Below are positions 1 through 64,000 of a DNA stretch of 64,000 nucleotides, in pieces. Made by a program: the position numbers and the translations under genes. Below the pieces are notes generated by a model, which was given only the letters and a program-made list of their open reading frames with translations, did not search any database and had not been told where the DNA came from. The DNA is from Neglectibacter timonensis (GTDB taxonomy: Bacteria; Bacillota; Clostridia; Oscillospirales; Acutalibacteraceae), in assembly GCF_900048895.1 (NCBI RefSeq), contig NZ_LT160640.1:434001-498000 (forward strand), given 5' to 3'. The first letter of the stretch is position 1; each line of letters starts with the position of its first letter.

Positions 1-81
1 CTCAATGCAGACGGAATGAAGGATTGTATTTTGCAGTCGGTCTGTGAGAAAGGATTTGATTACTCTGAAAAAACGGATTGA
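1..81 (+). CDS. C-terminal tail of an upstream gene, possibly 1-deoxyxylulose-5-phosphate synthase (partial)
   Basis: Frame 1 is open from the first base to a TGA at 79-81, giving a 26-residue tail. The next genes are tlyA, nadK, argR and recN, an order in which dxs commonly sits immediately upstream in Clostridia and Bacilli, and the tail has the LxADGxxxxI look of a Dxs C-terminus. That is context plus a weak motif, so the identity is an inference. It would overlap the start of tlyA, which fits a translationally coupled operon. Confidence 0.4.
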   Translation, partial: LNADGMKDCILQSVCEKGFDYSEKTD

Positions 82-874
82 TATCTTGGTCTGTGAAAAG
101 GGCTTGGCTGAGAGCCGTGAAAAAGCAAAAGCGCTGATTATGGCAGGGCTCGTCTATGTGAACAATCAAAAATTTGATAAGCCGGGCGATACGGTCAATG
201 AAGAGTCGGAAATTGAGGTTCGGGGCAAAGGCCTGCGTTACGTGAGCAGGGGTGGGCTGAAGCTGGAAAAGGCTGTGGAAAGCTTTCATCTTGTATTGCA
301 GGATTTAATCTGTATGGATGTGGGCGCTTCCACCGGCGGTTTTACCGATTGCATGCTACAGAACGGGGCGGCTAAGGTCTATTCGGTGGATGTGGGGTAT
401 GGACAGTTGGCCTGGAACCTCAGAACGGACGAACGCGTGATAAATCTGGAACGGACGAATGCCAGATATCTCACACAGGACCAGGTGCCGGACTCCATCG
501 GTTTTTGTTCTGTGGATGTCTCTTTTATCTCTCTTTCTCTGATCTTGCCTAGTATCCGCCCTTTGATGGGAGAAAATGGATGTGCTGTTTGTCTGATCAA
601 ACCTCAATTTGAAGCAGGCCGGGAAAAAGTTGGAAAAAAAGGTGTGGTGCGGGATCATAAGGTGCATGAAGAGGTGATCGAAAAAATACAGGATTTTGCT
701 TTGAACAATGGCTTTTCCGTGCTCGGACTCACCTTTTCTCCGGTGAAGGGCCCGGAAGGAAATATAGAATACCTAATCTATCTGCAGAAATCCGACATGC
801 CGGAACGTGTCGAAACGGTGCCGGCTGCCGCCGCTATTGTGGAAGAGTCCCACCTGCAGCTGGATAAAAGCTGA
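44..874 (+). CDS. tlyA: TlyA family rRNA (cytidine-2'-O)-methyltransferase
   Basis: SAM-dependent methyltransferase of the TlyA/hemolysin A family, which 2'-O-methylates ribosomal RNA cytidines. An N-terminal S4 RNA-binding domain (about residues 8-70, with ESREKAKALIMAGLVYVN) is followed by an FtsJ-like Rossmann fold with the SAM loop MDVGASTGGFTD and the KPQFEAGR segment. The start is uncertain. GTG at 44 has no good ribosome site. The strong GAGAAAGGA at 46-54 lies 10 nt before CTG 65, which would give the family-typical KKRIDILV N-terminus, so the true start may be CTG 65 or TTG 56. The next gene, nadK, begins 25 nt downstream. Confidence 0.9.
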   Translation: MRKDLITLKKRIDILVCEKGLAESREKAKALIMAGLVYVNNQKFDKPGDTVNEESEIEVRGKGLRYVSRGGLKLEKAVESFHLVLQDLICMDVGASTGGFTDCMLQNGAAKVYSVDVGYGQLAWNLRTDERVINLERTNARYLTQDQVPDSIGFCSVDVSFISLSLILPSIRPLMGENGCAVCLIKPQFEAGREKVGKKGVVRDHKVHEEVIEKIQDFALNNGFSVLGLTFSPVKGPEGNIEYLIYLQKSDMPERVETVPAAAAIVEESHLQLDKS

Positions 875-899
875 ATCCAGAGAAAGGCACAAGGATACC

Positions 900-1739
900 A
901 TGAAAATTGCAGTAGTGCCAAATCTGAAAAAAGAGAAGGCTAAGGCTTGTACGGACGAGGTGCTGTCTATTTTGGCAAGCTGCGGCTGTGAGTTCTTTTT
1001 GAAGACTGACCTTTTTAATGAAGATGGCGTATACACGGAAGCAGTAGAGCCTGAACTCTGTGACTGCGATATGTTTATTGCAGTGGGGGGAGACGGCACC
1101 ATCATTCATGCGGCCAAAACCGCCGCTCGCTGTGGGAAGCCTATCTTGGGGGTAAACGCCGGAAAGCTGGGATTTACAGCGGGTGTGGAGAGAAACGATC
1201 TGTTCTTGCTTTCCAATCTGCCGAATGGCCGGTATACCACGGAAAGCCGTGCGATGCTGTCAGTGGAAATCTATTCCGGAAAGCAGAGAAAAATATGTCT
1301 GGCGCTGAATGACGCAGTGGTCTCCGGCGAGCTTTCCAAAATACTCGATTACAGGATGGCTCTGGGTGAACAACGCTGGTACCGCTATCGGGCGGATGGC
1401 TTTATTGTGGCTACGCCTACGGGGTCAACCGCCTATTCTCTGTCAGCAGGCGGGCCTGTGATTGAACCCGCAATGAATTGTATCGTCTATACGCCGATCT
1501 GCCCTCATTCTCTGTTTGACCGAAGCATCATTTTTTCCGAGAGGACAAAGCTCCAGGTAGAGCTGCCGGAGAATCCCGGAAGGCTGCTCCTTACAGTGGA
1601 CGGGGAGGAACCGGTTTCTCTGAGACCGGGTGACCGGCTGGTGTTTTCTCTGGCAGAGCGGACGGCACAATTTATCAAGCTGGGCCAAACCAGCTTCTAT
1701 GATATTCTGAACCAGAAGATGGTAGAAAACGGTCAATAA
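900..1739 (+). CDS. nadK: NAD kinase
   Basis: ATP- or polyphosphate-dependent NAD kinase, 279 aa, which makes NADP(H) in the cytosol. The diagnostic GGDGT motif (in AVGGDGTIIHAA) is present, as are the ND motif (LALNDAVVSG) and the glycine-rich ATPTGSTAYSLSAGGP segment of the NAD site. ATG 900 was chosen: it gives MKIAVVPNLKK, the usual N-terminus, and has AAGGA upstream. An in-frame start at 807 would add 31 residues unlike the family and overlap tlyA. It lies between tlyA and argR, as in other Firmicutes. Confidence 0.95.
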   Translation: MKIAVVPNLKKEKAKACTDEVLSILASCGCEFFLKTDLFNEDGVYTEAVEPELCDCDMFIAVGGDGTIIHAAKTAARCGKPILGVNAGKLGFTAGVERNDLFLLSNLPNGRYTTESRAMLSVEIYSGKQRKICLALNDAVVSGELSKILDYRMALGEQRWYRYRADGFIVATPTGSTAYSLSAGGPVIEPAMNCIVYTPICPHSLFDRSIIFSERTKLQVELPENPGRLLLTVDGEEPVSLRPGDRLVFSLAERTAQFIKLGQTSFYDILNQKMVENGQ

Positions 1740-1850
1740 GAGTAAGCTGCTGGCGGGAAAATTTCCGGCAGACAGCGGATATCTGCTAGGCGCAATGTTT
1801 GTCTGCACCGCTGCGTTTCATAACTGAAAGAAAGGAAGGTGGTCGTAAGC

Positions 1851-2303
1851 ATGAAAACACGACGTCATGCGAAAATTCTGGAGCTTATTAAAGAGTTTGA
1901 TATCGATACGCAGGATGAGCTTCTCCGTTATCTTCGGGAAAACGGCTTTGATGTGACACAGGCGACAGTATCCAGGGATATTAAAGAATTGCGGCTTGTC
2001 AAAACGCTTTCCCGAACCGGAAAATATAAATATTCCACCGGGACGGACAATGCCAACGACATGTCCTCAAAATTCTATTCTCTGTTTTCAGACTCCGTAC
2101 TTTCTGTAGAGGCTGCTCAAAATTTGATTGTCGTCAAGTGTATGACAGGGATGGCGCAGGCGGTATGCGCTTCTATGGATGCAATGTACTGGCAGGGATT
2201 TGTGGGTACCCTGGCGGGAGAGGATACTATTTTTATCGTTTGCCGCAATGATGCTGCGGCGCTGGAGACACAGGAAGAATTCAGAAAACTGATCAGCAGG
2301 TGA
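1851..2303 (+). CDS. argR: Arginine repressor ArgR/AhrC
   Basis: Hexameric arginine-responsive regulator, 150 aa, the normal family length. The N-terminal winged helix includes QATVSRDIKELRLVK, and the C-terminal oligomerisation and arginine-binding domain carries GTLAGEDTIFIVCRN. ATG 1851 is supported by an excellent AAAGGAAGGTGG 8 nt upstream; an in-frame GTG at 1839 lies inside that ribosome site. It directly abuts recN. As in Bacillus ahrC-recN, the regulator sits away from the arginine biosynthesis genes, none of which are in this window. Confidence 0.95.
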   Translation: MKTRRHAKILELIKEFDIDTQDELLRYLRENGFDVTQATVSRDIKELRLVKTLSRTGKYKYSTGTDNANDMSSKFYSLFSDSVLSVEAAQNLIVVKCMTGMAQAVCASMDAMYWQGFVGTLAGEDTIFIVCRNDAAALETQEEFRKLISR

Positions 2304-2309
2304 TTGGAT

Positions 2310-3968
2310 TTGTTGGCTCAATTGTTTATCAATAATATTGCGGTCATAGAACGGGCTTCCATCGACCTTGAAAAGGGCTTCACTGTGCTGACAGGAGAGA
2401 CTGGCGCGGGCAAGTCGATTATTATTGACGCCATCCATGCTGTTTTGGGGGAACGGACCTCGAAAGAGTTGGTGCGTACCGGAGCAAAAAACGCTTCTGT
2501 TTCTGCACTTTTTACCTCGGTCAGCGAGGAGGTCATGGCTGATTTGGATGAGCTTTCTATTCCAAGAGAGGAAGACGGTTCGCTTTTGGTTCAGCGTCAG
2601 ATCCGAAGCGAAGGAAAGTCGGTCTGCAAGCTTAATGGGCTGCCGGCAACGGTATCCATGCTCAAAAAGCTGGGCCCAAAGCTGGTAAGTATCCATGGGC
2701 AGCACGAAAGCTATGAGCTTCTTTCTCCGGAAGTGCATATGACTTATCTGGACAGCTTCGGAGAATTGGAACAGCTGTTGAGAGAATACCAGGAAGCCTA
2801 CCGGAGTCTGCGAAAAATCCAGACGAAACTGGACACGTTCCGTACAGACGAAGGGGAAAAGGCGAGGAAAATCGATCTGCTGCGCTACCAGATCGATGAA
2901 ATAGAAGCTGCCGGCGTGCAGCCCGGCGAACAGGAAATGCTCACACGGGAGCGGGACGCCATACGGAACAGTGAAAAGATATCGGCTTCGATAGAAATGG
3001 TAAAAGGACTGCTTTCCGGCGACGAAAACAGCCAGGGACTGCTGCCGGAGCTGATGCAGGCTTCGGCTGAGCTCGAAAAGCATGCCCCTTATCTTCCGGA
3101 ACTGGGGGATGCGGCGCAGAAGCTGCAGGAGGCCGGTTATATGCTGGAGGATGCCGATGGAATCCTTAGGGATATCTCGGTGGATTTTGATCCGGAGCGG
3201 TTGGAGAAGATGGAAGAGCGGCTGGATTTGCTCTATAAGCTTACTCTTAAATACGGAGACACAGAGGAGAAGATCCTGGAGTTTTTGGAAGACTGCAGAG
3301 AGCAGCTGCATGCCATTGAGTTTTCCGATGAAGAGCGGGAGGCGCTGGAGGCTGCATTTGAACAGGAAAAAAAGCGTGCGATTTCTTTGGCAAAGGAACT
3401 TTCCAGCAAGCGCAAAAATTGTTCTGAAGAATTTTGCAGGCGGGTGAAGCAGGAACTTGCTTTTTTAAATATGCCTGGAATTGAATTTGTTGTGGAATTG
3501 GAGCGGGTGCCTCTCTATTCCATGGGCTGTGACCGCATGCAGTTTTTGGTCTCTGCAAACAGGGGGGAACCGGCGAAGCCTATGTCTAAGATTGCGTCCG
3601 GCGGCGAGCTTTCCCGCATTATGCTGGCTATCAAAACCGTGCTTTCAGGGAAGGACGGAGTGGAAACTCTGATTTTTGACGAGGTGGATACGGGAATCAG
3701 CGGTGAAGCGGCCAATAAGGTGGGAATGAAACTAAAGCAAGTTGCCGGAAACCGTCAGGTGCTCTGTATCACTCATTTGGCGCAGATTGCCGCCTTGGCG
3801 GATCACCATCTGCACATCAGCAAACACGTTGAGCAGGACCGTACTTTTACCCAGGTAGAGCCGCTTGGTTTTGAAGGGAGAAAGCAAGAGCTTGCCCGGA
3901 TTATCGGGGGAGAGGCCGTGACACAGCTGCAGCTGGAAATGGCAGAAGAAATGCTCAAGAAAGCTTGA
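2310..3968 (+). CDS. recN: DNA repair protein RecN
   Basis: SMC-like ATPase of recombinational double-strand-break repair, about 552 aa. Walker A is GETGAGKS near residue 30, a long coiled coil fills the middle (about 150-380), and the ABC signature ASGGELSR and Walker B LIFDEVDTGIS lie toward the C-terminus. Several TTG codons compete for the start: 2304 abuts the argR stop, while 2310 and 2313 are better spaced from AGGTGAT at 2297-2303. TTG 2313 gives MLAQLFINNIAVIE, the usual N-terminus. Translation is therefore probably coupled to argR. The -35 of the next promoter overlaps its stop codon. Confidence 0.95.
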   Translation: MLAQLFINNIAVIERASIDLEKGFTVLTGETGAGKSIIIDAIHAVLGERTSKELVRTGAKNASVSALFTSVSEEVMADLDELSIPREEDGSLLVQRQIRSEGKSVCKLNGLPATVSMLKKLGPKLVSIHGQHESYELLSPEVHMTYLDSFGELEQLLREYQEAYRSLRKIQTKLDTFRTDEGEKARKIDLLRYQIDEIEAAGVQPGEQEMLTRERDAIRNSEKISASIEMVKGLLSGDENSQGLLPELMQASAELEKHAPYLPELGDAAQKLQEAGYMLEDADGILRDISVDFDPERLEKMEERLDLLYKLTLKYGDTEEKILEFLEDCREQLHAIEFSDEEREALEAAFEQEKKRAISLAKELSSKRKNCSEEFCRRVKQELAFLNMPGIEFVVELERVPLYSMGCDRMQFLVSANRGEPAKPMSKIASGGELSRIMLAIKTVLSGKDGVETLIFDEVDTGISGEAANKVGMKLKQVAGNRQVLCITHLAQIAALADHHLHISKHVEQDRTFTQVEPLGFEGRKQELARIIGGEAVTQLQLEMAEEMLKKA

Positions 3969-3993
3969 CTTTTGAAAACGACGGCTTTATAAT
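3965..3993 (+). promoter_or_regulatory. Sigma-A promoter of the tyrS T-box unit
   Basis: TTGACT at 3965-3970, a 17-nt spacer, then a perfect TATAAT at 3988-3993. It overlaps the recN stop and stands directly upstream of the T-box leader. Confidence 0.75.
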
Positions 3994-3999
3994 AGCACT

Positions 4000-4280
4000 C
4001 AACAGCTATGACGGAACGAAGTAAGCGCTGCCTGATATGGCACAGAGAGCCTGCGGTTGGTGGAAGCAGGAGCATGACAGCGGCTGAACATACTTTCCCG
4101 AGCTGCCGCTTTGAAAGTTTTTACAGCAAGTAGAGGCGGCCGTATGGCAGGCGTTATTCTGCAAGGGCATGAAAGTGCCTGGTAAGGCCGCAGACTGTAA
4201 GGCTGTGGTAAATTGAGGTGGTACCGCGGTTTTAATCGCCCTCTGGAAACGCATCCGTGCGTGTACAGGGGGCGTTTTGT
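4000..4280 (+). ncRNA. T-box riboswitch, tyrosine specific (predicted)
   Basis: Leader RNA that reads the charging state of a tRNA and controls a terminator. Seen in sequence: an AGTA loop-E strand near 4019, an AGAGAG box near 4051, the S-turn GAAC followed by TAC at 4091-4093 (a tyrosine codon), the highly conserved antiterminator GAGGTGGTACCGCGG at 4215-4229, and a competing terminator hairpin with CGCCC/GGGCG arms at about 4237-4276 followed by TTTTGTTT. UGGU in the antiterminator suits a tRNA with discriminator A, as in tRNA-Tyr. Reading TAC rather than ATA as the specifier rests on comparison with the ileS T-box here and on tyrS downstream. Confidence 0.9.
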
Positions 4281-4308
4281 TTGTCTTATAAAAAGGAAGA
4301 TTGTAGAA

Positions 4309-4728
4309 ATGATTCTAAAGAAGGCAAGTCTGGAAGACGCAGAGCAGCTGCATGAAATGCAGCGCCGTTCTTTTTCTCAGCTGCTGCAAAAATATCAGGA
4401 CTACGAAACGAATCCTGCGGCGGAGAGCTTGGAAAAAACAATAGAACGCCTTCAAAGGGCGGGCTCCGACTATTATTACATTATGGTAAACGGTGAAAAG
4501 GCCGGAGCGATCCGAGTCCAGCGCCAAGAGGCAGAATGCTACCGCATAGGCCTTTATGTTTTGCCGGAATATCAGGGGAATAGGTATGCGCAGCAGGCTC
4601 TATCGGCGATAGAAGAGCTGTATCCTTTTGCAAAAAGCTGGAATCTCGATACGATCAAACAGGAGCCGAAGCTCTGTCATCTTTATGAGAAATGGGATAT
4701 CGCAGGACCGGAAAAGAAAACACGATAA
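4309..4728 (+). CDS. GNAT family N-acetyltransferase in the tyrS leader unit
   Basis: Small acyl-CoA-dependent acetyltransferase, 139 aa. It starts MILKKASLEDAEQLHEMQRRSF and has the GNAT core: YRIGLYVLPEYQGNRYAQQAL resembles motif A with a Q/RxxGxxA-like acetyl-CoA loop (QGNRYA, with N replacing the first Gly). ATG 4309 follows AAAAGGAAG; the earlier in-frame ATG at 4213 lies inside the T-box antiterminator and cannot be the start. It is the first gene after the T-box terminator, with tyrS 60 nt further on, so it should be induced together with tyrS when tRNA-Tyr is uncharged. The substrate is unknown. Confidence 0.8.
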   Translation: MILKKASLEDAEQLHEMQRRSFSQLLQKYQDYETNPAAESLEKTIERLQRAGSDYYYIMVNGEKAGAIRVQRQEAECYRIGLYVLPEYQGNRYAQQALSAIEELYPFAKSWNLDTIKQEPKLCHLYEKWDIAGPEKKTR

Positions 4729-4788
4729 AAGAGGGTATGACCCTTGTCTTTTATGAAAAATTAAAGAAACACGGAAAGGATGGAAAAA

Positions 4789-6012
4789 ATGGGAGTTTAT
4801 GAGGAATTACAGGCCAGAGGTCTGATCGCCCAGGTCACCAACGAAGAAGAGATCAAGAGTATGGTCAATGCGGGGAAAGCAGTGTTCTATATCGGCTTTG
4901 ACTGCACCGCAGACAGTTTGACAGCGGGACATTTTATGGCGCTGACGCTGATGAAGCGCCTGCAGATGGCAGGGAACAAACCGATTGCCCTCATCGGCGG
5001 GGGTACTACTATGATCGGAGATCCTTCCGGCCGTACAGATATGCGGAAGATGCTGACCAAGGAAGATATCGACTACAATGCCGCCTGTTTCAAGCGGCAA
5101 ATGGAAAACTTCATTGAGTTCGGTGAGGACAAAGCAATGATGGTGAACAATGCCGATTGGCTTTTGAGCCTCAACTATGTGGAGCTGCTCCGCGAAGTGG
5201 GAGCCTGCTTCTCCGTGAACAATATGCTGCGGGCCGACTGCTATAAGCAGCGCATGGAAAAAGGTCTGTCCTTCCTGGAATTTAACTATATGATCATGCA
5301 GAGCTACGATTTTTATATGCTGTTCCAGAAATATGGATGTAATATGCAGTTCGGCGGAGATGATCAATGGAGCAACATGCTGGGCGGTACGGAACTGATC
5401 CGCCGCAAACTTGGTGAAGACGCCCATGCCATGACCATCACCCTGCTCACGGATTCCCAGGGAAATAAGATGGGAAAAACCGCAGGCAACGCTGTCTGGC
5501 TGGATCCCAATAAGACGTCTCCTTTTGATTTCTATCAGTATTGGAGGAATGTGGATGACGCTGATGTGCTCAAGTGTCTGCGGATGCTCACTTTCCTGCC
5601 TTTGGAACAGATTGAGGAAATGGCGCATTGGGAGGGCAGCCAGCTGAACCGGGCCAAGGAAATTTTGGCCTTTGAACTGACGAAGCTGGTCCATGGCGAA
5701 GAGGAGGCTGCGAAAGCGCAGGAAGGCGCCAAAGCGCTTTTCGGCGCCAGGGGCAATACTACAAATATGCCTACTACCGCGCTTTCTGCGGAGGATTTTG
5801 CGGACGGGAAAATTTCCATTCTCGATCTTTTGGTAAAAACGGGACTTGCCGCTTCCAAGGGGGAGGCCCGCAGGCTGGTACAGCAGGGCGGCGTGTCAGC
5901 TGTGGAGGAAAAGGTGACAGACATTGGAAAAACGTTCTCGGAAACTGATTTTTCTGAGGGACAGCTGATCCTCAAAAAAGGGAAGAAAGTTTTTCACAAA
6001 GTTACCTTGTAA
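4789..6012 (+). CDS. tyrS: Tyrosyl-tRNA synthetase
   Basis: Class I aminoacyl-tRNA synthetase charging tRNA-Tyr, 407 aa. The HIGH-type motif appears as TAGHFMAL, the KMSKS-type loop as GNKMGKTAGN, tyrosine-binding residues lie in QSYDFYMLFQ and GGDDQWSNM, and an S4 RNA-binding domain forms the C-terminus (EARRLVQQGGVSA). ATG 4789 was chosen over ATG 4780: GGAAAGGATGG is then spaced correctly and the protein begins MGVYEELQARGLIAQVT as in relatives. Expression is predicted to depend on the T-box leader upstream, and a terminator follows the gene. Confidence 0.97.
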   Translation: MGVYEELQARGLIAQVTNEEEIKSMVNAGKAVFYIGFDCTADSLTAGHFMALTLMKRLQMAGNKPIALIGGGTTMIGDPSGRTDMRKMLTKEDIDYNAACFKRQMENFIEFGEDKAMMVNNADWLLSLNYVELLREVGACFSVNNMLRADCYKQRMEKGLSFLEFNYMIMQSYDFYMLFQKYGCNMQFGGDDQWSNMLGGTELIRRKLGEDAHAMTITLLTDSQGNKMGKTAGNAVWLDPNKTSPFDFYQYWRNVDDADVLKCLRMLTFLPLEQIEEMAHWEGSQLNRAKEILAFELTKLVHGEEEAAKAQEGAKALFGARGNTTNMPTTALSAEDFADGKISILDLLVKTGLAASKGEARRLVQQGGVSAVEEKVTDIGKTFSETDFSEGQLILKKGKKVFHKVTL

Positions 6013-6040
6013 ATCATTTACGTTCAGCACACAGTACAGA

Positions 6041-6083
6041 TGAGGACCCGGAGCTCTGACAAGAGGCCGGGCCTCCTCATTTT
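6041..6083 (+). terminator. Intrinsic terminator after tyrS
   Basis: TGAGGA-c-CCGG pairs with CCGG-gcc-TCCTCA, followed by TTTTC. It ends the GNAT-tyrS unit. Confidence 0.7.
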
Positions 6084-6239
6084 CAGAGAAAAATCTGATT
6101 GGAAAGCTGTTTTGGAAAGTCATTGAAAAAAATCTTCGTGTTTTCTCGAATGGGGATTTAAAAAAACACCGGAACTTGATATTTTTGGGAATTCAGTGTA
6201 TACTTCATCCTGTAGGAAAAGCACGAAGGGAGAGAAACT

Positions 6240-6566
6240 ATGCCTTTTATTGATGTGAAATTGAGCTGCAGCCTTACCAAAGTGCAGGAGACTGCCCTGA
6301 AAGCAGAACTTGGTCGTGCAATTTCTTTGATACCCGGAAAATCGGAGTCGAGCCTGATGATTCAGTTTTCCGATTGCTGCAGGCTTTGGTTCGGCGGGGA
6401 GAATGAGGGGCCCTTTGCTTTTGTAAACGTTATGGTGTTGGGCTCTGCTGACAGAAAATTCTATTCTGATTTTACTGACCAGGTTATCGCCGTGTTTAAA
6501 AAAGAACTTCAGATCAAGCGAATCTATGTAAAATTTGAAGAGGTCCCAAATTGGTTTTGGGACTGA
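6240..6566 (+). CDS. MIF-like / phenylpyruvate tautomerase-related protein
   Basis: A 108-aa protein starting MPFIDVKLS, so the N-terminal methionine would be removed to expose Pro1, the catalytic base of the tautomerase (MIF/4-OT) superfamily. Length and the SSLMIQFSD and FVNVMVLG strands match single-chain MIF relatives (about 115 aa). It stands alone between two terminators with its own ribosome site (AGGGAGAG). The substrate is unknown; phenylpyruvate-type keto-enol tautomerism is the family activity. It follows tyrS, but nothing in the sequence ties it to tyrosine. Confidence 0.7.
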   Translation: MPFIDVKLSCSLTKVQETALKAELGRAISLIPGKSESSLMIQFSDCCRLWFGGENEGPFAFVNVMVLGSADRKFYSDFTDQVIAVFKKELQIKRIYVKFEEVPNWFWD

Positions 6567-6575
6567 TCGTCCGTG

Positions 6576-6606
6576 CGCGCATACTGCTGATGCAATGCGC
6601 GTTTTT
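6576..6606 (+). terminator. Intrinsic terminator after the tautomerase gene
   Basis: CGCGCAT at 6576-6582 pairs with ATGCGCG at 6595-6601, followed by TTTTTCTTT. Confidence 0.65.
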
Positions 6607-6750
6607 CTTTGCCAGCCGGTAAAGACGTAAAAGAAAGTTGAAAAGAAACCTGAAATTCGGTCTTGTGTTCTTCACACCTTAAAACAATTCGAAAATTTGG
6701 CTGCGTCATAACCGCTTCAAAAGCGGCCCGGCGTGAGAAAGGGGATCAAT

Positions 6751-7251
6751 ATGAGTAAAAAAGTGGCAGTTATTATGGGTAGCGACAGTGATTTTCCAGT
6801 GCTGGTACCAGCCATCAAACGGCTGAAAGGGATGGGGATTGAAACAGAGGTCAGGGTGATGTCGGCGCACAGAACGCCTGCCGCCGCTGCTGCATTTTCG
6901 GAAAGCGCCAGAGAAAACGGCTTCGGCGTTATTATTGCAGCTGCAGGAAAAGCGGCACATTTGGCTGGAGTGCTGGCAGCACATACCACTCTGCCGGTGA
7001 TCGGTATTCCGGTAAAATCCTCCACATTGGATGGTTTGGACGCCCTTCTCGCTACGGTGCAGATGCCTTCAGGCATCCCTGTGGCTACCGTGGCCATCGA
7101 CGGAGCGGACAATGCGGCCATCCTGGCAGCTCAGATGCTTGCGCTCTCCGATGACTGCCTTGCCCAGAAATTGAACGGCATGAAGAGAGAGATGGAAGAG
7201 GGCGTCGCCAAAAAGAATGAAGCCCTTCAGGAGAAGGTAGCCCAGCTGTAA
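6751..7251 (+). CDS. purE: 5-(carboxyamino)imidazole ribonucleotide mutase PurE
   Basis: Class I PurE, 166 aa, converting N5-CAIR to CAIR in purine synthesis. It shows the N-terminal [10 protein letters not shown], the catalytic SAHRTP loop, the [14 protein letters not shown] segment and GIPVATVAI. Position A in AAAGKAAH replaces the more usual AGGAAH. ATG 6751 follows AAAGGGGAT at normal spacing and gives [17 protein letters not shown] 6733 would lie upstream of that site. First gene of the purine cluster here. I saw no purine riboswitch core in the 140 nt upstream, only a small hairpin (CCGCTT/AAGCGG at about 6710-6725). Confidence 0.93.
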
Positions 7252-7300
7252 AGTGGGGAGAAGAAATTTTTGGAATGAAAGAAAGGAATATTTTACAACA

Positions 7301-8530
7301 ATGAAAAAGACTATTTTGAAAAAATATGCTCAGCTGGCCGTAAAGTCGGGCGTCAATCTGAAGAAGGGCCAGGGCTGTGTGATTTTTTCCGAGGTGGAAC
7401 AGCATGAATTTGCGGAGATGGTAGCGGAAGAGGCCTATCGTGCCGGCGCCAAATGGGTGAGTATGAATTGGCAGGATCAAGCGGTCAGTAAGCTTCAGTA
7501 CCGCCATGAAACACTGACACAGCTTTCCCGTGTGGAGGAGTGGGAAAAGGCGCGTCAGCAGTATCTTGTGGATACGCTGCCGGCCCTCATCCATATCTCT
7601 TCAGCGGATCCCGACGGTCTCAAAGGCGTCAATGTGGATAAAATGCAGAAAGCCGGCGCTGTTCGCGGGAAGGTTCTGAAGGCATACAGGGAAGCAATGG
7701 ACAACAAAAATCAGTGGACCATTATCGCGGTTCCCTCCAAGAAATGGGCGAAAAAGGTGTTTCCCAATGAGCGGACCAGCACAGCAGTGGAAAAGCTTTG
7801 GGAAGCCATCCTCATGACGGTGCGGGTTTCTGAAGACAACGACCCCAAGGAGGCATGGGATCGGCACAATGAGGAGCTTAAGGCGAAATGTGAAAAGCTC
7901 AACAGCTGCCAGCTTGAGTATCTCCATTATGAGAGCAGCAATGGCACAGATTTTAAATGCTGGCTGATTCCGGAAGCGGAGTGGCATGGGGGAGGAGATA
8001 CCCTGCAGGACGGCACTTTCTACAATCCCAATATGCCGACGGAAGAGGTGTTCACTTCTCCTATGAAGGGAAAATGTGAGGGAACACTGGTTTCGACGAT
8101 GCCGCTTTCTTATCAGGGCAATTTGATCGACAAGTTTTCCGTCACCTTTGAAAACGGTAAGGTGGTTTCCTGTCAGGCTGAGCAGGGACAGGAGCTGCTG
8201 GAAAAAATGATCGGTATGGACGAGGGGGCCTGTATGCTGGGTGAATTGGCTCTGGTGCCTGACGATTCCCCCATCTCCAATTCTGGAATCCTGTTTTACA
8301 ATACCCTGTTTGATGAGAATGCAGCTTGTCACGTGGCGCTGGGCCGCGGCTTCAATGAGACGATCCGGGGCTACGAGAATATGAGCAATGAAGAAATCAA
8401 GGAGCTGGGTGTAAATGATTCCATTATCCATGTGGATTTCATGGTCGGCTCCAAGGAACTGAATGTGACCGGCTATACCAAGGACGGCCAAAAGGTAGAA
8501 ATCTTCCGCAACGGCAACTGGGCGCTTTGA
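7301..8530 (+). CDS. M29 family aminopeptidase (AmpS/PepS-like)
   Basis: Metal-dependent aminopeptidase of the thermophilic aminopeptidase family M29, 409 aa, the usual length. Likely ligands are visible in order: Glu in PTEEVFTSP, Glu in GELALV, His and Tyr in CHVALGRGFNETIRGYE, and His/Asp in IHVDFMVGS. ATG 7301 follows GAAAGGAAT. It is inserted between purE and purM, 49 nt after purE, which is not a usual place for a peptidase; it may simply share the transcript. Probably cytosolic peptide turnover. Confidence 0.9.
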   Translation: MKKTILKKYAQLAVKSGVNLKKGQGCVIFSEVEQHEFAEMVAEEAYRAGAKWVSMNWQDQAVSKLQYRHETLTQLSRVEEWEKARQQYLVDTLPALIHISSADPDGLKGVNVDKMQKAGAVRGKVLKAYREAMDNKNQWTIIAVPSKKWAKKVFPNERTSTAVEKLWEAILMTVRVSEDNDPKEAWDRHNEELKAKCEKLNSCQLEYLHYESSNGTDFKCWLIPEAEWHGGGDTLQDGTFYNPNMPTEEVFTSPMKGKCEGTLVSTMPLSYQGNLIDKFSVTFENGKVVSCQAEQGQELLEKMIGMDEGACMLGELALVPDDSPISNSGILFYNTLFDENAACHVALGRGFNETIRGYENMSNEEIKELGVNDSIIHVDFMVGSKELNVTGYTKDGQKVEIFRNGNWAL

Positions 8531-8712
8531 TTAAACGGAACGCTTCTCTGATTTGACAGTGCTCCTGTGACAGGAGAGCGACAGACCGCCGCAGGTATTG
8601 TAGATAAATGCATGAACCGGCGGCGATAAAGCTCTTTACACGGATTGGCGAAATGCCGGGGCACTCATTTGGGACGTCTCCGCGTACAAAAAACTTGGGA
8701 GTGGAATAATAA

Positions 8713-9747
8713 ATGAAAAGCTTTAGCGATAGCTATAAATCTGCCGGAGTGGATGTGACGGCGGGCTATGAGTCTGTGGAATTGATGAAAAACCATGTGA
8801 AACGTACGATGATTCCCGGCGTGGTCTCGGGGTTGGGCGGTTTTGGCGGATTATTCCAGCCGGATCTTTCCGGGATGGAAGAACCCATTCTTGTTTCGGG
8901 TACCGACGGCGTAGGCACAAAACTGAAAATTGCCATGCTGCTTCAGAAGCACGACACCATTGGCATTGACGCGGTGGCTATGTGCGTCAACGACGTGATA
9001 TGCTGCGGCGCGAAACCCCTATTCTTCCTGGATTATATCGCCTGCGGACGGAACTTTCCAGAGAAAGTAGCCGCTATCGTGGCAGGCGTGGCGGAGGGTT
9101 GTGTGCAGGCCGGCTGTGCTTTGATTGGCGGAGAGACGGCTGAACATCCCGGCATGATGGAGGAGGAGGATTACGATTTGGCCGGCTTTACCGTGGGTGT
9201 GGTAGACCGGAAAAAAGTGATCGACGGTTCCAGGCTGCAGGCGGGTGATGTGCTGCTGGGCGTGCTATCCTCCGGCGTTCATTCCAACGGCTTCTCTCTG
9301 GTACGCAAGGTTTTCGGCGTCAATGAGGAGAATGTCAATCAATATTACAGCGAACTGGGCAGCACTCTGGGTGAAACCCTGTTGACGCCTACCCGCATCT
9401 ATGTCAAGCCGGTTCTGGCTGCTGTGGAAGCTGCGGATGTCAAAGCGATTTCTCATATCACCGGCGGCGGATTTTACGAGAATATCCCCCGTATGATGAG
9501 GGAAGGGCTCACCGCCAGAGTGGAGAAGGCTTCTGTTCCGGTGCCTCCCATCTTTTCTCTTCTGCAGAAGACAGGAAATATTCCTGAGAGGGATATGTAC
9601 AACACCTTTAATATGGGTGTGGGATTGTGCATGGCTGTTTCTCCGGAAACTGCGCAGAGCGCTCTTGACGCCCTAAACGCTGCAGGAGAAAAGGCAGTGG
9701 TCCTGGGCGAGGTTGTGGAAGGAAACGAGGGGGTTGTGCTGTGCTGA
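8713..9747 (+). CDS. purM: Phosphoribosylformylglycinamidine cyclo-ligase PurM (AIR synthetase)
   Basis: Converts FGAM to AIR with ATP, 344 aa, full length. Family motifs include [53 protein letters not shown] and [16 protein letters not shown] 8713 has GGGAGTGG upstream. It overlaps purN by 7 nt. A leader of 182 nt precedes it and contains two inverted repeats (CTCCT/AGGAG near 8562-8577 and CGCCG/CGGCG between about 8585 and 8625) whose role is unclear. Confidence 0.97.
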
Positions 9748-10379
9748 ACATCGGTGTGCTGGTGTCCGGCGGCGGCACAAATCTGCAGAAACTCATTGAC
9801 GCTCAGAATGCAGGAGAGATCAAAAACGGATGCCTTCGGGTTGTCATATCCAGCAGGGCGGATGCTTTTGCATTGGAACGGGCCCAAAAGGCCGGGATCG
9901 AGACGGTTGTCCTGTGCAGGAAGGATTTTCCTGATGTGGATGCTTACAGCCAGGCGCTTATTGACGCACTGCGTGAACGGAATGTGGAGCTGGTGGTGCT
10001 TGCGGGCTTTCTCACCATTACAGGAAATAATTTTGTGGAAGCGTTTCCAAACCGTATTCTCAATGTGCATCCGGCGCTCCTGCCTTCCTTTGGTGGAAAA
10101 GGATATTATGGGCTGCATGTGCATGAGGCTGTTTTGGCCCGGGGCGTTAAAGTGACGGGGGCGACGGTACACTTTGTCAACGAGGTGTGCGACGGAGGGC
10201 CTATCATCCTGCAGAAGGCTGTGGAAGTAAGGCAAGGGGATACGCCGGAGCTCCTCCAAAAGCGGGTGATGGAAGAAGCCGAGTGGAGTCTTCTTCCAAA
10301 GGCGGTATCTCTGTTCTGTGAAGGCCGTCTTTCCGTAAAGGACGGAATTGTAGAGTTGAAAGAAACTGAGGAAGATTGA
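9741..10379 (+). CDS. purN: Phosphoribosylglycinamide formyltransferase PurN
   Basis: 10-formyl-THF-dependent GAR transformylase, 212 aa. It starts at GTG 9741 inside purM (translational coupling) with [15 protein letters not shown]. The formyl-folate and catalytic region is [17 protein letters not shown], followed by [19 protein letters not shown], which contains the conserved His and Asp. Typical length and domain order. It sits between purM and the IMP cyclohydrolase gene. Confidence 0.96.
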
Positions 10380-10392
10380 TGGGGGATTACTT

Positions 10393-11103
10393 ATGAAACC
10401 AGTTGATATCAAACAGGAATTGAGTTCCAACACCTATCCGGGAAGAGGCATCATCATTGGGAAAAGCGAGGATCGCCGGCATGCCGTAATCGCCTATTTT
10501 ATTATGGGGCGCAGTGTGAACAGCCGTAACCGCGTGTTTGAGACAGAAGGAGAAGGAATCCGTACCAAGGCGTTTGATCCGGCGAAGCTTGTGGACCCAT
10601 CCTTGGTCATCTATTTCCCGGTGCGTGTCCATGAAGGGGATGTGATCGTCACCAACGGGGATCAGACAGATACGATTTATGAGTTTCTTTGTGACGGCGG
10701 CACCTTTGAAGAAGCCCTGCGCACCCGTACCTTTGAGCCGGACGGTCCAAATTTTACGCCCAGAATTTCGGGAATTGTCGGGCTGCGGGACAGAGGCTTC
10801 ACCTACAAGCTTTCCATTTTGAAGAGCACGGACGGCGATCCCAGCGCGGTGCAGAGATTCTTTTACGAGTATGAGCCTGTGGACGGTTTAGGGCACTTTA
10901 TCCATACCTACAAGTGTGATGGAGACCCCATCCCGTCCTATGAAGGGGATCCCACCCCTGTAAAGCTGGAGGGGACAATCGACGAGCTGACAGAGTCCCT
11001 ATGGGGCAGTTTGAATGAAGAGAATAAGGTTTCCCTGTTCGTCAGGTATATTGATCTGGAAACCGGCGAAGCAGAAACGCGCATTGTGAACAAAAATAAA
11101 TGA
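10393..11103 (+). CDS. IMP cyclohydrolase, PurO-like
   Basis: A 236-aa protein that resembles the IMP_cyclohyd (PurO-type) family rather than the PurH N-terminal domain. It has NTYPGRGIIIGKSEDRRHAVIAYFIMGRS, with NSRNR just after, an arrangement typical of that family. It would close FAICAR to IMP, the last step of the pathway. It stands 13 nt after purN and 26 nt before the separate AICAR transformylase gene, so the two activities usually fused in PurH are split here. ATG 10393 follows GGGGGATTACTT. Confidence 0.82.
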   Translation: MKPVDIKQELSSNTYPGRGIIIGKSEDRRHAVIAYFIMGRSVNSRNRVFETEGEGIRTKAFDPAKLVDPSLVIYFPVRVHEGDVIVTNGDQTDTIYEFLCDGGTFEEALRTRTFEPDGPNFTPRISGIVGLRDRGFTYKLSILKSTDGDPSAVQRFFYEYEPVDGLGHFIHTYKCDGDPIPSYEGDPTPVKLEGTIDELTESLWGSLNEENKVSLFVRYIDLETGEAETRIVNKNK

Positions 11104-11129
11104 TTTCAGGAAAGCGAGGATGATTGAAG

Positions 11130-12308
11130 ATGGCAAATGAACTGCTTTTGAAATACGGCTGCAATCCTAACCAGAAACCTTCCCGTATTTTTATGAAAGA
11201 CGGCGGCGAGCTGCCTGTAACCGTGCTCAACGGAAAACCTGGCTATATCAATTTTCTGGATGCCTTCAACAGCTGGCAGCTGGTTCGGGAACTGAAAGCG
11301 GCTACGGGACTTCCGGCTGCTGCCTCTTTTAAGCATGTGAGCCCGGCAGGCGCGGCTGTCTATGTGCCTCTATCCGATACCTTAAAGAAAATTTATTTCG
11401 TGGATGACCTGGAGCTTTCTCCCATTGCTTCTGCCTATGCGGCAGCCCGCGGTGCGGACCGGATGTCTTCCTACGGCGATTGGGCGGCTTTGTCCGATGT
11501 GTGCGACAAGGAAACGGCCAGACTTCTGGCGCGTGAGGTTTCTGACGGTGTTATTGCTCCCGGTTATACGGAAGAGGCTCTGGAAATTCTCAAAAAGAAG
11601 CGCAAGGGGAATTATAATGTAGTACAGATCGACCCGGATTACATGCCTGCTCCTGTGGAGCATAAGGACGTTTTCGGCGTTACCTTTGAGCAGGGCAGAA
11701 ATGAGCTGAAGATCGATGCGGAGCTTCTCAAGGAGCTGCCCACTGAAAATAAGGAGCTCACGGAAGAGGCGAAACGCGACCTGATCGTCTCTCTGATCAC
11801 CCTGAAGTATACCCAGTCCAATTCAGTGTGCTATGTCAAAAATGGCCAGGCGATCGGTGTGGGCGCCGGTCAGCAAAGCCGTGTGCATTGTACCCGTTTG
11901 GCCGGCAACAAGGCGGATAACTGGTATCTTCGGCAGTGTCCAAAGGTGCTGAACCTGCCCTTCCGGACCGATATCCGCCGGCCTGACAGGGATAATACCA
12001 TCGACGTGTACATTTCTGACGATTATATGGATGTTTTGGCAGACGGCCAGTGGGAAAACTTCTTTACAGAGAAGCCGGAAGTGTTCACTCGCGAGGAGCG
12101 CCGTGCCTGGCTGGATGGAATGACGGGTGTTGCTCTGGGAAGCGACGCTTTCTTCCCCTTCGGCGACAATATTGAGAGAGCTCACAAGAGCGGTGTGGCT
12201 TATATTGCTCAGCCGGGAGGGTCAATTCGTGACGATCATGTGATTGAGACTTGCAATAAGTACGGCATCGCCATGGCGTTTACAGGGATCCGCCTGTTCC
12301 ACCATTGA
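11130..12308 (+). CDS. Stand-alone AICAR transformylase (PurH C-terminal-type)
   Basis: Phosphoribosylaminoimidazolecarboxamide formyltransferase, 392 aa, with no cyclohydrolase domain in front. Seen: YGCNPNQKPSR, the catalytic Lys-His in SFKHVSPAGAA, QSNSVCYVKNGQAIGVGAGQQSRVHC, and the C-terminal AYIAQPGGSIRDDHVI-type motif. The chain is longer than a plain C-terminal half of PurH and belongs to the separate-domain subfamily found in Clostridia. ATG 11130 was preferred over TTG 11124 because GCGAGGATG is then well spaced. Its stop overlaps the start of the HAD gene. Confidence 0.93.
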   Translation: MANELLLKYGCNPNQKPSRIFMKDGGELPVTVLNGKPGYINFLDAFNSWQLVRELKAATGLPAAASFKHVSPAGAAVYVPLSDTLKKIYFVDDLELSPIASAYAAARGADRMSSYGDWAALSDVCDKETARLLAREVSDGVIAPGYTEEALEILKKKRKGNYNVVQIDPDYMPAPVEHKDVFGVTFEQGRNELKIDAELLKELPTENKELTEEAKRDLIVSLITLKYTQSNSVCYVKNGQAIGVGAGQQSRVHCTRLAGNKADNWYLRQCPKVLNLPFRTDIRRPDRDNTIDVYISDDYMDVLADGQWENFFTEKPEVFTREERRAWLDGMTGVALGSDAFFPFGDNIERAHKSGVAYIAQPGGSIRDDHVIETCNKYGIAMAFTGIRLFHH

Positions 12309-12985
12309 TGCGCAAGGCAATCTTCTGGGATTTTGACGGCACGCTAACTGTACCGCATCATATGTGGTCTGTCTCGCTTTTAAAAGCTCTGGGACCTCTT
12401 GCGGAGGAGTATGGGATCACCTGGGAAAAAATCAGGCCGTTTACCCATTCCGGGTTTCCGTGGGATGAGGACGGCGCCGGACATTTGACCGGACAGGCCT
12501 GGTGGGACTGCATGCTGGAAAAATTTTCGCATGCCTATCTGCATTTCGGGATTCCAAAAGCAAAGGCCGGGGAAGCGGCCTGCAGGGTAAAGGAACTGAT
12601 TCTTTCCAGAGACAGCTACCGGGTCTATCCCGATGCTGCGGCAGTGCTGGCGGTCTGTCTCTATAAGGGCTATAAGAATTACCTGCTTTCCAATAATTAT
12701 CCAGAACTGGAAGAGGTGCTGGCGCGGCTTCAGCTTCGTCAGTTCTTTTCTGGATGTATCGTCTCCGGCAAGGTTGGCGTAAACAAACCTCACCCAGAGA
12801 TCTTTCGGCTGGGGGAGGAAGTGGCCAATTTCCCGTCCCAGATCTGGATGGTGGGGGATAATCCGGTTGCGGATATCGCCGGCGCCAAGGGCGCCGGATG
12901 GAAAACCGCCTTGGTTCATGGTCCGGAGGGAAGCGGCGCTGATGTGACCGCTGAGACCCTCACGGATCTGCTCAAGTATCTGTAA
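12305..12985 (+). CDS. HAD superfamily phosphatase (subfamily IA)
   Basis: A 226-aa haloacid-dehalogenase-like hydrolase. Motif I is WDFDGTLT with the nucleophile and acid Asp, motif II the Ser/Asn in LLSNNYPE, motif III the Lys in VGVNKPHPEIF, motif IV GDNPVADIAGAKGAG. The cap insert between residues 20 and 90 is helical. It overlaps the AICAR transformylase stop as ATGA and is transcribed with the purine genes, so a nucleotide or phosphosugar substrate is possible, but the sequence does not show which. Confidence 0.85.
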   Translation: MMRKAIFWDFDGTLTVPHHMWSVSLLKALGPLAEEYGITWEKIRPFTHSGFPWDEDGAGHLTGQAWWDCMLEKFSHAYLHFGIPKAKAGEAACRVKELILSRDSYRVYPDAAAVLAVCLYKGYKNYLLSNNYPELEEVLARLQLRQFFSGCIVSGKVGVNKPHPEIFRLGEEVANFPSQIWMVGDNPVADIAGAKGAGWKTALVHGPEGSGADVTAETLTDLLKYL

Positions 12986-12998
12986 CGGAAGAAAAAAT

Positions 12999-13052
12999 AT
13001 GCCGCACGCACTGCCCAGTCAAGACAGTATGTGCGGCATAGACTCGTTTTTT
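12999..13052 (+). terminator. Terminator-like hairpin before purD
   Basis: ATGCCGCAC at 12999-13007 pairs with GTGCGGCAT at 13031-13039, and a run of six T follows at 13047-13052. The 23-nt loop and the 7-nt gap before the T run make it weaker than a textbook terminator; it may attenuate read-through into purD. Confidence 0.5.
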
Positions 13053-13087
13053 AGTGTTGAAAACTGTATGAAGGAGTGGCTATAGCC

Positions 13088-14377
13088 GTGAAACTGTTAG
13101 TAATTGGAAGCGGAGGCAGAGAGCATGCCATCGTGCGCAAGCTGAAAGAAAGCTCCAAGGTGGAAAAACTTTACTGCGCACCGGGCAACGGCGGTATTGC
13201 CTGTGATGCGGAATGTGTTCCTATCGACGCTATGGATCAGGAGGGAATGCTTGCCTTTGCGAAAGAAAAAAGTGTTGATTTCGTAGTTGTTGCCCCGGAT
13301 GACCCGCTGGGGGCGGGAATGGTGGATACGCTGGAGGTAGCAGGGTTCCCCTGTTTCGGTCCCAATGCCAAAGCAGCTGAAATTGAGAGCAGCAAGGTGT
13401 TTTCCAAAGGCCTGATGAAAAAGTATGGTATTCCCACGGCCGAATATGAGGTATTTACCGATGCTGGAGACGCCCTCGGATACATAAGGAAACAAGGAAA
13501 ATATCCCGCGGTGATCAAGGCGGACGGTCTGGCTTTGGGCAAGGGCGTTGTCATTGCCCAAAATGAACAGGAAGCTGCGGCGGCGCTGCATTCCATCATG
13601 GAGGATAAGATTTTCGGCGCGTCAGGAAACCAGGTGGTAGTAGAGGAATTTCTCACTGGACCGGAGGTCTCTGTGCTGGCCTTTACCGACGGGACGGCGA
13701 TGGAGCCCATGGTTTCATCCAAGGACCACAAACGGGCCTATGACGGGGATAAAGGCCCTAATACCGGGGGCATGGGAACCATCAGCCCCAATCCCTATTA
13801 TACGGAAGAGATAGCCCGGGAGTGTGTAGAAAAAATATTCCTGCCCACCATGAGAGCCATGAATGCGGAGGGCCGGAAATTCAAAGGCTGCCTGTATTTT
13901 GGTTTGATGCTGACCTCGGACGGCCCGAAGGTAATCGAGTACAACTGCCGGTTTGGCGATCCGGAGACCCAGGTAGTACTGCCCAGGCTGAAGACTGATT
14001 TTGTGGATATTATTACAGCGGTGGCGGAAGAGCGTCTTTCCCAGCTTTCCATTGAGTGGTCGGAAGAGGCCTGCGCCTGTGTGGTAATGGCCAGCGGAGG
14101 TTATCCGGGAAGCTATCCAAAAGGGATTGAAATTCACGGATTGGATGAGAACGGTCAGGTGGAGGGCGCTGTGGTCTATCACGCTGGCACCAGATTGGAT
14201 CATGCAGGCAATTCGGGAAAACGCAGTTTTTTGACAAACGGTGGAAGAGTGCTGGGAGTAACTGCCCAAGGGAAAACATTGCCTGAGGCGCTGAAAAATG
14301 CCTATGCTGCAGTGGAAAAGATTTCTTTTGACGGGGCTATGTACCGAAAAGATATCGGTTCTGTGTCGAATTCATAA
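13088..14377 (+). CDS. purD: Phosphoribosylamine-glycine ligase PurD
   Basis: ATP-grasp enzyme joining phosphoribosylamine and glycine, 429 aa. Visible are the N-terminal VIGSGGREHAI, the ATP-grasp KADGLALGKGV, SFEDHK-equivalent SSKDHKRA, NTGGMGTISPNP and the Mg-site CRFGDPETQ. GTG 13088 gives MKLLVIGSGGREHA and is correctly spaced from AAGGAGTGG; GTG 13076 would be only one base from that site. Last purine gene of the cluster; purF, purL and purC are not in this window. Confidence 0.96.
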   Translation: MKLLVIGSGGREHAIVRKLKESSKVEKLYCAPGNGGIACDAECVPIDAMDQEGMLAFAKEKSVDFVVVAPDDPLGAGMVDTLEVAGFPCFGPNAKAAEIESSKVFSKGLMKKYGIPTAEYEVFTDAGDALGYIRKQGKYPAVIKADGLALGKGVVIAQNEQEAAAALHSIMEDKIFGASGNQVVVEEFLTGPEVSVLAFTDGTAMEPMVSSKDHKRAYDGDKGPNTGGMGTISPNPYYTEEIARECVEKIFLPTMRAMNAEGRKFKGCLYFGLMLTSDGPKVIEYNCRFGDPETQVVLPRLKTDFVDIITAVAEERLSQLSIEWSEEACACVVMASGGYPGSYPKGIEIHGLDENGQVEGAVVYHAGTRLDHAGNSGKRSFLTNGGRVLGVTAQGKTLPEALKNAYAAVEKISFDGAMYRKDIGSVSNS

Positions 14378-14402
14378 CGCAAAGGTTGAGGAGTCTGCAT
14401 TC

Positions 14403-15326
14403 ATGAGAGAAACCAAAAAACGGATATGGCTTTTTCTGGGCATGGGCTTTGGCATAACTTGGGTAGGGTTGATTATCGCCTATCTTTGCGGTGTGCGCTA
14501 CGGGGATTTCCTTTCAAATACTCTGCTGACCACGATGTTGTTTCTGCCCAGTCTGGTAGTTTTACTGTCCCACTTGATCACCGGAGAGGAATTTGACCCT
14601 GCTGGTCTGGGAATTCTGCCCCATATCAAAGGAAATATTCCCCGCTATCTGCTGGCCTATTTTTTCCCAGCCGTCTTTACGGCTGTGTCTGCTCTGTTGT
14701 TCTTTGCCTCTCATCCAGTGAATCTGGATCCGATGGGAGAAACCATGATGAAAGCGTTGACAGAGAGCGGACAGGACGAGGCGTATGCCAGCGAATTTCT
14801 CTATACGCAAGTGCTTTTGAGCGCACTTGCAGGTCCATTGCTGGGGATCGTCACCGCCTTTACGGAAGAATTGGGTTTCCGTGGATATCTTCTTTCCAAA
14901 TTGAAAACATTGTTTGGCCAGGGAAGAAGAGCAGCCGTAATCGGAAGCTTACTTTGGTCGGTGTGGTATTTGCCGCTGTATTTTGGCGGATATCACTATG
15001 GCACAGATTATGCCGGTTTCCCTTTTTACGGTCTGCTGTTGGGTTTTGCCTTCAATTTCTGTTTTTCTATGTTTCTCTCTTATCTTCGCTGGAAAACAGG
15101 AAGTGTTTTCCCTTGCGCTTTGGCCAGAAGCGGCGTTGATGCTATGGCTGCGGTTCCGCTGTATTTTACAAAGGGCAGCACCAGCTTGCTGATAGGTCCC
15201 AGTACCTTCGGCCTTTTGGGTTGTTTGGTTATGCTGGCAGCAGCAGTGGTTTCCTTCCTATGGATGGGGCGGCAGGAGAAACAGGGACGGCTGTATTACC
15301 AGGATTATGAAAGTCTTGGAAAATAA
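14403..15326 (+). CDS. CPBP-like intramembrane protein with altered active site
   Basis: A 307-aa protein with about eight hydrophobic segments, matching the CPBP (Abi/CAAX protease and bacteriocin-processing) family. Motif 1 is intact: TEELGFRGYLL with E155, E156 and R160. Motif 2, normally ending W-H-L-P with a catalytic His, reads LLWSVWYLP (Y189). The last motif, usually HxxxN, reads LARSGVDA (R242, D246). Two metal or catalytic positions therefore appear lost. ATG 14403 follows GAGGAG; a longer frame from 14298 would overlap purD deeply. The downstream strong hairpin probably ends the transcript. Confidence 0.78.
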   Translation: MRETKKRIWLFLGMGFGITWVGLIIAYLCGVRYGDFLSNTLLTTMLFLPSLVVLLSHLITGEEFDPAGLGILPHIKGNIPRYLLAYFFPAVFTAVSALLFFASHPVNLDPMGETMMKALTESGQDEAYASEFLYTQVLLSALAGPLLGIVTAFTEELGFRGYLLSKLKTLFGQGRRAAVIGSLLWSVWYLPLYFGGYHYGTDYAGFPFYGLLLGFAFNFCFSMFLSYLRWKTGSVFPCALARSGVDAMAAVPLYFTKGSTSLLIGPSTFGLLGCLVMLAAAVVSFLWMGRQEKQGRLYYQDYESLGK

Positions 15327-15333
15327 AATTGCA

Positions 15334-15365
15334 AACAACCCCTTGCCCATAGGCAAGGGGTTGTT
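15334..15365 (+). terminator. Strong 14-bp hairpin between the CPBP gene and the TIM/AMP gene
   Basis: AACAACCCCTTGCC pairs perfectly with GGCAAGGGGTTGTT around a CATA loop. No T run follows on the plus strand; instead GTATAATG begins at once, so the hairpin overlaps a possible promoter (TTGCCC at 15343, 18-nt spacer, TATAAT at 15367-15372). Confidence 0.6.
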
Positions 15366-15412
15366 GTATAATGATTTCTATTACAGATTTAAGGGAAACG
15401 AGGTAGAGAATT

Positions 15413-17944
15413 GTGAAAATTAGTTTTTCAACACTTGCCTGCCCGGATTTTTCATGGGCGGACATTTATTCCATGGCAAAAGACCTGGGTTTTCATGGCA
15501 TTGAGGTTCGGGGTCTGGGTGACGACATATTTGCGGTCAACGCCCGTCCGTTTACGGATGCACAACTGCCGAAGACCGTTGAGAAGCTGAATTCCCTGGG
15601 GCTGGAAATCCCATGCCTTGCATCTGGCTGCGGACTGAAATTCAAAGAGGATTACGACAGGAATATTTCTGAAATCACTCAGTACATTGTGTTGGCGAAA
15701 AAGCTGGGAACGCCTTATATTCGTGTCTTGGGAGACCTGCACCCCCAGCCGGAAGGAGAGGTCGATGACGAATTTGTAGTCTCCACGCTGAAGCTGCTGG
15801 GAACCATTGCTCAGGGTTTTGGCGTCTGTCTGCTGGTGGAGACAAACGGCGTTTATGCTGACACCAAGCGTCTGCGGGCGCTGCTCGATAAAGTGGGAAT
15901 GCCTTCTGTAGCGGCCCTGTGGGATATGCACCATCCCTACCGGTACGCAGGGGAGTCTGCACGGCAGACAGTTGAAAACCTTGGCTCCTACATCAAATAT
16001 GTCCATGTGAAGGACAGCATCGTAAAGGACGGAAAATGCGAATACCGAATGATGGGAGAAGGCGACCTGCCTATTCTGGAAATGTTAGATGCGCTGGTTG
16101 GCATCGGCTATGACGGTTATATCTCTCTGGAATGGGTAAAGCGCTGGGCAAATGAGCTCTCTGACGCCGGCATTGTATTTCCACAGTTCTCTCACTACAT
16201 GCAGAATTATATGGAGTCTCTCTCCAGACACGAGGGGGAGCTTCAGGACAATAATGCCCATACAGGAAAATATGTATGGCCGAAGGAAACGCTGATTAAC
16301 GAGACCTTCCCCGATGTGCTGGACCGGATGGTGAAGGAGTTTCCGGATCAGTACTGCTTCCGTTATACGGAGCTGGATTACACCCGTACCTATTCCGAAT
16401 TCCGGGATGATGTGGATCGGTTTGCCCGGGCGTTGATTGCCATGGGCGTGAAGAAGGGGGATCATGTGGCAATTTGGGCCACCAATGTCCCGCAGTGGTA
16501 CATTACCTTTTGGGCTGCAACAAAGATCGGTGCGGTGCTGGTCACGGTAAATACCGCATATAAAATCCATGAAGCAGAGTACCTGCTGCGACAGTCCGAC
16601 ACCCACACACTGGTGATGATCGACGGGTTTAAGGATTCCGATTACGTAGGCATCATTAAAGAACTCTGTCCGGAACTGAAAGAGAGCGAGCCCGGGAACC
16701 TGCACAGTAAGAGGCTGCCTGTACTGCGCAACATTATTACGGTCGACAGCAAGCAGCCTGGGTGCTATACCTGGGAGGAGGCACAGGTTCTGGCGGACTC
16801 TGTGCCGCAGAGCGAAGTGGAGGCGCGCCGGCGCAGTATTGACAAGCATGATGTCTGCAACATGCAGTATACCAGCGGCACCACCGGGTTTCCCAAGGGC
16901 GTCATGCTTACCCATTACAATGTGGTGAACAATGGAAAAGCCATTGGAGACTGCATGGACCTTTCCACTGCTGACCGAATGATGATTCAGGTTCCCATGT
17001 TTCATTGTTTCGGTATGGTGCTGGCGATGACGGCCTCTATGACCCACGGCACCACCATGTGCCCTATCACCGCATTTTCTCCGCGGAAGGGTCTGCACTG
17101 CATCAATCAGGAAAGGATCACTGCTTTCCATGGTGTTCCTACCATGTTTATCGCCATGCTGGAGCATCCGGATTTTGAAAAGACAGATTTCTCTTATATG
17201 CGAACCGGCATCATGGCCGGTTCTCCCTGTCCGGTTAAGGTGATGCAGGATGTGGTGGAAAAAATGCATATGCCTGAAATCTGCATTACCTATGGCCAGA
17301 CAGAGGCTTCTCCCGGCTGTACAATGTCGAAGACTACCGATTCTCTGGACGTCCGTGTCAACACGGTAGGCGGAGAGATGTTCGGCGTCTCCTGCAAAAT
17401 CGTTGATCCGGAGACAGGGGAAGATTTGCCGGACGACATGGATGGAGAATTTGTGGCTAAGGGCTATAATATCATGAAGGGGTATTATAAAATGCCGGAA
17501 GCCACCGCGGCAGCTATCGATAAAGATGGGTGGCTGCATACCGGCGATCTGGCACGGCGTACGCCGGAGGGGAATTATAAAATTACGGGCCGCATTAAGG
17601 ACATGATTATCCGCGGCGGTGAAAATATCTATCCCAAGGAGATTGAGGACTTCATCTATACCCATCCCAAGGTCAAAGACGTACAAGTGATCGGCGTGCC
17701 GGATGAACAATACGGCGAAGAAATCATGGCCTGCGTGATCCTGAAGGAAGGGGAGACCTCGTCGGAAGAGGAAATCAAAGAATTTGTCCTTTCTCATATG
17801 GCTAAGCATAAGGTGCCGCGTTATGTAGGCTTTGTAAAGGAATTCCCCATGAATGCCGCAGGGAAAATTCTAAAGTACAAAATGCGGGAAGAAGCCGTGG
17901 AACTGCTGAAGCTGCAGAAAGCCAATTCTATCGAAACTGCCTGA
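15413..17944 (+). CDS. Fusion: sugar-phosphate isomerase/epimerase TIM barrel + acyl-CoA synthetase (AMP-binding)
   Basis: One continuous 843-aa frame with two enzymes. Residues 1-270 form a xylose-isomerase-like/AP-endonuclease-2 TIM barrel with the usual divalent metal ligands: E143 (LVETNG), D171 (ALWDMHHP), H198 (KYVHVKD) and E240 (SLEW). Residues about 300-830 are an ANL-family adenylating enzyme with A3 YTSGTTGFPKG (from 486), A5 ITYGQTEASPG, A7 GWLHTGDLA, A8 GRIKDMIIRGGENIYPKEIE and the A10 lysine in AAGKILKYK. Either half is full length for its family. It starts at GTG 15413 after an ACGAGGTAG site. A Gfo/Idh/MocA oxidoreductase follows after 36 nt. The acyl and sugar substrates are unknown. 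Confidence 0.85.
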   Translation: MKISFSTLACPDFSWADIYSMAKDLGFHGIEVRGLGDDIFAVNARPFTDAQLPKTVEKLNSLGLEIPCLASGCGLKFKEDYDRNISEITQYIVLAKKLGTPYIRVLGDLHPQPEGEVDDEFVVSTLKLLGTIAQGFGVCLLVETNGVYADTKRLRALLDKVGMPSVAALWDMHHPYRYAGESARQTVENLGSYIKYVHVKDSIVKDGKCEYRMMGEGDLPILEMLDALVGIGYDGYISLEWVKRWANELSDAGIVFPQFSHYMQNYMESLSRHEGELQDNNAHTGKYVWPKETLINETFPDVLDRMVKEFPDQYCFRYTELDYTRTYSEFRDDVDRFARALIAMGVKKGDHVAIWATNVPQWYITFWAATKIGAVLVTVNTAYKIHEAEYLLRQSDTHTLVMIDGFKDSDYVGIIKELCPELKESEPGNLHSKRLPVLRNIITVDSKQPGCYTWEEAQVLADSVPQSEVEARRRSIDKHDVCNMQYTSGTTGFPKGVMLTHYNVVNNGKAIGDCMDLSTADRMMIQVPMFHCFGMVLAMTASMTHGTTMCPITAFSPRKGLHCINQERITAFHGVPTMFIAMLEHPDFEKTDFSYMRTGIMAGSPCPVKVMQDVVEKMHMPEICITYGQTEASPGCTMSKTTDSLDVRVNTVGGEMFGVSCKIVDPETGEDLPDDMDGEFVAKGYNIMKGYYKMPEATAAAIDKDGWLHTGDLARRTPEGNYKITGRIKDMIIRGGENIYPKEIEDFIYTHPKVKDVQVIGVPDEQYGEEIMACVILKEGETSSEEEIKEFVLSHMAKHKVPRYVGFVKEFPMNAAGKILKYKMREEAVELLKLQKANSIETA

Positions 17945-17980
17945 GCAGGTGCGATGAAAGCAGGAAAGGAAGGAAAGTGG

Positions 17981-19270
17981 ATGAAAGCACCCATCACATT
18001 TGCCATCTGTGGCTTTGGCGACCGGGGCAGCACTTATGCCTCTATGGAAAAGCTGTTTCCGGAGAAAATGAAAGTTGTGGCTGTAGCTGACCTGAACCCG
18101 GATAAGGTGAATAAGGCAAAAGAATTATACCAGATTCCGGAAGAGAACTGTTATCTGAGCGGAGAAGAGATGCTGGCACAGGAAAAGCTTGCCGACGTTA
18201 TGGTGGTATCCACCATGGATCGTCAGCATGTGGATCATGCCATTCCCGCACTGAAAAAAGGATATCATATTCTTCTGGAAAAACCCATCTCTCCGGAGCT
18301 TAGCAAGTGCAAAGAAATTTTGGAAGTGGCGGAACAGTGTCCTGGTAAAATCATCGTCTGCCATGTGTTGCGCTACACGGCTTTTTATAATAAGCTCAAA
18401 GAATTGGTTTCCAGTGGCCGCATCGGCGATGTGGTCACTGTCTGCTCCAACGAAAATGTGGGTTACTGGCATCAGGCCCATTCCTTTGTGCGTGGCAACT
18501 GGCGCAATTCAGAAGAGACAAGTCCGATGATTCTGCAGAAATCCTGTCACGATATGGATATTCTCACTTGGATTATCGGAAAAAAATGCAAGTCTGTTTC
18601 TTCCGTGGGCGGTATACAGTTATTTAAAAGGGAATGTGCGCCGGAGGGGGCTACCGCCTATTGCCTGGGCGGCTGCAAGGCCAAGGACAACTGTGTTTTT
18701 GACGCGGAGAAGATCTATATCACCAGCCCTAAAACTGGTTGTGCCAGGGGAAACAGCTGGATTTCTTCCATCCTCAGTGTGGAGAACACAGTAGAAAGCA
18801 CCTATGAGGCGTTGAAAAGCGGCCCCTATGGCCGCTGTGTCTATCAATGTGATAATAATGTTGTAGACCATCAGCAAACAAATCTCCTGATGGAGGATGG
18901 TTCCACCATCAGCTTTACAATGTGCGCCTTTACGGAAAATTGCTACCGCTACTTTAAGGCTATGGGTACGAAAGGGGAAATTGAGGCGGACATGCGGTCG
19001 AACCTCATCCGTGTGAGGGAATTCGGCAAGGAAGAGGAAGTCATCGACATCGGTACTTTGTCCACCGATCTGAAGGGACACGGAGGTGGCGACAGCGGCA
19101 TTGTTTCGGATTTCTTGGATATGCTTTTGAATGATACGGAAGCTACAGAGCGAACCACGACCCTGCCTCATTCTATGGAAAGCCACTTTATTGCACTGGC
19201 AGCGGAGGAATCCCGTCTGCATGGCGGAAAGTCGGTCGACCTGGAGAAATTTAAGCAGAGTTATCGATAG
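17981..19270 (+). CDS. Gfo/Idh/MocA family oxidoreductase with cysteine-rich insert
   Basis: NAD(P)-dependent sugar or cyclitol dehydrogenase-like protein, 429 aa. The N-terminal Rossmann fold is seen in FAICGFGDRGSTYASM, the LLEKPIS motif carries the lysine, and CHDMDILTWIIG supplies the catalytic His/Asp of the family. Near residues 218-240 is a segment with four cysteines (C...CLGGC...C) not needed for the fold, possibly a metal site. ATG 17981 is preceded by AGGAAAGGAAGGAAAG; the earlier ATG at 17954 lacks one. It is transcribed with the TIM/AMP fusion, which suggests one catabolic route for a sugar-like compound. Confidence 0.88.
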   Translation: MKAPITFAICGFGDRGSTYASMEKLFPEKMKVVAVADLNPDKVNKAKELYQIPEENCYLSGEEMLAQEKLADVMVVSTMDRQHVDHAIPALKKGYHILLEKPISPELSKCKEILEVAEQCPGKIIVCHVLRYTAFYNKLKELVSSGRIGDVVTVCSNENVGYWHQAHSFVRGNWRNSEETSPMILQKSCHDMDILTWIIGKKCKSVSSVGGIQLFKRECAPEGATAYCLGGCKAKDNCVFDAEKIYITSPKTGCARGNSWISSILSVENTVESTYEALKSGPYGRCVYQCDNNVVDHQQTNLLMEDGSTISFTMCAFTENCYRYFKAMGTKGEIEADMRSNLIRVREFGKEEEVIDIGTLSTDLKGHGGGDSGIVSDFLDMLLNDTEATERTTTLPHSMESHFIALAAEESRLHGGKSVDLEKFKQSYR

Positions 19271-19380
19271 GTGGCAGAAAAGCCGGGGTTCGGATTCTGT
19301 ACAAAAAAGAAAGGAGACTTTTGCCCCCCTTTTCTCATAAGAAAGAGTGAGGGAACGAAGGCATCCCTTAATCAAATTAT

Positions 19381-19417
19381 ACGGCATAGTCTGATAAGCT
19401 ATGCCGTTTTTCTTTTT
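19381..19417 (+). terminator. Intrinsic terminator after the Gfo/Idh gene
   Basis: ACGGCATAG (19381-19389) pairs with CTATGCCGT (19399-19407), followed by TTTTTCTTTTT. Confidence 0.85.
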
Positions 19418-19462
19418 CACTATGTCTCTGTCCAACTGTCATAATAATTCTTTTAAACGCCG

Positions 19463-19493
19463 AAGGGACGCTTCACATAAGGAAGCGTCCCTT
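19463..19493 (+). repeat. Second inverted repeat in the 19271-19635 gap
   Basis: AAGGGACGCTTC and GAAGCGTCCCTT form a perfect 12-bp stem with a 7-nt loop. Only a mixed ACCGTTTCTTCTTT follows, so it is either a second terminator or an element upstream of the channel operon promoter. Apart from this, the terminator at 19381 and the promoter at 19543, I see nothing in the 365-nt gap. Confidence 0.6.
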
Positions 19494-19542
19494 ACCGTTT
19501 CTTCTTTACACAGAATTGGCAGAGGCCTTCACATGAAAGAAA

Positions 19543-19571
19543 TTGTAGACAAATGGCAAAAACGGTATAAT
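19543..19571 (+). promoter_or_regulatory. Sigma-A-type promoter of the ion channel operon
   Basis: TTGTAG at 19543-19548, 17-nt spacer, perfect TATAAT at 19566-19571, 64 nt upstream of the first ATG. Confidence 0.65.
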
Positions 19572-19635
19572 GCTTTTTAGCATCTTGGCTCGTACTGAGA
19601 GCGTTTTAGTTGAAGGAAAATGAGGATGAGGTAAA

Positions 19636-20724
19636 ATGAATTTTAAAGGAATGCAGTCCTGGCAGAAGCGTCGTTTGTTTATCACATTGATCTTGGTTTT
19701 GGGGATTGGGCTGACATTTTTAATCTCCACCTGTACGGCGTTGTATCGGGATAGGACATCGGAAAAGAATTATTGGGATGCAGCTCTGACACCCTCGGAA
19801 ACGGCAATAGAGCATCTGGCGCAGATCGATGAAAACGCTATACAGGTGTCGGTAGGCACCTATCTTGAAACCTTTAAAGAACTTTCCTTGAAAGGCTCCT
19901 CGTATCGGATGGAGTTCCTGCTCTGGTTTCGCTGGAATGGGAATGAAGAATTAGATATGGCGAATAACTTCCGAATTTATAAGGGAACGATCAATAAATT
20001 GCAGGTGGTAAAAGACTATCACGAGAACGGTGAAAATTACCAACTATTGCGAGTGGATGCTTCTGTATTCAAAAATTACTGGACCATTCGCTTCCCGTTG
20101 GAATCTCATCAGCTTCGTATGTATATTGAGTCTAATTATACAGCGGATCGTGTGGTGTTTGTCAATGATAAGGAAAACTGTGGCATAAACGGTAACCTAG
20201 ATATTCCTGGCTATAATCTAGTTCGTCACGATACAGGAATCTTTACCGTGGAAGCGGACAGTAACAATGGTGATCCCGAGCTTCCCGGCTCTGCAATCAA
20301 TTCAGAGTTTGTCACAGCATTGGAGGTCAACCGAGGTAGCTGGGGGTTATATCTCAAATGTTTCATTGCTCTTTTTGGTACTACTACATGGGTACTCATC
20401 ACGCTCTTTATTAATACTTACCACCATGTGGATCCCCTTTCTATGATTCCTGCCGCCCTGTTCGGTACGGTTTCCAACATCATGGTGGGTGCGAACTTGC
20501 TGCCTGACGTACTGCAGATGGGATTGCTGGAGTTTGTAAATCTGTGGGGTGTGATGACCATATTGTCAGTGGCCGTAGTCATCATAAATATCAACCGTAT
20601 CCGAAACAAGTACGAAGATAAGGAATTTGCATCCTTCTATGGGAGAATTATGTTCTATACAATCCTGATCTTGGTTGTTGCGGGGCACATTGCCCTCCCG
20701 CTATCCGCGCTGCTTATCGTCTGA
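19636..20724 (+). CDS. Divergent pentameric ligand-gated ion channel (Cys-loop-like) homologue
   Basis: A 362-aa membrane protein whose segment order matches prokaryotic pLGICs such as GLIC: an N-terminal hydrophobic segment (14-32, signal anchor or peptide), a beta-rich extracellular domain (about 65-230), then four TM helices: M1 238-260, M2 267-287, M3 296-318, M4 337-361. Local resemblances include VSVGTYLETF with FLLWFRWNG (strands with the pLGIC aromatic pattern), RFPLESHQLRMYI (compare YPFDSQTLHIYL), GYNLV, and the M2-M3 linker GANLLPD (compare ETNLPKT). It has one cysteine in place of the pair of eukaryotic channels, as in other bacterial members. The M1 proline is absent. Ligand unknown. 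First gene of a unit with a K+ channel; ATG 19636 follows GAGGATGAGG. Confidence 0.65.
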   Translation: MNFKGMQSWQKRRLFITLILVLGIGLTFLISTCTALYRDRTSEKNYWDAALTPSETAIEHLAQIDENAIQVSVGTYLETFKELSLKGSSYRMEFLLWFRWNGNEELDMANNFRIYKGTINKLQVVKDYHENGENYQLLRVDASVFKNYWTIRFPLESHQLRMYIESNYTADRVVFVNDKENCGINGNLDIPGYNLVRHDTGIFTVEADSNNGDPELPGSAINSEFVTALEVNRGSWGLYLKCFIALFGTTTWVLITLFINTYHHVDPLSMIPAALFGTVSNIMVGANLLPDVLQMGLLEFVNLWGVMTILSVAVVIININRIRNKYEDKEFASFYGRIMFYTILILVVAGHIALPLSALLIV

Positions 20725-20790
20725 ACAAAATGAAATGTCCCACCGCTCAGGCGGAGGGACGAGACCTGTGAAAGAAAGGGGAGGTGCCCC

Positions 20791-21597
20791 GTGCGTGAAA
20801 GAATCTCTCAAATTGTGGAAAAGGCGGAGGACGGCGATCGAATCAGCCATGGCTATGATATCCTCATTAGTCTGACCGCTATAGTCAGCATGCTGCCGCT
20901 GATGTTCAAGCAGCAGGCTGGACTTCTGGAAATGGTTGATACCATCACAGTATATATTCTGTTTCTCGACTACATTCTGCGGTGGATGTCCTATGATTAT
21001 ATCAGCAAATGGTTCCATGGGCGCAGATCGGCCATGGTGATTTATCCTGTTACGCCGCTTGCCCTCATCGACCTGCTGTCTCTGCTGCCTTCCCTGGGCC
21101 TGCTAGGACATGCGTTTCGGTTTTTAAGAATGTTTCGTATCTTTAAACTGTTCCATTATTCCCAGAGTTTTTCCCGTATTCTGCGGGCTTTCGACAAAGA
21201 GAAGAAAGTTTTGGGCTCTGTGCTGATGATTGCTATAGCCTATATCTTTATTTCGGCGTTGGCCATGTTCGCTTATGAACCGGATACCTTCGATTCCTTC
21301 TTCCATGCTTTATATTGGGCCACCACCGCCCTGACCACAGTAGGTTACGGCGACGTGTATCCGGTGACAGATGTGGGAAAGCTCATCAGCATGGTGTCAT
21401 CTCTGTTCGGCATTGCAGTCATTGCCATGCCTGCCGGTATTATCACATCCAGCTTTATGGAGGAGATTAGCCGGGATAAAGAGGCCGCTGCTGCCCGGGG
21501 CGAACAACATACCTCCCTTGCGGTTCGTATTCTCGAGATACGTGAACGCCGTATGGCAAGTGCCGGGAAGGCAGAGGAGGATGAGGACGATGAGTAA
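20791..21597 (+). CDS. Six-TM voltage-gated potassium channel
   Basis: A Kv-type channel subunit, 268 aa. S1-S3 lie in residues 22-105. S4 carries R110, R113, R116 and K119 at every third position (FRFLRMFRIFKLF), a full voltage-sensor pattern. S5 is 139-160, the pore loop and selectivity filter TTVGYGD is 182-188, S6 is 197-221. The C-terminus is short and acidic (EEDEDDE) with no RCK domain. GTG 20791 follows GGGGAGG. It lies 66 nt after the pLGIC-like gene, across a small hairpin (GTCCC/GGGAC, 20737-20762), and its end overlaps the next gene, so the three are probably co-transcribed. Confidence 0.9.
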   Translation: MRERISQIVEKAEDGDRISHGYDILISLTAIVSMLPLMFKQQAGLLEMVDTITVYILFLDYILRWMSYDYISKWFHGRRSAMVIYPVTPLALIDLLSLLPSLGLLGHAFRFLRMFRIFKLFHYSQSFSRILRAFDKEKKVLGSVLMIAIAYIFISALAMFAYEPDTFDSFFHALYWATTALTTVGYGDVYPVTDVGKLISMVSSLFGIAVIAMPAGIITSSFMEEISRDKEAAAARGEQHTSLAVRILEIRERRMASAGKAEEDEDDE

Positions 21598-22162
21598 AAC
21601 AAAGCGATATCTGATCGTCATGCTTCTCAGCGTGTTGATGAACCAAGGTTTCTATATCCTGGCTTCAGACAATGGATTGGATCTGCCCTTTTGGCTGGAC
21701 TTTACCGGCACTGCCTTTGCCGCTATTGTCCTGGAGCCCGCTGCCGGTTTGCTGGTGGGCTTTGTCAATAATTTTTATCTGGCCGTTACTTTGGGAAACA
21801 CCGGAAACATCATCTATTTTGCAGTGAGCGCGGCGATTGCGGTGATCTGCGGCGTATGCATGCGAAAAGGGGGAAGGCTGTTCGCTAAGAGGATTCTGCC
21901 TACTATGGGATTGCTGATCGCAGTTACAGCAGTTATTTCCACCTTGCTCACCATTTGGCGTACCGGCGGTAGGTGCGATTCTAAATGGGAACTGTTCTAT
22001 TACAATATTGCGATGGGATGGAACTGGGGAAAATATGTATCCTGCTTTTTTGGTACCTTGGTTATTAAGATTTACGATATCCTGGCAACCTCTGTCCTCG
22101 TGGCGCTATTCTGGTTTATCCTGCCGAAAAGTCTTACTCTGCGGGGCGAAAAAACGGCTTGA
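21590..22162 (+). CDS. ECF transporter S-component-like membrane protein
   Basis: A 190-aa, mostly hydrophobic protein with about six TM segments. The stretch LPFWLDFTGTAFAAIVLEPAAGLLVGFVNN resembles the substrate-specific S component of energy-coupling factor transporters (a conserved LPxWxDxxGT...GPxxG...N layout). It overlaps the K+ channel gene by 8 nt; ATG 21590 is spaced 9 nt from GAGGAGG. No ECF ATPase or T component is nearby, so it would use the shared module encoded elsewhere, if it is a transporter. Substrate not evident. Confidence 0.6.
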   Translation: MSKTKRYLIVMLLSVLMNQGFYILASDNGLDLPFWLDFTGTAFAAIVLEPAAGLLVGFVNNFYLAVTLGNTGNIIYFAVSAAIAVICGVCMRKGGRLFAKRILPTMGLLIAVTAVISTLLTIWRTGGRCDSKWELFYYNIAMGWNWGKYVSCFFGTLVIKIYDILATSVLVALFWFILPKSLTLRGEKTA

Positions 22163-22189
22163 ATCAGCTTACGGTTTTCCCATGAGCTG

Positions 22190-23554
22190 TTATACTGAAA
22201 CAAGGGGAGAGTTTTGTTTTCTTCGGAACCACAGGATCAGGTAGGCCAAAGAGGGAATCAGCCCCAATACCCAACCGATGGGAGCTGCCATCCAAATACC
22301 TGCATAGCCGATTGCCATGGGCAGCAACACCGAAATACCAATTTTGGAAACCAGCTCTATAATGCTGGAGATCAAAGTGATTTTCACCTTTCCCATGCCG
22401 CGCAGAGCCGAATTCACCGTCCAAATAGCCCCTAATGCTACAAAGAGAAGCGCCTCGGTGCGGATCATGGAGACTGCACCTTCCAATACCAGTGTGGTCT
22501 GATTGGTATCCAGAAACAGTTTTGCAAAAAAGTCAGCAAACATCCACATAACTACTGTGGACAAGAGTGCGAGTGAACTGATAATGGCAATTCCCTTTTT
22601 CAGGCCTTCAGCTATCCGTTCATATTTTCTGGCGCCAAAATTTTGGCCTGCATAGACCGAGAAGGAAAAGGCCATATTGGAGAAGGTAATGGTTGCCAGT
22701 TGCTCCACTTTGCTGCCGATGGTATAAGCGGCCACAATGTCAGAACCATAGGAGTTGATCACCGCTGTAATCACGAACATACCGATACACAGCAGCAGGC
22801 TCTGCAGACACATTGGGAGCCCGATTCGCAGGTAATCGCCCATCAGTTTCCCGTCAAACCGGAAAGACGCTCTGTCCGGGCGGAGCCTTGGATATTTTTT
22901 CAGCATATAGATCAGACACAAGACTGCTGACAATCCCTGAGAAATCACAGTGGCGTAGGCAACTCCGGCGACGCCGCCGTGAAAGGCCAGAACAAAGAGA
23001 AGGTCCAGCAGAACGTTCAAAATGGAACAAAAAATCAAAAAATAAAGTGGGGTTCTGGAATCTCCAATAGCGCGCAAAATGGCGGATACCCCGTTGTAGG
23101 CCAGCAGGGCTAAAGTAAGGCCACCGGTAATCTGAAGATAAATCACCGATTGATCGATGATGTTTTCTGGGGTTCCCAGCAGCATCATCAGCGGACGGGC
23201 GCCCCAGAAAGAGAGCGCTCCCAGAAAGATACCGCCGCCCGCTATGAGGTATACAGAATGCGCCACCGCCTTGCGCAGCGATTCTTCCTGCTTTGCCCCT
23301 TCGGCCTGTGCCAGGACAACGGACACGGCGTTGGTCAGACCGCTGCCAACCTGCAGCAGGAAGGCGGTTGCAGAACTGGTGGCGCCAATGGCGGCTAAAG
23401 CCTCCACACTGACAAAGCGGCCTACTACAATGGTGTCCACCATGTTGTACATCATCTGAAACACACTGCCTATCAGCATGGGCAGTGCGAACAGAAGCAG
23501 CAGTTTTGCGGGTTCGCCTTGCGTCATATCCAAATTTTTATTTTTCTTCAACAT
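22190..23554 (-). CDS. MATE family efflux transporter
   Basis: Multidrug and toxic compound extrusion protein, 454 aa, 12 TM segments in two repeats. It begins MLKKNKNLDMTQGEPAKLLLLFALPMLIG and continues QMMYNMVDTIVVGRFV, the typical first-bundle signature; the second bundle has IGLPMCLQSLLLCIG. ATG at 23554 was chosen over an in-frame ATG at 23620 that lies inside the ROK gene. It starts 7 nt after the ROK regulator stop, so the regulator probably controls this exporter. Exported compound unknown. Confidence 0.9.
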   Translation of the reverse strand: MLKKNKNLDMTQGEPAKLLLLFALPMLIGSVFQMMYNMVDTIVVGRFVSVEALAAIGATSSATAFLLQVGSGLTNAVSVVLAQAEGAKQEESLRKAVAHSVYLIAGGGIFLGALSFWGARPLMMLLGTPENIIDQSVIYLQITGGLTLALLAYNGVSAILRAIGDSRTPLYFLIFCSILNVLLDLLFVLAFHGGVAGVAYATVISQGLSAVLCLIYMLKKYPRLRPDRASFRFDGKLMGDYLRIGLPMCLQSLLLCIGMFVITAVINSYGSDIVAAYTIGSKVEQLATITFSNMAFSFSVYAGQNFGARKYERIAEGLKKGIAIISSLALLSTVVMWMFADFFAKLFLDTNQTTLVLEGAVSMIRTEALLFVALGAIWTVNSALRGMGKVKITLISSIIELVSKIGISVLLPMAIGYAGIWMAAPIGWVLGLIPSLAYLILWFRRKQNSPLVSV

Positions 23555-23561
23555 TTCTCCG

Positions 23562-24569
23562 TCACCATTCCACTTCCACTTTAATCTGTTCCAGTAAAGT
23601 CTGCCGGACGCCGTTCTCATAGTCGCTGGTGAAGTCCTCTGTCAGTTCAAATTCCGGACAGCAGTATTGCCCCAACATAGCGGCAAGCCTTTCCCGGACA
23701 TATTGCAGATGTGCAGAGGTGATATAGTTGCTGGCTATGACTATGCGGTGCGGAGCCAGTATACTGACATAAAACGGAATCAGCTTCAGCAGGGCAGTGC
23801 AGATTTCTTCGTCATCTTCCGTATTGAGTATGGTCCAGTCGACACCGTACAGGTCATTGGGAACCTCGCCTGCGAAACGCTCTTTTCCCTGATGTATTTT
23901 TCCGTTGGCATAGATGGCGGAACCGGCATGGCGGCCTTTCATGAGGAAAAAATAGGCCATGGTTTTTTCCGTGGGGAACCCCTGTTTCTGTTGATATCCC
24001 AGCGCGGCCAAATTGATGTCGTTCTCCAGCAGGATAGGTATCCCGATTTCATGTTCCAGTTCCCGAAGTGCCTCCAAGGAGAGATATTGACAGTCTGCCT
24101 CCTCACGGAAATAGCGCTGAAAGCCTATGCCGGGCAGACCGATAACCACCGAACCAATGGGATGATATGGCTTTAAAAGCTCCAAAAGGCAGCTGCGTGT
24201 CCCTTGGTAATCCAAATGGAGGAAGGGGCGCTTCTCTTCAAAATATACCTTGCCGTAACGGTTGAGAATTTTCACATAGAGATAGATATCGGGAATCTCC
24301 TGTTGAATTCTTAAAGAGAGTCCGAAGCGGTAATCGCCGTTATAACAGTAAACGTGAAAGGGCCTTCCTGTGCCGGAAGACTCCGTATCCGCTTCATAGG
24401 CTTCTCCGGATTGAATCAAATCTGTCAACAGAGCGCCCAGGGTAACTGTACTGATGCCGGTCTGCTCACTGAGCTGCTGGCGTGTGGCCCGGCGGGACAA
24501 AAAAAGCGCCCTCCGCAGAATTTCTAAATTATGTTCCCGCACCAGCTCTGGCCGGTTGATGCTTTGCAT
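23562..24569 (-). CDS. ROK family transcriptional regulator
   Basis: A 335-aa protein: an N-terminal winged helix (residues 5-70, with RATRQQLSEQTGISTVTLGALLTDL) and a C-terminal ROK/actin-fold part (VVIGLPGIGF, ENDINLAALGY, HAGSAIYANGKIHQG). The CxCGxxGCxE zinc cluster of sugar-kinase-like ROK proteins is absent, so it probably acts purely as a repressor. ATG at 24569 has AAGGAGGG upstream; the in-frame ATG at 24593 has none. An extended -10 (TGCTATAAT) and a perfect 10-bp palindrome lie just upstream, which suggests autoregulation. Confidence 0.85.
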   Translation of the reverse strand: MQSINRPELVREHNLEILRRALFLSRRATRQQLSEQTGISTVTLGALLTDLIQSGEAYEADTESSGTGRPFHVYCYNGDYRFGLSLRIQQEIPDIYLYVKILNRYGKVYFEEKRPFLHLDYQGTRSCLLELLKPYHPIGSVVIGLPGIGFQRYFREEADCQYLSLEALRELEHEIGIPILLENDINLAALGYQQKQGFPTEKTMAYFFLMKGRHAGSAIYANGKIHQGKERFAGEVPNDLYGVDWTILNTEDDEEICTALLKLIPFYVSILAPHRIVIASNYITSAHLQYVRERLAAMLGQYCCPEFELTEDFTSDYENGVRQTLLEQIKVEVEW

Positions 24570-24597
24570 GCAGTTTCCCTCCTTGTTATTCAAGTAT

Positions 24598-24607
24598 CTT
24601 AATTAAG
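24598..24607 (-). promoter_or_regulatory. Palindromic operator candidate upstream of the ROK gene
   Basis: CTTAATTAAG is a perfect palindrome 7 nt downstream of the minus-strand -10 TATAAT (24615-24620, with the extended TG), that is at the expected start of transcription. Such a place suits a repressor site. Short AT-rich palindromes also arise by chance. Confidence 0.35.
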
Positions 24608-24683
24608 TTTCTTTATTATAGCAGATGAATTTGAAAATAGCCAGAGTTTTCTATAAAAAACAATCTCAAAAATGCCTTTCTGC

Positions 24684-24711
24684 TTGACAGTTCTGCATTT
24701 TGTGGTAGAAT
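24684..24711 (+). promoter_or_regulatory. Promoter of the ileS T-box transcript
   Basis: Perfect TTGACA at 24684-24689, 16-nt spacer, TAGAAT at 24706-24711, directly ahead of the T-box. Confidence 0.75.
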
Positions 24712-24724
24712 AAATATCAAATAT

Positions 24725-24975
24725 ATAGAAGAAAGACCGTGACGGAGACAGTAGAAACAGCTCAAAGGTACAGAGAGCCGGCGTTTGGTGCGAGCCGGTC
24801 CCAGTAGGTTGTTTGGAACATCCCTCCCAAGTTGCAAGCTGAAAGGCAGTTCTGCCCAGTAGGGGAAGCCGGTATCCCGCCGTTATCGGGACGCGTATTC
24901 ATGTGATATGCCGGAATGGGTGGTATAGCGAAGCTTAGTCTTCGTCCCGTTTTCGCGGGGCGGGGGCTTTTTTAT
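24725..24975 (+). ncRNA. T-box riboswitch, isoleucine specific
   Basis: tRNA-sensing leader of ileS. Visible parts: a 5' AGTAG strand near 24750, an AGAGAG box near 24773, a distal stem I loop, GGAAC followed by ATC at 24820-24822 (isoleucine specifier), the antiterminator GGGTGGTATAGCG at 24918-24930, then a terminator hairpin with CCCG/CGGG arms and TTTTTTA at about 24946-24976. UGGU fits discriminator A of tRNA-Ile. The GGTATAGCGAAGC variant of the T-box sequence recurs in ileS leaders of Firmicutes. Confidence 0.92.
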
Positions 24976-25099
24976 TTTGGAAATGGCTCGGTGTTTTGTA
25001 CAACAGCTGGAGGATACGGCGAGGGAATTTCATGGTTTTTCAGGAAATGTTGCAGCCGTTTTTGTTCCGGCGAGGAAAGCAGAGAAAGGAAGAGACAGC

Positions 25100-28000
25100 A
25101 TGAGCATGTACAAGGAGGTTTCCACAAATCTGAATTTTGTGGAACGGGAAAAAGAGACGGAAAAGTTCTGGGAAGAGCACCATGTATTTGAGGAGAGTGT
25201 CGAAGAGCGCAAGGACGATCCCTCCTATACCTTTTACGACGGTCCGCCCACAGCAAATGGCAAGCCGCATATCGGCCATTTGGAAACCAGGGCGTTCAAA
25301 GACTTGTTTCCCCGCTACCAGACCATGAAGGGTAAAATGGTCCCCCGTAAGGCTGGCTGGGATACCCATGGCCTGCCTGTGGAGCTGGAGGTAGAAAAAC
25401 TCCTGAAGATCAACGGGAAAGAACAGATTGAAGAGTATGGAATTGCTCCCTTTATTGAAAAGTGCAAGGAGAGCGTATGGAAGTATAAGGGGATGTGGGA
25501 GGATTTCTCCAAAACCGTGGGTTTCTGGGCGGATATGGAGCACCCTTATGTCACGTATGATAACAATTTTATTGAGTCAGAGTGGTGGGCACTGAAGCAG
25601 ATATGGGACAAAGGCCTGCTCTATAAGGGCTTCAAAATCGTGCCTTACTGTCCCCGCTGCGGGACGCCTCTTTCTTCCCATGAGGTGGCCCAGGGGTATA
25701 AGGATGTAAAAGAACGTTCCGCCATTGCAAAATTTCGTTGTAAGGGCGAAGAAGCTTTCATCCTGGCGTGGACAACCACCCCATGGACGCTGCCCTCCAA
25801 CGTAGCGCTGTGCGTCAATGCCAATGAAGATTACGTGAAGGTGGAAAGCAAGGGCGAGACTTATTATCTTGCCCAGGCCCTTTGCGACACTGTGCTGGGG
25901 GAGGGAGAGTACACTGTTTTAGAGCAGTATAAGGGTGCCGACCTGGAGTATAAGGAATACGAGCCCCTGTTCGATTTTGTGCAGCCCAAGGAGAAATGCT
26001 GGTATGTCGTCTGTGACGATTACGTAACCCTTACTGACGGTACTGGCGTGGTGCACATCGCCCCTGCATTTGGTGAAGATGATGCTAAGGTCGGCCGCAA
26101 ATATAATCTGCCTCTGGTGCAGCTGGTGGACGCCAAGGGCCAGATGACCGCAGAAACCAAGTGGGCTGGCTTATTCTGCAAGGATGCGGACAAGGAAATC
26201 CTGATGGATCTGGAAGCCCACAACCAGCTGTTTTCCGCCCCTAAATTTGAGCATAGCTACCCGTTTTGCTGGCGCTGTGACACTCCGCTGATCTACTATG
26301 CCAGGGAATCCTGGTATATTAAAATGACGGATGTAAAGGAGGACTTGATCCGCAATAATAATACAGTGAACTGGCTTCCGGAAAGCATTGGCAAAGGCAG
26401 GTTCGGGGATTGGCTGGAAAATGTGCAGGATTGGGCTGTCAGCCGCAACCGTTATTGGGGAACGCCTCTCAACATCTGGGAATGTGAATGCGGTCATCGC
26501 CATGCCGTGGGCAGCATTGCCGAGCTGAGAGAGCTTTCTCCCAACTGTCCGGAGCATATCGAGCTGCACCGTCCCTATGTGGATGAGGTGACCATCACCT
26601 GTCCTCATTGCGGCAAGCAGATGAAGCGTGTGCCGGAAGTGATTGACTGCTGGTTCGATTCTGGATCCATGCCCTTTGCCCAGCATCACTATCCCTTTGA
26701 AAATCAAGAGCTGTTCGAGCAGCAGTTCCCCGCGGATTTTATCTCTGAGGCGGTGGACCAAACCCGGGGCTGGTTCTATTCGCTGCTGGCGATTTCCACC
26801 CTGCTGTTCAACAAGGCGCCGTATAAGAATGTGCTGGTTCTTGGTTTGGTGCAGGACGAAAACGGTCAGAAAATGAGCAAATCAAAAGGTAACGCTGTTG
26901 ATCCGGTGGAGGCTCTGAATAAATTCGGCGCGGATTCTCTCCGTTGGTATTTCTACACCAACTCCGCGCCCTGGCTGCCCAGCCGTTTTCATGAGAAGGC
27001 CGTGGTGGAGGGACAGAAAAAATTCTTCTCTACTCTTTGGAATACCTATGCTTTCTTTGTGCTGTACGCCAATATCGACGGTTTCGATGCGTCTAAGTAC
27101 AGGCTGTCGGATTGTAAGCTGACGGTGATGGACCATTGGCTGCTTTCCCGGTTGAACACGGCGGTGAAGGGAATCGATGAAAACCTGGCTTCATACCGCG
27201 TGCCTGAGGCCGCCCGCGTGCTTCAGGATTTTGTGGACGAGATGAGCAACTGGTATGTGCGCCGCAGCCGTGAACGATTCTGGGCCCAGGAGATGAGTTC
27301 GGATAAGACAGCCGCCTATATGACGCTGTACACGGCTCTGGTCACTACGGCCAAGGTGGCGGCGCCGATGGCTCCGTTTATGAGTGACGAGATTTACCGT
27401 AATTTGGTGTGCTCAGTAGACGGGAATGCGCCTGAGAGCGTGCATCTCTGTTCCTTCCCGGAATACGACGCAGGCCTTGTGGATTCAAAATTGGAAGCTG
27501 ACATGGATGAGGTTCTCCGGGTGGTCACTCTGGGCCGCGCAGCCAGAAATCTTTGTAACTGTAAGAACCGGCAGCCCTTGCAGCGCCTCTATACCGACGC
27601 GAACGAGGATCTGGGCGGGCTGTATCAGGATATCATCAAGCAGGAGCTGAACGTGAAGGAGCTGGTGTTCCTCAGCGATATGTCTGAATTTACCGCCTAT
27701 ACCTTCAAGCCTCAGCTGAAGCTTCTGGGACAGAAGTACGGCAAGAAGATCGGGGAAATCCGCACTGTGCTGCAAAATCTGGACGGGAGTGCTGCCAAAA
27801 AACAGCTGGATGCCGACGGGGTATTGAAGCTGCAGCTTGCCGATGGGGAAATCAGCCTCACAGAGGAGGAACTGCTCATCGACACGGCGCAGAAGGAGGG
27901 CTTTACCTCCGTATCCGAACGGGGTCTCACCGTGGTGTTGGATACCAATCTGACCGAGCCGCTGATTGAAGAGGGTTTTGTGCGTGAGATTGTCAGTAAG

Positions 28001-28219
28001 GTGCAGTCCATGCGCAAAGACGCCGGTTTCAACGTCACTGATCATATAGAAGTCTACCAGAGCGACAGTGAAAAGGTGGCGGAGGTGCTCCGGCGAAACG
28101 AGTCCTCCATCCTTCATGATGTGTTGGGAGAGGCCTGTCATTATGGAGAGCTGGAAGGTTATACCGCTGAATGGGATGTCAACGGTGAAAAAACCAGCTT
28201 TGGTGTGAAACGCGTATAA
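25100..28219 (+). CDS. ileS: Isoleucyl-tRNA synthetase, type 2-like
   Basis: Class I synthetase charging tRNA-Ile, 1039 aa. HIGH motif in PTANGKPHIGHLETRAFKD, WDTHGLPVELEVEK, the CP1 editing domain with TTTPWTLPSN and DGTGVVHIAPAFGEDD, KMSKS motif in NGQKMSKSKGN, and the anticodon-binding domain after residue 700. The length, the GHLETRAFKD context and the lack of the C-terminal zinc finger of the common bacterial enzyme place it with the eukaryote-like type 2 group, which in known cases is less sensitive to mupirocin. ATG 25100 follows AGAAAGGAAG; the longer frame from 24977 would start inside the T-box terminator region. Confidence 0.95.
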   Translation: MSMYKEVSTNLNFVEREKETEKFWEEHHVFEESVEERKDDPSYTFYDGPPTANGKPHIGHLETRAFKDLFPRYQTMKGKMVPRKAGWDTHGLPVELEVEKLLKINGKEQIEEYGIAPFIEKCKESVWKYKGMWEDFSKTVGFWADMEHPYVTYDNNFIESEWWALKQIWDKGLLYKGFKIVPYCPRCGTPLSSHEVAQGYKDVKERSAIAKFRCKGEEAFILAWTTTPWTLPSNVALCVNANEDYVKVESKGETYYLAQALCDTVLGEGEYTVLEQYKGADLEYKEYEPLFDFVQPKEKCWYVVCDDYVTLTDGTGVVHIAPAFGEDDAKVGRKYNLPLVQLVDAKGQMTAETKWAGLFCKDADKEILMDLEAHNQLFSAPKFEHSYPFCWRCDTPLIYYARESWYIKMTDVKEDLIRNNNTVNWLPESIGKGRFGDWLENVQDWAVSRNRYWGTPLNIWECECGHRHAVGSIAELRELSPNCPEHIELHRPYVDEVTITCPHCGKQMKRVPEVIDCWFDSGSMPFAQHHYPFENQELFEQQFPADFISEAVDQTRGWFYSLLAISTLLFNKAPYKNVLVLGLVQDENGQKMSKSKGNAVDPVEALNKFGADSLRWYFYTNSAPWLPSRFHEKAVVEGQKKFFSTLWNTYAFFVLYANIDGFDASKYRLSDCKLTVMDHWLLSRLNTAVKGIDENLASYRVPEAARVLQDFVDEMSNWYVRRSRERFWAQEMSSDKTAAYMTLYTALVTTAKVAAPMAPFMSDEIYRNLVCSVDGNAPESVHLCSFPEYDAGLVDSKLEADMDEVLRVVTLGRAARNLCNCKNRQPLQRLYTDANEDLGGLYQDIIKQELNVKELVFLSDMSEFTAYTFKPQLKLLGQKYGKKIGEIRTVLQNLDGSAAKKQLDADGVLKLQLADGEISLTEEELLIDTAQKEGFTSVSERGLTVVLDTNLTEPLIEEGFVREIVSKVQSMRKDAGFNVTDHIEVYQSDSEKVAEVLRRNESSILHDVLGEACHYGELEGYTAEWDVNGEKTSFGVKRV

Positions 28220-28229
28220 AAAACAGAAA

Positions 28230-28266
28230 GAAAGCCCAAGCCAAAAATGTTTTGGCTTGGGCTTTC
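28230..28266 (+). terminator. Strong hairpin after ileS
   Basis: GAAAGCCCAAGCCAAAA pairs over 17 bp with TTTTGGCTTGGGCTTTC around ATG. It lacks a T run of its own; a second hairpin with one follows. Confidence 0.65.
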
Positions 28267-28313
28267 TCAGGAAACAAATTCGCCGAGAGATACTGTTAGT
28301 TTCGGTTCCACGA

Positions 28314-28352
28314 AAAAAGGTCTTTCCCTGAAGATGGGGGAAAGACCTTTTT
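28314..28352. terminator. Bidirectional terminator between ileS and the Gfo/Idh gene
   Basis: AAAAAGGTCTTTCCC pairs with GGGAAAGACCTTTTT, so both strands end in a U run. It serves ileS (plus) and the convergent oxidoreductase (minus). Confidence 0.85.
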
Positions 28353-28362
28353 CAATTAGCCA

Positions 28363-29331
28363 TTAGAAACAATATCTTTTGCCGGTCTTAAAGGACTCAT
28401 AGGCGCCCACCATAAATTTGGTGAGGGCAACAGCATCATCAATACCGTTGGGAGCTTCTCCGCCGTTTACCACAGCGTCAATCCAGGAGTCGACGGGGAG
28501 GGGAAGCGCGTTGGGAAGATCGGTCTTTTCCACCAGCTTATTATCGGTCTCCTCACAGCAGTATTCCAGGATGTCATTGTGTACCATCAGAGAACCCTGA
28601 GTACCGCTCATCTCCAGAACGTAGGGCATTCCAGTGGTGACAAAGCCGGTTTCCGATACGCCGATGGCTCCATTTGCGAATTCAATTACCGATACCGCAT
28701 TGTCTTCTACGCCGCGGTTTGTCACTTGGGTGAACATGGAAACCACGGATTTCGGTTCCCCCATAAACCAATTCAAAGTATACATGGGATGGGCGCCCAA
28801 GTCGATCATGGCGCCGCCGCCGGTCTGGGACGCGTCGTAAAAATGAGGAGGAAGCCAATCGCCCGTGCTGCCGTTGTGCGCGTCCCGGACTCGGGCGTAG
28901 GTTATCTCACCGAGCTTGCCGCTTTCTACAAGCTGTTTGGCCCCCAGCAGGGTGGGCCATGTTTTATGGGGGTAAGAAATAGTGAATTTAACACCGCTGG
29001 CTCTTACTGCATCAGCGATCTCTTTCGCTTCCTCGTTGGTAAAAGCCAGAACCTTCTCTGTGAAAATATGTTTTCCTGCCTTGGCCGCCGCAATCAGTAC
29101 GTCGTGATGCTCACAGGTAGCGGTAGTGATTTGAACGCCGGCGATGGAAGGATCAGACCAGATGGTCTCGAGTTCAGCAGAAAAAGGAATCCCAAACTCT
29201 TTTGCAAAGGCTTCTCCACGTTCCCGGTCGCTGTCCCAGACACAGGCGAGCTCGGTATGGGGGTTGTTTTTTATTGCCTCGGCATATTCTTTTGTGTGTA
29301 CATGCCAGGCACCGACGACTGCTACTTTCAT
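28363..29331 (-). CDS. Gfo/Idh/MocA family oxidoreductase
   Basis: A 322-aa NAD(P)-dependent dehydrogenase-like protein. The Rossmann start is KVAVVGAWHVHTKEYAEAI, the sheet motif is FTEKVLAFTNEEAKEIADA (EKV in place of EKP), and MIDLGAHPMYTLNWFMGEP carries the family's D/H pair. Distinct from the 429-aa relative at 17981. ATG at 29331 follows AAGAGAGGTA. A kinase-like gene lies 243 nt upstream on the same strand, and an 18-bp palindrome sits between the two. Likely acts on a sugar derivative; the substrate is not readable. Confidence 0.88.
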   Translation of the reverse strand: MKVAVVGAWHVHTKEYAEAIKNNPHTELACVWDSDRERGEAFAKEFGIPFSAELETIWSDPSIAGVQITTATCEHHDVLIAAAKAGKHIFTEKVLAFTNEEAKEIADAVRASGVKFTISYPHKTWPTLLGAKQLVESGKLGEITYARVRDAHNGSTGDWLPPHFYDASQTGGGAMIDLGAHPMYTLNWFMGEPKSVVSMFTQVTNRGVEDNAVSVIEFANGAIGVSETGFVTTGMPYVLEMSGTQGSLMVHNDILEYCCEETDNKLVEKTDLPNALPLPVDSWIDAVVNGGEAPNGIDDAVALTKFMVGAYESFKTGKRYCF

Positions 29332-29398
29332 GGAATCATACCTCTCTTGACAGAGCTGCTGAAACAGCCCTCATATTTGACGGAAAAGCTTATTAAAA

Positions 29399-29416
29399 CG
29401 GAATACCGGTATTCCG
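29399..29416 (-). promoter_or_regulatory. 18-bp perfect palindrome upstream of the Gfo/Idh gene
   Basis: CGGAATACCGGTATTCCG is its own reverse complement and lies 68 nt upstream of the minus-strand start at 29331. The remaining 243-nt gap (29332-29574) shows no gene. A dimeric regulator site is the simplest reading. Confidence 0.45.
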
Positions 29417-29574
29417 CTGTAGACAGACATTCTGTCCATCCGGTGAAGAAACATAGAGAACGCTGTGACATCCGCGATGGTGGCTGGGAGCGCAGCGGCT
29501 CTCTTCTTCCGGCCCCAAAGAATTCATAAGCATTTCCGGTTCCAAGCTTACACCATAGCAAACAAAAAAGCAAG

Positions 29575-30678
29575 TCAGCAATATTTTTTTGCAAGCTGCG
29601 AAATAACACTGCGCATTTCAGGCATGTGCTCTTCCAGATCGGCGGTGAGTTTCAATTGGTTTCTGGCCCGATCCAGATTGTGTTCGGGATATTTTGTTTG
29701 GAAATAGACGTCTCCATTCAGATAATCCGTCAAAAAGCGAATTCCGGTTTCATAAGTCATCGTCCATGCACCGTCCGGCAGGGTTTCCAACTCTTTTTCC
29801 GTTAAAGAGTTGCCGACAGCAGAGAAAAAACCTCTGGCATAGGCTTCAAATCTTGAGAACTCAAACCGTATTTTACTGAGATCGGTCTCATCTTCAGCGG
29901 CGGCAGTGGCTCCTGCACGGATGGAATCTCCAAAATCGAAGGCAGCCAAACCTGGCATCACAGTGTCCAAATCAATGACGCATACGGCATGTCCGGAGTT
30001 GTTGTCCAGCAGCACATTGCTCAGTTTGGTGTCGTTATGCGTCACACGCAAAGGAAGCGTACCGCGCTCCAATAACCCCATCAGCAGGCCGCAGCGCTCT
30101 TTTCTCTGTTGTGCAAACTGAAGTTCGAAAAAGGCACGACTCAGCCTCTCCGCAGAAGCCCTTTCAACAGCGGCTGTCAGCTGCTGGAATCGTTTTGGAG
30201 TATTATGGAAGCCGGGAAGAATCTCATGCAGGGTTTCCGCCGGATAATCGCTGAGCATCCTCTGAAAATTGCCGAAAGCCCTGCCTGCTTCGAACAGCAG
30301 TTCCGGACGGTCGGCAGTTTCATGGGCGGAAGCTCCTTCTACGAAATTGACACAGCGCCAATATTCGCCTTCTTCGTCGAGCAGATAGTATTTCCCATCG
30401 CTGGCCTGCATAACGGAAAGAGTTTCTCTTTCCGGATCGCCGCCCTGCAGAATAATCTTTTTCTTCAGGAATTCGGTGATCCCCAGAATGTTTTCCATGA
30501 TGTCGGGGGGAGAGGGAAATACGAAACGGTTGATCCGCTGAAGAATATATTGCTTTTTTCCGGAACGGACCAGGTAGGTGCAGTTGATATGGCCGCTGGT
30601 CAAAGGCCTGAATTCCGAGGCCTCATCCAATCCATATGCGGATAATACTTTTGAACTTATAGTGCACGACCGTTTCAT
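29575..30678 (-). CDS. APH/choline-kinase-fold sugar kinase, N-acetylhexosamine 1-kinase-like
   Basis: A 367-aa phosphotransferase of the aminoglycoside phosphotransferase fold. N-terminal lobe: GHINCTYLV and the ATP lysine region QYILQRINRFVFP. Catalytic loop: THNDTKLSNVLLD (HxDxxxxN), followed by the metal-binding VIDLDTVMPGLAAFDFGDSIR. The DLDTVMPGLAxxDFGDxIR stretch and the length are like N-acetylhexosamine 1-kinase (NahK) rather than antibiotic kinases, so sugar 1-phosphorylation is the best guess. ATG at 30678 follows GAGAAAGGAATC. The GHKL gene lies 39 nt upstream on the same strand. Confidence 0.75.
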   Translation of the reverse strand: MKRSCTISSKVLSAYGLDEASEFRPLTSGHINCTYLVRSGKKQYILQRINRFVFPSPPDIMENILGITEFLKKKIILQGGDPERETLSVMQASDGKYYLLDEEGEYWRCVNFVEGASAHETADRPELLFEAGRAFGNFQRMLSDYPAETLHEILPGFHNTPKRFQQLTAAVERASAERLSRAFFELQFAQQRKERCGLLMGLLERGTLPLRVTHNDTKLSNVLLDNNSGHAVCVIDLDTVMPGLAAFDFGDSIRAGATAAAEDETDLSKIRFEFSRFEAYARGFFSAVGNSLTEKELETLPDGAWTMTYETGIRFLTDYLNGDVYFQTKYPEHNLDRARNQLKLTADLEEHMPEMRSVISQLAKKYC

Positions 30679-30717
30679 TGGCGAGAGATTCCTTTCTCAA
30701 ACGATGCCGTATCAGGC

Positions 30718-32016
30718 TTAATAACGCACCAGAACTTTGACAATTTTTCCTTCGGGAGAATCAGAAATGCTGATTTTTCCACTGTATCGATTTACAATTT
30801 CTGCAGTGTTTTCAAGACCGGTCTGATCCTGATCCTCAGTTCGGTCTTCGAGAAACCAGGAAATCACTTGAGCGACATTTTTGCCGCGCAGCGTAAATTT
30901 TTCATTGGGTTCCGGGTACGCGGAATAGACTGCTTCAAAACAAAGCCCTTCCGGAGCGGTAAACAATGTAAAATGAATCTTCCTTTCCCCTTCAAAATGA
31001 GAAGCGGTAAGCCACGCTTTTGTCAGAAGTTCGTTAGCGATAATACAAATTTCCCCGGTCTTCAATGGAGTTTCTCCAATAAACGCGCTGCTTTCAAACA
31101 TAATGCCACTTTGAGAACAAAGGGCGGCTTTTGTGGCAATTACCGCATTGATATAGGGATTCTCGTTATAGTCCCTAAGCATGGGAGATTGGGCTATGGA
31201 TGCCTTTATCGAATCGACATATCCGGGAACACGGTCGGAGACTCCGTCCAAAACCATAACTTTAACCGTATCCAATGCATATTCGCCGTTTTTCCGCGCA
31301 TTTTTAACCTCTTTGATTCCTGCAAGCATATCCGCAAAATCTCCGGATTCCATCTCGAGAATCCGCCTGCGGGCAGCCTCTTCTGCAGATGTTTCCCGAA
31401 ATTTCGCGGCGTGAAATAGGGAACGGAAGGCAAATAAGATCGCGCTGTAGAACAATACAGCGCAAAGCAGGCGGGCTGCAAAGATATTCGTGCGGAACAA
31501 AAAATCAAAGCTTCCAAGGCAAAGAAAATAGCCGAAAATTGAGATCAGAAAGATACCGGTGATAAAACCGGATACGCCCCGGTCGCTGAAATGATGATAA
31601 GGACGGTAGAGACAGAGACAGAGCAGCGCAGTGAAGAGAAGATAGAGTAAGACAGAGAAGATCCCGGCAAAAGCGCCTGTTGTTGAAAAAGGCATGATTC
31701 CCAGCAGCAGCTCGCAGAAAAAGGAAAGAAACGCAAAATTACACATGGCAAGAAGAGCCAAATACAGCTTCTGCATGAAATTGTTGGTACTGAGAAAGAG
31801 GGAAGAGAGAAAAAGCAGCAGCACGTTTAGCAGGCAGGAGAGCTGATTTGCCAGCTGTATATCCTTTATGGCATGAGAAAGCAACCCGCCGCAGGCAAGA
31901 GATAGGAAATATACGGCGGCGGTGACAGACACGGTGGTCCAAAACCGATAACGATCCTCCAGAAGGGCTAAGAAAAGCCCGGCGTTGCAGAGAAATGCAA
32001 TGGTAAAATAGATCAA
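30718..32016 (-). CDS. Membrane GHKL-domain protein, degenerate AgrC-type kinase
   Basis: A 432-aa protein with six or seven TM segments (residues 1-205), a linker, and a C-terminal GHKL-like ATPase remnant. GLENTAEIVNRYSGKISI resembles the last GHKL motif, but the N box reads NELLTKAWLTA, where the family has a second Asn, the DxGxG box is missing, and no phospho-acceptor His is seen in the dimerisation region (RKNGEYALDTVKV). No response regulator is adjacent. TTG 32016 was chosen: AAAAAGGAG lies 9 nt upstream, while ATG 32061 has no ribosome site. It may be a catalytically inactive sensor. Confidence 0.65.
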   Translation of the reverse strand: MIYFTIAFLCNAGLFLALLEDRYRFWTTVSVTAAVYFLSLACGGLLSHAIKDIQLANQLSCLLNVLLLFLSSLFLSTNNFMQKLYLALLAMCNFAFLSFFCELLLGIMPFSTTGAFAGIFSVLLYLLFTALLCLCLYRPYHHFSDRGVSGFITGIFLISIFGYFLCLGSFDFLFRTNIFAARLLCAVLFYSAILFAFRSLFHAAKFRETSAEEAARRRILEMESGDFADMLAGIKEVKNARKNGEYALDTVKVMVLDGVSDRVPGYVDSIKASIAQSPMLRDYNENPYINAVIATKAALCSQSGIMFESSAFIGETPLKTGEICIIANELLTKAWLTASHFEGERKIHFTLFTAPEGLCFEAVYSAYPEPNEKFTLRGKNVAQVISWFLEDRTEDQDQTGLENTAEIVNRYSGKISISDSPEGKIVKVLVRY

Positions 32017-32115
32017 GTTCGGCAACTCCTTTTTCCCTGTATGGCGGCCATACAGTCCCATTTATTAAATAAGCCACAGTATAGAAACGCGATTTTACTG
32101 TAAAGCTTATATACA

Positions 32116-32145
32116 ATTATAGCATAGAACCATTCAGAAGGACAA
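32116..32145 (-). promoter_or_regulatory. Promoter of the GHKL gene (minus)
   Basis: On the minus strand TTGTCC, 18-nt spacer, TATAAT with TGC just before it (extended -10). Divergent to the PadR promoter 60 nt away. Confidence 0.55.
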
Positions 32146-32206
32146 TTTATTTTTCGAATTTGCTCGAAAACTGTAGGAGGAAATATATTTTATTACAAAA
32201 TATACA

Positions 32207-32235
32207 TTGACAGACGAGGTATATAAGAGTAATAT
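32207..32235 (+). promoter_or_regulatory. Promoter and possible PadR operator
   Basis: Perfect TTGACA at 32207-32212, 17-nt spacer, TAATAT at 32230-32235. The spacer and -10 contain ATATA...TATAT in inverted order (about 32221-32237), the kind of AT-rich dyad PadR repressors bind, which suggests autorepression. Confidence 0.6.
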
Positions 32236-32264
32236 ATCATTGAAATTACAAAAGGAGGGATTCA

Positions 32265-32609
32265 ATGTCCATTGCATCAGATATGATACGAGGCCATACG
32301 GATACCATCATTTTGGCGCAGTTAATGCGGGGAGACAGCTATGGGTACAAAATTAATCGTGCGATTGAGATGAAGACCGGAGGTCAATATGAGCTGAAAG
32401 AGGCTACGCTTTACACAGCGTTCCGCAGACTGGAGCAGATGGGATGTATTACCTCCTATTGGGGTGACGAAAATACTGGAGCCCGCAGGAGGTACTATTC
32501 CATCACGGAACTTGGTGTGGAGAATTATTATCGCATGCTGGCGGATTGGGAACAGTCCAGGCAGATTATTGAAGAGTTGATCCGGCCCGACGGAACAGTC
32601 GGAAATTAA
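32265..32609 (+). CDS. PadR family transcriptional regulator
   Basis: A 114-aa winged-helix protein: TIILAQLMRGDSYGYKINRAIE, then ELKEATLYTAFRRLEQMGCITSYW and RRRYYSITELG, the three PadR signature stretches. The C-terminal dimerisation helix is short (subfamily s2-like). ATG 32265 has AAAGGAGGG 6 nt upstream. It heads a three-gene set with a HAAS-domain membrane protein and a DUF4097 protein, the standard Firmicutes arrangement in which PadR represses the set. Confidence 0.92.
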   Translation: MSIASDMIRGHTDTIILAQLMRGDSYGYKINRAIEMKTGGQYELKEATLYTAFRRLEQMGCITSYWGDENTGARRRYYSITELGVENYYRMLADWEQSRQIIEELIRPDGTVGN

Positions 32610-32634
32610 AGAAGCGGGAGGATATCATTTCATC

Positions 32635-33291
32635 ATGGAGTACAGAATCAGAGCTTACGTCGATGAACTGTTTGAAAGCGCACCGAGAACTCAGCGTGCA
32701 TATGAGCTGAAGATCGAGCTCACACAGAACCTTATCGATAAATATTACGCCCTGGTCAGCGAGGGCAAAAGCGAACAGGACGCTTATAATCTGACCGTTA
32801 TGAGCATTGGCGACGTTCGGGAGCTGTTTGAAGGACTGGAAGATACTTCAAGCCCTGGACAAACCGCCTACGTACCGCAGGATCACACTATAAAGCGTCA
32901 TGCGGCCACTACCGCCATTGCCATTATGATGTACATTTTGAGTGTGGTGCCGCTGATCATTCTGGGATCGATCGGGGTATTTGAAATCTTGGGGGTAGTC
33001 ATCATGTTTCTCATGGTGGCGGGGGCGACCGGCCTGCTGATCTACAGCAGCATGTCGAAACCCAAAAAAGGGGCGGAAAATACCGTGGTTTCCGATTTTA
33101 AAAACTGGCAGACGCAAAACACGCAAAGGCGGCAGATGCTCAAGGGAATTCGCTCTGCCTACTGGCCGCTAGTGCTTGCCATCTATTTTCTGATCGGTTT
33201 TACAACAGGGAAATGGGTAGTATGCCTGGTTATATTTTTGATTGCGGCTGCAGGAGAAGCCATACTACAGTCGTTGTTTTCCATGAAATGA
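32635..33291 (+). CDS. HAAS/DUF1700-like permease-prefix membrane protein
   Basis: A 218-aa protein. Residues 1-75 are a helical cytoplasmic HAAS-type domain (RIRAYVDELFESAPRTQRAYELK, SEQDAYNLTVMSIGDVRELF), followed by four TM segments (about 88-110, 113-135, 175-192, 195-215). Such proteins accompany PadR regulators and DUF4097 proteins, and are thought to link envelope state to the regulator. ATG 32635 has GGGAGG 12-14 nt upstream, a rather long spacing. Confidence 0.8.
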   Translation: MEYRIRAYVDELFESAPRTQRAYELKIELTQNLIDKYYALVSEGKSEQDAYNLTVMSIGDVRELFEGLEDTSSPGQTAYVPQDHTIKRHAATTAIAIMMYILSVVPLIILGSIGVFEILGVVIMFLMVAGATGLLIYSSMSKPKKGAENTVVSDFKNWQTQNTQRRQMLKGIRSAYWPLVLAIYFLIGFTTGKWVVCLVIFLIAAAGEAILQSLFSMK

Positions 33292-33313
33292 AATTAGCCT
33301 AGGGGGGTTGTTT

Positions 33314-34306
33314 ATGAAAAAATCGGCTGTCTTGACTATTGTCACCTGTTCCATTGCCATAGTTATTCTGACGGGTGTCCTGGTAGTTGGGCTTAAGAGC
33401 GACGGTTTCGGGATAGGAAAACTTCTGGATACCGGATCGCTATCGCCCGAGGCGGGAGGGGAGAAGTATTCCTACACTTGGGAGTCTGAGGAGATCGAAG
33501 GATTGGATATTTCCTGGATCAATGGTCCGATCGAGCTGAAGGTGGGAACTGGAAATGAAATTTTGATCACAGAGGTTTCCAAGCATGTGCTGGAAGAGAA
33601 GGAAAGGCTGCAAATTTCCTCTTCCAACGGTGTGCTGAAAATAAAATGGAACAGCGATTTTATCTCTTTTGGTTTTTTGCAGAATATGGAGAAGTCTTTA
33701 ACCATAACTGTGCCGAAGGAAACAGCCGAGAAGCTGGAAAATCTGAACTGCAGTAATACCTCCGGGGATATAAAGGCCATTGGCTTTGCGGCAAAGAATG
33801 GGGATGTTTCTTCCACTTCCGGGTCCTTGACGGTCTCTGATGTGAAAGGAGAAGAGTTGTCCTTCAGCACTGTTTCCGGTTCAATGGATCTTCTAAATAT
33901 CTATGCGGAGAAAACCTTGGATATCAGTACGACTTCCGGAGCCGTGAAAGTTGATCATTTTCAGGCTCCGGAAACAGAGGTTTCTTCTGTTTCTGGAAAG
34001 ATATGGATGTCCGGGGATACCAATGAACTGGATGCCTCCTCTGTTTCAGCGTCTATTGAGGCGGAATTCCTGAAATGTCCTGAAGATGCTTCCATGGAGT
34101 CGGTTTCCGGTAAGCTGACTATGGAACTTCCTGAGAATGACGGGTTTCAGGCTAAATTTTCCAGCATTTCCGGAAAATTTTCTTCAGAGTTTCCGGTTAC
34201 AGGAGACAGCGGAAAGTCCGGTATTGCCATTTACGGGTCCGGAAAGGCGGAACTCTCGTTTTCTACCACGTCAGGGAAAATGGAGATATTGAAGCGGGCA
34301 GAATAA
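33314..34306 (+). CDS. DUF4097 beta-strand repeat protein, membrane anchored
   Basis: A 330-aa exported protein with one N-terminal anchor (residues 5-28) and a right-handed beta-helix-like body made of roughly 20-residue repeats, each with an STSG/SVSG turn (NTSGD, STSGS, TVSGS, TTSGA, SVSGK, SVSAS, SVSGK, SISGK, TTSGK). This is the DUF4097/adhesin-like family paired with PadR-HAAS genes. ATG 33314 is spaced 6 nt from AGGGGGG. No enzyme motif. It ends before a very strong terminator. Confidence 0.85.
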   Translation: MKKSAVLTIVTCSIAIVILTGVLVVGLKSDGFGIGKLLDTGSLSPEAGGEKYSYTWESEEIEGLDISWINGPIELKVGTGNEILITEVSKHVLEEKERLQISSSNGVLKIKWNSDFISFGFLQNMEKSLTITVPKETAEKLENLNCSNTSGDIKAIGFAAKNGDVSSTSGSLTVSDVKGEELSFSTVSGSMDLLNIYAEKTLDISTTSGAVKVDHFQAPETEVSSVSGKIWMSGDTNELDASSVSASIEAEFLKCPEDASMESVSGKLTMELPENDGFQAKFSSISGKFSSEFPVTGDSGKSGIAIYGSGKAELSFSTTSGKMEILKRAE

Positions 34307-34309
34307 AAA

Positions 34310-34348
34310 CCAGGGCTCCGGATTTTTCCGGAGCCCTGGTTTTTTTTT
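34310..34348. terminator. Strong bidirectional terminator
   Basis: CCAGGGCTCCGG and CCGGAGCCCTGG form a perfect 12-bp stem followed by eight T; AAAAA on the 5' side gives it minus-strand activity for the convergent S1 gene as well. Confidence 0.92.
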
Positions 34349-34375
34349 ATAAATTTGTCCGCGTGATAACGGAGA

Positions 34376-35299
34376 TCAGGAAAAATTCGTCACCATATAC
34401 TTTTCACTTTGAGGCGGAGAATAGATGAATTCGTCCAGATGATCTCCATGAAAGAAGTATTCCGGCGGTGAGGGCTTGCAGGCCGCGCCGTCAAAGGTTT
34501 CGATGATGATAAGCTTTATCTTCATACGGGAAGGCAGAATACTTTTGATGAAGACACTGGCCTGTTGGCCTGGAAAGATGTTTTCCTTTACCTCGGCAAG
34601 CCCTGCGAGGTTCGGAGTGAGTTCTACAAAAACACCATAGTTTTCTATGCTTCGAATAATACCTCCTACGGTTTCTCCAGGCCGGAAACGGGCTGCGTTT
34701 TCTTCCCAGGTCCCCAATAATTCTTTATGAGAGAGGGTAATTCTGTTGCTGTCTCTGGATTTGACGACAGCACGGATATCCATTCCCACCAGGAAACGTT
34801 CCCGTGGATGTTCGATGCGTGAGACGGAGATGGAATCAATAGGAAGCAGTGAAACGATGCCGCAGCCGATATCGGCAAAAACTCCAAACGGTTCAATATG
34901 CGTGATCCTGGCATCAATCACGTCTCCGGGGGTTAACTGCCTTATGTACTCTTCCCGGCATTTCTCCTGTGCAGCGCGACGCGACAGAAGAGCGGTAATC
35001 CTTCCGTATTCATCCCGTATGAAGTCCTGTACCTGAAAACAGACCGGCCGGTTTACCCGGGAAATAATGGCGATATCCCGTACCGTACCGTCTTTTATCC
35101 CAATAGCGCCTTCTTCCCGCGGGATAATCCCTTTCATAAATTTGAAATCTACAATGAGATTGTGCTTGCTGTCGCACATGACGGCGCGTGCCTCCAGAAT
35201 TGTTCCATCCCGCATCGCTTCTGAAAGGGAAGCCGGGGATTGCATGGCGGCTCTATTCTCAAAAGTATCGATCAAATGACCTTCCGGATAAAATTTCAT
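34376..35299 (-). CDS. S1-domain RNA-binding protein
   Basis: A 307-aa protein with up to three S1/OB folds: residues about 35-95 (divergent), 120-190 (GDVIDARITHIEPFGVFADIGCGIVSLLPID) and 203-265 (GETVGGIIRSIENYGVFVELTPNLAGLAEVK). It is related to ribosomal protein S1-like proteins of Clostridia, but shorter than true S1. ATG at 35299 has AAAAAGGAGGATGG upstream, excluding the longer frame from 35365. Single gene; probable role in RNA binding or translation, target unknown. Confidence 0.85.
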   Translation of the reverse strand: MKFYPEGHLIDTFENRAAMQSPASLSEAMRDGTILEARAVMCDSKHNLIVDFKFMKGIIPREEGAIGIKDGTVRDIAIISRVNRPVCFQVQDFIRDEYGRITALLSRRAAQEKCREEYIRQLTPGDVIDARITHIEPFGVFADIGCGIVSLLPIDSISVSRIEHPRERFLVGMDIRAVVKSRDSNRITLSHKELLGTWEENAARFRPGETVGGIIRSIENYGVFVELTPNLAGLAEVKENIFPGQQASVFIKSILPSRMKIKLIIIETFDGAACKPSPPEYFFHGDHLDEFIYSPPQSEKYMVTNFS

Positions 35300-35374
35300 T
35301 TTTCCATCCTCCTTTTTATACAGGAAAATATATGAGGGATGGAAAAATAAAATGCCGCTCTGCAAAATGTAGTC

Positions 35375-35403
35375 TTGAATAATTGATTGGTTTGCGATAG
35401 AAT
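35375..35403 (+). promoter_or_regulatory. Promoter of the cyclophilin lipoprotein gene
   Basis: TTGAAT, 17-nt spacer, TAGAAT at 35398-35403, 85 nt upstream of the ATG. Confidence 0.55.
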
Positions 35404-35487
35404 AATAAACAATTTGTTTCTAAGAAAAAAAGGATGGACTGAACCCTGTCCTGTATTGTCTGGCATGAAAGAAAGGATGATTCATAA

Positions 35488-36333
35488 ATGAAGAAATTGG
35501 TTCTTTGGCTGTTGGCCGCTGTTTTGCTGATTTTGCCGTTCGGCGGCTGCAGCTCCAATAAGGATACTGCGGCGGCTGAAGTAATAGGCACTGCAGACAC
35601 GATTTTGCCTAAAACAGAACTCAAACAGCAGACCAACAGGGAAACAATTGGATACCAGCTGAATCCGCCGGTGAAGGGGGAAGAGATAGCGGTTATTACC
35701 ATGGCTTCTGGAGAGAGTATAAAGCTGCGGTTTTTCCCAGATGAAGCGCCTAAGGCGGTTTATAATTTCAAACTGCACGCATTGAAAGGCTACTATGACG
35801 GCCTGACGTTTCACCGGGTTATTCAGGGCTTTATGATTCAGGGCGGCGATCCTGCAGGCAACGGCACAGGAGGGGAAAGCGTCTGGGGTGAGCCCTTTGA
35901 AGACGAATTCAATGCAAATTTATTGAATCTGGACGGAGCCGTCTCTATGGCCAATAGCGGCGCCAATACCAACGGCAGCCAATTTTTTATCAATAATACG
36001 GAGGGGAATGCAGCTGTTCAGTGGGACCAGTATCAGCAGATTTTCGAAATGTACAAGCAGAACCCAGAGGCTTTTACCGCCGCCTACGGTGGAAAATGTG
36101 TTGATATGGATAAGGTGACGGATGATATGAAGAAAGCCTATGAAGAGCATGGGGGAAACCTCCATCTTGATGGGTATTATTCCACAGATGGAACTGGCCA
36201 TACCGTGTTTGCTCAAGTGTTTGAAGGGATGGATGTGGTCTCCGGCATCTCGGCTGTAAAGACGGACGCCAACGCTAAACCGCTTGAGGATGTGGTTATA
36301 GAAAAAATTGAGATTGTGCCATATGAGGGTTGA
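35488..36333 (+). CDS. Cyclophilin-type peptidyl-prolyl isomerase lipoprotein
   Basis: A 281-aa extracytoplasmic foldase. A lipoprotein signal (residues 1-20) ends in the lipobox PFGGC, so the mature protein would be lipid-anchored. The cyclophilin domain follows: YYDGLTFHRVIQGFMIQGGDPAGNGTGG carries the catalytic Arg and the FMxQGGD block, then VSMANSGANTNGSQFFI. A helical insert with extra sequence (QIFEMYKQNPEAFTAAYGGK...) splits the C-terminal part, as in other Clostridia. ATG 35488 follows GAAAGGATG. Confidence 0.93.
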   Translation: MKKLVLWLLAAVLLILPFGGCSSNKDTAAAEVIGTADTILPKTELKQQTNRETIGYQLNPPVKGEEIAVITMASGESIKLRFFPDEAPKAVYNFKLHALKGYYDGLTFHRVIQGFMIQGGDPAGNGTGGESVWGEPFEDEFNANLLNLDGAVSMANSGANTNGSQFFINNTEGNAAVQWDQYQQIFEMYKQNPEAFTAAYGGKCVDMDKVTDDMKKAYEEHGGNLHLDGYYSTDGTGHTVFAQVFEGMDVVSGISAVKTDANAKPLEDVVIEKIEIVPYEG

Positions 36334-36356
36334 TGAAACATTTAGCAGGAAGAAAG

Positions 36357-36399
36357 GCATCGGGCGGCCGTGAGACTTACACGGCCGCCCGATGCTTTT
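36357..36399. terminator. Terminator between the cyclophilin gene and rex
   Basis: GCATCGGGCGGCCGT pairs over 15 bp with ACGGCCGCCCGATGC, followed by TTTTCT; it separates convergent genes. Confidence 0.85.
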
Positions 36400-36414
36400 C
36401 TGGGTTTGAGCTGT

Positions 36415-37050
36415 TCATTCTTCCAATGAGAGTCTGTAACACAGGGTCATCATGCTGTCATTCATATGTACGTTTTCTACGATGGCATCTGGATGTTTGA
36501 GGGTGATGTCATAGTGACTGAAATTCCAGAAAGCCTTGATCCCCAACGCATACAATTCATCAGAAATGGTTTCTACCGCTTCCCGAGGTACACAGAGTAT
36601 GGCCATAACAGGGTGGTGGGATTCAAAGAATGAGGCAATACTCTCATAGGACAAGACCTCGTGGCCGCTGATTTTTCCGCCGATCACCCGTTTGGAATTG
36701 TCAAACACCCCAATAAGCTCGAAACCGAGCTGAACAAAGGGCATATGGCCAACAATGGCTTTGCCTAGATTTCCGGCGCCGATGAGCACGCATTTATGAA
36801 GCTGCTGAATGCCGAGAATCCGTTCAATTTCAGCACAGAGCTGCGGAACATTATACCCGTAACCCTGCTGGCCAAATCCACCGAAACAGTTGAAGTCCTG
36901 CCGGATCTGAGAGGCGGTAAAGCCCATTTTTTCAGAGAGTTCTTTGGAAGAAACCCTGGTTTCTCCCCGGCGGCATAACTCGCTGAGAAAACGGTAATAT
37001 CTGGGTAAGCGGCGGATAACGGACATGGAGACATTATCTTTTTTCTGCAT
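36415..37050 (-). CDS. rex: Redox-sensing transcriptional repressor Rex
   Basis: A 211-aa NADH/NAD+-sensing repressor. The N-terminal winged helix contains RRLPRYYRFL and ASQIRQDFNCFGGFGQQGYGYNV; the Rossmann domain contains VLIGAGNLGKAIV. The swapped C-terminal helix holds the aromatic ALGIKAFWNFSHYDI. ATG at 37050 has AAGGGAAG upstream. It starts 33 nt after the icd stop on the same strand, so it is most likely the last gene of acn-icd-rex, tying the regulator to the enzymes that feed NAD(P)H and 2-oxoglutarate. Confidence 0.96.
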   Translation of the reverse strand: MQKKDNVSMSVIRRLPRYYRFLSELCRRGETRVSSKELSEKMGFTASQIRQDFNCFGGFGQQGYGYNVPQLCAEIERILGIQQLHKCVLIGAGNLGKAIVGHMPFVQLGFELIGVFDNSKRVIGGKISGHEVLSYESIASFFESHHPVMAILCVPREAVETISDELYALGIKAFWNFSHYDITLKHPDAIVENVHMNDSMMTLCYRLSLEE

Positions 37051-37083
37051 ATGAGGTTACTTCCCTTGAAGTGATATGAGAGT

Positions 37084-38301
37084 TTAAAGAAGCTTTTGCA
37101 GGCGATCATTCACCGCCAACAAAAATTCTTCTGAACCTACCTTCTTTATGTTGGAGAGGGAAGACATGGAGGCCAGGTCTCCAGTCATCACGCCTTCCTC
37201 GATGGTATCGATGGAGGCCTTTTCCAGCTTGTCGGCAAAAGCAGCCAGCGCATCGTTTCCATCCAGCTCGCCCCGCTTCCGAAGCGCTCCTGTCCAGGCA
37301 AACAGCGTAGCCATCGAGTTGGTGGAAGTTTTCTCACCCTTGAGATGCTTGTAGTAGTGGCGCTGTACGGTACCGTGTGCCGCTTCATATTCATAGGTTC
37401 CGTCAGGGGAAACAAGCACAGAAGTCATCATCGCCAGACTGCCAAAAGCTGTAGCCACCATATCGCTCATTACGTCACCGTCATAATTCTTGCAGGCCCA
37501 GATGTATCCGCCCTCACTGCGCACAACTCTGGCCACAGCGTCGTCGATCAGGGTATAGAAATACTCTATGCCGGCCTGTTGGAATTTTTCCTGGTATTCT
37601 CCGTCATAGATCTCCTGAAAAATATCCTTGAAACGGTGGTCATATTTTTTCGAAATGGTGTCTTTCGTGGCAAACCAAAGATCCTGCTTGGTATCCAAAG
37701 CAAAATTGAAGCAGGCACGGGCAAAGCTTTCAATACTGCTGTCCAGGTTATGCATACCTTGAATGATTCCGGAAGTCTTAAAATCGTGGATCAAATGCTT
37801 TTCTTCGCTGCCGTCTGCCTTTGTGATCAAAAGCTCTGCTTTCGCACCGGCGGGAACTGCTGCCTCCGTATTCTTATAGACGTCTCCATAGGCGTGACGG
37901 GCGATTGTAATCGGTTTTTTCCAGGAAGGAATGAAAGGCGTAATTCCTTTGACAATGATCGGCGTACGAAATACCGTGCCGTCCAAAATAGCACGAATCG
38001 TGGCATTCGGTGATTTCCACATCTCCTTGAGATGGTACTCTTCTACCCGGGCAGCGTTTGGCGTAATGGTTGCGCACTTTACAGCAACGCCATACTTTTT
38101 CGTCGCCATTGCGGATTCCACAGTCACCCGGTCATCGGTACGGTCACGGTTCTCAAGGCCCAGATCATAGTATTCGGTTTTCAGATCCACATAGGGGAGG
38201 ATCAAGATATCCTTGATCATTTTCCAGAGGATCCTGGTCATTTCGTCGCCGTCCATTTCTACAAGGGGCGTCTGCATGGGAATCTTTTGATATTCAGCCA
38301 T
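37084..38301 (-). CDS. icd: NADP-dependent isocitrate dehydrogenase, subfamily II
   Basis: Homodimeric eukaryote-like isocitrate dehydrogenase, 405 aa, converting isocitrate to 2-oxoglutarate. Typical stretches: [59 protein letters not shown] (phosphate and isocitrate site), [11 protein letters not shown] (metal Asp residues) and [11 protein letters not shown] (NADP loop). Distinct from the E. coli-type enzyme. ATG at 38301 follows GGAGAGATAATT. It lies 55 nt after the aconitase stop. Confidence 0.95.
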
Positions 38302-38356
38302 AATTATCTCTCCAGTCTCTGAATGGTGTCGGTTTCAGGCGGATGCGGGCGCTGTC

Positions 38357-40291
38357 TTATTCTGCAGTGTCTTTGGTGTAATTCAAGAGACCGCCTGCCA
38401 GAACCATTTTGCGCTGACGGTCTGTCAGTACCGCTGTGAGTGAAATTTCCGTTCCCTTCGTAAGGTTACAGAGCGTGACATCGGTACCGGCCTGCAGCTC
38501 TTCCCGGATATGGGGCAGACTCAGCTCGTCCATCTGATCAATACGGTCATAATCGTCCTCAACCTTGAACTCCAGAGGAATCAGGCCGGCATTTGCCAGG
38601 TTTGCGCAGTGAATTCTCGCATAGGATTTTGCAATGACAGCTTTGATCCCCAAGTAGAGAGGAACCAGGGCTGCATGCTCCCGGGAAGAACCCTGCCCAT
38701 AGTTTTGGCCGCCGATAACGATGCCGCCGCCCTCCCGCTTACAGCGCTCGGGAAACTCTTTGTCGCAGACACCGAAACAGAAATTGGACAGATAGGGAAT
38801 GTTGGAACGGTACGGAAGAATCTTGGCGCCGGCAGGCATGATGTGGTCTGTGGTGATGTTGTCGCCGACCTTGAGAACCGCTTTCTTTTCAATGCTGTCC
38901 AGCAGGGCTTCCGATACGGGGAAGGGTTTGATATTGGGACCGCGCTTGATTTCCACGGTCTCCATCAATGCTTCCGGTGCAGGAGGGACAATCATGTTGT
39001 CGTTGATAAGAAATTTTTCCGGCAGCTCTATACTTACTGGTTCTCCGAGGCTCTGGGGATTGGTAAAATATCCGTTAATCGCGGATGCGGCGGCGGTTTC
39101 GGGACTGACCAGATATACCTGTCCGTCAGCGGTGCCGCTGCGGCCCTCAAAGTTCCGGTTGAAAGTCCGCAGGGATACGCCGCCCGAGTTTGGAGACTGT
39201 CCCATACCGATACAAGGGCCGCAGGCACATTCCAGCACTCTTGCGCCTGCAGCGATAATGTCAGCCAGGGCGCCGTTGAGTGCGAGCATATTATAGACCT
39301 GCTTGGAGCCGCAGCCGATGGTTAGGCTCACTTCGGGGTGTACGGTCTTCCCTTTTAAAACAGCGGCCACACGCATCATGTCCAGGTAGGAGGAATTGGT
39401 GCAGGAGCCAATGCAGCACTGGTCTATTTTGATGGGACCAATCTCGTCTACAGTTTTCACAGCATCCGGGCTGTGCGGGCATGCAGCCATGGGAACCAGG
39501 GAGGAGAGATCCAGGTCGATGATTTCATCATAAATGGCATCCTCGTCAGAGGAGAGCTCCATCCAGCAATCGCCGCGGCCCTGGGCACCCAGAAAGGCCT
39601 TTGTGATTTCATCTGAGGGGAAGATGGAGGTAGTAGCCCCCAGCTCCGTGCCCATATTGGTGATGGTGGCACGCTCCGGCACGCTTAGAGTTTTGATCCC
39701 CTCTCCGCCGTATTCGATGATCTTTCCCACGCCCCCCTTGACGCTCATCTTCTGCAGAACAGCGAGAATCACATCCTTGGCGGAGACCCAGGCGGAGAGC
39801 TTGCCGGTCAAGTTGATTTTTGTCATCTTGGGCATATTGATGTGGTATTCGCCGCCGCCCATGGCAACCGCTACATCCAGCCCGCCTGCGCCGAAAGCCA
39901 GCATGCCGATTCCGCCGCCGGTAGGGGTATGGCTGTCCGAGCCAATCAAGGTCTTTCCCGGGACTCCAAAACGCTCCAGATGGAGCTGGTGGCAAATTCC
40001 GTTTCCGGGGCGAGAAAAATAGATACCGTGTTTTTTGGCGATAGACTGTATGAACTGATGGTCGTCGGCATTTTCAAAGCCTGACTGCAGCGTGTTATGG
40101 TCAATATAAGCTACGCTGCATTCTGTTTTGACCCGCGGCACCCCCATTGCCTCAAATTCCAGATAGGCCATGGTTCCGGTGGCGTCCTGCGTCAGAGTTT
40201 GATCAATGCGGAGACCGATATCGCTGCCTGGGATCATCTCACCGCTGACCAGGTGCTGGCGGATAATTTTTTGTGCGATTGTACTGCCCAT
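38357..40291 (-). CDS. Aconitate hydratase
   Basis: [4Fe-4S] aconitase, 644 aa, interconverting citrate and isocitrate. Cluster cysteines are in CCIGSCTNSSY and ECACGPCIGMGQ; other landmarks are SDSHTPTGGGIGMLAFGAGG, the domain-4 GQNYGQGSSREHAAL and VGDNITTDHIMPAG. It is the shorter bacterial type close to mitochondrial aconitase, and a 3-isopropylmalate-type enzyme is unlikely given the single-chain layout. ATG at 40291 has AAAGGAGAG upstream; the frame from 40405 would add 38 unrelated residues. Confidence 0.93.
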   Translation of the reverse strand: MGSTIAQKIIRQHLVSGEMIPGSDIGLRIDQTLTQDATGTMAYLEFEAMGVPRVKTECSVAYIDHNTLQSGFENADDHQFIQSIAKKHGIYFSRPGNGICHQLHLERFGVPGKTLIGSDSHTPTGGGIGMLAFGAGGLDVAVAMGGGEYHINMPKMTKINLTGKLSAWVSAKDVILAVLQKMSVKGGVGKIIEYGGEGIKTLSVPERATITNMGTELGATTSIFPSDEITKAFLGAQGRGDCWMELSSDEDAIYDEIIDLDLSSLVPMAACPHSPDAVKTVDEIGPIKIDQCCIGSCTNSSYLDMMRVAAVLKGKTVHPEVSLTIGCGSKQVYNMLALNGALADIIAAGARVLECACGPCIGMGQSPNSGGVSLRTFNRNFEGRSGTADGQVYLVSPETAAASAINGYFTNPQSLGEPVSIELPEKFLINDNMIVPPAPEALMETVEIKRGPNIKPFPVSEALLDSIEKKAVLKVGDNITTDHIMPAGAKILPYRSNIPYLSNFCFGVCDKEFPERCKREGGGIVIGGQNYGQGSSREHAALVPLYLGIKAVIAKSYARIHCANLANAGLIPLEFKVEDDYDRIDQMDELSLPHIREELQAGTDVTLCNLTKGTEISLTAVLTDRQRKMVLAGGLLNYTKDTAE

Positions 40292-40405
40292 AGAAATCTC
40301 TCCTTTATCTATAATTTTGGCGCCGGCCCTTTCGGGAACAATACGCCGGAAGAGGGAACAAAGCGATCCCTTTTGGAAAAGCAGATAAAATTGATGAATA
40401 CTCAA

Positions 40406-40434
40406 ATTATCTTAGAAATTGCAGATTCTGTCAA
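40406..40434 (-). promoter_or_regulatory. Promoter of acn-icd-rex (minus)
   Basis: On the minus strand a perfect TTGACA, 17-nt spacer, GATAAT. TTGA-N7-TCAA overlaps the region just after the -10 and may be an operator, though it is not a consensus Rex box. Confidence 0.7.
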
Positions 40435-40461
40435 TGCCGAAGCAGGAATTAAACCGCTTTC

Positions 40462-41400
40462 TCATAAAAAGGAAAATTCCTTTAGTAAGAAGATCAGAAG
40501 GAACATGGTGGCGATGGATAAAATTGAACTGAATACGACAAGCAGGCCTGCAAGTTTATCATCGCCTCCCATCTGTTGAGCCATGGTAAAAGAGGAAACT
40601 GCAATCGGCGACCCAAAGACGGTGAGCAGCACCGAAAGCGGGGCGCCGCGGAATCCCAGCAGCAAAGCGATACCGATAAAGAGAGCAGGGAACAGAAGAA
40701 GCTTTGCACCCAAAGTAATGCATAATTCCTTGGCGTAACGTCCGATTTCCCCAAAACTGAAGGATGCTCCCAAAATCACAAAGGCCAGCGGAGTGGCAAT
40801 TTCAGACAGGTCTGATACGGTCTTGTAAAGAATATCAGGCAGTTCAATGTGGAAGGTAACAAACAGAATACCGATTACTGAGGCGATAATTAACGGATTC
40901 GTTACAATCCCTTTGAGCATTTTCAAAAAACTGGGCTGCTTTCCATGAAACATTTCCAGAGAAAGCACCGCCAATACATTGTACAGGGGGATGATTACAG
41001 AGATCAGAATTGCTGCGAGCCCCGCAGCCGTATCCCCAAACAATGCGGTGGTAATCGGAATCCCAAAAAGCACAAAATTACTGCGGAACATCCCTTGCAG
41101 CATTGCGCCGCGCCTGGAGTTGTCTTTTTGTGAGGTAATTACAATGCATAGTGAAATGGTAAATTGAAGCACGACGCCGCAAAGCGCAAAAAAAAGCAGC
41201 TTGGAATTGAAGCTCTCTGCCAGATCGGTTTTATAAATATTTAGAAATACCAGCAGAGGCAGAAAAATCTTAAAAATAGTTTTGTTCACCTGTCGAACCG
41301 AGGTTTCATTCATCAGGCCGGTCACCTTAATCAGGTATCCCACAGCCATCAGCAAAAACAACGGCGCAACAATTTTCAAAGCAATCCAAAGGCTTTCCAT
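40462..41400 (-). CDS. AEC (auxin efflux carrier) family transporter
   Basis: A 312-aa membrane protein with about ten TM helices in two halves. It starts MESLWIALKIVAPLFLLMAVGYLIKVTG and contains TNPLIIASVIGILF and FVILGASFSF, typical of the AEC family, which in bacteria exports or imports small carboxylates. ATG at 41400 follows GGGGAGGGG; the frame from 41481 adds sequence without a ribosome site. It lies upstream of the acn promoter on the same strand. Malate or another carboxylate would fit the neighbours, but this is guesswork. Confidence 0.88.
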   Translation of the reverse strand: MESLWIALKIVAPLFLLMAVGYLIKVTGLMNETSVRQVNKTIFKIFLPLLVFLNIYKTDLAESFNSKLLFFALCGVVLQFTISLCIVITSQKDNSRRGAMLQGMFRSNFVLFGIPITTALFGDTAAGLAAILISVIIPLYNVLAVLSLEMFHGKQPSFLKMLKGIVTNPLIIASVIGILFVTFHIELPDILYKTVSDLSEIATPLAFVILGASFSFGEIGRYAKELCITLGAKLLLFPALFIGIALLLGFRGAPLSVLLTVFGSPIAVSSFTMAQQMGGDDKLAGLLVVFSSILSIATMFLLIFLLKEFSFL

Positions 41401-41496
41401 GAGTCCCCTCCCCAGATGGAATGAAAAAATTATACCACCATTTGAGGGTAGAGGCAAACGAAACCGACAATTTTTTGTCAAGTGAAGGCATTTTCC

Positions 41497-41525
41497 TTGC
41501 CCATTTAAAAAACAGATGATATAAT
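41497..41525 (+). promoter_or_regulatory. Promoter of tepA
   Basis: TTGCCC, 17-nt spacer, perfect TATAAT at 41520-41525. Confidence 0.65.
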
Positions 41526-41635
41526 TACAAAATGGTGATATTGCGCCTTTTTTGAGTTGTGTCCGGCTGTCACGATTTTCTTTGTATGAAACGCGCCGAG
41601 TTCGGCAAAATATTCATACAAAGGAGGTTGCAGAT

Positions 41636-42400
41636 ATGAAGAAAGAGAATAAAAAAGAGTACAAAAATGATACCGGGGAAGAAAACCGGGAAGAAGAAAC
41701 CGAAATCACATCCGGTCAACAAAAGCAGATTATCGACAGCGGCTCCGTAACAACTAAGAATAATGGGCATACCATTCATTGTCTGACGATTATAGGCCAG
41801 ATTGAAGGGCATTATATCCTGCCTTCTCAGAATAAAACGACAAAATATGAGCATGTGATTCCTCAAATTGTCGCAGTGGAGGAGGATCCTCAGATTGACG
41901 GTTTGCTGGTGCTGCTCAATACGGTGGGCGGGGATGTCGAAGCAGGCTTGGCATTGGCAGAGTTGGTAGCTGGAATGAAAAAGCCCACGGTTTCTCTGGT
42001 TTTGGGGGGCGGCCATTCCATCGGAGTTCCATTGGCGGTGGCGGCGAAACGGTCTTTTATCGCAGAATCAGCTTCCATGACGATTCATCCGGTTCGCATG
42101 AACGGCCTGGTGCTGGGCATCCCGCAGACTTTGGAATATTTCCAGCGCATGCAGGACCGAATCACTAATTTTGTCACAGCCAATTCCAATATTACAAAGG
42201 AACGTTTCACAAGCCTTGCTATGAACACGCAAGAGCTGGTAATGGATGTGGGCACGGTGCTCGACGGTCCGGATGCGGTAGAGGAGGGACTGATCGACTC
42301 CTTGGGTTCCCTGTCCGACGCGATGGATTGCCTGACAAAAATGATCGACAGAGACAAAAAGAAAACGAAAGCGGCACAGAACAGGAAGAAGGAAAAATAA
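41636..42400 (+). CDS. tepA: ClpP-like protease TepA
   Basis: A 254-aa ClpP-fold serine protease of the TepA (translocation-enhancing) type. An unusually charged N-terminus (Lys/Glu-rich, 1-30) precedes the core: [20 protein letters not shown] (oxyanion strand), [16 protein letters not shown] (nucleophile Ser) and [10 protein letters not shown] (His). ATG 41636 follows AAAGGAGGTTG. It sits just upstream of ftsK/spoIIIE, the same order as in Bacillus. It may act on short membrane-associated peptides. Confidence 0.9.
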
Positions 42401-42459
42401 GCTTCCGGCGGTTGCCGCCGTTACATAAATGCATGATGGTAATTAAATAATGAGAGACA

Positions 42460-42548
42460 GCGGCAGGCCGGGAAAGAGCAAATCGCTTTTCAGGTGTGTT
42501 TCAGGTTGATAGGTCAAAATGACCCTGCCGCTTTTTTTGAAATGGAGG
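42460..42548 (+). terminator. Terminator or attenuator in front of ftsK
   Basis: GCGGCAGG at 42460-42467 pairs with CCTGCCGC at 42534-42541, followed by seven T; the 66-nt loop holds its own small stem (GGTC/GACC). It ends 8 nt before the ftsK start codon, so it may regulate ftsK rather than only end tepA. Confidence 0.5.
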
Positions 42549-42555
42549 GAGATTT

Positions 42556-45228
42556 GTGGCGGCGAAAAAGGCAAGTTCGGCCACCCCAAAAAAGACAGGT
42601 ACCAAAAAGAGAACGGCAGCGCCGGCAGCCCGGAAAAAGGCGCAGCCCAGGGGTAGGAGCACGTCTCAGAAAGGGAATCAAATGACCGCCGAGGCCATCC
42701 GTCAGAGGAACCAAATCCGGGCGGTTGTATTGTTTGCCTGTGCGATTCTTCTGGCGTGCCTGGTGTTGATTCAAGGGGATAATCTCTGGAGCTGGGCGCA
42801 CGGCGCTATTCTGGGGATTTTCGGAAGCTGGGCGCTGTTGTGGCCGGTTCTTATGATCTATGTAGCTGTAGTTACCGCGTTGGATAAGCCCAGAGGCTCT
42901 ATCGGCGGCAAGGTATGGCTCACGGTTCTCGTGATTGTGTTGTTCTGTACAACAGGCTTCATCTTCAGTGCGAAACCCGTTCCGGAAGGTCTGAACTTCG
43001 GACAGTACATATCCTACCTCTATCTGCAGAATCCAGGAACCAGCGGTGGGGTGGTGGGCGGCCTTCTGGGGCAGCCTCTGCTTCAGGCGGCGGGCGATGT
43101 GGGTGCAAAAATCATCATATTACTTATGCTTTTTGTGGCGCTGATGGTTTTGACGGGAACCACTCTCGTTGGGCTGTTTCGCACCATCAAAAAACCGGTG
43201 GACGTGGTCTCAGAAGGCATTCAAAACGCAAAGCAGCGCAGGGAAGAGGAACGCCTCATCCTGGAGCGGGACCGCACCAATATAGACGTCACTCTGGACG
43301 CGCTTCCTGCGCATCCGGTACGAGCTGAGCCCAGCCAGCTGTTCCCGCTCCCGCCTGTAGAAAAGAAGAAGAAAAAAGAGGATAACAATGAGAAGCTCAA
43401 TCGGCTCAAGGAGGTGTTCGGCATCGATCCCAGCGCTCCCGAAGAGCCGGCTCCTCAGGAGAAGCCGGAAGAAAAAATAGCGGAAGATACCCAGGCACTG
43501 GAGGAGGCTGTCAAAGAGATCGAGGAAATCAAAATTCCTGTGCCGCCTGTTGAGGCAGTCCGCTCCGCTATAACGCCTTCGGCTGCCGGGCAAAGTGGTA
43601 CGCCTGTCCCGGAAGAAGTGAAAACGCTTACGGAAGAGTTCCTGAAGAAAAGAGAGGAGAGCGTGAAGCGGGAAGAGGCGTCTCCGGAACAGAAAGCACT
43701 TTACACAGCATCGGAGCAGATGAAGAATACTTACTGCTTCCCCCCGATCTCCATGCTGGCGGCCAGTAAACAGGCAAATCCTGCGCTGGAAACGGAAGAA
43801 CTGCAGACGAACGGCCGTATCTTGGTGGAGACGCTTAAAAGCTTTGGCGTGCAGACGAAAATTCTGGATATCTGCCGGGGACCCTCCGTAACAAGGTATG
43901 AGATTCAGCCTGCGGCGGGCGTCAAAATCAGTAAAATTACAAACCTTGCTGATGACTTGGCATTAAACCTGGCAGCCGCAGGCGTGCGAATCGAGGCGCC
44001 AATTCCGGGGAAAGCGGCGGTCGGCATCGAGGTTCCCAATAAAAGCCGGCATACGGTAAGAATGCGGGATCTTATTGAATCCAACCAGTTTCAGACTTCC
44101 AAAAGCAAGCTCACCGTTGTTCTCGGACGTGATATTGCGGGTGAAGTGGTTGCCGCGGATCTATCCAAAATGCCCCATTTGCTGATTGCGGGTACCACCG
44201 GTTCCGGTAAATCTGTCTGTATCAATTCTCTGATTGTCAGCATGCTCTATAAAGCTACGCCAGACGAGGTGCGTTTCTTAATGATCGACCCCAAGGCGGT
44301 AGAACTTACTGAGTACAATGGGCTTCCGCATATGCTTGTGCCGGTAGTCACTGATCCTCATAAGGCCTCCGGCGCGCTGGGATGGGCTGTTTCCGAAATG
44401 ATGAAGCGGTATAAAATATTTGCGGAATGTAATGTCCGCAATCTAAAAGGGTATAACGCCCAGGCAGAGGCAATGGGCTTTCAGGATGAAAATGGCCAGC
44501 CTATGCCTGCGATGCCGCAGATTGTGATCATCATTGATGAGCTGGCGGATTTGATGATGGCCGCCCCCAAGGAGGTGGAGGATTCCATCTGCCGTTTGGC
44601 ACAGCTGGCCCGCGCTGCTGGGATGCATCTCGTGGTAGCAACGCAGCGTCCTTCCGTGGATGTGGTGACAGGTTTGATTAAGGCCAACATTCCCAGCCGA
44701 ATTGCGTTGACCGTTTCCAATTCCGTCGATTCCCGTACCATTCTGGACGCGGGCGGGGCTGAGAAGCTTCTGGGAAATGGAGACATGCTCTTTGCACCGG
44801 TGGGTACGCAAAAGCCCGTTCGCGTTCAGGGCTGTTATGTCAGCGATGCGGAGATCAGCTCTGTAGTGGAGTTTGCTAAGAAATCCAAGGCGATCACTTA
44901 TGATGAAAAAGTGATCGAAGAGATTGAACGCAATGCGGCGAATGAAACCGGCAAGAGCAGCGATTCCGCAGAGGATGGGGACGGTACCGGTGACCCGATG
45001 ATGGACGAGGCGATCAAATGTGTCGTGGAGGCAGGACAGGCGTCCACGTCTCTTCTGCAGCGGCGGCTTCGCCTGGGATACGCCAGAGCGGGGCGGCTCA
45101 TTGATGAGATGGAACAGATGGGAATTGTGGGCCCACATGAGGGTTCCAAGCCCCGCCAGGTGTTGATGACATATGCCCAGTGGCTGGAGAAAAATATGCA
45201 GAAGTCTGACGGGTCCTCAGAGGGGTGA
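42556..45228 (+). CDS. ftsK: DNA translocase FtsK/SpoIIIE
   Basis: Septal or sporulation DNA pump, 890 aa. A basic N-terminus, four TM helices (about 55-75, 85-105, 115-135, 190-210), an acidic/proline linker to residue 390, then the motor: Walker [10 protein letters not shown] (545-553), Walker [13 protein letters not shown], and a C-terminal gamma winged helix ([21 protein letters not shown]) that reads KOPS/SRS-like sites. GTG 42556 follows GGAGGGAG. Whether it serves division, sporulation or both cannot be told here. The next gene overlaps or abuts its stop. Confidence 0.95.
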
Positions 45229-45236
45229 GTTCTGAA

Positions 45237-46181
45237 ATGGAAGACAGACCGAAACGCCGGGAGAGAGGGGATTTGAGAAACCGGATTTTGGCAGCGGGCA
45301 GTGCAATCCTTTTGCTGCTGTTGCTTCTCTTTTCGTTTACCGGCCCCGGCGCCGCTTTTTGGGGCCGGTTGATGAGTCTTGCCGGTCACAATGGGATTTC
45401 AGATGTTGCTTTGGATGCCCCGCTGAACATTCATGTGTTGGACGTGGGAAAGGCGGATGCGATCCTTATTGAGTGCGAAGGGCAGTCTCTTCTGTTGGAC
45501 GGCGGTACGGTTGACAAAGGAGACAAGGTCAGCGATTATTTGACCCGGCGGGGCATAGGAAAGCTGGACTGTATTGTCTCTTCTCATCCGGATAAAGACC
45601 ATATCGGAGGGTTACCTCAGGTGTTGCAGGAGCACGGAGCCCGGCTTTTCTGCCATCCAGCACTTGCGGAGGAGATCCTGCCGCATACAGATGAATTTTT
45701 AGCTTTGGAGGCTGTGCTCAAAGAAACCGGTACGGAACAATCTGTTCAAACGCCTGGTTCAGTTTATTCGCTGGGAGGAGCAAAACTGACGTTTCTCGCG
45801 CCTCTTCGGGAGTATGATAACACCAATGATTCTTCTCTGGTGTTCAAGCTGAGTTATGGGGATTTCACAGCGCTGTTCTGCGGAGACATGGAGGAAGAGG
45901 CGGAAGAGGACTTGGTGGCTTCCGGAATCGACCTGAATGCGGATTTGCTTAAGGTTTCCCACCATGGCAGTAATACTTCTTCCACCAAGAAGTTTTTGAA
46001 GGCCGTGTCGCCTCGATATGCAGTGATCTCGGTGGGGCCGGACAAAAACAATCTTCCCCAAAAGAAGGTTCTGCGCCGATTGGAAAATTTTGATGCTGAA
46101 ATTTATCGGACAGATATCGATGGAACCGTAATTTTTTCATACGACGGTGAAGCGATCACCGTGTATACGGAGAGGGAGTAA
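45237..46181 (+). CDS. ComEC/Rec2-like metallo-beta-lactamase-fold hydrolase
   Basis: A 314-aa protein: one N-terminal TM anchor (residues 15-40), then an MBL fold like the C-terminal domain of ComEC. IHVLDVGKADAILIE, LLDGG, the metal motif SHPDKDHIGG, LFCGD and LLKVSHHGS are present; the active site should face outside. ATG 45237 is well spaced from GAGGGGTGA, though a GTG at 45225 overlapping the ftsK stop is possible. With a DUF3006 gene next, this is a common Clostridia pair; a role in extracellular DNA or phosphodiester cleavage is an inference. Confidence 0.85.
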   Translation: MEDRPKRRERGDLRNRILAAGSAILLLLLLLFSFTGPGAAFWGRLMSLAGHNGISDVALDAPLNIHVLDVGKADAILIECEGQSLLLDGGTVDKGDKVSDYLTRRGIGKLDCIVSSHPDKDHIGGLPQVLQEHGARLFCHPALAEEILPHTDEFLALEAVLKETGTEQSVQTPGSVYSLGGAKLTFLAPLREYDNTNDSSLVFKLSYGDFTALFCGDMEEEAEEDLVASGIDLNADLLKVSHHGSNTSSTKKFLKAVSPRYAVISVGPDKNNLPQKKVLRRLENFDAEIYRTDIDGTVIFSYDGEAITVYTERE

Positions 46182-46219
46182 CAGGTCCCTGCCAGATAGA
46201 ATAAGGAGAGGAATCATTT

Positions 46220-46441
46220 ATGCAGCAGCTTGTAATTGACCGTTTTGAAGGAAAGTTTGCCATTTGTGAAAATGCCGACCAGAGGTATTTTGCCATTGAA
46301 ACTCAGGAATTGCCAGAAGGGGCCAAGGAAGGTTCCGTCCTGGAGATTTCAGGTGAGGGGGAACTTTCCCTCAATCAGGAGGAAACGGAGCGACGCCGGC
46401 AGGCTGCTGCTCTCAAGCAGAAAAAAGCCTTTGACAGATAA
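46220..46441 (+). CDS. DUF3006 domain protein
   Basis: A 73-aa protein starting QQLVIDRFEGKFAICE, with the DRFEGxxAxxE pattern of DUF3006 and a small beta-barrel-like body, then a charged helix (EETERRRQAAALKQKK). ATG 46220 follows AAGGAGAGG. It is repeatedly found beside secreted MBL-fold ComEC-like proteins, as here, and its function is not known. Confidence 0.8.
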   Translation: MQQLVIDRFEGKFAICENADQRYFAIETQELPEGAKEGSVLEISGEGELSLNQEETERRRQAAALKQKKAFDR

Positions 46442-46455
46442 AAGGATGTGATAGG

Positions 46456-47469
46456 TTGTCAGGAAAAATCAGGTACGTATTCAGCTGTGCTGTCCATTTA
46501 GATTTAAAGGAGCTTTTCCATACCGTGGCTATTATCCATGGTGAGACGGGGAAGAGCAGGTCTTGGATTTTTTTCGATATTGTAACATGCGGTTTTCGAT
46601 ATGGATCGGGGTTCAATGACTACCTGCTCTGCGAATTTTACAATCTATCAAATGAGCAGCGGGCCACCTATGTGACAAGGAGCATAAATAACGCCTTGGT
46701 TTCTCTGCTTAACGATAAGCAGTATTATCATGTGTTTGACAACAAGAATGAGTTTTATACCACTTTTTCCGATTACCTGGGCAGAGGATGGCTTAATTTT
46801 GCCAGTGCTTCCTATGAGGACTTTTCTGAGTTCATGAACGACAGGGTTGAAATCATGGTCAAGCCGGATGCAGAAAGCGGCGGAAAAGGGGTCAAGAAAC
46901 TTCGTAAAAGCGATTATCCGGATCTCCGTCAAATGTACCTTACACTCCGGGCAGAAAATACCGGTGTAGTGGAAGATGTCATTCTTCAGCATTCCGATAT
47001 GGCGGCACTCCATCCAGAATCATTGAACACGCTGCGGGTTGTCACAGTGCTCAATGGGGAGGGTCCGCACATTGTCTATGCCTACATCCGTATTGGAAAC
47101 GGCGGCCGTTCTGTAGACAACCTGCATGCCGGCGGTATGTGTGCACCTATTGAATTGGAAACAGGAAAGATCAAATATCCAGCCTATGATAAAAGCCGGA
47201 ACACATATTACGAGCATCCCCGTACAGGCGTCCGGATTCCGGGATTTGAAATCCCTTTCTGGGAGGAAACGGCAGAGCTCTGTTTAAGAGCGGCAAAGCT
47301 TGTACCTCAGATGCGCTATGTGGGGTGGGATGTGGGAGTTACCGAAAATGGACCGGTTTTTGTAGAGGGGAATAATCTGCCGGGATACGATTTTCTGCAA
47401 ATGCCGCCTCATGTACCGAACAGAGTGGGAATGCTCCCGAGGTTTCGGGAATTTGTAGAAGGTATTTAG
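46456..47469 (+). CDS. Sugar-transfer-associated ATP-grasp protein
   Basis: A 337-aa protein. The N-terminal part is unassigned; residues 120-330 match the ATP-grasp domain found with sugar transferases: IMVKPDAESGGKGVKKL (nucleotide lysine and Gly loop), HPESLNTLRVVTVL, NLHAGGMCAPIELETGKI and YVGWDVGVTENGPVFVEGNN (metal ligands). The start is TTG 46456 with AAAGGATGTGATAGG upstream. It is 14 nt from the DUF3006 gene. It may ligate an amino acid or similar group onto an envelope glycan; substrate not known. Confidence 0.8.
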   Translation: MSGKIRYVFSCAVHLDLKELFHTVAIIHGETGKSRSWIFFDIVTCGFRYGSGFNDYLLCEFYNLSNEQRATYVTRSINNALVSLLNDKQYYHVFDNKNEFYTTFSDYLGRGWLNFASASYEDFSEFMNDRVEIMVKPDAESGGKGVKKLRKSDYPDLRQMYLTLRAENTGVVEDVILQHSDMAALHPESLNTLRVVTVLNGEGPHIVYAYIRIGNGGRSVDNLHAGGMCAPIELETGKIKYPAYDKSRNTYYEHPRTGVRIPGFEIPFWEETAELCLRAAKLVPQMRYVGWDVGVTENGPVFVEGNNLPGYDFLQMPPHVPNRVGMLPRFREFVEGI

Positions 47470-47481
47470 ACGTAAAATGGT

Positions 47482-47525
47482 AAGGCTGCCGCAGTGGTTT
47501 GACTGCTGCAGCCTTTGGTATTTTT
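47482..47525. terminator. Terminator between the ATP-grasp gene and rodA
   Basis: AAGGCTGC-c-GCAGT pairs with ACTGC-t-GCAGCCTT; TATTTTT follows 4 nt later. Placed between convergent genes. Confidence 0.7.
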
Positions 47526-47529
47526 GGCT

Positions 47530-48729
47530 TCAGATATCTTTCATCTGTTTATAGCCGAACCGGAGCGGCTGTTTTCGTTTGAGCCGCATGCCGTCGCTTT
47601 CTTTTCTCCGCATGTAGACGCTCTGTACAAGTCCGAAACCCAAATACAGACAGGCAGCGGACGAACCGCCAGCGCTGAAAAAGGGAAGCGTGACGCCCAT
47701 AACTGGCAGAATTGCAAGGCACATTCCGACGTTTGACACAGACTGAAGAGCGATCATGCCAAAAAAACCATAACAGATATATTTGCCCAGATCGTCCCGG
47801 GAGGAATGGGCTACGTGCAGTACCTTAATCATGAGCAGGAGCAGCAGTACAATGATCAGCACACAACCTACAAAGCCAAGTTCTTCTCCAGCGACTGAAA
47901 AGATAAAGTCGCTCTGCTGAAAGGTGACGCTTTGGCTGGCTACACGGCTGCCATTGAAGAGCCCTTCCCCGGTCAGGCCGCCGCTTCCAATAGAAATGCG
48001 TCCCTGATACTGCTGATACCCCTCGTCCAACTGTACCGCTTCGTTTTCCAGGTTAGAGACAGCCGTAAACCTTTTTTTCTGGTATTCGCTGAGAACAAAC
48101 TTCCAGAGGATGGGGGCGGCAATGAGAACAATTCCACCTAAAATGGCGAAATACCGCAGCTGAATCCCGGCGGACAGGCTCATAAAAATGAACATGGCAA
48201 AAAAGACGATTCCAGCACCGTCGTCTCCCTGCAGGTGGCAGAGCATCACAGGGACCAGTGCGTGCATGGCAAGGAGGACAACCTGAACGGGTTCGTTGAT
48301 ACGCCCCTTCTTTTTCAGAATGTCCAAGTGCTTTGCAAAGGTAAGCATAAAGGCTATTTTTACAAGTTCAGAGGATTGGAATGTGCGTCCTGCAATACTG
48401 ATCCAGGCTCTAGCGTCTACACCGTCACTTCCGGTGACCGATTCGGCAAAAAGATAAGTGTAAATCATGAGAAATACAGAAAAACCCGCGATCAGATACC
48501 AGAAGTTGCAGATCTCTGTGTAATCGATTAAGGTAATAATAATGGCGCCTGCTACTCCGAGACCGATAGCAAACAGCTGGGTACGGAAATAATCTGTCTC
48601 TGTGGCAACTGAAACGCTTTTTAACAGCAGCAGACTATAAACAGAAATAGCGGCAAGGATCAGCCAGAGAAGAATATCAGCCCGGCGCAGATAATTCAGC
48701 AGTCCTTTAAAATATCGTTTTGTTTTCAT
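47530..48729 (-). CDS. rodA: SEDS family cell-shape glycosyltransferase RodA/FtsW
   Basis: A 399-aa polytopic (about ten TM) peptidoglycan polymerase. Signatures: GSDGVDARAWISIAGRTFQSSELVKIAFML with the conserved ARxW and QSSE block, HLQGDDGAG (catalytic Asp region), ISIGSGGLTGEGLFNGS and LPVMGVTLPFFSAGGSS. RodA is preferred to FtsW from isolated location and overall resemblance, not proven. A good minus-strand promoter lies 60-90 nt upstream of the ATG. Confidence 0.9.
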   Translation of the reverse strand: MKTKRYFKGLLNYLRRADILLWLILAAISVYSLLLLKSVSVATETDYFRTQLFAIGLGVAGAIIITLIDYTEICNFWYLIAGFSVFLMIYTYLFAESVTGSDGVDARAWISIAGRTFQSSELVKIAFMLTFAKHLDILKKKGRINEPVQVVLLAMHALVPVMLCHLQGDDGAGIVFFAMFIFMSLSAGIQLRYFAILGGIVLIAAPILWKFVLSEYQKKRFTAVSNLENEAVQLDEGYQQYQGRISIGSGGLTGEGLFNGSRVASQSVTFQQSDFIFSVAGEELGFVGCVLIIVLLLLLMIKVLHVAHSSRDDLGKYICYGFFGMIALQSVSNVGMCLAILPVMGVTLPFFSAGGSSAACLYLGFGLVQSVYMRRKESDGMRLKRKQPLRFGYKQMKDI

Positions 48730-48790
48730 AGTATATTTTAGTCTTCCCTTTTGCCTAACTGGCTACTCATTCCTAGAATTATGTCAAATA

Positions 48791-48819
48791 ATTATAGCAT
48801 AAACCAGGGATACCTTCAA
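48791..48819 (-). promoter_or_regulatory. Promoter of rodA (minus)
   Basis: On the minus strand TTGAAG, 17-nt spacer, perfect TATAAT with TGC before it. An inverted repeat CCAGGGA/TCCCTGG flanks the -35 (48804-48837). Confidence 0.7.
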
Positions 48820-48865
48820 TATTTTTCTTTCCCTGGAAATAAGGATTCGAAAAATTGGACGTACG

Positions 48866-49020
48866 GCGTGAAAAAAGACGTTGTTTCAGCCGGTCCCCTT
48901 AAACCGGAAAGCGCAACTCTTCTTTTGAAAATCTAACCTGCCGTTACAGGGCCCGGCTGAAATCAGGTAGGGCAAGGGCAAAGGCGAACCGCTAAGCTTT
49001 CTGCCTGCCCCCATAAGCCT
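48866..49020 (-). ncRNA. Unassigned structured RNA candidate (minus)
   Basis: The 458-nt gap 48730-49187 has no credible ORF. Its middle is GC-rich against AT-rich flanks and folds on the minus strand into GGGCAGG...CCTTGCCC, then TTTCAGCCGG...CCGGCTGAAA (10 bp, 58-nt interior with its own CCGGT/ACCGG hairpin), followed closely by CAACGTC and TTTTTT at 48872-48877. A weak -10 (TATGAT) lies near 49042. It does not match any RNA I can name; 6S RNA is a possibility to test by position and size only. Confidence 0.4.
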
Positions 49021-49124
49021 GAGAAGACGGAAGGGAAATCATATAGGGTGCTTTCCAATTTTATGAGATTTTCTAGAGTTTCTATGGATATTTCTATTCA
49101 GTGAAATACGAATCACTAAATCAA

Positions 49125-49168
49125 GCAAAGAGAGAGGCGGTGCTGCAGCGCGCCGCCTCTCTCTTTGC
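49125..49168 (-). terminator. Terminator of the uracil permease gene (minus)
   Basis: GCAAAGAGAGAGGCGG pairs over 16 bp with CCGCCTCTCTCTTTGC, just downstream of the permease stop at 49188. Confidence 0.75.
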
Positions 49169-49187
49169 AAGTGAATATTTAGCTCGA

Positions 49188-50609
49188 TTACCGGTCTGCG
49201 TCGCCGCGTTCCGGAAGAACTTCCTCTTCCTTCACTACATGGGGGACAAGGCCTTTTCCGTCTTTTTCAGTATTGGGGATAATCAAGTTCAAAATAATGC
49301 CTACGATGATGCCCAGGCCAATATTGGAAAAGCTGAAAGTGGAATTTCCGATCACTGCCCCTCCGATTGCCAGCACAAGCATTACGGCTGCGATGCAGAG
49401 ATTCCGGTTTTTTGTAAAGTCGACATGATTTTCCACAAGTGTGCGCAGGCCTACCGAGGCGATCATACCATACAGTACGATGCAGGCTCCGCCGAGCACA
49501 GAGTTAGGCACAGACTGAATCACGCCGATTCCCTTCCCAAAAAAGCTGATTAGGATGGCAATGAGGGCTGCAACACGGAGGGAAGCGGGATTATAATTGC
49601 CCGTAGCCGCAAGAACGGCAGTGTTTTCCGAATAGGTAGTATTGGGGGGGCCGCCGACCAGTCCGGCAAATACAGTGGCCAGTCCATCGCCCAGCATCGT
49701 ACGGTGCAGGCCCGGCTTTTCCGTGAATTTCTTGCCAACCACTGCGCCGTTGGCATAGACGTCACCCACATGCTCTACGCAAGTTACTATGGCGATGGGA
49801 GCAATCATCCCGATAGCCGTAATATTGAAGCTCGGCAGAACAAAATGCGGGGCTTGAATCCAGGAATAGCTGGCAATGACGCTGGTGTCCATCAGGGCAG
49901 CCGGGGCAATCCCGGTTTTAGTGACGAGCAGTGCCAGAACATACCCGGTGACAAGGGAGATGACGATGGAAGACATTTTTACCATCCCTTTTCCCACACT
50001 GGAGAGAAAAACAGCCAGCAGGCAGACAACGCCGGCAAGAACCCAGGCCCAAATATAGGTGGTCATATCATAGCCTTCCCCGAAAACAGCCAGCGCTCCG
50101 CCGTCCGGCCCATACTGAGTCTGAATATTGCTGATTGCGGTAGAGGCAAGGTTCAAGCCGATCAGCGTGATGCCCACGCCGCGTACAACTGGCGGGAACA
50201 GGTGGTCGATCAAGCCTTTTCCAAATATTTTAATAATTAGGGAGAGCACCAAGTAAAAGGCTCCCGCAACAATGATACCGCCCATGGCGGCGGAGATCTG
50301 CTCATCCTTAGTAGCGCCGAAGCTGGAATTGCCGATCACACCGCACAAGGCGGAGATAAAGGCAAAGGAGCTGCCCAAGAAAGTGGGCATCCTGCCGCCG
50401 GTGCAAAGGTGAAAAATCAGAGTCCCGATGCCTGCACAGAACAGAGCGACGCCCACATCAAGACCAGTGAGAAGCGGGACCAGAATGGTGGCGCAGCTCA
50501 TGGCAAACGCGTGCTGGAATCCCAGCGCCAATGATTTTTTGGCGCCTAGCTTTTCATATTCCCCAGCATAGGGAAACAAAAAGCGGTTGATTTTGGAAAA
50601 CACATTCAT
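49188..50609 (-). CDS. NCS2 family uracil/xanthine permease, UraA-like
   Basis: Proton-coupled nucleobase transporter, 473 aa, with 14 TM segments. Family motifs: HAFAMSCATILVPLLTG in TM1, CTGGRMPTFLGSSFAFI in TM3, TCVEHVGDVYANGAVVGKKF with the base-binding Glu in TM8, and GGPPNTTYSENTAVLAATG in TM10 with the second Glu. The NTTYSEN form favours uracil. ATG at 50609 follows CGGAGGATG. A leader of about 100-200 nt with a terminator-like hairpin precedes it. Confidence 0.92.
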   Translation of the reverse strand: MNVFSKINRFLFPYAGEYEKLGAKKSLALGFQHAFAMSCATILVPLLTGLDVGVALFCAGIGTLIFHLCTGGRMPTFLGSSFAFISALCGVIGNSSFGATKDEQISAAMGGIIVAGAFYLVLSLIIKIFGKGLIDHLFPPVVRGVGITLIGLNLASTAISNIQTQYGPDGGALAVFGEGYDMTTYIWAWVLAGVVCLLAVFLSSVGKGMVKMSSIVISLVTGYVLALLVTKTGIAPAALMDTSVIASYSWIQAPHFVLPSFNITAIGMIAPIAIVTCVEHVGDVYANGAVVGKKFTEKPGLHRTMLGDGLATVFAGLVGGPPNTTYSENTAVLAATGNYNPASLRVAALIAILISFFGKGIGVIQSVPNSVLGGACIVLYGMIASVGLRTLVENHVDFTKNRNLCIAAVMLVLAIGGAVIGNSTFSFSNIGLGIIVGIILNLIIPNTEKDGKGLVPHVVKEEEVLPERGDADR

Positions 50610-50706
50610 TAGTTCATCCTCCGTTTCTTAATTCCGGCGAAAACTGACGGAGCCAGTACCAGGCCTCCCGACAAACCTTTTGAGCCCTTTCGCTACATAC
50701 GCACAC

Positions 50707-50730
50707 AAAAAAATAGGCGGTATGGACCGC
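50707..50730 (-). promoter_or_regulatory. Attenuator-like hairpin in the permease leader (minus)
   Basis: On the minus strand GCGGT-CCAT-ACCGC is followed by CTA and seven T about 100 nt before the permease ATG. CCGCC at 50741-50745 (GGCGG on minus) can compete for the same arm, an attenuator-like layout. No PyrR-loop consensus was found. The rest of the 311-nt gap 50610-50920 shows a TATAAT at 50877-50882 for the plus-strand gene. Confidence 0.4.
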
Positions 50731-50920
50731 ACCGAAAAAGCCGCCGTAAAATTTAGAATTCCCCGGAATTTTCTCGAAAAATATTTTACCATCCAAGGAA
50801 TCAAATGTCCATAGGAGAATCAGGAGCAAGAATAAAAAAATGTGTTTTTCCTGTTTCTTTTCCGTGCATTTCTGAGTATAATGATTCTGGCAGAAAAATG
50901 TTTTGATTGTAGGGATTAGG

Positions 50921-51808
50921 TTGTACAAAAAAAAGAAAAAAAATTATCTGAAAAATACAGACCGGCGGATCGACATCGGACCTGCGGGGAGGAATCTGTT
51001 TATCTCCAAGGATAAGCAGATGCAGGATCGTTCTGCCCGCAGGATACATGGAGTTATGCGGGCAGTTTCTGTTTTGGGTATTTTAGTCGTTGTGACGGGT
51101 TTGGGACTCTTTATATTTGGCTACTTAATTCCCTATTTTCATTCTGAGTTTTCCGTGGGAGAGGAGGAGCCCGGGGTATCAGAAAATTCAATGAGTTCGG
51201 GATGGGAATCTTCCATCCCTCTTTATAACAGTATGGGGCTTCCCGTCTATGAAGATGAAATCAGTCTTTTTGTCATCAATTCTGAAAAACCAGTTGGGGC
51301 AGACTACATCCCGGATACGGTGAAGGTCAACGAGGTTCAGGTACAGGAAAAAATTGCGGATGCTGTTCGCCTTCTGGTCAGCGCGGCAAAGTCTGACGGG
51401 TTGGCTTTGAATTTTTCAAAAGGCTATGTCTCCTATGAAAATCAGGCGGTGCTTTTTGATAAAAAGGTTGAGGAACTTCAAAAAGAACAGGGACTCACGG
51501 TAGTGATGGCACGTTCGGAGGCCCAGCAATTTGTACCCATGGCGGGGCAGTGCGATGATCAGTCAGGCATGTGCGTCACGGTTTCCGGTGATCCGGAGAC
51601 GTTTCCAGATTCGCAGACTTATAGCTGGTTAAAAAACAATATGGGGAAATACGGCTTTGTTTTTCGCTATCCCGCAGATAAGGAAGATGCAACCGGGCAC
51701 ATCGCCGACTATACGGTGCTCCGGTATGTGGGGTCTGTCCATGCGGAAGCCATGCAGCAAAGATCGATGTGCTTAGAAGAATATATCAGCTATTTGAACA
51801 GCCAGTAA
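50921..51808 (+). CDS. VanY-like (M15B) protein lacking zinc ligands
   Basis: A 295-aa membrane-anchored protein (basic N-terminus, TM at 46-70). The C-terminal half aligns by eye with D-Ala-D-Ala carboxypeptidases of the VanY/LdcB group: WLKNNMGKYGFVFRYP, ATGHIADYTVLRYVG, AMQQRSMCLEEY. The catalytic set is missing: the SGxRS Arg position reads KGYVSYENQ, the SEHQTGLAxD block reads CDDQSGMCVTVS (211-222), and the EPWHLRYVG His reads YTVLRYVG. It is probably a pseudo-enzyme, perhaps binding peptidoglycan stems. The start is TTG 50921, spaced from AGGGATTAGG. Confidence 0.75.
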   Translation: MYKKKKKNYLKNTDRRIDIGPAGRNLFISKDKQMQDRSARRIHGVMRAVSVLGILVVVTGLGLFIFGYLIPYFHSEFSVGEEEPGVSENSMSSGWESSIPLYNSMGLPVYEDEISLFVINSEKPVGADYIPDTVKVNEVQVQEKIADAVRLLVSAAKSDGLALNFSKGYVSYENQAVLFDKKVEELQKEQGLTVVMARSEAQQFVPMAGQCDDQSGMCVTVSGDPETFPDSQTYSWLKNNMGKYGFVFRYPADKEDATGHIADYTVLRYVGSVHAEAMQQRSMCLEEYISYLNSQ

Positions 51809-51863
51809 GAAATAGATTCCCACTTATTGGGGAAAACTTGCAGTAGGGAAAAACAATTTTTTC

Positions 51864-51892
51864 TTGCTTTTTTTCTGCAGGTATGCTAAACT
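51864..51892 (+). promoter_or_regulatory. Promoter of rpmE
   Basis: TTGCTT, 17-nt spacer, TAAACT at 51887-51892. Confidence 0.6.
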
Positions 51893-51943
51893 AGCTTACG
51901 ATTGAGTTTTGAAATTTTTGACCGTAAAGAGGTGAATGACAAT

Positions 51944-52153
51944 ATGAAGCAGAATATACATCCCGACTACCAGGAGACTACCATCACCTGTGCGTGCGGC
52001 AATGTCATCAAGACCCGCTCCACGAAGAAGGATATCCACGTCGAAATATGTTCAAAATGCCACCCGTTCTTTACGGGCAAGCAGAAGCTTATTGATACGA
52101 GCGGTCGCGTCGATATGTTCAAGAAGCGCTACGGTATGCAGGACAAAAAATAA
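51944..52153 (+). CDS. rpmE: 50S ribosomal protein L31, zinc type
   Basis: A 69-aa ribosomal protein starting [10 protein letters not shown]. Four cysteines (C16 and C18 in CACG, then CSKC) form the zinc ribbon of the C+ form, so it serves as the zinc-replete L31; no C- paralogue is seen here. ATG 51944 has AAGAGGTGA 8 nt upstream. Short own transcription unit ended by a strong terminator. Confidence 0.96.
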
Positions 52154-52171
52154 TCCAGAGCATGGATTCTG

Positions 52172-52206
52172 GGCGGTGCATTTCGTTTGCACCGCCTGAT
52201 TTTTTT
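52172..52206 (+). terminator. Terminator of rpmE
   Basis: GGCGGTGCA pairs with TGCACCGCC, loop of 7 nt, then TGA and seven T. Confidence 0.88.
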
Positions 52207-52275
52207 CGAGGGGCAGGCTTGCCGGCCCTGCTTTTGGATTTGGGTGTAGGCCTGGTGCGCCTAGGAAGGGATGAA

Positions 52276-52896
52276 ATGGAATACACCACTGTTAAAAAAG
52301 AAGGCAGCGATGCCTTTGTCGAGAAAAAGTCCCGTTTTATCGGATCCTGCTGTCCTGTGAAAACGGAAGAAGAGGCGCTGGCGTTTATTGCCGGGGTCAA
52401 AGCAAAATATTGGGATGCCTCCCACAATGTTTATGCCTACATCTTACGGAATCAGGGAACTCAACGTTTTTCAGATGATGGAGAGCCTCAGGGAACAGCG
52501 GGGATTCCTGTACTGGAAACGCTGAAAAAATCCGGGATTGTGGATGCTGTGGTGGTGGCAACCAGATATTTCGGAGGGATTTTGCTTGGAGGAGGAGGGC
52601 TGATACGCGCCTATTCTCATACAGCTTCCCTTGCGGTATCTGCAGCGCAAAAAATTGTGATGCGGGAATGTCTCTTGATGAGTCTTACCTGCGATTATAC
52701 CCTATATGGGAAAGTTGCGGCTGCTGTGCCGGCTTGCGGGGCTGTGGTGGATGAAACGGAATTTCTGGAAAAAGTGACGATCTCCTTCCACTTGGCGCCG
52801 GAACAGGAAGGCGCTTTGACAAAACAGCTGGCTGATGCTACTAACGGGAAGGCTGCAGCAAAGGTCGAGGGCAGAAAGTTCTTTGAATTTTTATGA
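52276..52896 (+). CDS. YigZ/IMPACT family protein
   Basis: A 206-aa protein of the UPF0029/IMPACT family, RNase PH-like fold. KKSRFIGSCCPVKTEEEA, ASHNVYAYIL, RFSDDGEPQGTAGIPVLETL and VATRYFGGILLGGGGLIRAYS are the usual signatures, followed by the C-terminal DUF1949 ferredoxin-like domain. ATG 52276 follows AGGAAGGG. Possible role in translation control or protein processing; biochemical function is not settled for the family. Confidence 0.9.
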   Translation: MEYTTVKKEGSDAFVEKKSRFIGSCCPVKTEEEALAFIAGVKAKYWDASHNVYAYILRNQGTQRFSDDGEPQGTAGIPVLETLKKSGIVDAVVVATRYFGGILLGGGGLIRAYSHTASLAVSAAQKIVMRECLLMSLTCDYTLYGKVAAAVPACGAVVDETEFLEKVTISFHLAPEQEGALTKQLADATNGKAAAKVEGRKFFEFL

Positions 52897-52994
52897 TTTT
52901 ATCAGATAAATAAAGTATTTCTTTCTCGGATTGCGTATATGTTTAGAGAAAAGATAAGGACATAACAGAGCAGAGAGAAAGGATGGGGATTTCG

Positions 52995-53999
52995 ATGACG
53001 GTACGCGAAGAAACACAGGCACTGGAACGGCAGACCATGTCGCCGTATGCAATGCTTTCTGCAGACACCAAAGGCCGCAAAGAGCCGGAAGAGGAGTGCG
53101 AACTGCGTACACCCTTTCAGAGGGACCGTGACAGAATTATCCATTGTAAGTCCTTCCGCAGGCTCAAACACAAGACACAGGTGTTTCTGTCGCCTGAAGG
53201 CGACCATTACCGCACCCGTTTGACTCATACTCTGGAGGTTTCCCAAATTGCCCGTACGATTGCCCGGGCACTCCATCTTAACGAAGATTTGACAGAAGCG
53301 GTGGCTTTGGGACATGATTTGGGGCACACACCTTTCGGCCATGCAGGCGAAAGGGCGCTGAACGCAATTGTGCCTCAGGGATTCCGCCACTATGAACAGA
53401 GCGTAAGAGTGGTGGACAAGCTGGAGAAAGAAGGCCGGGGCCTCAATCTCACATACGAAGTGAGGAATGGAATCCTTTGCCACACTTGTGGGATGGAGGC
53501 GGAAACTCTCGAAGGAAAGATCATCCGCTGGGCGGACAGAATCGCCTATATGAACCACGATATTGATGATGCCATCCGTGCCGGCGTACTTCGGGAACCT
53601 GATATTCCGAAGGAGATTACTGCGGTTCTGGGAGATTCTAAAACCAGGAGGATTACCGCGCTGATTCGTTCTGTGGTGGAGAACAGTCGGGATGGGACAA
53701 TCCGCATGGACGAGGTAACTTATCAGGCATATCAGGCTTTGGACGCGTTTTTGTACGAGTCCGTCTATCTCAACGAATATGCAAAAAAAGAGGAGAAAAA
53801 AGTTCCTCACATCATTCGGAGCCTGTTTACCTATTTTGAAAATCCCGATCATCTGCCGGATTATTTGAAAAGGATTGCCGAAAAGGAGGGGAAAGAAATG
53901 GCGGCCTGCGACTATGTGGCAGGAATGACGGATCACTATGCGGTGGAATGCTATAAAAGCCTGTTTATTCCCAAGGCTTGGAATCTGGGGGATATCTGA
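52995..53999 (+). CDS. dgt: dNTP triphosphohydrolase (dGTPase family)
   Basis: HD-domain enzyme cleaving dGTP/dNTP to nucleoside and triphosphate, 334 aa. Metal site: the H of RLTHTLEVSQIARTIARAL, the HD of GHDLGHTPFGHAGE, and the Asp of DRIAYMNHDIDDA; preceded by FRRLKHKTQVF. ATG 52995 seems better spaced from AAAGGATGGGG than ATG 52983, but either is possible. It heads dgt-dnaG-rpoD, a conserved Clostridia order. Confidence 0.93.
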   Translation: MTVREETQALERQTMSPYAMLSADTKGRKEPEEECELRTPFQRDRDRIIHCKSFRRLKHKTQVFLSPEGDHYRTRLTHTLEVSQIARTIARALHLNEDLTEAVALGHDLGHTPFGHAGERALNAIVPQGFRHYEQSVRVVDKLEKEGRGLNLTYEVRNGILCHTCGMEAETLEGKIIRWADRIAYMNHDIDDAIRAGVLREPDIPKEITAVLGDSKTRRITALIRSVVENSRDGTIRMDEVTYQAYQALDAFLYESVYLNEYAKKEEKKVPHIIRSLFTYFENPDHLPDYLKRIAEKEGKEMAACDYVAGMTDHYAVECYKSLFIPKAWNLGDI

Positions 54000-54023
54000 T
54001 TATTTTGGGAAAGGAGGAGGAGT

Positions 54024-55781
54024 ATGGCGCTTCCGGAATATTTCAAAGAAGAATTGAAGCAGCGTTGCGAAATTGGGGAGATCATCTCCTCCTATGTCAT
54101 TTTAAAGCGCAGAGGTAAAAATTTGGTGGGGCTCTGCCCTTTTCATAACGAAAAGACGCCTTCCTTTGTGGTGTATCCGGAAAACGGCTCTTTCTACTGT
54201 TTCGGCTGCAATACCGGCGGCGATGTGATTTCCTTTGTGGAACGTGTCGAGAATTTGGATTACATAGAAGCAGTCCGTTTCCTTGCGCAGCGCGCAGGAC
54301 TTGCAGTACCGGAGGACGGCGTGGACGATACCATGTCAAAGCTTCGGACGCGCATTTTGGAGATTAACCGGGAGGCCGCCAGATTCTTCTACCGTACGCT
54401 CACTCAGCCTGAGGGCAGGCCGGGTTTGGAGTACCTGAAGCGCCGGGGCCTGGACGCCCAGACAATCAAACACTTCGGGCTCGGGTATGCGCCGGACAGC
54501 GGTTACGCTTTGGCCAGCTGTCTCAAGGCAAAAGGTTACACGTCCAATGAAATGGTTCAATCCGATATGGTGCGGCTTTCCAAGAATAACCGGCCCTATG
54601 ACCGTTACCGGGGCCGTGTCATGTATCCCATTTTTGATTTGCGTGGGAATGTTGTGGCGTTCGGCGGGCGGATTCTTACAGATGAGAAGCCAAAATATAT
54701 CAATACTGCCGATACGCCGGTATACCACAAGAGCAGCGGGTTGTTTGCCATGAATTTTGCCAAGAATGCAGGGACAAGACAGTTGATCCTGGCCGAAGGC
54801 TATATGGATGTGATTGCGCTGCACAGAGCCGGCTTTCAGAACTCCATAGCTTCTCTGGGAACAGCGCTCACAACAGAGCAGGCCAATATCATCCGCCGCT
54901 ATGCGGATGAGGTGGTAATTTGTTATGATTCTGACGAGGCGGGGCAGAGAGCGACGCAACGCGCTATTCCGATTTTAAAAAAGGCGGGGCTTTCCATCCG
55001 CGTCATTACAGTGCCAGGCAATAAAGATCCGGATGAGTTTATGCGCAGTTTTGGCAAGGACGGGCCGCTGCGATTCAAAGCTTTGCTGGAGGAATCCGGA
55101 AATGACCTGGAATACAGGCTTCGGAAGGTCCGGGATAAATATGATATAGAGACAGATGACGGACGTGTGAAATATCTGCAGGAAGCTGCAGAAGTGGTTG
55201 GCTTTATTGATGATAAGATAGCTCAGGATGTTTATGCTGGAAAGCTTTCCCGGGAAACGGGCGTTTCTAAGGAGGCGATACTCAGCATGGCGGAAAAAGC
55301 GGCCTCGCGGGCAGCTAAACAGAGAAAAAAAGAAGAAATCCGTTCTCAGCAGCGCGTAGTGGGGACAGAGAGTCAAGTGAATCCTGAAAAGGCCCGGCAC
55401 ACGAAAGCTGCTTTTGCTGAAGAAAATATCATTGCCTATCTGTTCGATCATCCGGATCGTTCTGATGCGCTGCGCAGGGAAATTCCTCCAGAAAAATTTG
55501 TTACTGCCTGGAACCGCAGAGTATACGAAACTTTATTGGGTAAAACTATACACGGCGCGGTTTCGATAAGTGATTTTTCAGAGGCGCTGAGCAAGGATGA
55601 AATGTCAGAACTTACTAGGATTATTGTACAGCACAGGGATGCACCGCCCGGCTGGGTGGATGTTCAGAAAAGCATCGGTTTGATCCAGACTGATGGCAGC
55701 AATATAAAAAATGCCAGCGATGAAGACGTATTGAAATACATGCAGCAGTTAAGAGATCAGAAAAATGGGGGAAATGAATAA
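54024..55781 (+). CDS. dnaG: DNA primase DnaG
   Basis: Primase for lagging-strand RNA primers, 585 aa. N-terminal zinc domain ([11 protein letters not shown]...FYCFGC), catalytic core with [14 protein letters not shown] and the TOPRIM acid cluster [10 protein letters not shown], and a C-terminal DnaB-helicase-binding region from about 450. ATG 54024 follows AAAGGAGGAG. Its stop overlaps the rpoD start (TAATG), showing translational coupling in the macromolecular synthesis operon. Confidence 0.97.
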
Positions 55782-56875
55782 TGGGTGCACAACCGGATAA
55801 GAAAACGGTGATTAAGGATTTGATTGAGCTTGGGAAAAGCAAAGGTCAGCTCAGTACCAAGGAAATTCTCGACGCATTGGGTGAACTGGATTTTGATCCC
55901 GAACATATTGAAAAATTCTACGATACGCTGGAATCACAGGGCGTAGAAATTGTTGAGGATTTTGATGATATCCAAATTGACGACGTCGATTTGGCGAAGG
56001 TGGAGGGCGTGGAAACCCTGGAACCCGGTATCGGGGCTGACGGCGTTTCCATCGACGATCCGGTTAAAGTTTATCTGAAGGAGATTGGCCGAGTCCCATT
56101 GCTGACTCCGGAAGAGGAAATCGACCTGGCTATTGCCATTACCAACGGAGACGAGGCGGCGAAGAAACGACTTTCTGAAGCGAACTTGCGGCTGGTGGTG
56201 AGCATTGCAAAACGCTATTTGGGCAGGGGCATGCAGTTTTTGGATCTGATTCAGGAAGGAAATCTGGGACTGATTAAAGCTGTGGAAAAATTTGATTATA
56301 CGAAGGGCTTTAAATTTTCTACCTATGCAACTTGGTGGATCCGTCAGGCGATTACACGTGCGATTGCCGACCAGGCCAGGACGATTCGGATACCTGTACA
56401 CATGGTTGAAACCATCAATAAGGTAAAGAAAGTTTCCAGCCAGCTTTTGCATACCAACGGCAGGGAGCCCAGCGCAGAAGAGGTTGCCGAAGAGTTGGAT
56501 ATGCCCGTAGAAAAGGTACGGGAGATTATGCGTGTGGCCCAGGAGCCCGTATCCCTGGAAACGCCTATCGGCGAAGAAGAGGACAGCCATTTGGGGGATT
56601 TTATTCCCGATGACGACGCTCCCGCGCCTGCTGATGCTGCTTCCCATACACTTTTGAAGGAGACGTTGGGCAATGTGCTGGATTCTCTGACGCCCAGGGA
56701 AGAAAAGGTTCTGCGTCTGCGTTTCGGCCTGGAAGACGGTCGTTCCCGCACGTTGGAAGAGGTGGGGAAGGAGTTCAACGTGACCAGGGAAAGAATCCGT
56801 CAGATTGAGGCAAAAGCGCTGCGTAAGCTTCGCCATCCGAGCCGCAGCAAAAAACTGAAGGATTTTTTGGATTAA
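55781..56875 (+). CDS. rpoD: Primary sigma factor RpoD (sigma A)
   Basis: Housekeeping sigma-70, 364 aa. Region 1.1 (residues 1-75), 1.2 [21 protein letters not shown], region 2 with [18 protein letters not shown] for -10 melting, region 3, and region 4.2 [20 protein letters not shown] for the -35. The short non-conserved insert is typical of Gram-positive SigA. It matches the many TTGACA/TATAAT promoters read in this window. Confidence 0.98.
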
Positions 56876-56893
56876 TTTTACTGCGATTTGGAC

Positions 56894-56924
56894 TTGACAA
56901 AAAGGCAGAAACGTATGGTATGAT
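56894..56924 (+). promoter_or_regulatory. Promoter candidate of the Rrf2 gene
   Basis: Perfect TTGACA and TATGAT, but spaced 19 nt apart, longer than optimal; such spacing would suit control by a regulator. Confidence 0.5.
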
Positions 56925-57002
56925 AAAAAACACGGCAGATGAATTCAGAAAAATTAATTCCAGTGAAAACTGGTTTTGCTGAGTGCAAATCGGAGAATAA
57001 TT

Positions 57003-57425
57003 ATGGTGATGACGCTGGAGGCGGATTACGCCGTCAGAATAATGGAATATTTGACAAAAAACGAAGGCCGCTGCGATGCAAAATCCATTTCAGAGGAAAT
57101 GCAAATTCCTCTGCGGTTTTGTTTGAAAATTCTCAGAAAACTGGTGGCAGACGAACTGGTCTGTTCCTTTAAAGGCGCCAAAGGCGGGTATACCTTGGCT
57201 AAGCCCGCAGAAAAAACCACTTTGCGGGAAGTAATCGAATCAGTGGAAGGGCCTTATATGCTCAGCCGCTGCCAGAAAGAAGAGTACAGCTGTGGGCGGT
57301 CCCACTGCAGGCTTCATAAGATTTACGAGAAAATTTCGGATGATGTGCGGAATGAGTTGGACTCCTATACGTTTGAAATGATCTGTGCAGAAGAAGCCTG
57401 TGAATGCAGGGGAAAAAATACATAA
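57003..57425 (+). CDS. Rrf2 family transcriptional regulator with Fe-S cysteines
   Basis: A 140-aa winged-helix regulator: LEADYAVRIMEYLTKN, AKSISEEMQIPLRFCLKILRKL and GAKGGYTLAKP. Three cysteines in RCQKEEYSCGRSHC (C-x6-C-x4-C) match the iron-sulfur ligands of IscR/NsrR-type proteins, so it likely senses Fe-S status, NO or redox; extra cysteines (CAEEACEC) end the chain. ATG 57003 is spaced 7 nt from GGAG. No isc/suf gene is adjacent in this window, so the regulon is unknown. Confidence 0.9.
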   Translation: MVMTLEADYAVRIMEYLTKNEGRCDAKSISEEMQIPLRFCLKILRKLVADELVCSFKGAKGGYTLAKPAEKTTLREVIESVEGPYMLSRCQKEEYSCGRSHCRLHKIYEKISDDVRNELDSYTFEMICAEEACECRGKNT

Positions 57426-57462
57426 ATATCTTACTGCGTTTTTTATAAAGTTTCAGATACAA

Positions 57463-57494
57463 AAAATGGCACTGCAATGATGCAGCGCCATTTT
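57463..57494. terminator. Bidirectional terminator between rrf2 and the aldo/keto reductase gene
   Basis: AAAATGGC-a-CTGC pairs with GCAG-c-GCCATTTT, giving a U run on both strands. Confidence 0.85.
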
Positions 57495-57507
57495 CTGTCT
57501 TTTAAAA

Positions 57508-58362
57508 TTAAAAATAGACCCGCTCCCGGTCTGGGTGTTCGCCTGACCAGCCGGTTTGAGGCATGGTATCCAGCCGGTACATATCTTCTTGAGAGAGGGT
57601 AAATGAAAACAGGTTCTGGTTTTCCAACATCCGATCTTTGGTAGAGGATTTTGGCAGCGGAATAATCTGTTTTTGTACGGCATACCGCAGACAGATCTGG
57701 GCGGGACTCACCTGGTAGTTTTGGCTGAGTTCCCGGATCAGGGAATCGCTGAACATTCTGGTCCTGCCGATGGGGCTCCACGCCTGAACTTGAATCCCCT
57801 GTTCCTGGCAATATTGTACCGCAGCTTCCTGGGAATATCCCGGGTGAAATTCCAATTGATCCACCATGGGGCGTATCCGGCAGCGTGCCAATAGTTTTTC
57901 GATATGATGGGGGAGAAAATTACTCAACCCAACGGCTCTTATCTTTCCCTCTTGATATAAATCCTCCATAGCCCGCCAAGTTTCCAGATCCAGTTCTGCC
58001 CAGTTTGGCTCAGACAGGGAGGGCAGGGGCCAATGGATCAGATAGAGATCCAGATAGGAAGTTCCCAAACGTTCCAGGCTTCTCTGAAAAGCAGACTTTG
58101 TTTCTTGGTAGCCCATCTCTGTTTTCCAAACCTTTGAGGCCAGAAAAAAGTCTTGGCGGGGAATCCGGCTTTCCCGGATAGCTTGACCCAATTGGGCTTC
58201 ATTTCCATAAAAAGAGGCGGTATCAAAGTACCGGTAACCCGTCTCGATTGCCAGACGCAGCACACTGGTATCCTTTTCTTGTACTGTCTTATAAGTGCCG
58301 AAACCGACACAGGGGATGGAAACACCATTATTCAGTGTATAACAGTCAGAGATGTAATTCAT
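57508..58362 (-). CDS. Aldo/keto reductase
   Basis: NADPH-dependent reductase, 284 aa, (alpha/beta)8 barrel. The tetrad is visible: Asp in YRYFDTASFYGNE, Tyr in the same stretch, Lys in LASKVWKTE and His in LIHWPLP. The C-terminal NADP loop reads PIGRTRMF and IPLPKSSTKDRMLEN, with the IPKSS-type sequence slightly altered (PLPKSS). It is closest to the diketogulonate-reductase-like subgroup; the substrate is unknown. Divergent from rpoB. Confidence 0.93.
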   Translation of the reverse strand: MNYISDCYTLNNGVSIPCVGFGTYKTVQEKDTSVLRLAIETGYRYFDTASFYGNEAQLGQAIRESRIPRQDFFLASKVWKTEMGYQETKSAFQRSLERLGTSYLDLYLIHWPLPSLSEPNWAELDLETWRAMEDLYQEGKIRAVGLSNFLPHHIEKLLARCRIRPMVDQLEFHPGYSQEAAVQYCQEQGIQVQAWSPIGRTRMFSDSLIRELSQNYQVSPAQICLRYAVQKQIIPLPKSSTKDRMLENQNLFSFTLSQEDMYRLDTMPQTGWSGEHPDRERVYF

Positions 58363-58483
58363 ATTGGATTATGCCTCCTGATACGCATGTAATATTTGAA
58401 GAGAAATACAAGAAAACAGTAAAAAGGAAAAATATTGAAATATAAAAAATCCGCCGAAAAGGCGGAAAACTTTACAAAACACC

Positions 58484-58512
58484 TTGACAAACTAAAATGT
58501 TTGCTATAAACT
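58484..58512 (+). promoter_or_regulatory. Promoter of rpoBC
   Basis: TTGACA at 58484-58489, 17-nt spacer, TAAACT at 58507-58512, about 200 nt ahead of rpoB. In the 352-nt gap 58363-58714 I also see a CCGCC/GGCGG hairpin (58451-58465), a second TTGACA at 58556 with a weak -10, and an AGAAGA/TCTTCT hairpin near 58655; the rest of the leader is unassigned. Confidence 0.65.
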
Positions 58513-58714
58513 AATATACTGCATCATCATGGGTAGGAGTATCCCCACCTCATTTTTGACAAGTATAGCATACCGATTTGAAATAATCAAGTATGTGAAT
58601 CGAAAAATGTGGTTTTTTATTCAAAGTGACTCCTCCAGAGTGCAAGATGTTTGGCAGAAGAAACCGCAGTCTTCTGTCGTTCCAATAAAATAAAAGAATG
58701 GAGTGGCTGAGCCA

Positions 58715-61700
58715 ATGGTGAATGTAAAACCGGTTCAATTGGGCAAAAATACTCGAATGAGCTTTTCCAAGATCGAGGAAGTCCTAAAAATGCCGAACCT
58801 CATTGAGATTCAGAAGAACTCTTACGAATGGTTCCTGAAGCAGGGGCTGAAAGAGGTCTTCGATGATGTTTCTGGTATTACGGATTTCAACAACAATCTT
58901 GTTCTCGATTTTGTGGATTATAAGCTTGACGACAAGCCCAATTACAGCGTGTCTGAATGTAAGGAGCGAGACGCCACCTACGCAGCCGCTCTCCGGGTCA
59001 CCGCACGCCTTCTGAACAAGGAGACTGGGGAGATTAAGGAATCGGAAGTCTTCATGGGAGATTTCCCGCTGATGACGCCCAGCGGCACCTTTGTCATCAA
59101 CGGCGCTGAACGGGTGATTGTGTCTCAGCTAGTTCGTTCACCCGGCGTATACTTCAAAATGGAGTATGACCGTTCCGGCAAAGAACTGTTCAGCTCTACG
59201 ATTATCCCTAACCGCGGCGCCTGGCTGGAATATGAAAATGACGTAAACGATGTGTTTTACGTTCGAATTGATAAAAACCGTAAGATTCCGATTACGGTTT
59301 TTATCCGCTGCCTGGGTTTGGGCACCGATACTGAGATTCTCGACTTCTTCGGTGACGATGATAGGATGCGCGCAACCATCGAAAAGGATACCTGTAAAAC
59401 GATGGAAGAAGCGCTCTTCGAAATTTACCGGAAGCTGCGTCCCAGTGAACCGCCTACTATCGAAAGCGCCCAATCCCACATTAACGGCTTGTTTTTTGAC
59501 CCGCGCAGGTATGATCTTTCCCGGGTCGGCCGTTATAAATATAATAAAAAGCTTCGGCTGGAGGGTCGGCTTGTCGGCCAGGTCCTGGCTCAGCCGGTTA
59601 TCAATCCGTCTACCGGAGAATTGATGGCGGATGTAGGGACGGTTGTCACCAAGGAAATGGCGGAAGAAATGGATGACGCCGGCGTCACCGTGGCTGTAAT
59701 TTCCCTCAGCGACAAGGAAGTAAAAATTGTCTCCAACGGTATGGTTGACATTCAGAAATACGTGGATTTTGATGCGAAGCAGGAGTGCGGCATCAACGAG
59801 CGTGTTTGTTTTCGCGTCCTTTCAGAAATTTTGGATACCTGTGCTTCTGAAGAGGAATTGAAGAGCGCTTTGCGCGCCCGCCGTGGGGAGCTTATCCCGA
59901 ATCATATCACAGTAGATGATATCTTCTCTTCCATTAATTATATGAACTGCCTTGCTGTCGGTTTGGGACAGACGGATGATATCGATCATCTTGGAAACCG
60001 CAGGATCCGTTCAGTAGGGGAATTGCTGCAAAACCAGTTCCGAATCGGTTTCTCCCGTTTGGAGCGTGTGATCCGGGAGCGCATGACGCTGCAGGCTCAG
60101 GATCCCGAGCAGCTGACCCCTCACTCCTTAATCAACATTCGCCCCGTGGTTGCGGCGATTAAAGAATTTTTTGGTTCTTCTCCCTTGTCTCAGTTTATGG
60201 ACCAGACCAATCCTTTGTCAGAACTGACACACAAGCGCCGCCTCTGCGCACTGGGACCTGGCGGACTATCCCGTGACCGCGCCAGTTTTGAGGTGCGTGA
60301 CGTACACTATACCCATTATGGACGTATGTGTCCTATCGAGACGCCGGAAGGCCCCAATATCGGATTGATCTCCTATTTGGCCACCTTTGCCAGGATTAAC
60401 GAATATGGATTTATCGAGGCCCCGTTCCGCAAGGTGGACAAGGAGACTGGCGTAGTCAGTAAGGAAGTCACCTATATGACCGCCGATGTGGAGGATGACG
60501 TAATTGTGGCCCAGGCGAATGAGCCTTTGGATGAGGAAGGTCATTTTGTCAATGCCAAGGTAGTAGGCCGTTATCGTGACGAGTTTGTGGAAGTAGAAGC
60601 TTTTCGTGCAGACTATATGGACATCTCCCCCCGTATGGTAGTCTCCGTGGCCACCGCGATGATTCCCTTTCTGGAGAATGACGACGCCAACCGTGCTCTG
60701 ATGGGTTCTAACATGCAGAAGCAGGCTGTGCCGCTGCTGCGTACGGAAGCGCCGATTGTTGGAACCGGTATGGAATATAAGGCTGGAGTGGACTCCGGTG
60801 TTTGCGTGTTGGCAAAGCGCGGCGGCGTGGTGAAATCAGTCGCGGCCAACCTGGTGCGTGTCACTGCCGACAACGGCGATATCGACGATTATGAGATCAT
60901 CAAATTTATGCGTTCCAACCAGAGCACTTGTATCAATCAGGTACCGGTAGTCTCGGTAGGCGAACGTGTGGAGGAAGGCGACGTTATCGCCGACGGCCCC
61001 GCTATCAAGAACGGTGAGATTGCCCTGGGCAAAAATGCCCTCATCGGCTTCATGACCTGGGAGGGCTATAATTATGAGGACGCCGTCCTGCTGAATGAAA
61101 AGATTGTCCGTAACGACGTATATACCTCCATCCATATTGAGGAATATGAGATGGAAGCTCGGGATACCAAACTGGGGCCTGAGGAAATTACCCGTGACAT
61201 CCCCAATGTCAATGAAGATCTGCTGAGCAATTTGGATGACAGAGGAATCATTCGAGTGGGAGCTGACGTACGTGCGGGGGATATTTTGGTAGGCAAGGTG
61301 ACTCCCAAGGGTGAGACCGAACTGACAGCAGAAGAGCGTCTGCTTCGTGCTATCTTCGGTGAGAAGGCCAGAGAAGTGAGAGATACTTCTCTTCGTGTGC
61401 CTCATGGCGAGTATGGTGTGGTGGTAGACGTGAAAGTGTTTACCCGGGAAAACAGCCATGACGAGCTCTCTCCCGGCGTCAATAAAGTGGTACGTTGCTA
61501 TATTGCGCAAAAGAGAAAAATCTCTGTAGGTGATAAGATGGCCGGCCGCCACGGAAACAAGGGCGTTGTTTCCCGGATCTTGCCTGAAGAGGAAATGCCG
61601 TTCCTGCCTGACGGCACTCCGTTGGATATTGTTTTGAATCCTTTGGGTGTTCCGTCCCGAATGAATATTGGGCAGGTTTTGGAGGTCCATTTGGGCATGG

Positions 61701-62428
61701 CCGCAAAGGCTTTGGGATGGAAAATTATGACTCCCGTATTTGACGGCGCTCATGAAGCGGATATCCGTGAGTGCTTCAAAATGGGCGGTATGCATGAAGA
61801 CGGAAAATTCTGGCTGAGGGATGGCCGTACTGGCGAGTATTTTGACAATCCTATCACTGTCGGCTATATGTACTATTTGAAGCTCCACCATCTGGTAGAT
61901 GATAAGATTCACGCCCGCAGCACCGGTCCGTACTCCCTGGTCACGCAGCAGCCTCTGGGCGGTAAAGCACAGTTTGGCGGCCAGCGTTTCGGCGAAATGG
62001 AAGTTTGGGCGCTGGAAGCTTATGGCGCCGCATATACGCTGCAGGAAATTCTGACTGTCAAGTCAGATGATGTGGTCGGACGTGTCAAGACCTATGAGGC
62101 CATTGTAAAAGGCCAGAATATTCCCAAGCCGGGCATCCCTGAATCCTTCAAAGTGCTTATTAAAGAGTTGCAGTCTCTGGGTCTGGATGTCAAGGTGCTG
62201 GATAAGGACGATCAGGAAATCGACCTGAAGCAGAACTTTGACGATGATGACGATATGGGCTTCAACCATGCCGATATGAATTTCGATGAGCAGAATGTGG
62301 CCGATGATCTGGAAGGGTATTCTGTAGAGGATGCGGAGGAGGAAGATTTGCCTCTAGGTGAGGAAGATTCCTTTGAAGATGACGAAGAGTTTGATCTCGA
62401 TGATGATAGTGACGACGATTTGATTTAA
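58715..62428 (+). CDS. rpoB: RNA polymerase beta subunit
   Basis: Catalytic beta subunit, 1237 aa. It starts [20 protein letters not shown]. The rifampicin pocket region [40 protein letters not shown] carries the wild-type-like residues (Q, D, H, R, S), so rifampicin sensitivity is expected. The C-terminal [21 protein letters not shown] clamp part is intact, with an acidic tail ([20 protein letters not shown]). ATG 58715 was preferred to GTG 58703, which is too close to GGAG. No rplJ/rplL genes precede it; an aldo/keto reductase gene does. Confidence 0.98.

Positions 62429-64000
<1,572 letters not shown>

Follow-up and report, generated by a model that had tools for sequence, protein, structure and literature searches.

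Three genes lie in tandem on the forward strand of the 64,000-nucleotide stretch of Neglectibacter timonensis DNA that we analysed (the window). As judged from sequence profiles and predicted folds, gene 1 (positions 19636-20724, 362 amino acids) encodes a divergent Pro-loop subunit of a pentameric ligand-gated ion channel (pLGIC), gene 2 (20791-21597, 268 amino acids, GTG start) a six-helix voltage-gated K+ channel (Kv), and gene 3 (21590-22162, 190 amino acids) a membrane protein with the S-component fold. A gap of 66 nt separates genes 1 and 2, and genes 2 and 3 overlap by 8 nt; the open reading frames thus agree with an earlier note on this DNA, which had described three forward-strand genes with this spacing. 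GC content is 44.4% in gene 1, 49.6% in the Kv gene and 47.8% in gene 3, and 49.6% in the window. Comparison with congeners delimits the stretch that holds all three genes, between a MocA-type and a MATE gene, to positions 19271-22189.

Upstream of the operon, a terminator-like forward-strand hairpin with a T-rich tail (19381-19407) follows the MocA-type gene and is strong (z -4.5, as stable in 0 of 200 shuffles). The site scan places a second terminator-like hairpin at 19463-19493 on the same strand; taken together, sites of this kind are no more frequent than expected (4 found versus 3.3 +/- 2.0 in shuffles). A candidate forward-strand promoter, TTGTAG-17-TATAAT, can be read from the sequence at 19543-19571. 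The single promoter proposed in the earlier note gains from the perfect -10 element at a spacing of 17, but the -35 element matches at 3 of 6 positions, the site is missing from the promoter-site scan, and promoter-like sites occur at chance level (5 found versus 5.2 +/- 2.1 in shuffles), so that the assignment is at best tentative.

The three gene products

Taken alone, the gene 1 protein of the window finds nothing in Pfam at a limit of E 1 or, by phmmer, in the PDB at a limit of E 10; its one NCBIfam match (E 0.77) is at chance level, and neither genome_contigs nor viral_contigs yields a relative. The profile of gene 1 matches the GLIC chimera 4x5t with E 3.5e-8 and GLIC entries at about 1e-5 to 2e-4. 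Moreover, all 50 listed PDB fold matches of the predicted model (pLDDT 79.1, pTM 0.66) are pLGICs, with a best E of 2.3e-15 and TM scores of 0.47-0.68. Profile and predicted fold together therefore identify as a divergent pLGIC homologue what had been proposed as a possible ligand-gated channel. The predicted layout is an N-terminal helix (residues 8-51), a beta-rich domain and four helices, M1 (237-263), M2 (268-288), M3 (297-324) and M4 (329-361).

Among 15 aligned sequences, that of the window included, the Pro-loop proline P154 is invariant, and F153 and an acidic residue at 156 (Glu in the window) are each present in 13; the pre-M1 arginine R233 is found in 14. An F/YPxD Pro-loop together with this arginine is given as the definition of the pLGIC family (PMC4795631). 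The M2-M3 proline P290, which sets our M2 numbering as 23' by analogy with GLIC, and the 9' phenylalanine F276 are likewise present in 15/15. An aspartate occupies M2 -1' in 13/15, although pre-M2 residues are described as unreliable predictors of selectivity in prokaryotes (PMC4795631). Position 0' is proline (P267) in 12 of the 15, arginine in two (L016 and L017) and alanine in one; the lack of a basic residue here counts against the assignment, a basic 0' being common in the pLGIC family (79%) and not universal. The M1 helix of the window protein also contains no proline, a feature that is again common (77%) and not universal. Compared with GLIC and ELIC, gene 1 shares the beta-rich ectodomain, the four helices, the Pro-loop, the pre-M1 arginine, the M2-M3 proline and the absence of a Cys-loop pair (PMC549065, PMC4795631). 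It differs in its great divergence, which leaves the window protein without a Pfam match, in the extra N-terminal helix, in carrying proline rather than Arg/Lys at M2 0', in lacking the M1 proline and in being encoded together with a Kv channel.

Gene 2 matches the Ion_trans profile with E 8.6e-26 and carries the S4 charges R110/R113/R116/K119 and the filter TTVGYGD, all of which the earlier note had reported; by sequence and predicted structure it is, as proposed there, a full six-helix voltage-sensor K+ channel. In a nine-row alignment, which does not contain the Kv gene split over two frames in genome G798 or the seven Kv genes that lack a gene 1 neighbour, R113, R116 and a basic residue at 119 are present in 9/9 rows, R110 in 7/9 and TTVGYGD in 9/9. 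The filter is TAVGYGD at L072 and L074 (ITLTAVGYGD) and at L075 (TTLTAVGYGD). The protein resembles Kv2.1-type and archaeal channels, the archaeal PDB chains presumably being KvAP, with which it has six helices, the S4 charges and TTVGYGD in common; it differs from them as a short bacterial form whose gene overlaps that of an S-fold protein. Pfam detects neither an RCK nor a CNB domain. A weak resemblance to a hyperpolarisation-activated channel model counts against this picture and bears on the predicted polarity of gating.

The model of gene 3 (pLDDT 81.8, built from 3 sequences) points to an S-component fold. S components take all of the first 15 places in the Foldseek ranking, either on their own or within ECF complexes (probability 0.97-1.00), and the matches include RibU, ThiT, FolT and PanT entries; counting against this, the best E is 8.8e-3 and no match reaches E <= 0.001. 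Of the gene 3 proteins, 10/10 match a CD3073-family model, that of the window with 49 bits where the cut-off is 180, and 3/10 also match a model of folate S components.

Conservation, gain or loss of the block

The same gene order, gene 1 followed by Kv and S, is found in eight genera that belong to six families of Clostridia, with 34-63% identity to the window proteins; in one of these genera the Kv gene is split over two frames. Because of this recurrence the arrangement is not attributable to chance, and the conserved neighbourhood for which the earlier note had proposed a search extends well beyond close relatives. In a class sample of 391 Clostridia genomes, the window genome included, all eight gene 1 matches of at least 91 residues directly precede a Kv-S pair, and every S match stronger than E 1e-60 (15/15) directly follows a Kv gene; seven of these 15 Kv-S loci, in seven genomes, have no gene 1. 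The S profile matched 63 genomes, and among the weaker matches, in 48 genomes, the check for a Kv neighbour took in only L077-L081. In genus g340, gene 1 is truncated or a remnant wherever it was seen. The Kv and S genes overlap by 4 to 20 nt in 8/8 triad loci (at L031 by 8 nt, ATGAGTAA), and gaps between gene 1 and Kv are 13-66 nt in the six of eight triads in which both ends are clear. Several candidates were set aside: weak matches in G160 and G367 (25-32% identity, internal stops), fragments in G880 and G838, where the retrieved stretches contain neither Kv nor S, and a broken S-like stretch without Kv in G618. No description of a pLGIC-Kv-S operon was found among the titles and abstract openings of the open-licence papers listed (at most 20 of up to 2,551 per search).

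The gene 1 profile A1 matched 81 stretches of genome_contigs, which gave 9 loci, and 145 stretches of viral_contigs, which gave none. Two of the nine (L011, L013) are triads and seven are not; of the latter, L016 and L019 stop at a contig edge, and L014 and L018 belong to one MAG. Gene 1 is found without Kv in an Oscillospiraceae MAG, in Listeria, in an Atopobiaceae MAG and in a planctomycete, which counts against a dedicated sensory unit of the three genes.

In three congeners the flanking MocA-type and MATE genes adjoin, with about 90-120 nt between the matched stretches. Since nothing lies between the flanks there, the three genes were acquired or lost as one block. Distances within it are best correlated for Kv and S (r 0.74, Mantel p 0.0004) and poorly for gene 1 (versus Kv, r 0.48, p 0.06; versus S, r 0.32, p 0.16; n = 8 throughout). 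The three gene trees are mutually discordant with weak support, again to the disadvantage of a sensory unit. Horizontal transfer was considered, since gene 1 identity to the window (G913 63%, Butyricicoccus 60%, G688 59%, G154 52%) departs from the order of the IleRS marker (G154 67% and closest, G688 60%, G913 49%, G537 33%). However, IleRS may itself comprise several types, and the trees are weak and discordant; we thus limit the claim to joint gain or loss.

A sensory reading of the operon and its rivals

With a probability that we put at about 0.45, the three genes form a sensory unit that would convert a ligand into a change of membrane potential. In this scheme an extracellular ligand would open the gene 1 pentamer, and cations entering through it, past the conserved aspartate at M2 -1', would depolarise the cell; the change in voltage would open Kv, and the departure of K+ would make the response limit itself. 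The S-fold protein may bind a small molecule and modulate Kv as its partner. The core would be Kv and S, with the pLGIC as an input that some lineages can do without.

The earlier note went further and saw in the two channels a minimal excitability unit, a proposal that we have downgraded. No voltage-gated depolarising channel was found with the one profile used for this search: in seven of the eight triad genomes, that of the window included, Ion_trans (E <= 1e-4) matches nothing but Kv, and G797 has a second match. A graded, self-limiting response is therefore likelier than regenerative excitability. In addition, Kv-S persists without gene 1 in seven genomes, so the channel pair is not an invariant core.

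The same seven loci lend weight to the best-surviving rival, in which the functional unit consists of Kv and the S-fold protein alone and serves K+ or potential homeostasis as a K+ channel modulated by a ligand, with an optional and loosely coupled pLGIC. The g340 remnants and the superior correlation of Kv and S distances fit this too, but a loosely coupled gene 1 is harder to reconcile with its adjoining Kv-S in every one of the eight longer matches, or with the fixed order and short gaps. We regard this rival as somewhat unlikely.

More improbable is a role of gene 3 as a group II S component of an ECF transporter, importing a micronutrient by way of the shared module while the channels set potential or osmotic conditions. 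Its fold, the CD3073-family and folate S-component matches and the presence of the EcfT family (PF02361) in 10/10 genomes tested speak for such a transporter, and the folate and EcfT results count against a receptor. Nevertheless, the AXXXA motif in helix 1 by which S components dock EcfT (PMC11109136) is missing in 9/10 gene 3 proteins, that of the window included, and replaced by bulky residues; L032 retains it, a further point for transport. For this reason import was rejected as the leading reading, and gene 3 is probably of receptor type, as its motif and its relatives indicate; S-like domains outside the operon include some on HD-domain proteins. Of the S-component features noticed earlier, the fold thus stands and the ECF-transporter flavour is a weak point. 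Very little can be said for an osmotic or ionic stress module, in which the channels would regulate ion content and volume instead of signalling: a MIP-family (aquaporin) gene directly precedes gene 1 by 37 nt in one lineage (G154, L013), but the direct upstream genes of the other triad loci inspected (by eye, some via Pfam) are not aquaporin-like, and osmotic relief needs no ligand-binding ectodomain.

Relation to known systems and significance

The predicted sensory unit has partial precedents. YugO is a K+ channel of electrical signalling in bacterial biofilms; there, as is predicted here, a K+ channel shapes the membrane potential, whereas the present operon also encodes a ligand-gated channel. 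Bacterial pLGIC genes have been described in operons with periplasmic binding proteins, Cache domains or a Na+/H+ symporter (PMC549065). The present operon resembles these in setting a pLGIC beside a presumed small-molecule-binding protein and differs in its partners, Kv and an S-fold protein, a K+ channel partner going unmentioned in the passages of PMC549065 that bear on such operons. The six-helix S-component fold is shared with both ECF S components and 5TMR receptors (PMC11109136). Gene 3 departs from the former in its usual lack of AXXXA, and from the latter in standing alone, with no kinase fusion, beside a K+ channel gene. If gene 3 does act on Kv, a possible ion-channel partner would be added to the known uses of this fold.

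As of 2016, a biological role was known for no pLGIC of a unicellular organism, according to the part of PMC4795631 that addresses the matter. A conserved operon with a Kv channel and a receptor-like protein provides a specific context for such a role in bacteria, and the triad offers a concrete entry to the function of nerve-receptor relatives in bacteria. Our findings suggest a genetic coupling of ligand-gated to voltage-gated channels in some bacteria. It is conceivable, if rather doubtful, that the pLGIC homologue and a membrane S-fold receptor both control one Kv as a single chemo-electrical receptor apparatus. Were this true, Clostridia would have a ligand-triggered, self-terminating electrical response, and a bacterial pLGIC would gain its first physiological context.

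Layout and conservation of the locus

In the window, a homologue of pentameric ligand-gated channels (pLGICs; gene 1, 19636-20724), a voltage-gated K+ channel gene (Kv, 20791-21597) and a gene for a membrane protein with an S-component fold (S, 21590-22162) are open reading frames on the + strand, separated by a 66-nt gap and then joined by an 8-nt overlap, as an earlier note had claimed. A MocA-type oxidoreductase gene lies 5′ of this triad beyond two terminator-like hairpins, and a convergent MATE gene lies 3′. The first hairpin is strong (z -4.5 versus shuffles), and terminator-like sites as a class show no excess over shuffled sequence. The single promoter proposed earlier is weakly supported: a possible promoter at 19543-19571 (+ strand) combines a perfect -10 element with a poor -35, and promoter-like sites are no more frequent here than in shuffles. 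The gene 1-Kv gap holds a stable GC-rich hairpin (20737-20760) that lacks a T run on the + strand and is possibly a processing or attenuation element; the folding z of the gap is -2.2, with equal stability in 5 of 200 shuffles. Elsewhere in the window, an 843-aa ORF (15413-17944) adjoining a MocA-type gene encodes a TIM barrel like that of xylose isomerase, fused to an AMP-binding ligase complete with its C-terminal domain.

The neighbourhood proved to be conserved in Clostridia, with triads in the order gene 1-Kv-S in eight genera and six families (f1, f13, f42, f75, f79 and f97). Besides the window genome, carriers are G154 (whose contig is apparently that of L013, a rabbit Clostridia MAG), G537, Butyricicoccus faecihominis (L011), G913, G688, G735, G797 and G798; those of G537 and B. 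faecihominis are nearly identical to each other, and the Kv gene of G798 is split over two frames in its assembly. Gene 1 proteins are 45-63% identical to that of the window, Kv proteins 52-61% (without the split Kv of G798) and S proteins 34-52%. In the six triads with both ends clear, gene 1 and Kv lie 13-66 nt apart; Kv and S overlap by 4-20 nt in all eight (8 nt in L031). In genus g340 (family f76), gene 1 is truncated in G752, and in G690 an extra S-like gene has the start of gene 1 fused to its end. This extra gene lies between truncated gene 1 and Kv at L036:7193-7870, and its end carries the fused gene 1 start in L037. In G154, an aquaporin (MIP) gene 37 nt 5′ of gene 1 (L009:8384-9076) may belong to the operon as a fourth gene in this lineage.

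Gene 1 is rare. In overlapping samples, whose members are not independent and which all include the window genome, it was found in 1/29 genomes of the genus, 3/200 of the family and 3/345 of the order (one weak match in each of the latter two), 10/391 of the class and 1/398 of the phylum. Of the class matches, six are nearly full-length, those of G752 and G690 are partial, and those of G880 and G838 are small fragments. All eight of 91 residues or more lie directly 5′ of Kv-S, unlike the two fragments. Of the 391 class genomes, 63 have a match to the S profile. Adjacency to Kv, scored for matches with E below 1e-60 and few weaker ones, was found for all 15 strong matches, each directly 3′ of a Kv gene; eight of these loci have gene 1 or a remnant and seven do not. 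Gene distances correlate best for Kv-S (r 0.74, p 0.0004), followed by gene 1-Kv (r 0.48, p 0.06) and gene 1-S (r 0.32, p 0.16), with n = 8 and one gene 1 row truncated.

Among twelve MATE loci inspected, the window's own included, those of three congeners (G226, G221 and G205; L088, L091 and L092) have MocA-type and MATE genes directly adjacent: the matched stretches lie about 90-120 nt apart and show 74-77% (MocA-type) and 66-69% (MATE) identity to the window flanks. The corresponding window interval is 2.9 kb and contains all three genes. No MocA-type match occurs inside the short stretches examined at the eight other MATE loci. Gene 1 is absent from the 28 other genus genomes, at most 19 of which are at least 90% complete (20/29 counting the window genome). 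The three genes were gained or lost together, as a block. Gain is the simpler reading, but gene trees do not decide between gain and loss.

Gene 1 and its relatives

Searched by itself, the window gene 1 protein matched neither a Pfam family nor a solved structure. Profile A4, built from ten relatives, matched the GLIC-GLRA1 chimera 4x5t (E 3.5e-8) and GLIC (E about 1e-5 to 2e-4), aligning from the ectodomain through M4. With E up to 1 allowed, 3/10 A4 members matched Pfam Neur_chan_LBD (best E 7e-5); at E up to 0.01, 1/15 members of the larger alignment A9 did. AlphaFold2 with A4 (pLDDT 79.1) predicted a beta-rich domain followed by four C-terminal helices, and the best 50 Foldseek matches of this model are all pLGICs (best E 2.3e-15). 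We scored residues against the conserved pLGIC positions in the part of PMC4795631 consulted. The Pro-loop proline, the M2-M3 Pro and Phe at 9′ occur in all 15 A9 rows, one of them truncated (L036), and the pre-M1 Arg in 14; the basic 0′ residue common in pLGICs is absent from 13/15, and the M1 proline is absent from the window protein. Asp at -1′ (13/15) hints at cation selectivity, although PMC4795631 cautions against deducing the selectivity of prokaryotic channels from residues of this kind. An added N-terminal helix (residues 8-51) would remain uncleaved.

Relatives outside the triad lack a Kv neighbour within the stretches examined. They include homologues in an Oscillospiraceae MAG (L012, a short contig on which the following gene is convergent), Listeria ilorinensis (L015, preceded by an Mga-type regulator) and a planctomycete (L017). 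A Burkholderiaceae MAG has a homologue at a contig edge with a TctC-type binding protein gene upstream (L016). Divergent homologues form tandem pairs in an Atopobiaceae MAG (L014:1-2366, L018:4517-7101), possibly a heteromeric pLGIC; the contig edge cuts the first copy in L014, and a radical SAM/SPASM gene follows the pair in L018. Eight Azospirillum plasmid records have partial matches, and two of these records were examined. In Azospirillum B510 the homologue is a "hypothetical protein" (WP_042444967.1, L005:3896-4936; Neur_chan_LBD E 4.8e-4, below cut-off), and it has genes for solute-binding proteins in its vicinity, an arrangement that PMC549065 describes for other pLGICs of bacteria.

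The Kv and S proteins

The window Kv protein matches Ion_trans (E 8.6e-26), and its closest PDB sequence matches are archaeal voltage-gated channels and Kv2.1, Kv1.3 and Kv4.2. TTVGYGD, R113 and R116 are invariant in nine aligned relatives, R110 is present in seven, and all nine have Lys or Arg at position 119. Outside this alignment, three Kv genes of genus g293 with no gene 1 beside them (L072, L074, L075) have TAVGYGD in the selectivity filter.

The window S protein matched the model of the putative S-component CD3073 at E 5.2e-13 (49 bits, cut-off 180), as did 10/10 relatives at E up to 0.001, with 3/10 matching the folate S-component model at that threshold. For a structure predicted from three sequences (pLDDT 81.8), the best 15 Foldseek matches are S components or ECF complexes (prob 0.97-1.00), with a best E of 8.8e-3 and none at 0.001 or better. 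The sections of PMC11109136 consulted describe this fold as common to ECF S components and receptor domains, with a helix 1 AXXXA motif that is needed for EcfT docking and that receptors lack. In 9/10 S proteins here AXXXA is absent and bulky residues take its place. The EcfT family was found in all ten genomes tested, so S may yet serve transport, but it more probably acts as a receptor or regulator. Three S relatives form the CD3073-like N-terminal membrane domain of ~700-residue proteins with a C-terminal HD domain (L079:3025-5175, L080:1346-3436, L081:2218-4413); two of them come nearest, among NCBIfam models, to a c-di-GMP phosphodiesterase family, with scores under its cut-off, and all three are probably S-fold sensors on cyclic-dinucleotide-type enzymes. 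The L079 protein has in addition a weak dCache match.

A possible ligand-gated electrical response

The operon partners of bacterial pLGICs named in the portion of PMC549065 consulted are binding proteins, Cache domains and a Na+/H+ symporter, with no K+ channel among them, whereas here the partners are Kv and S. No published description of the triad operon was found among the titles and abstract openings listed in the literature searches; its protein families are already known, and their conserved combination appears new within the literature searched.

Each functional step of the following model is conjectural: gene 1 would provide a ligand-gated input, Kv a voltage-gated K+ output, and the S-fold protein may be a small-molecule-binding partner. 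Because Kv-S persists without gene 1 and Kv-S distances correlate best, we infer that Kv-S is the core and gene 1 an input. Of the earlier proposal of a minimal excitability unit, the identities of the two channels and their conserved coupling are supported, but since Kv is the sole Ion_trans match in seven of the eight triad genomes, nothing found would make depolarisation regenerative. A graded response that limits itself is likelier than one resembling an action potential.
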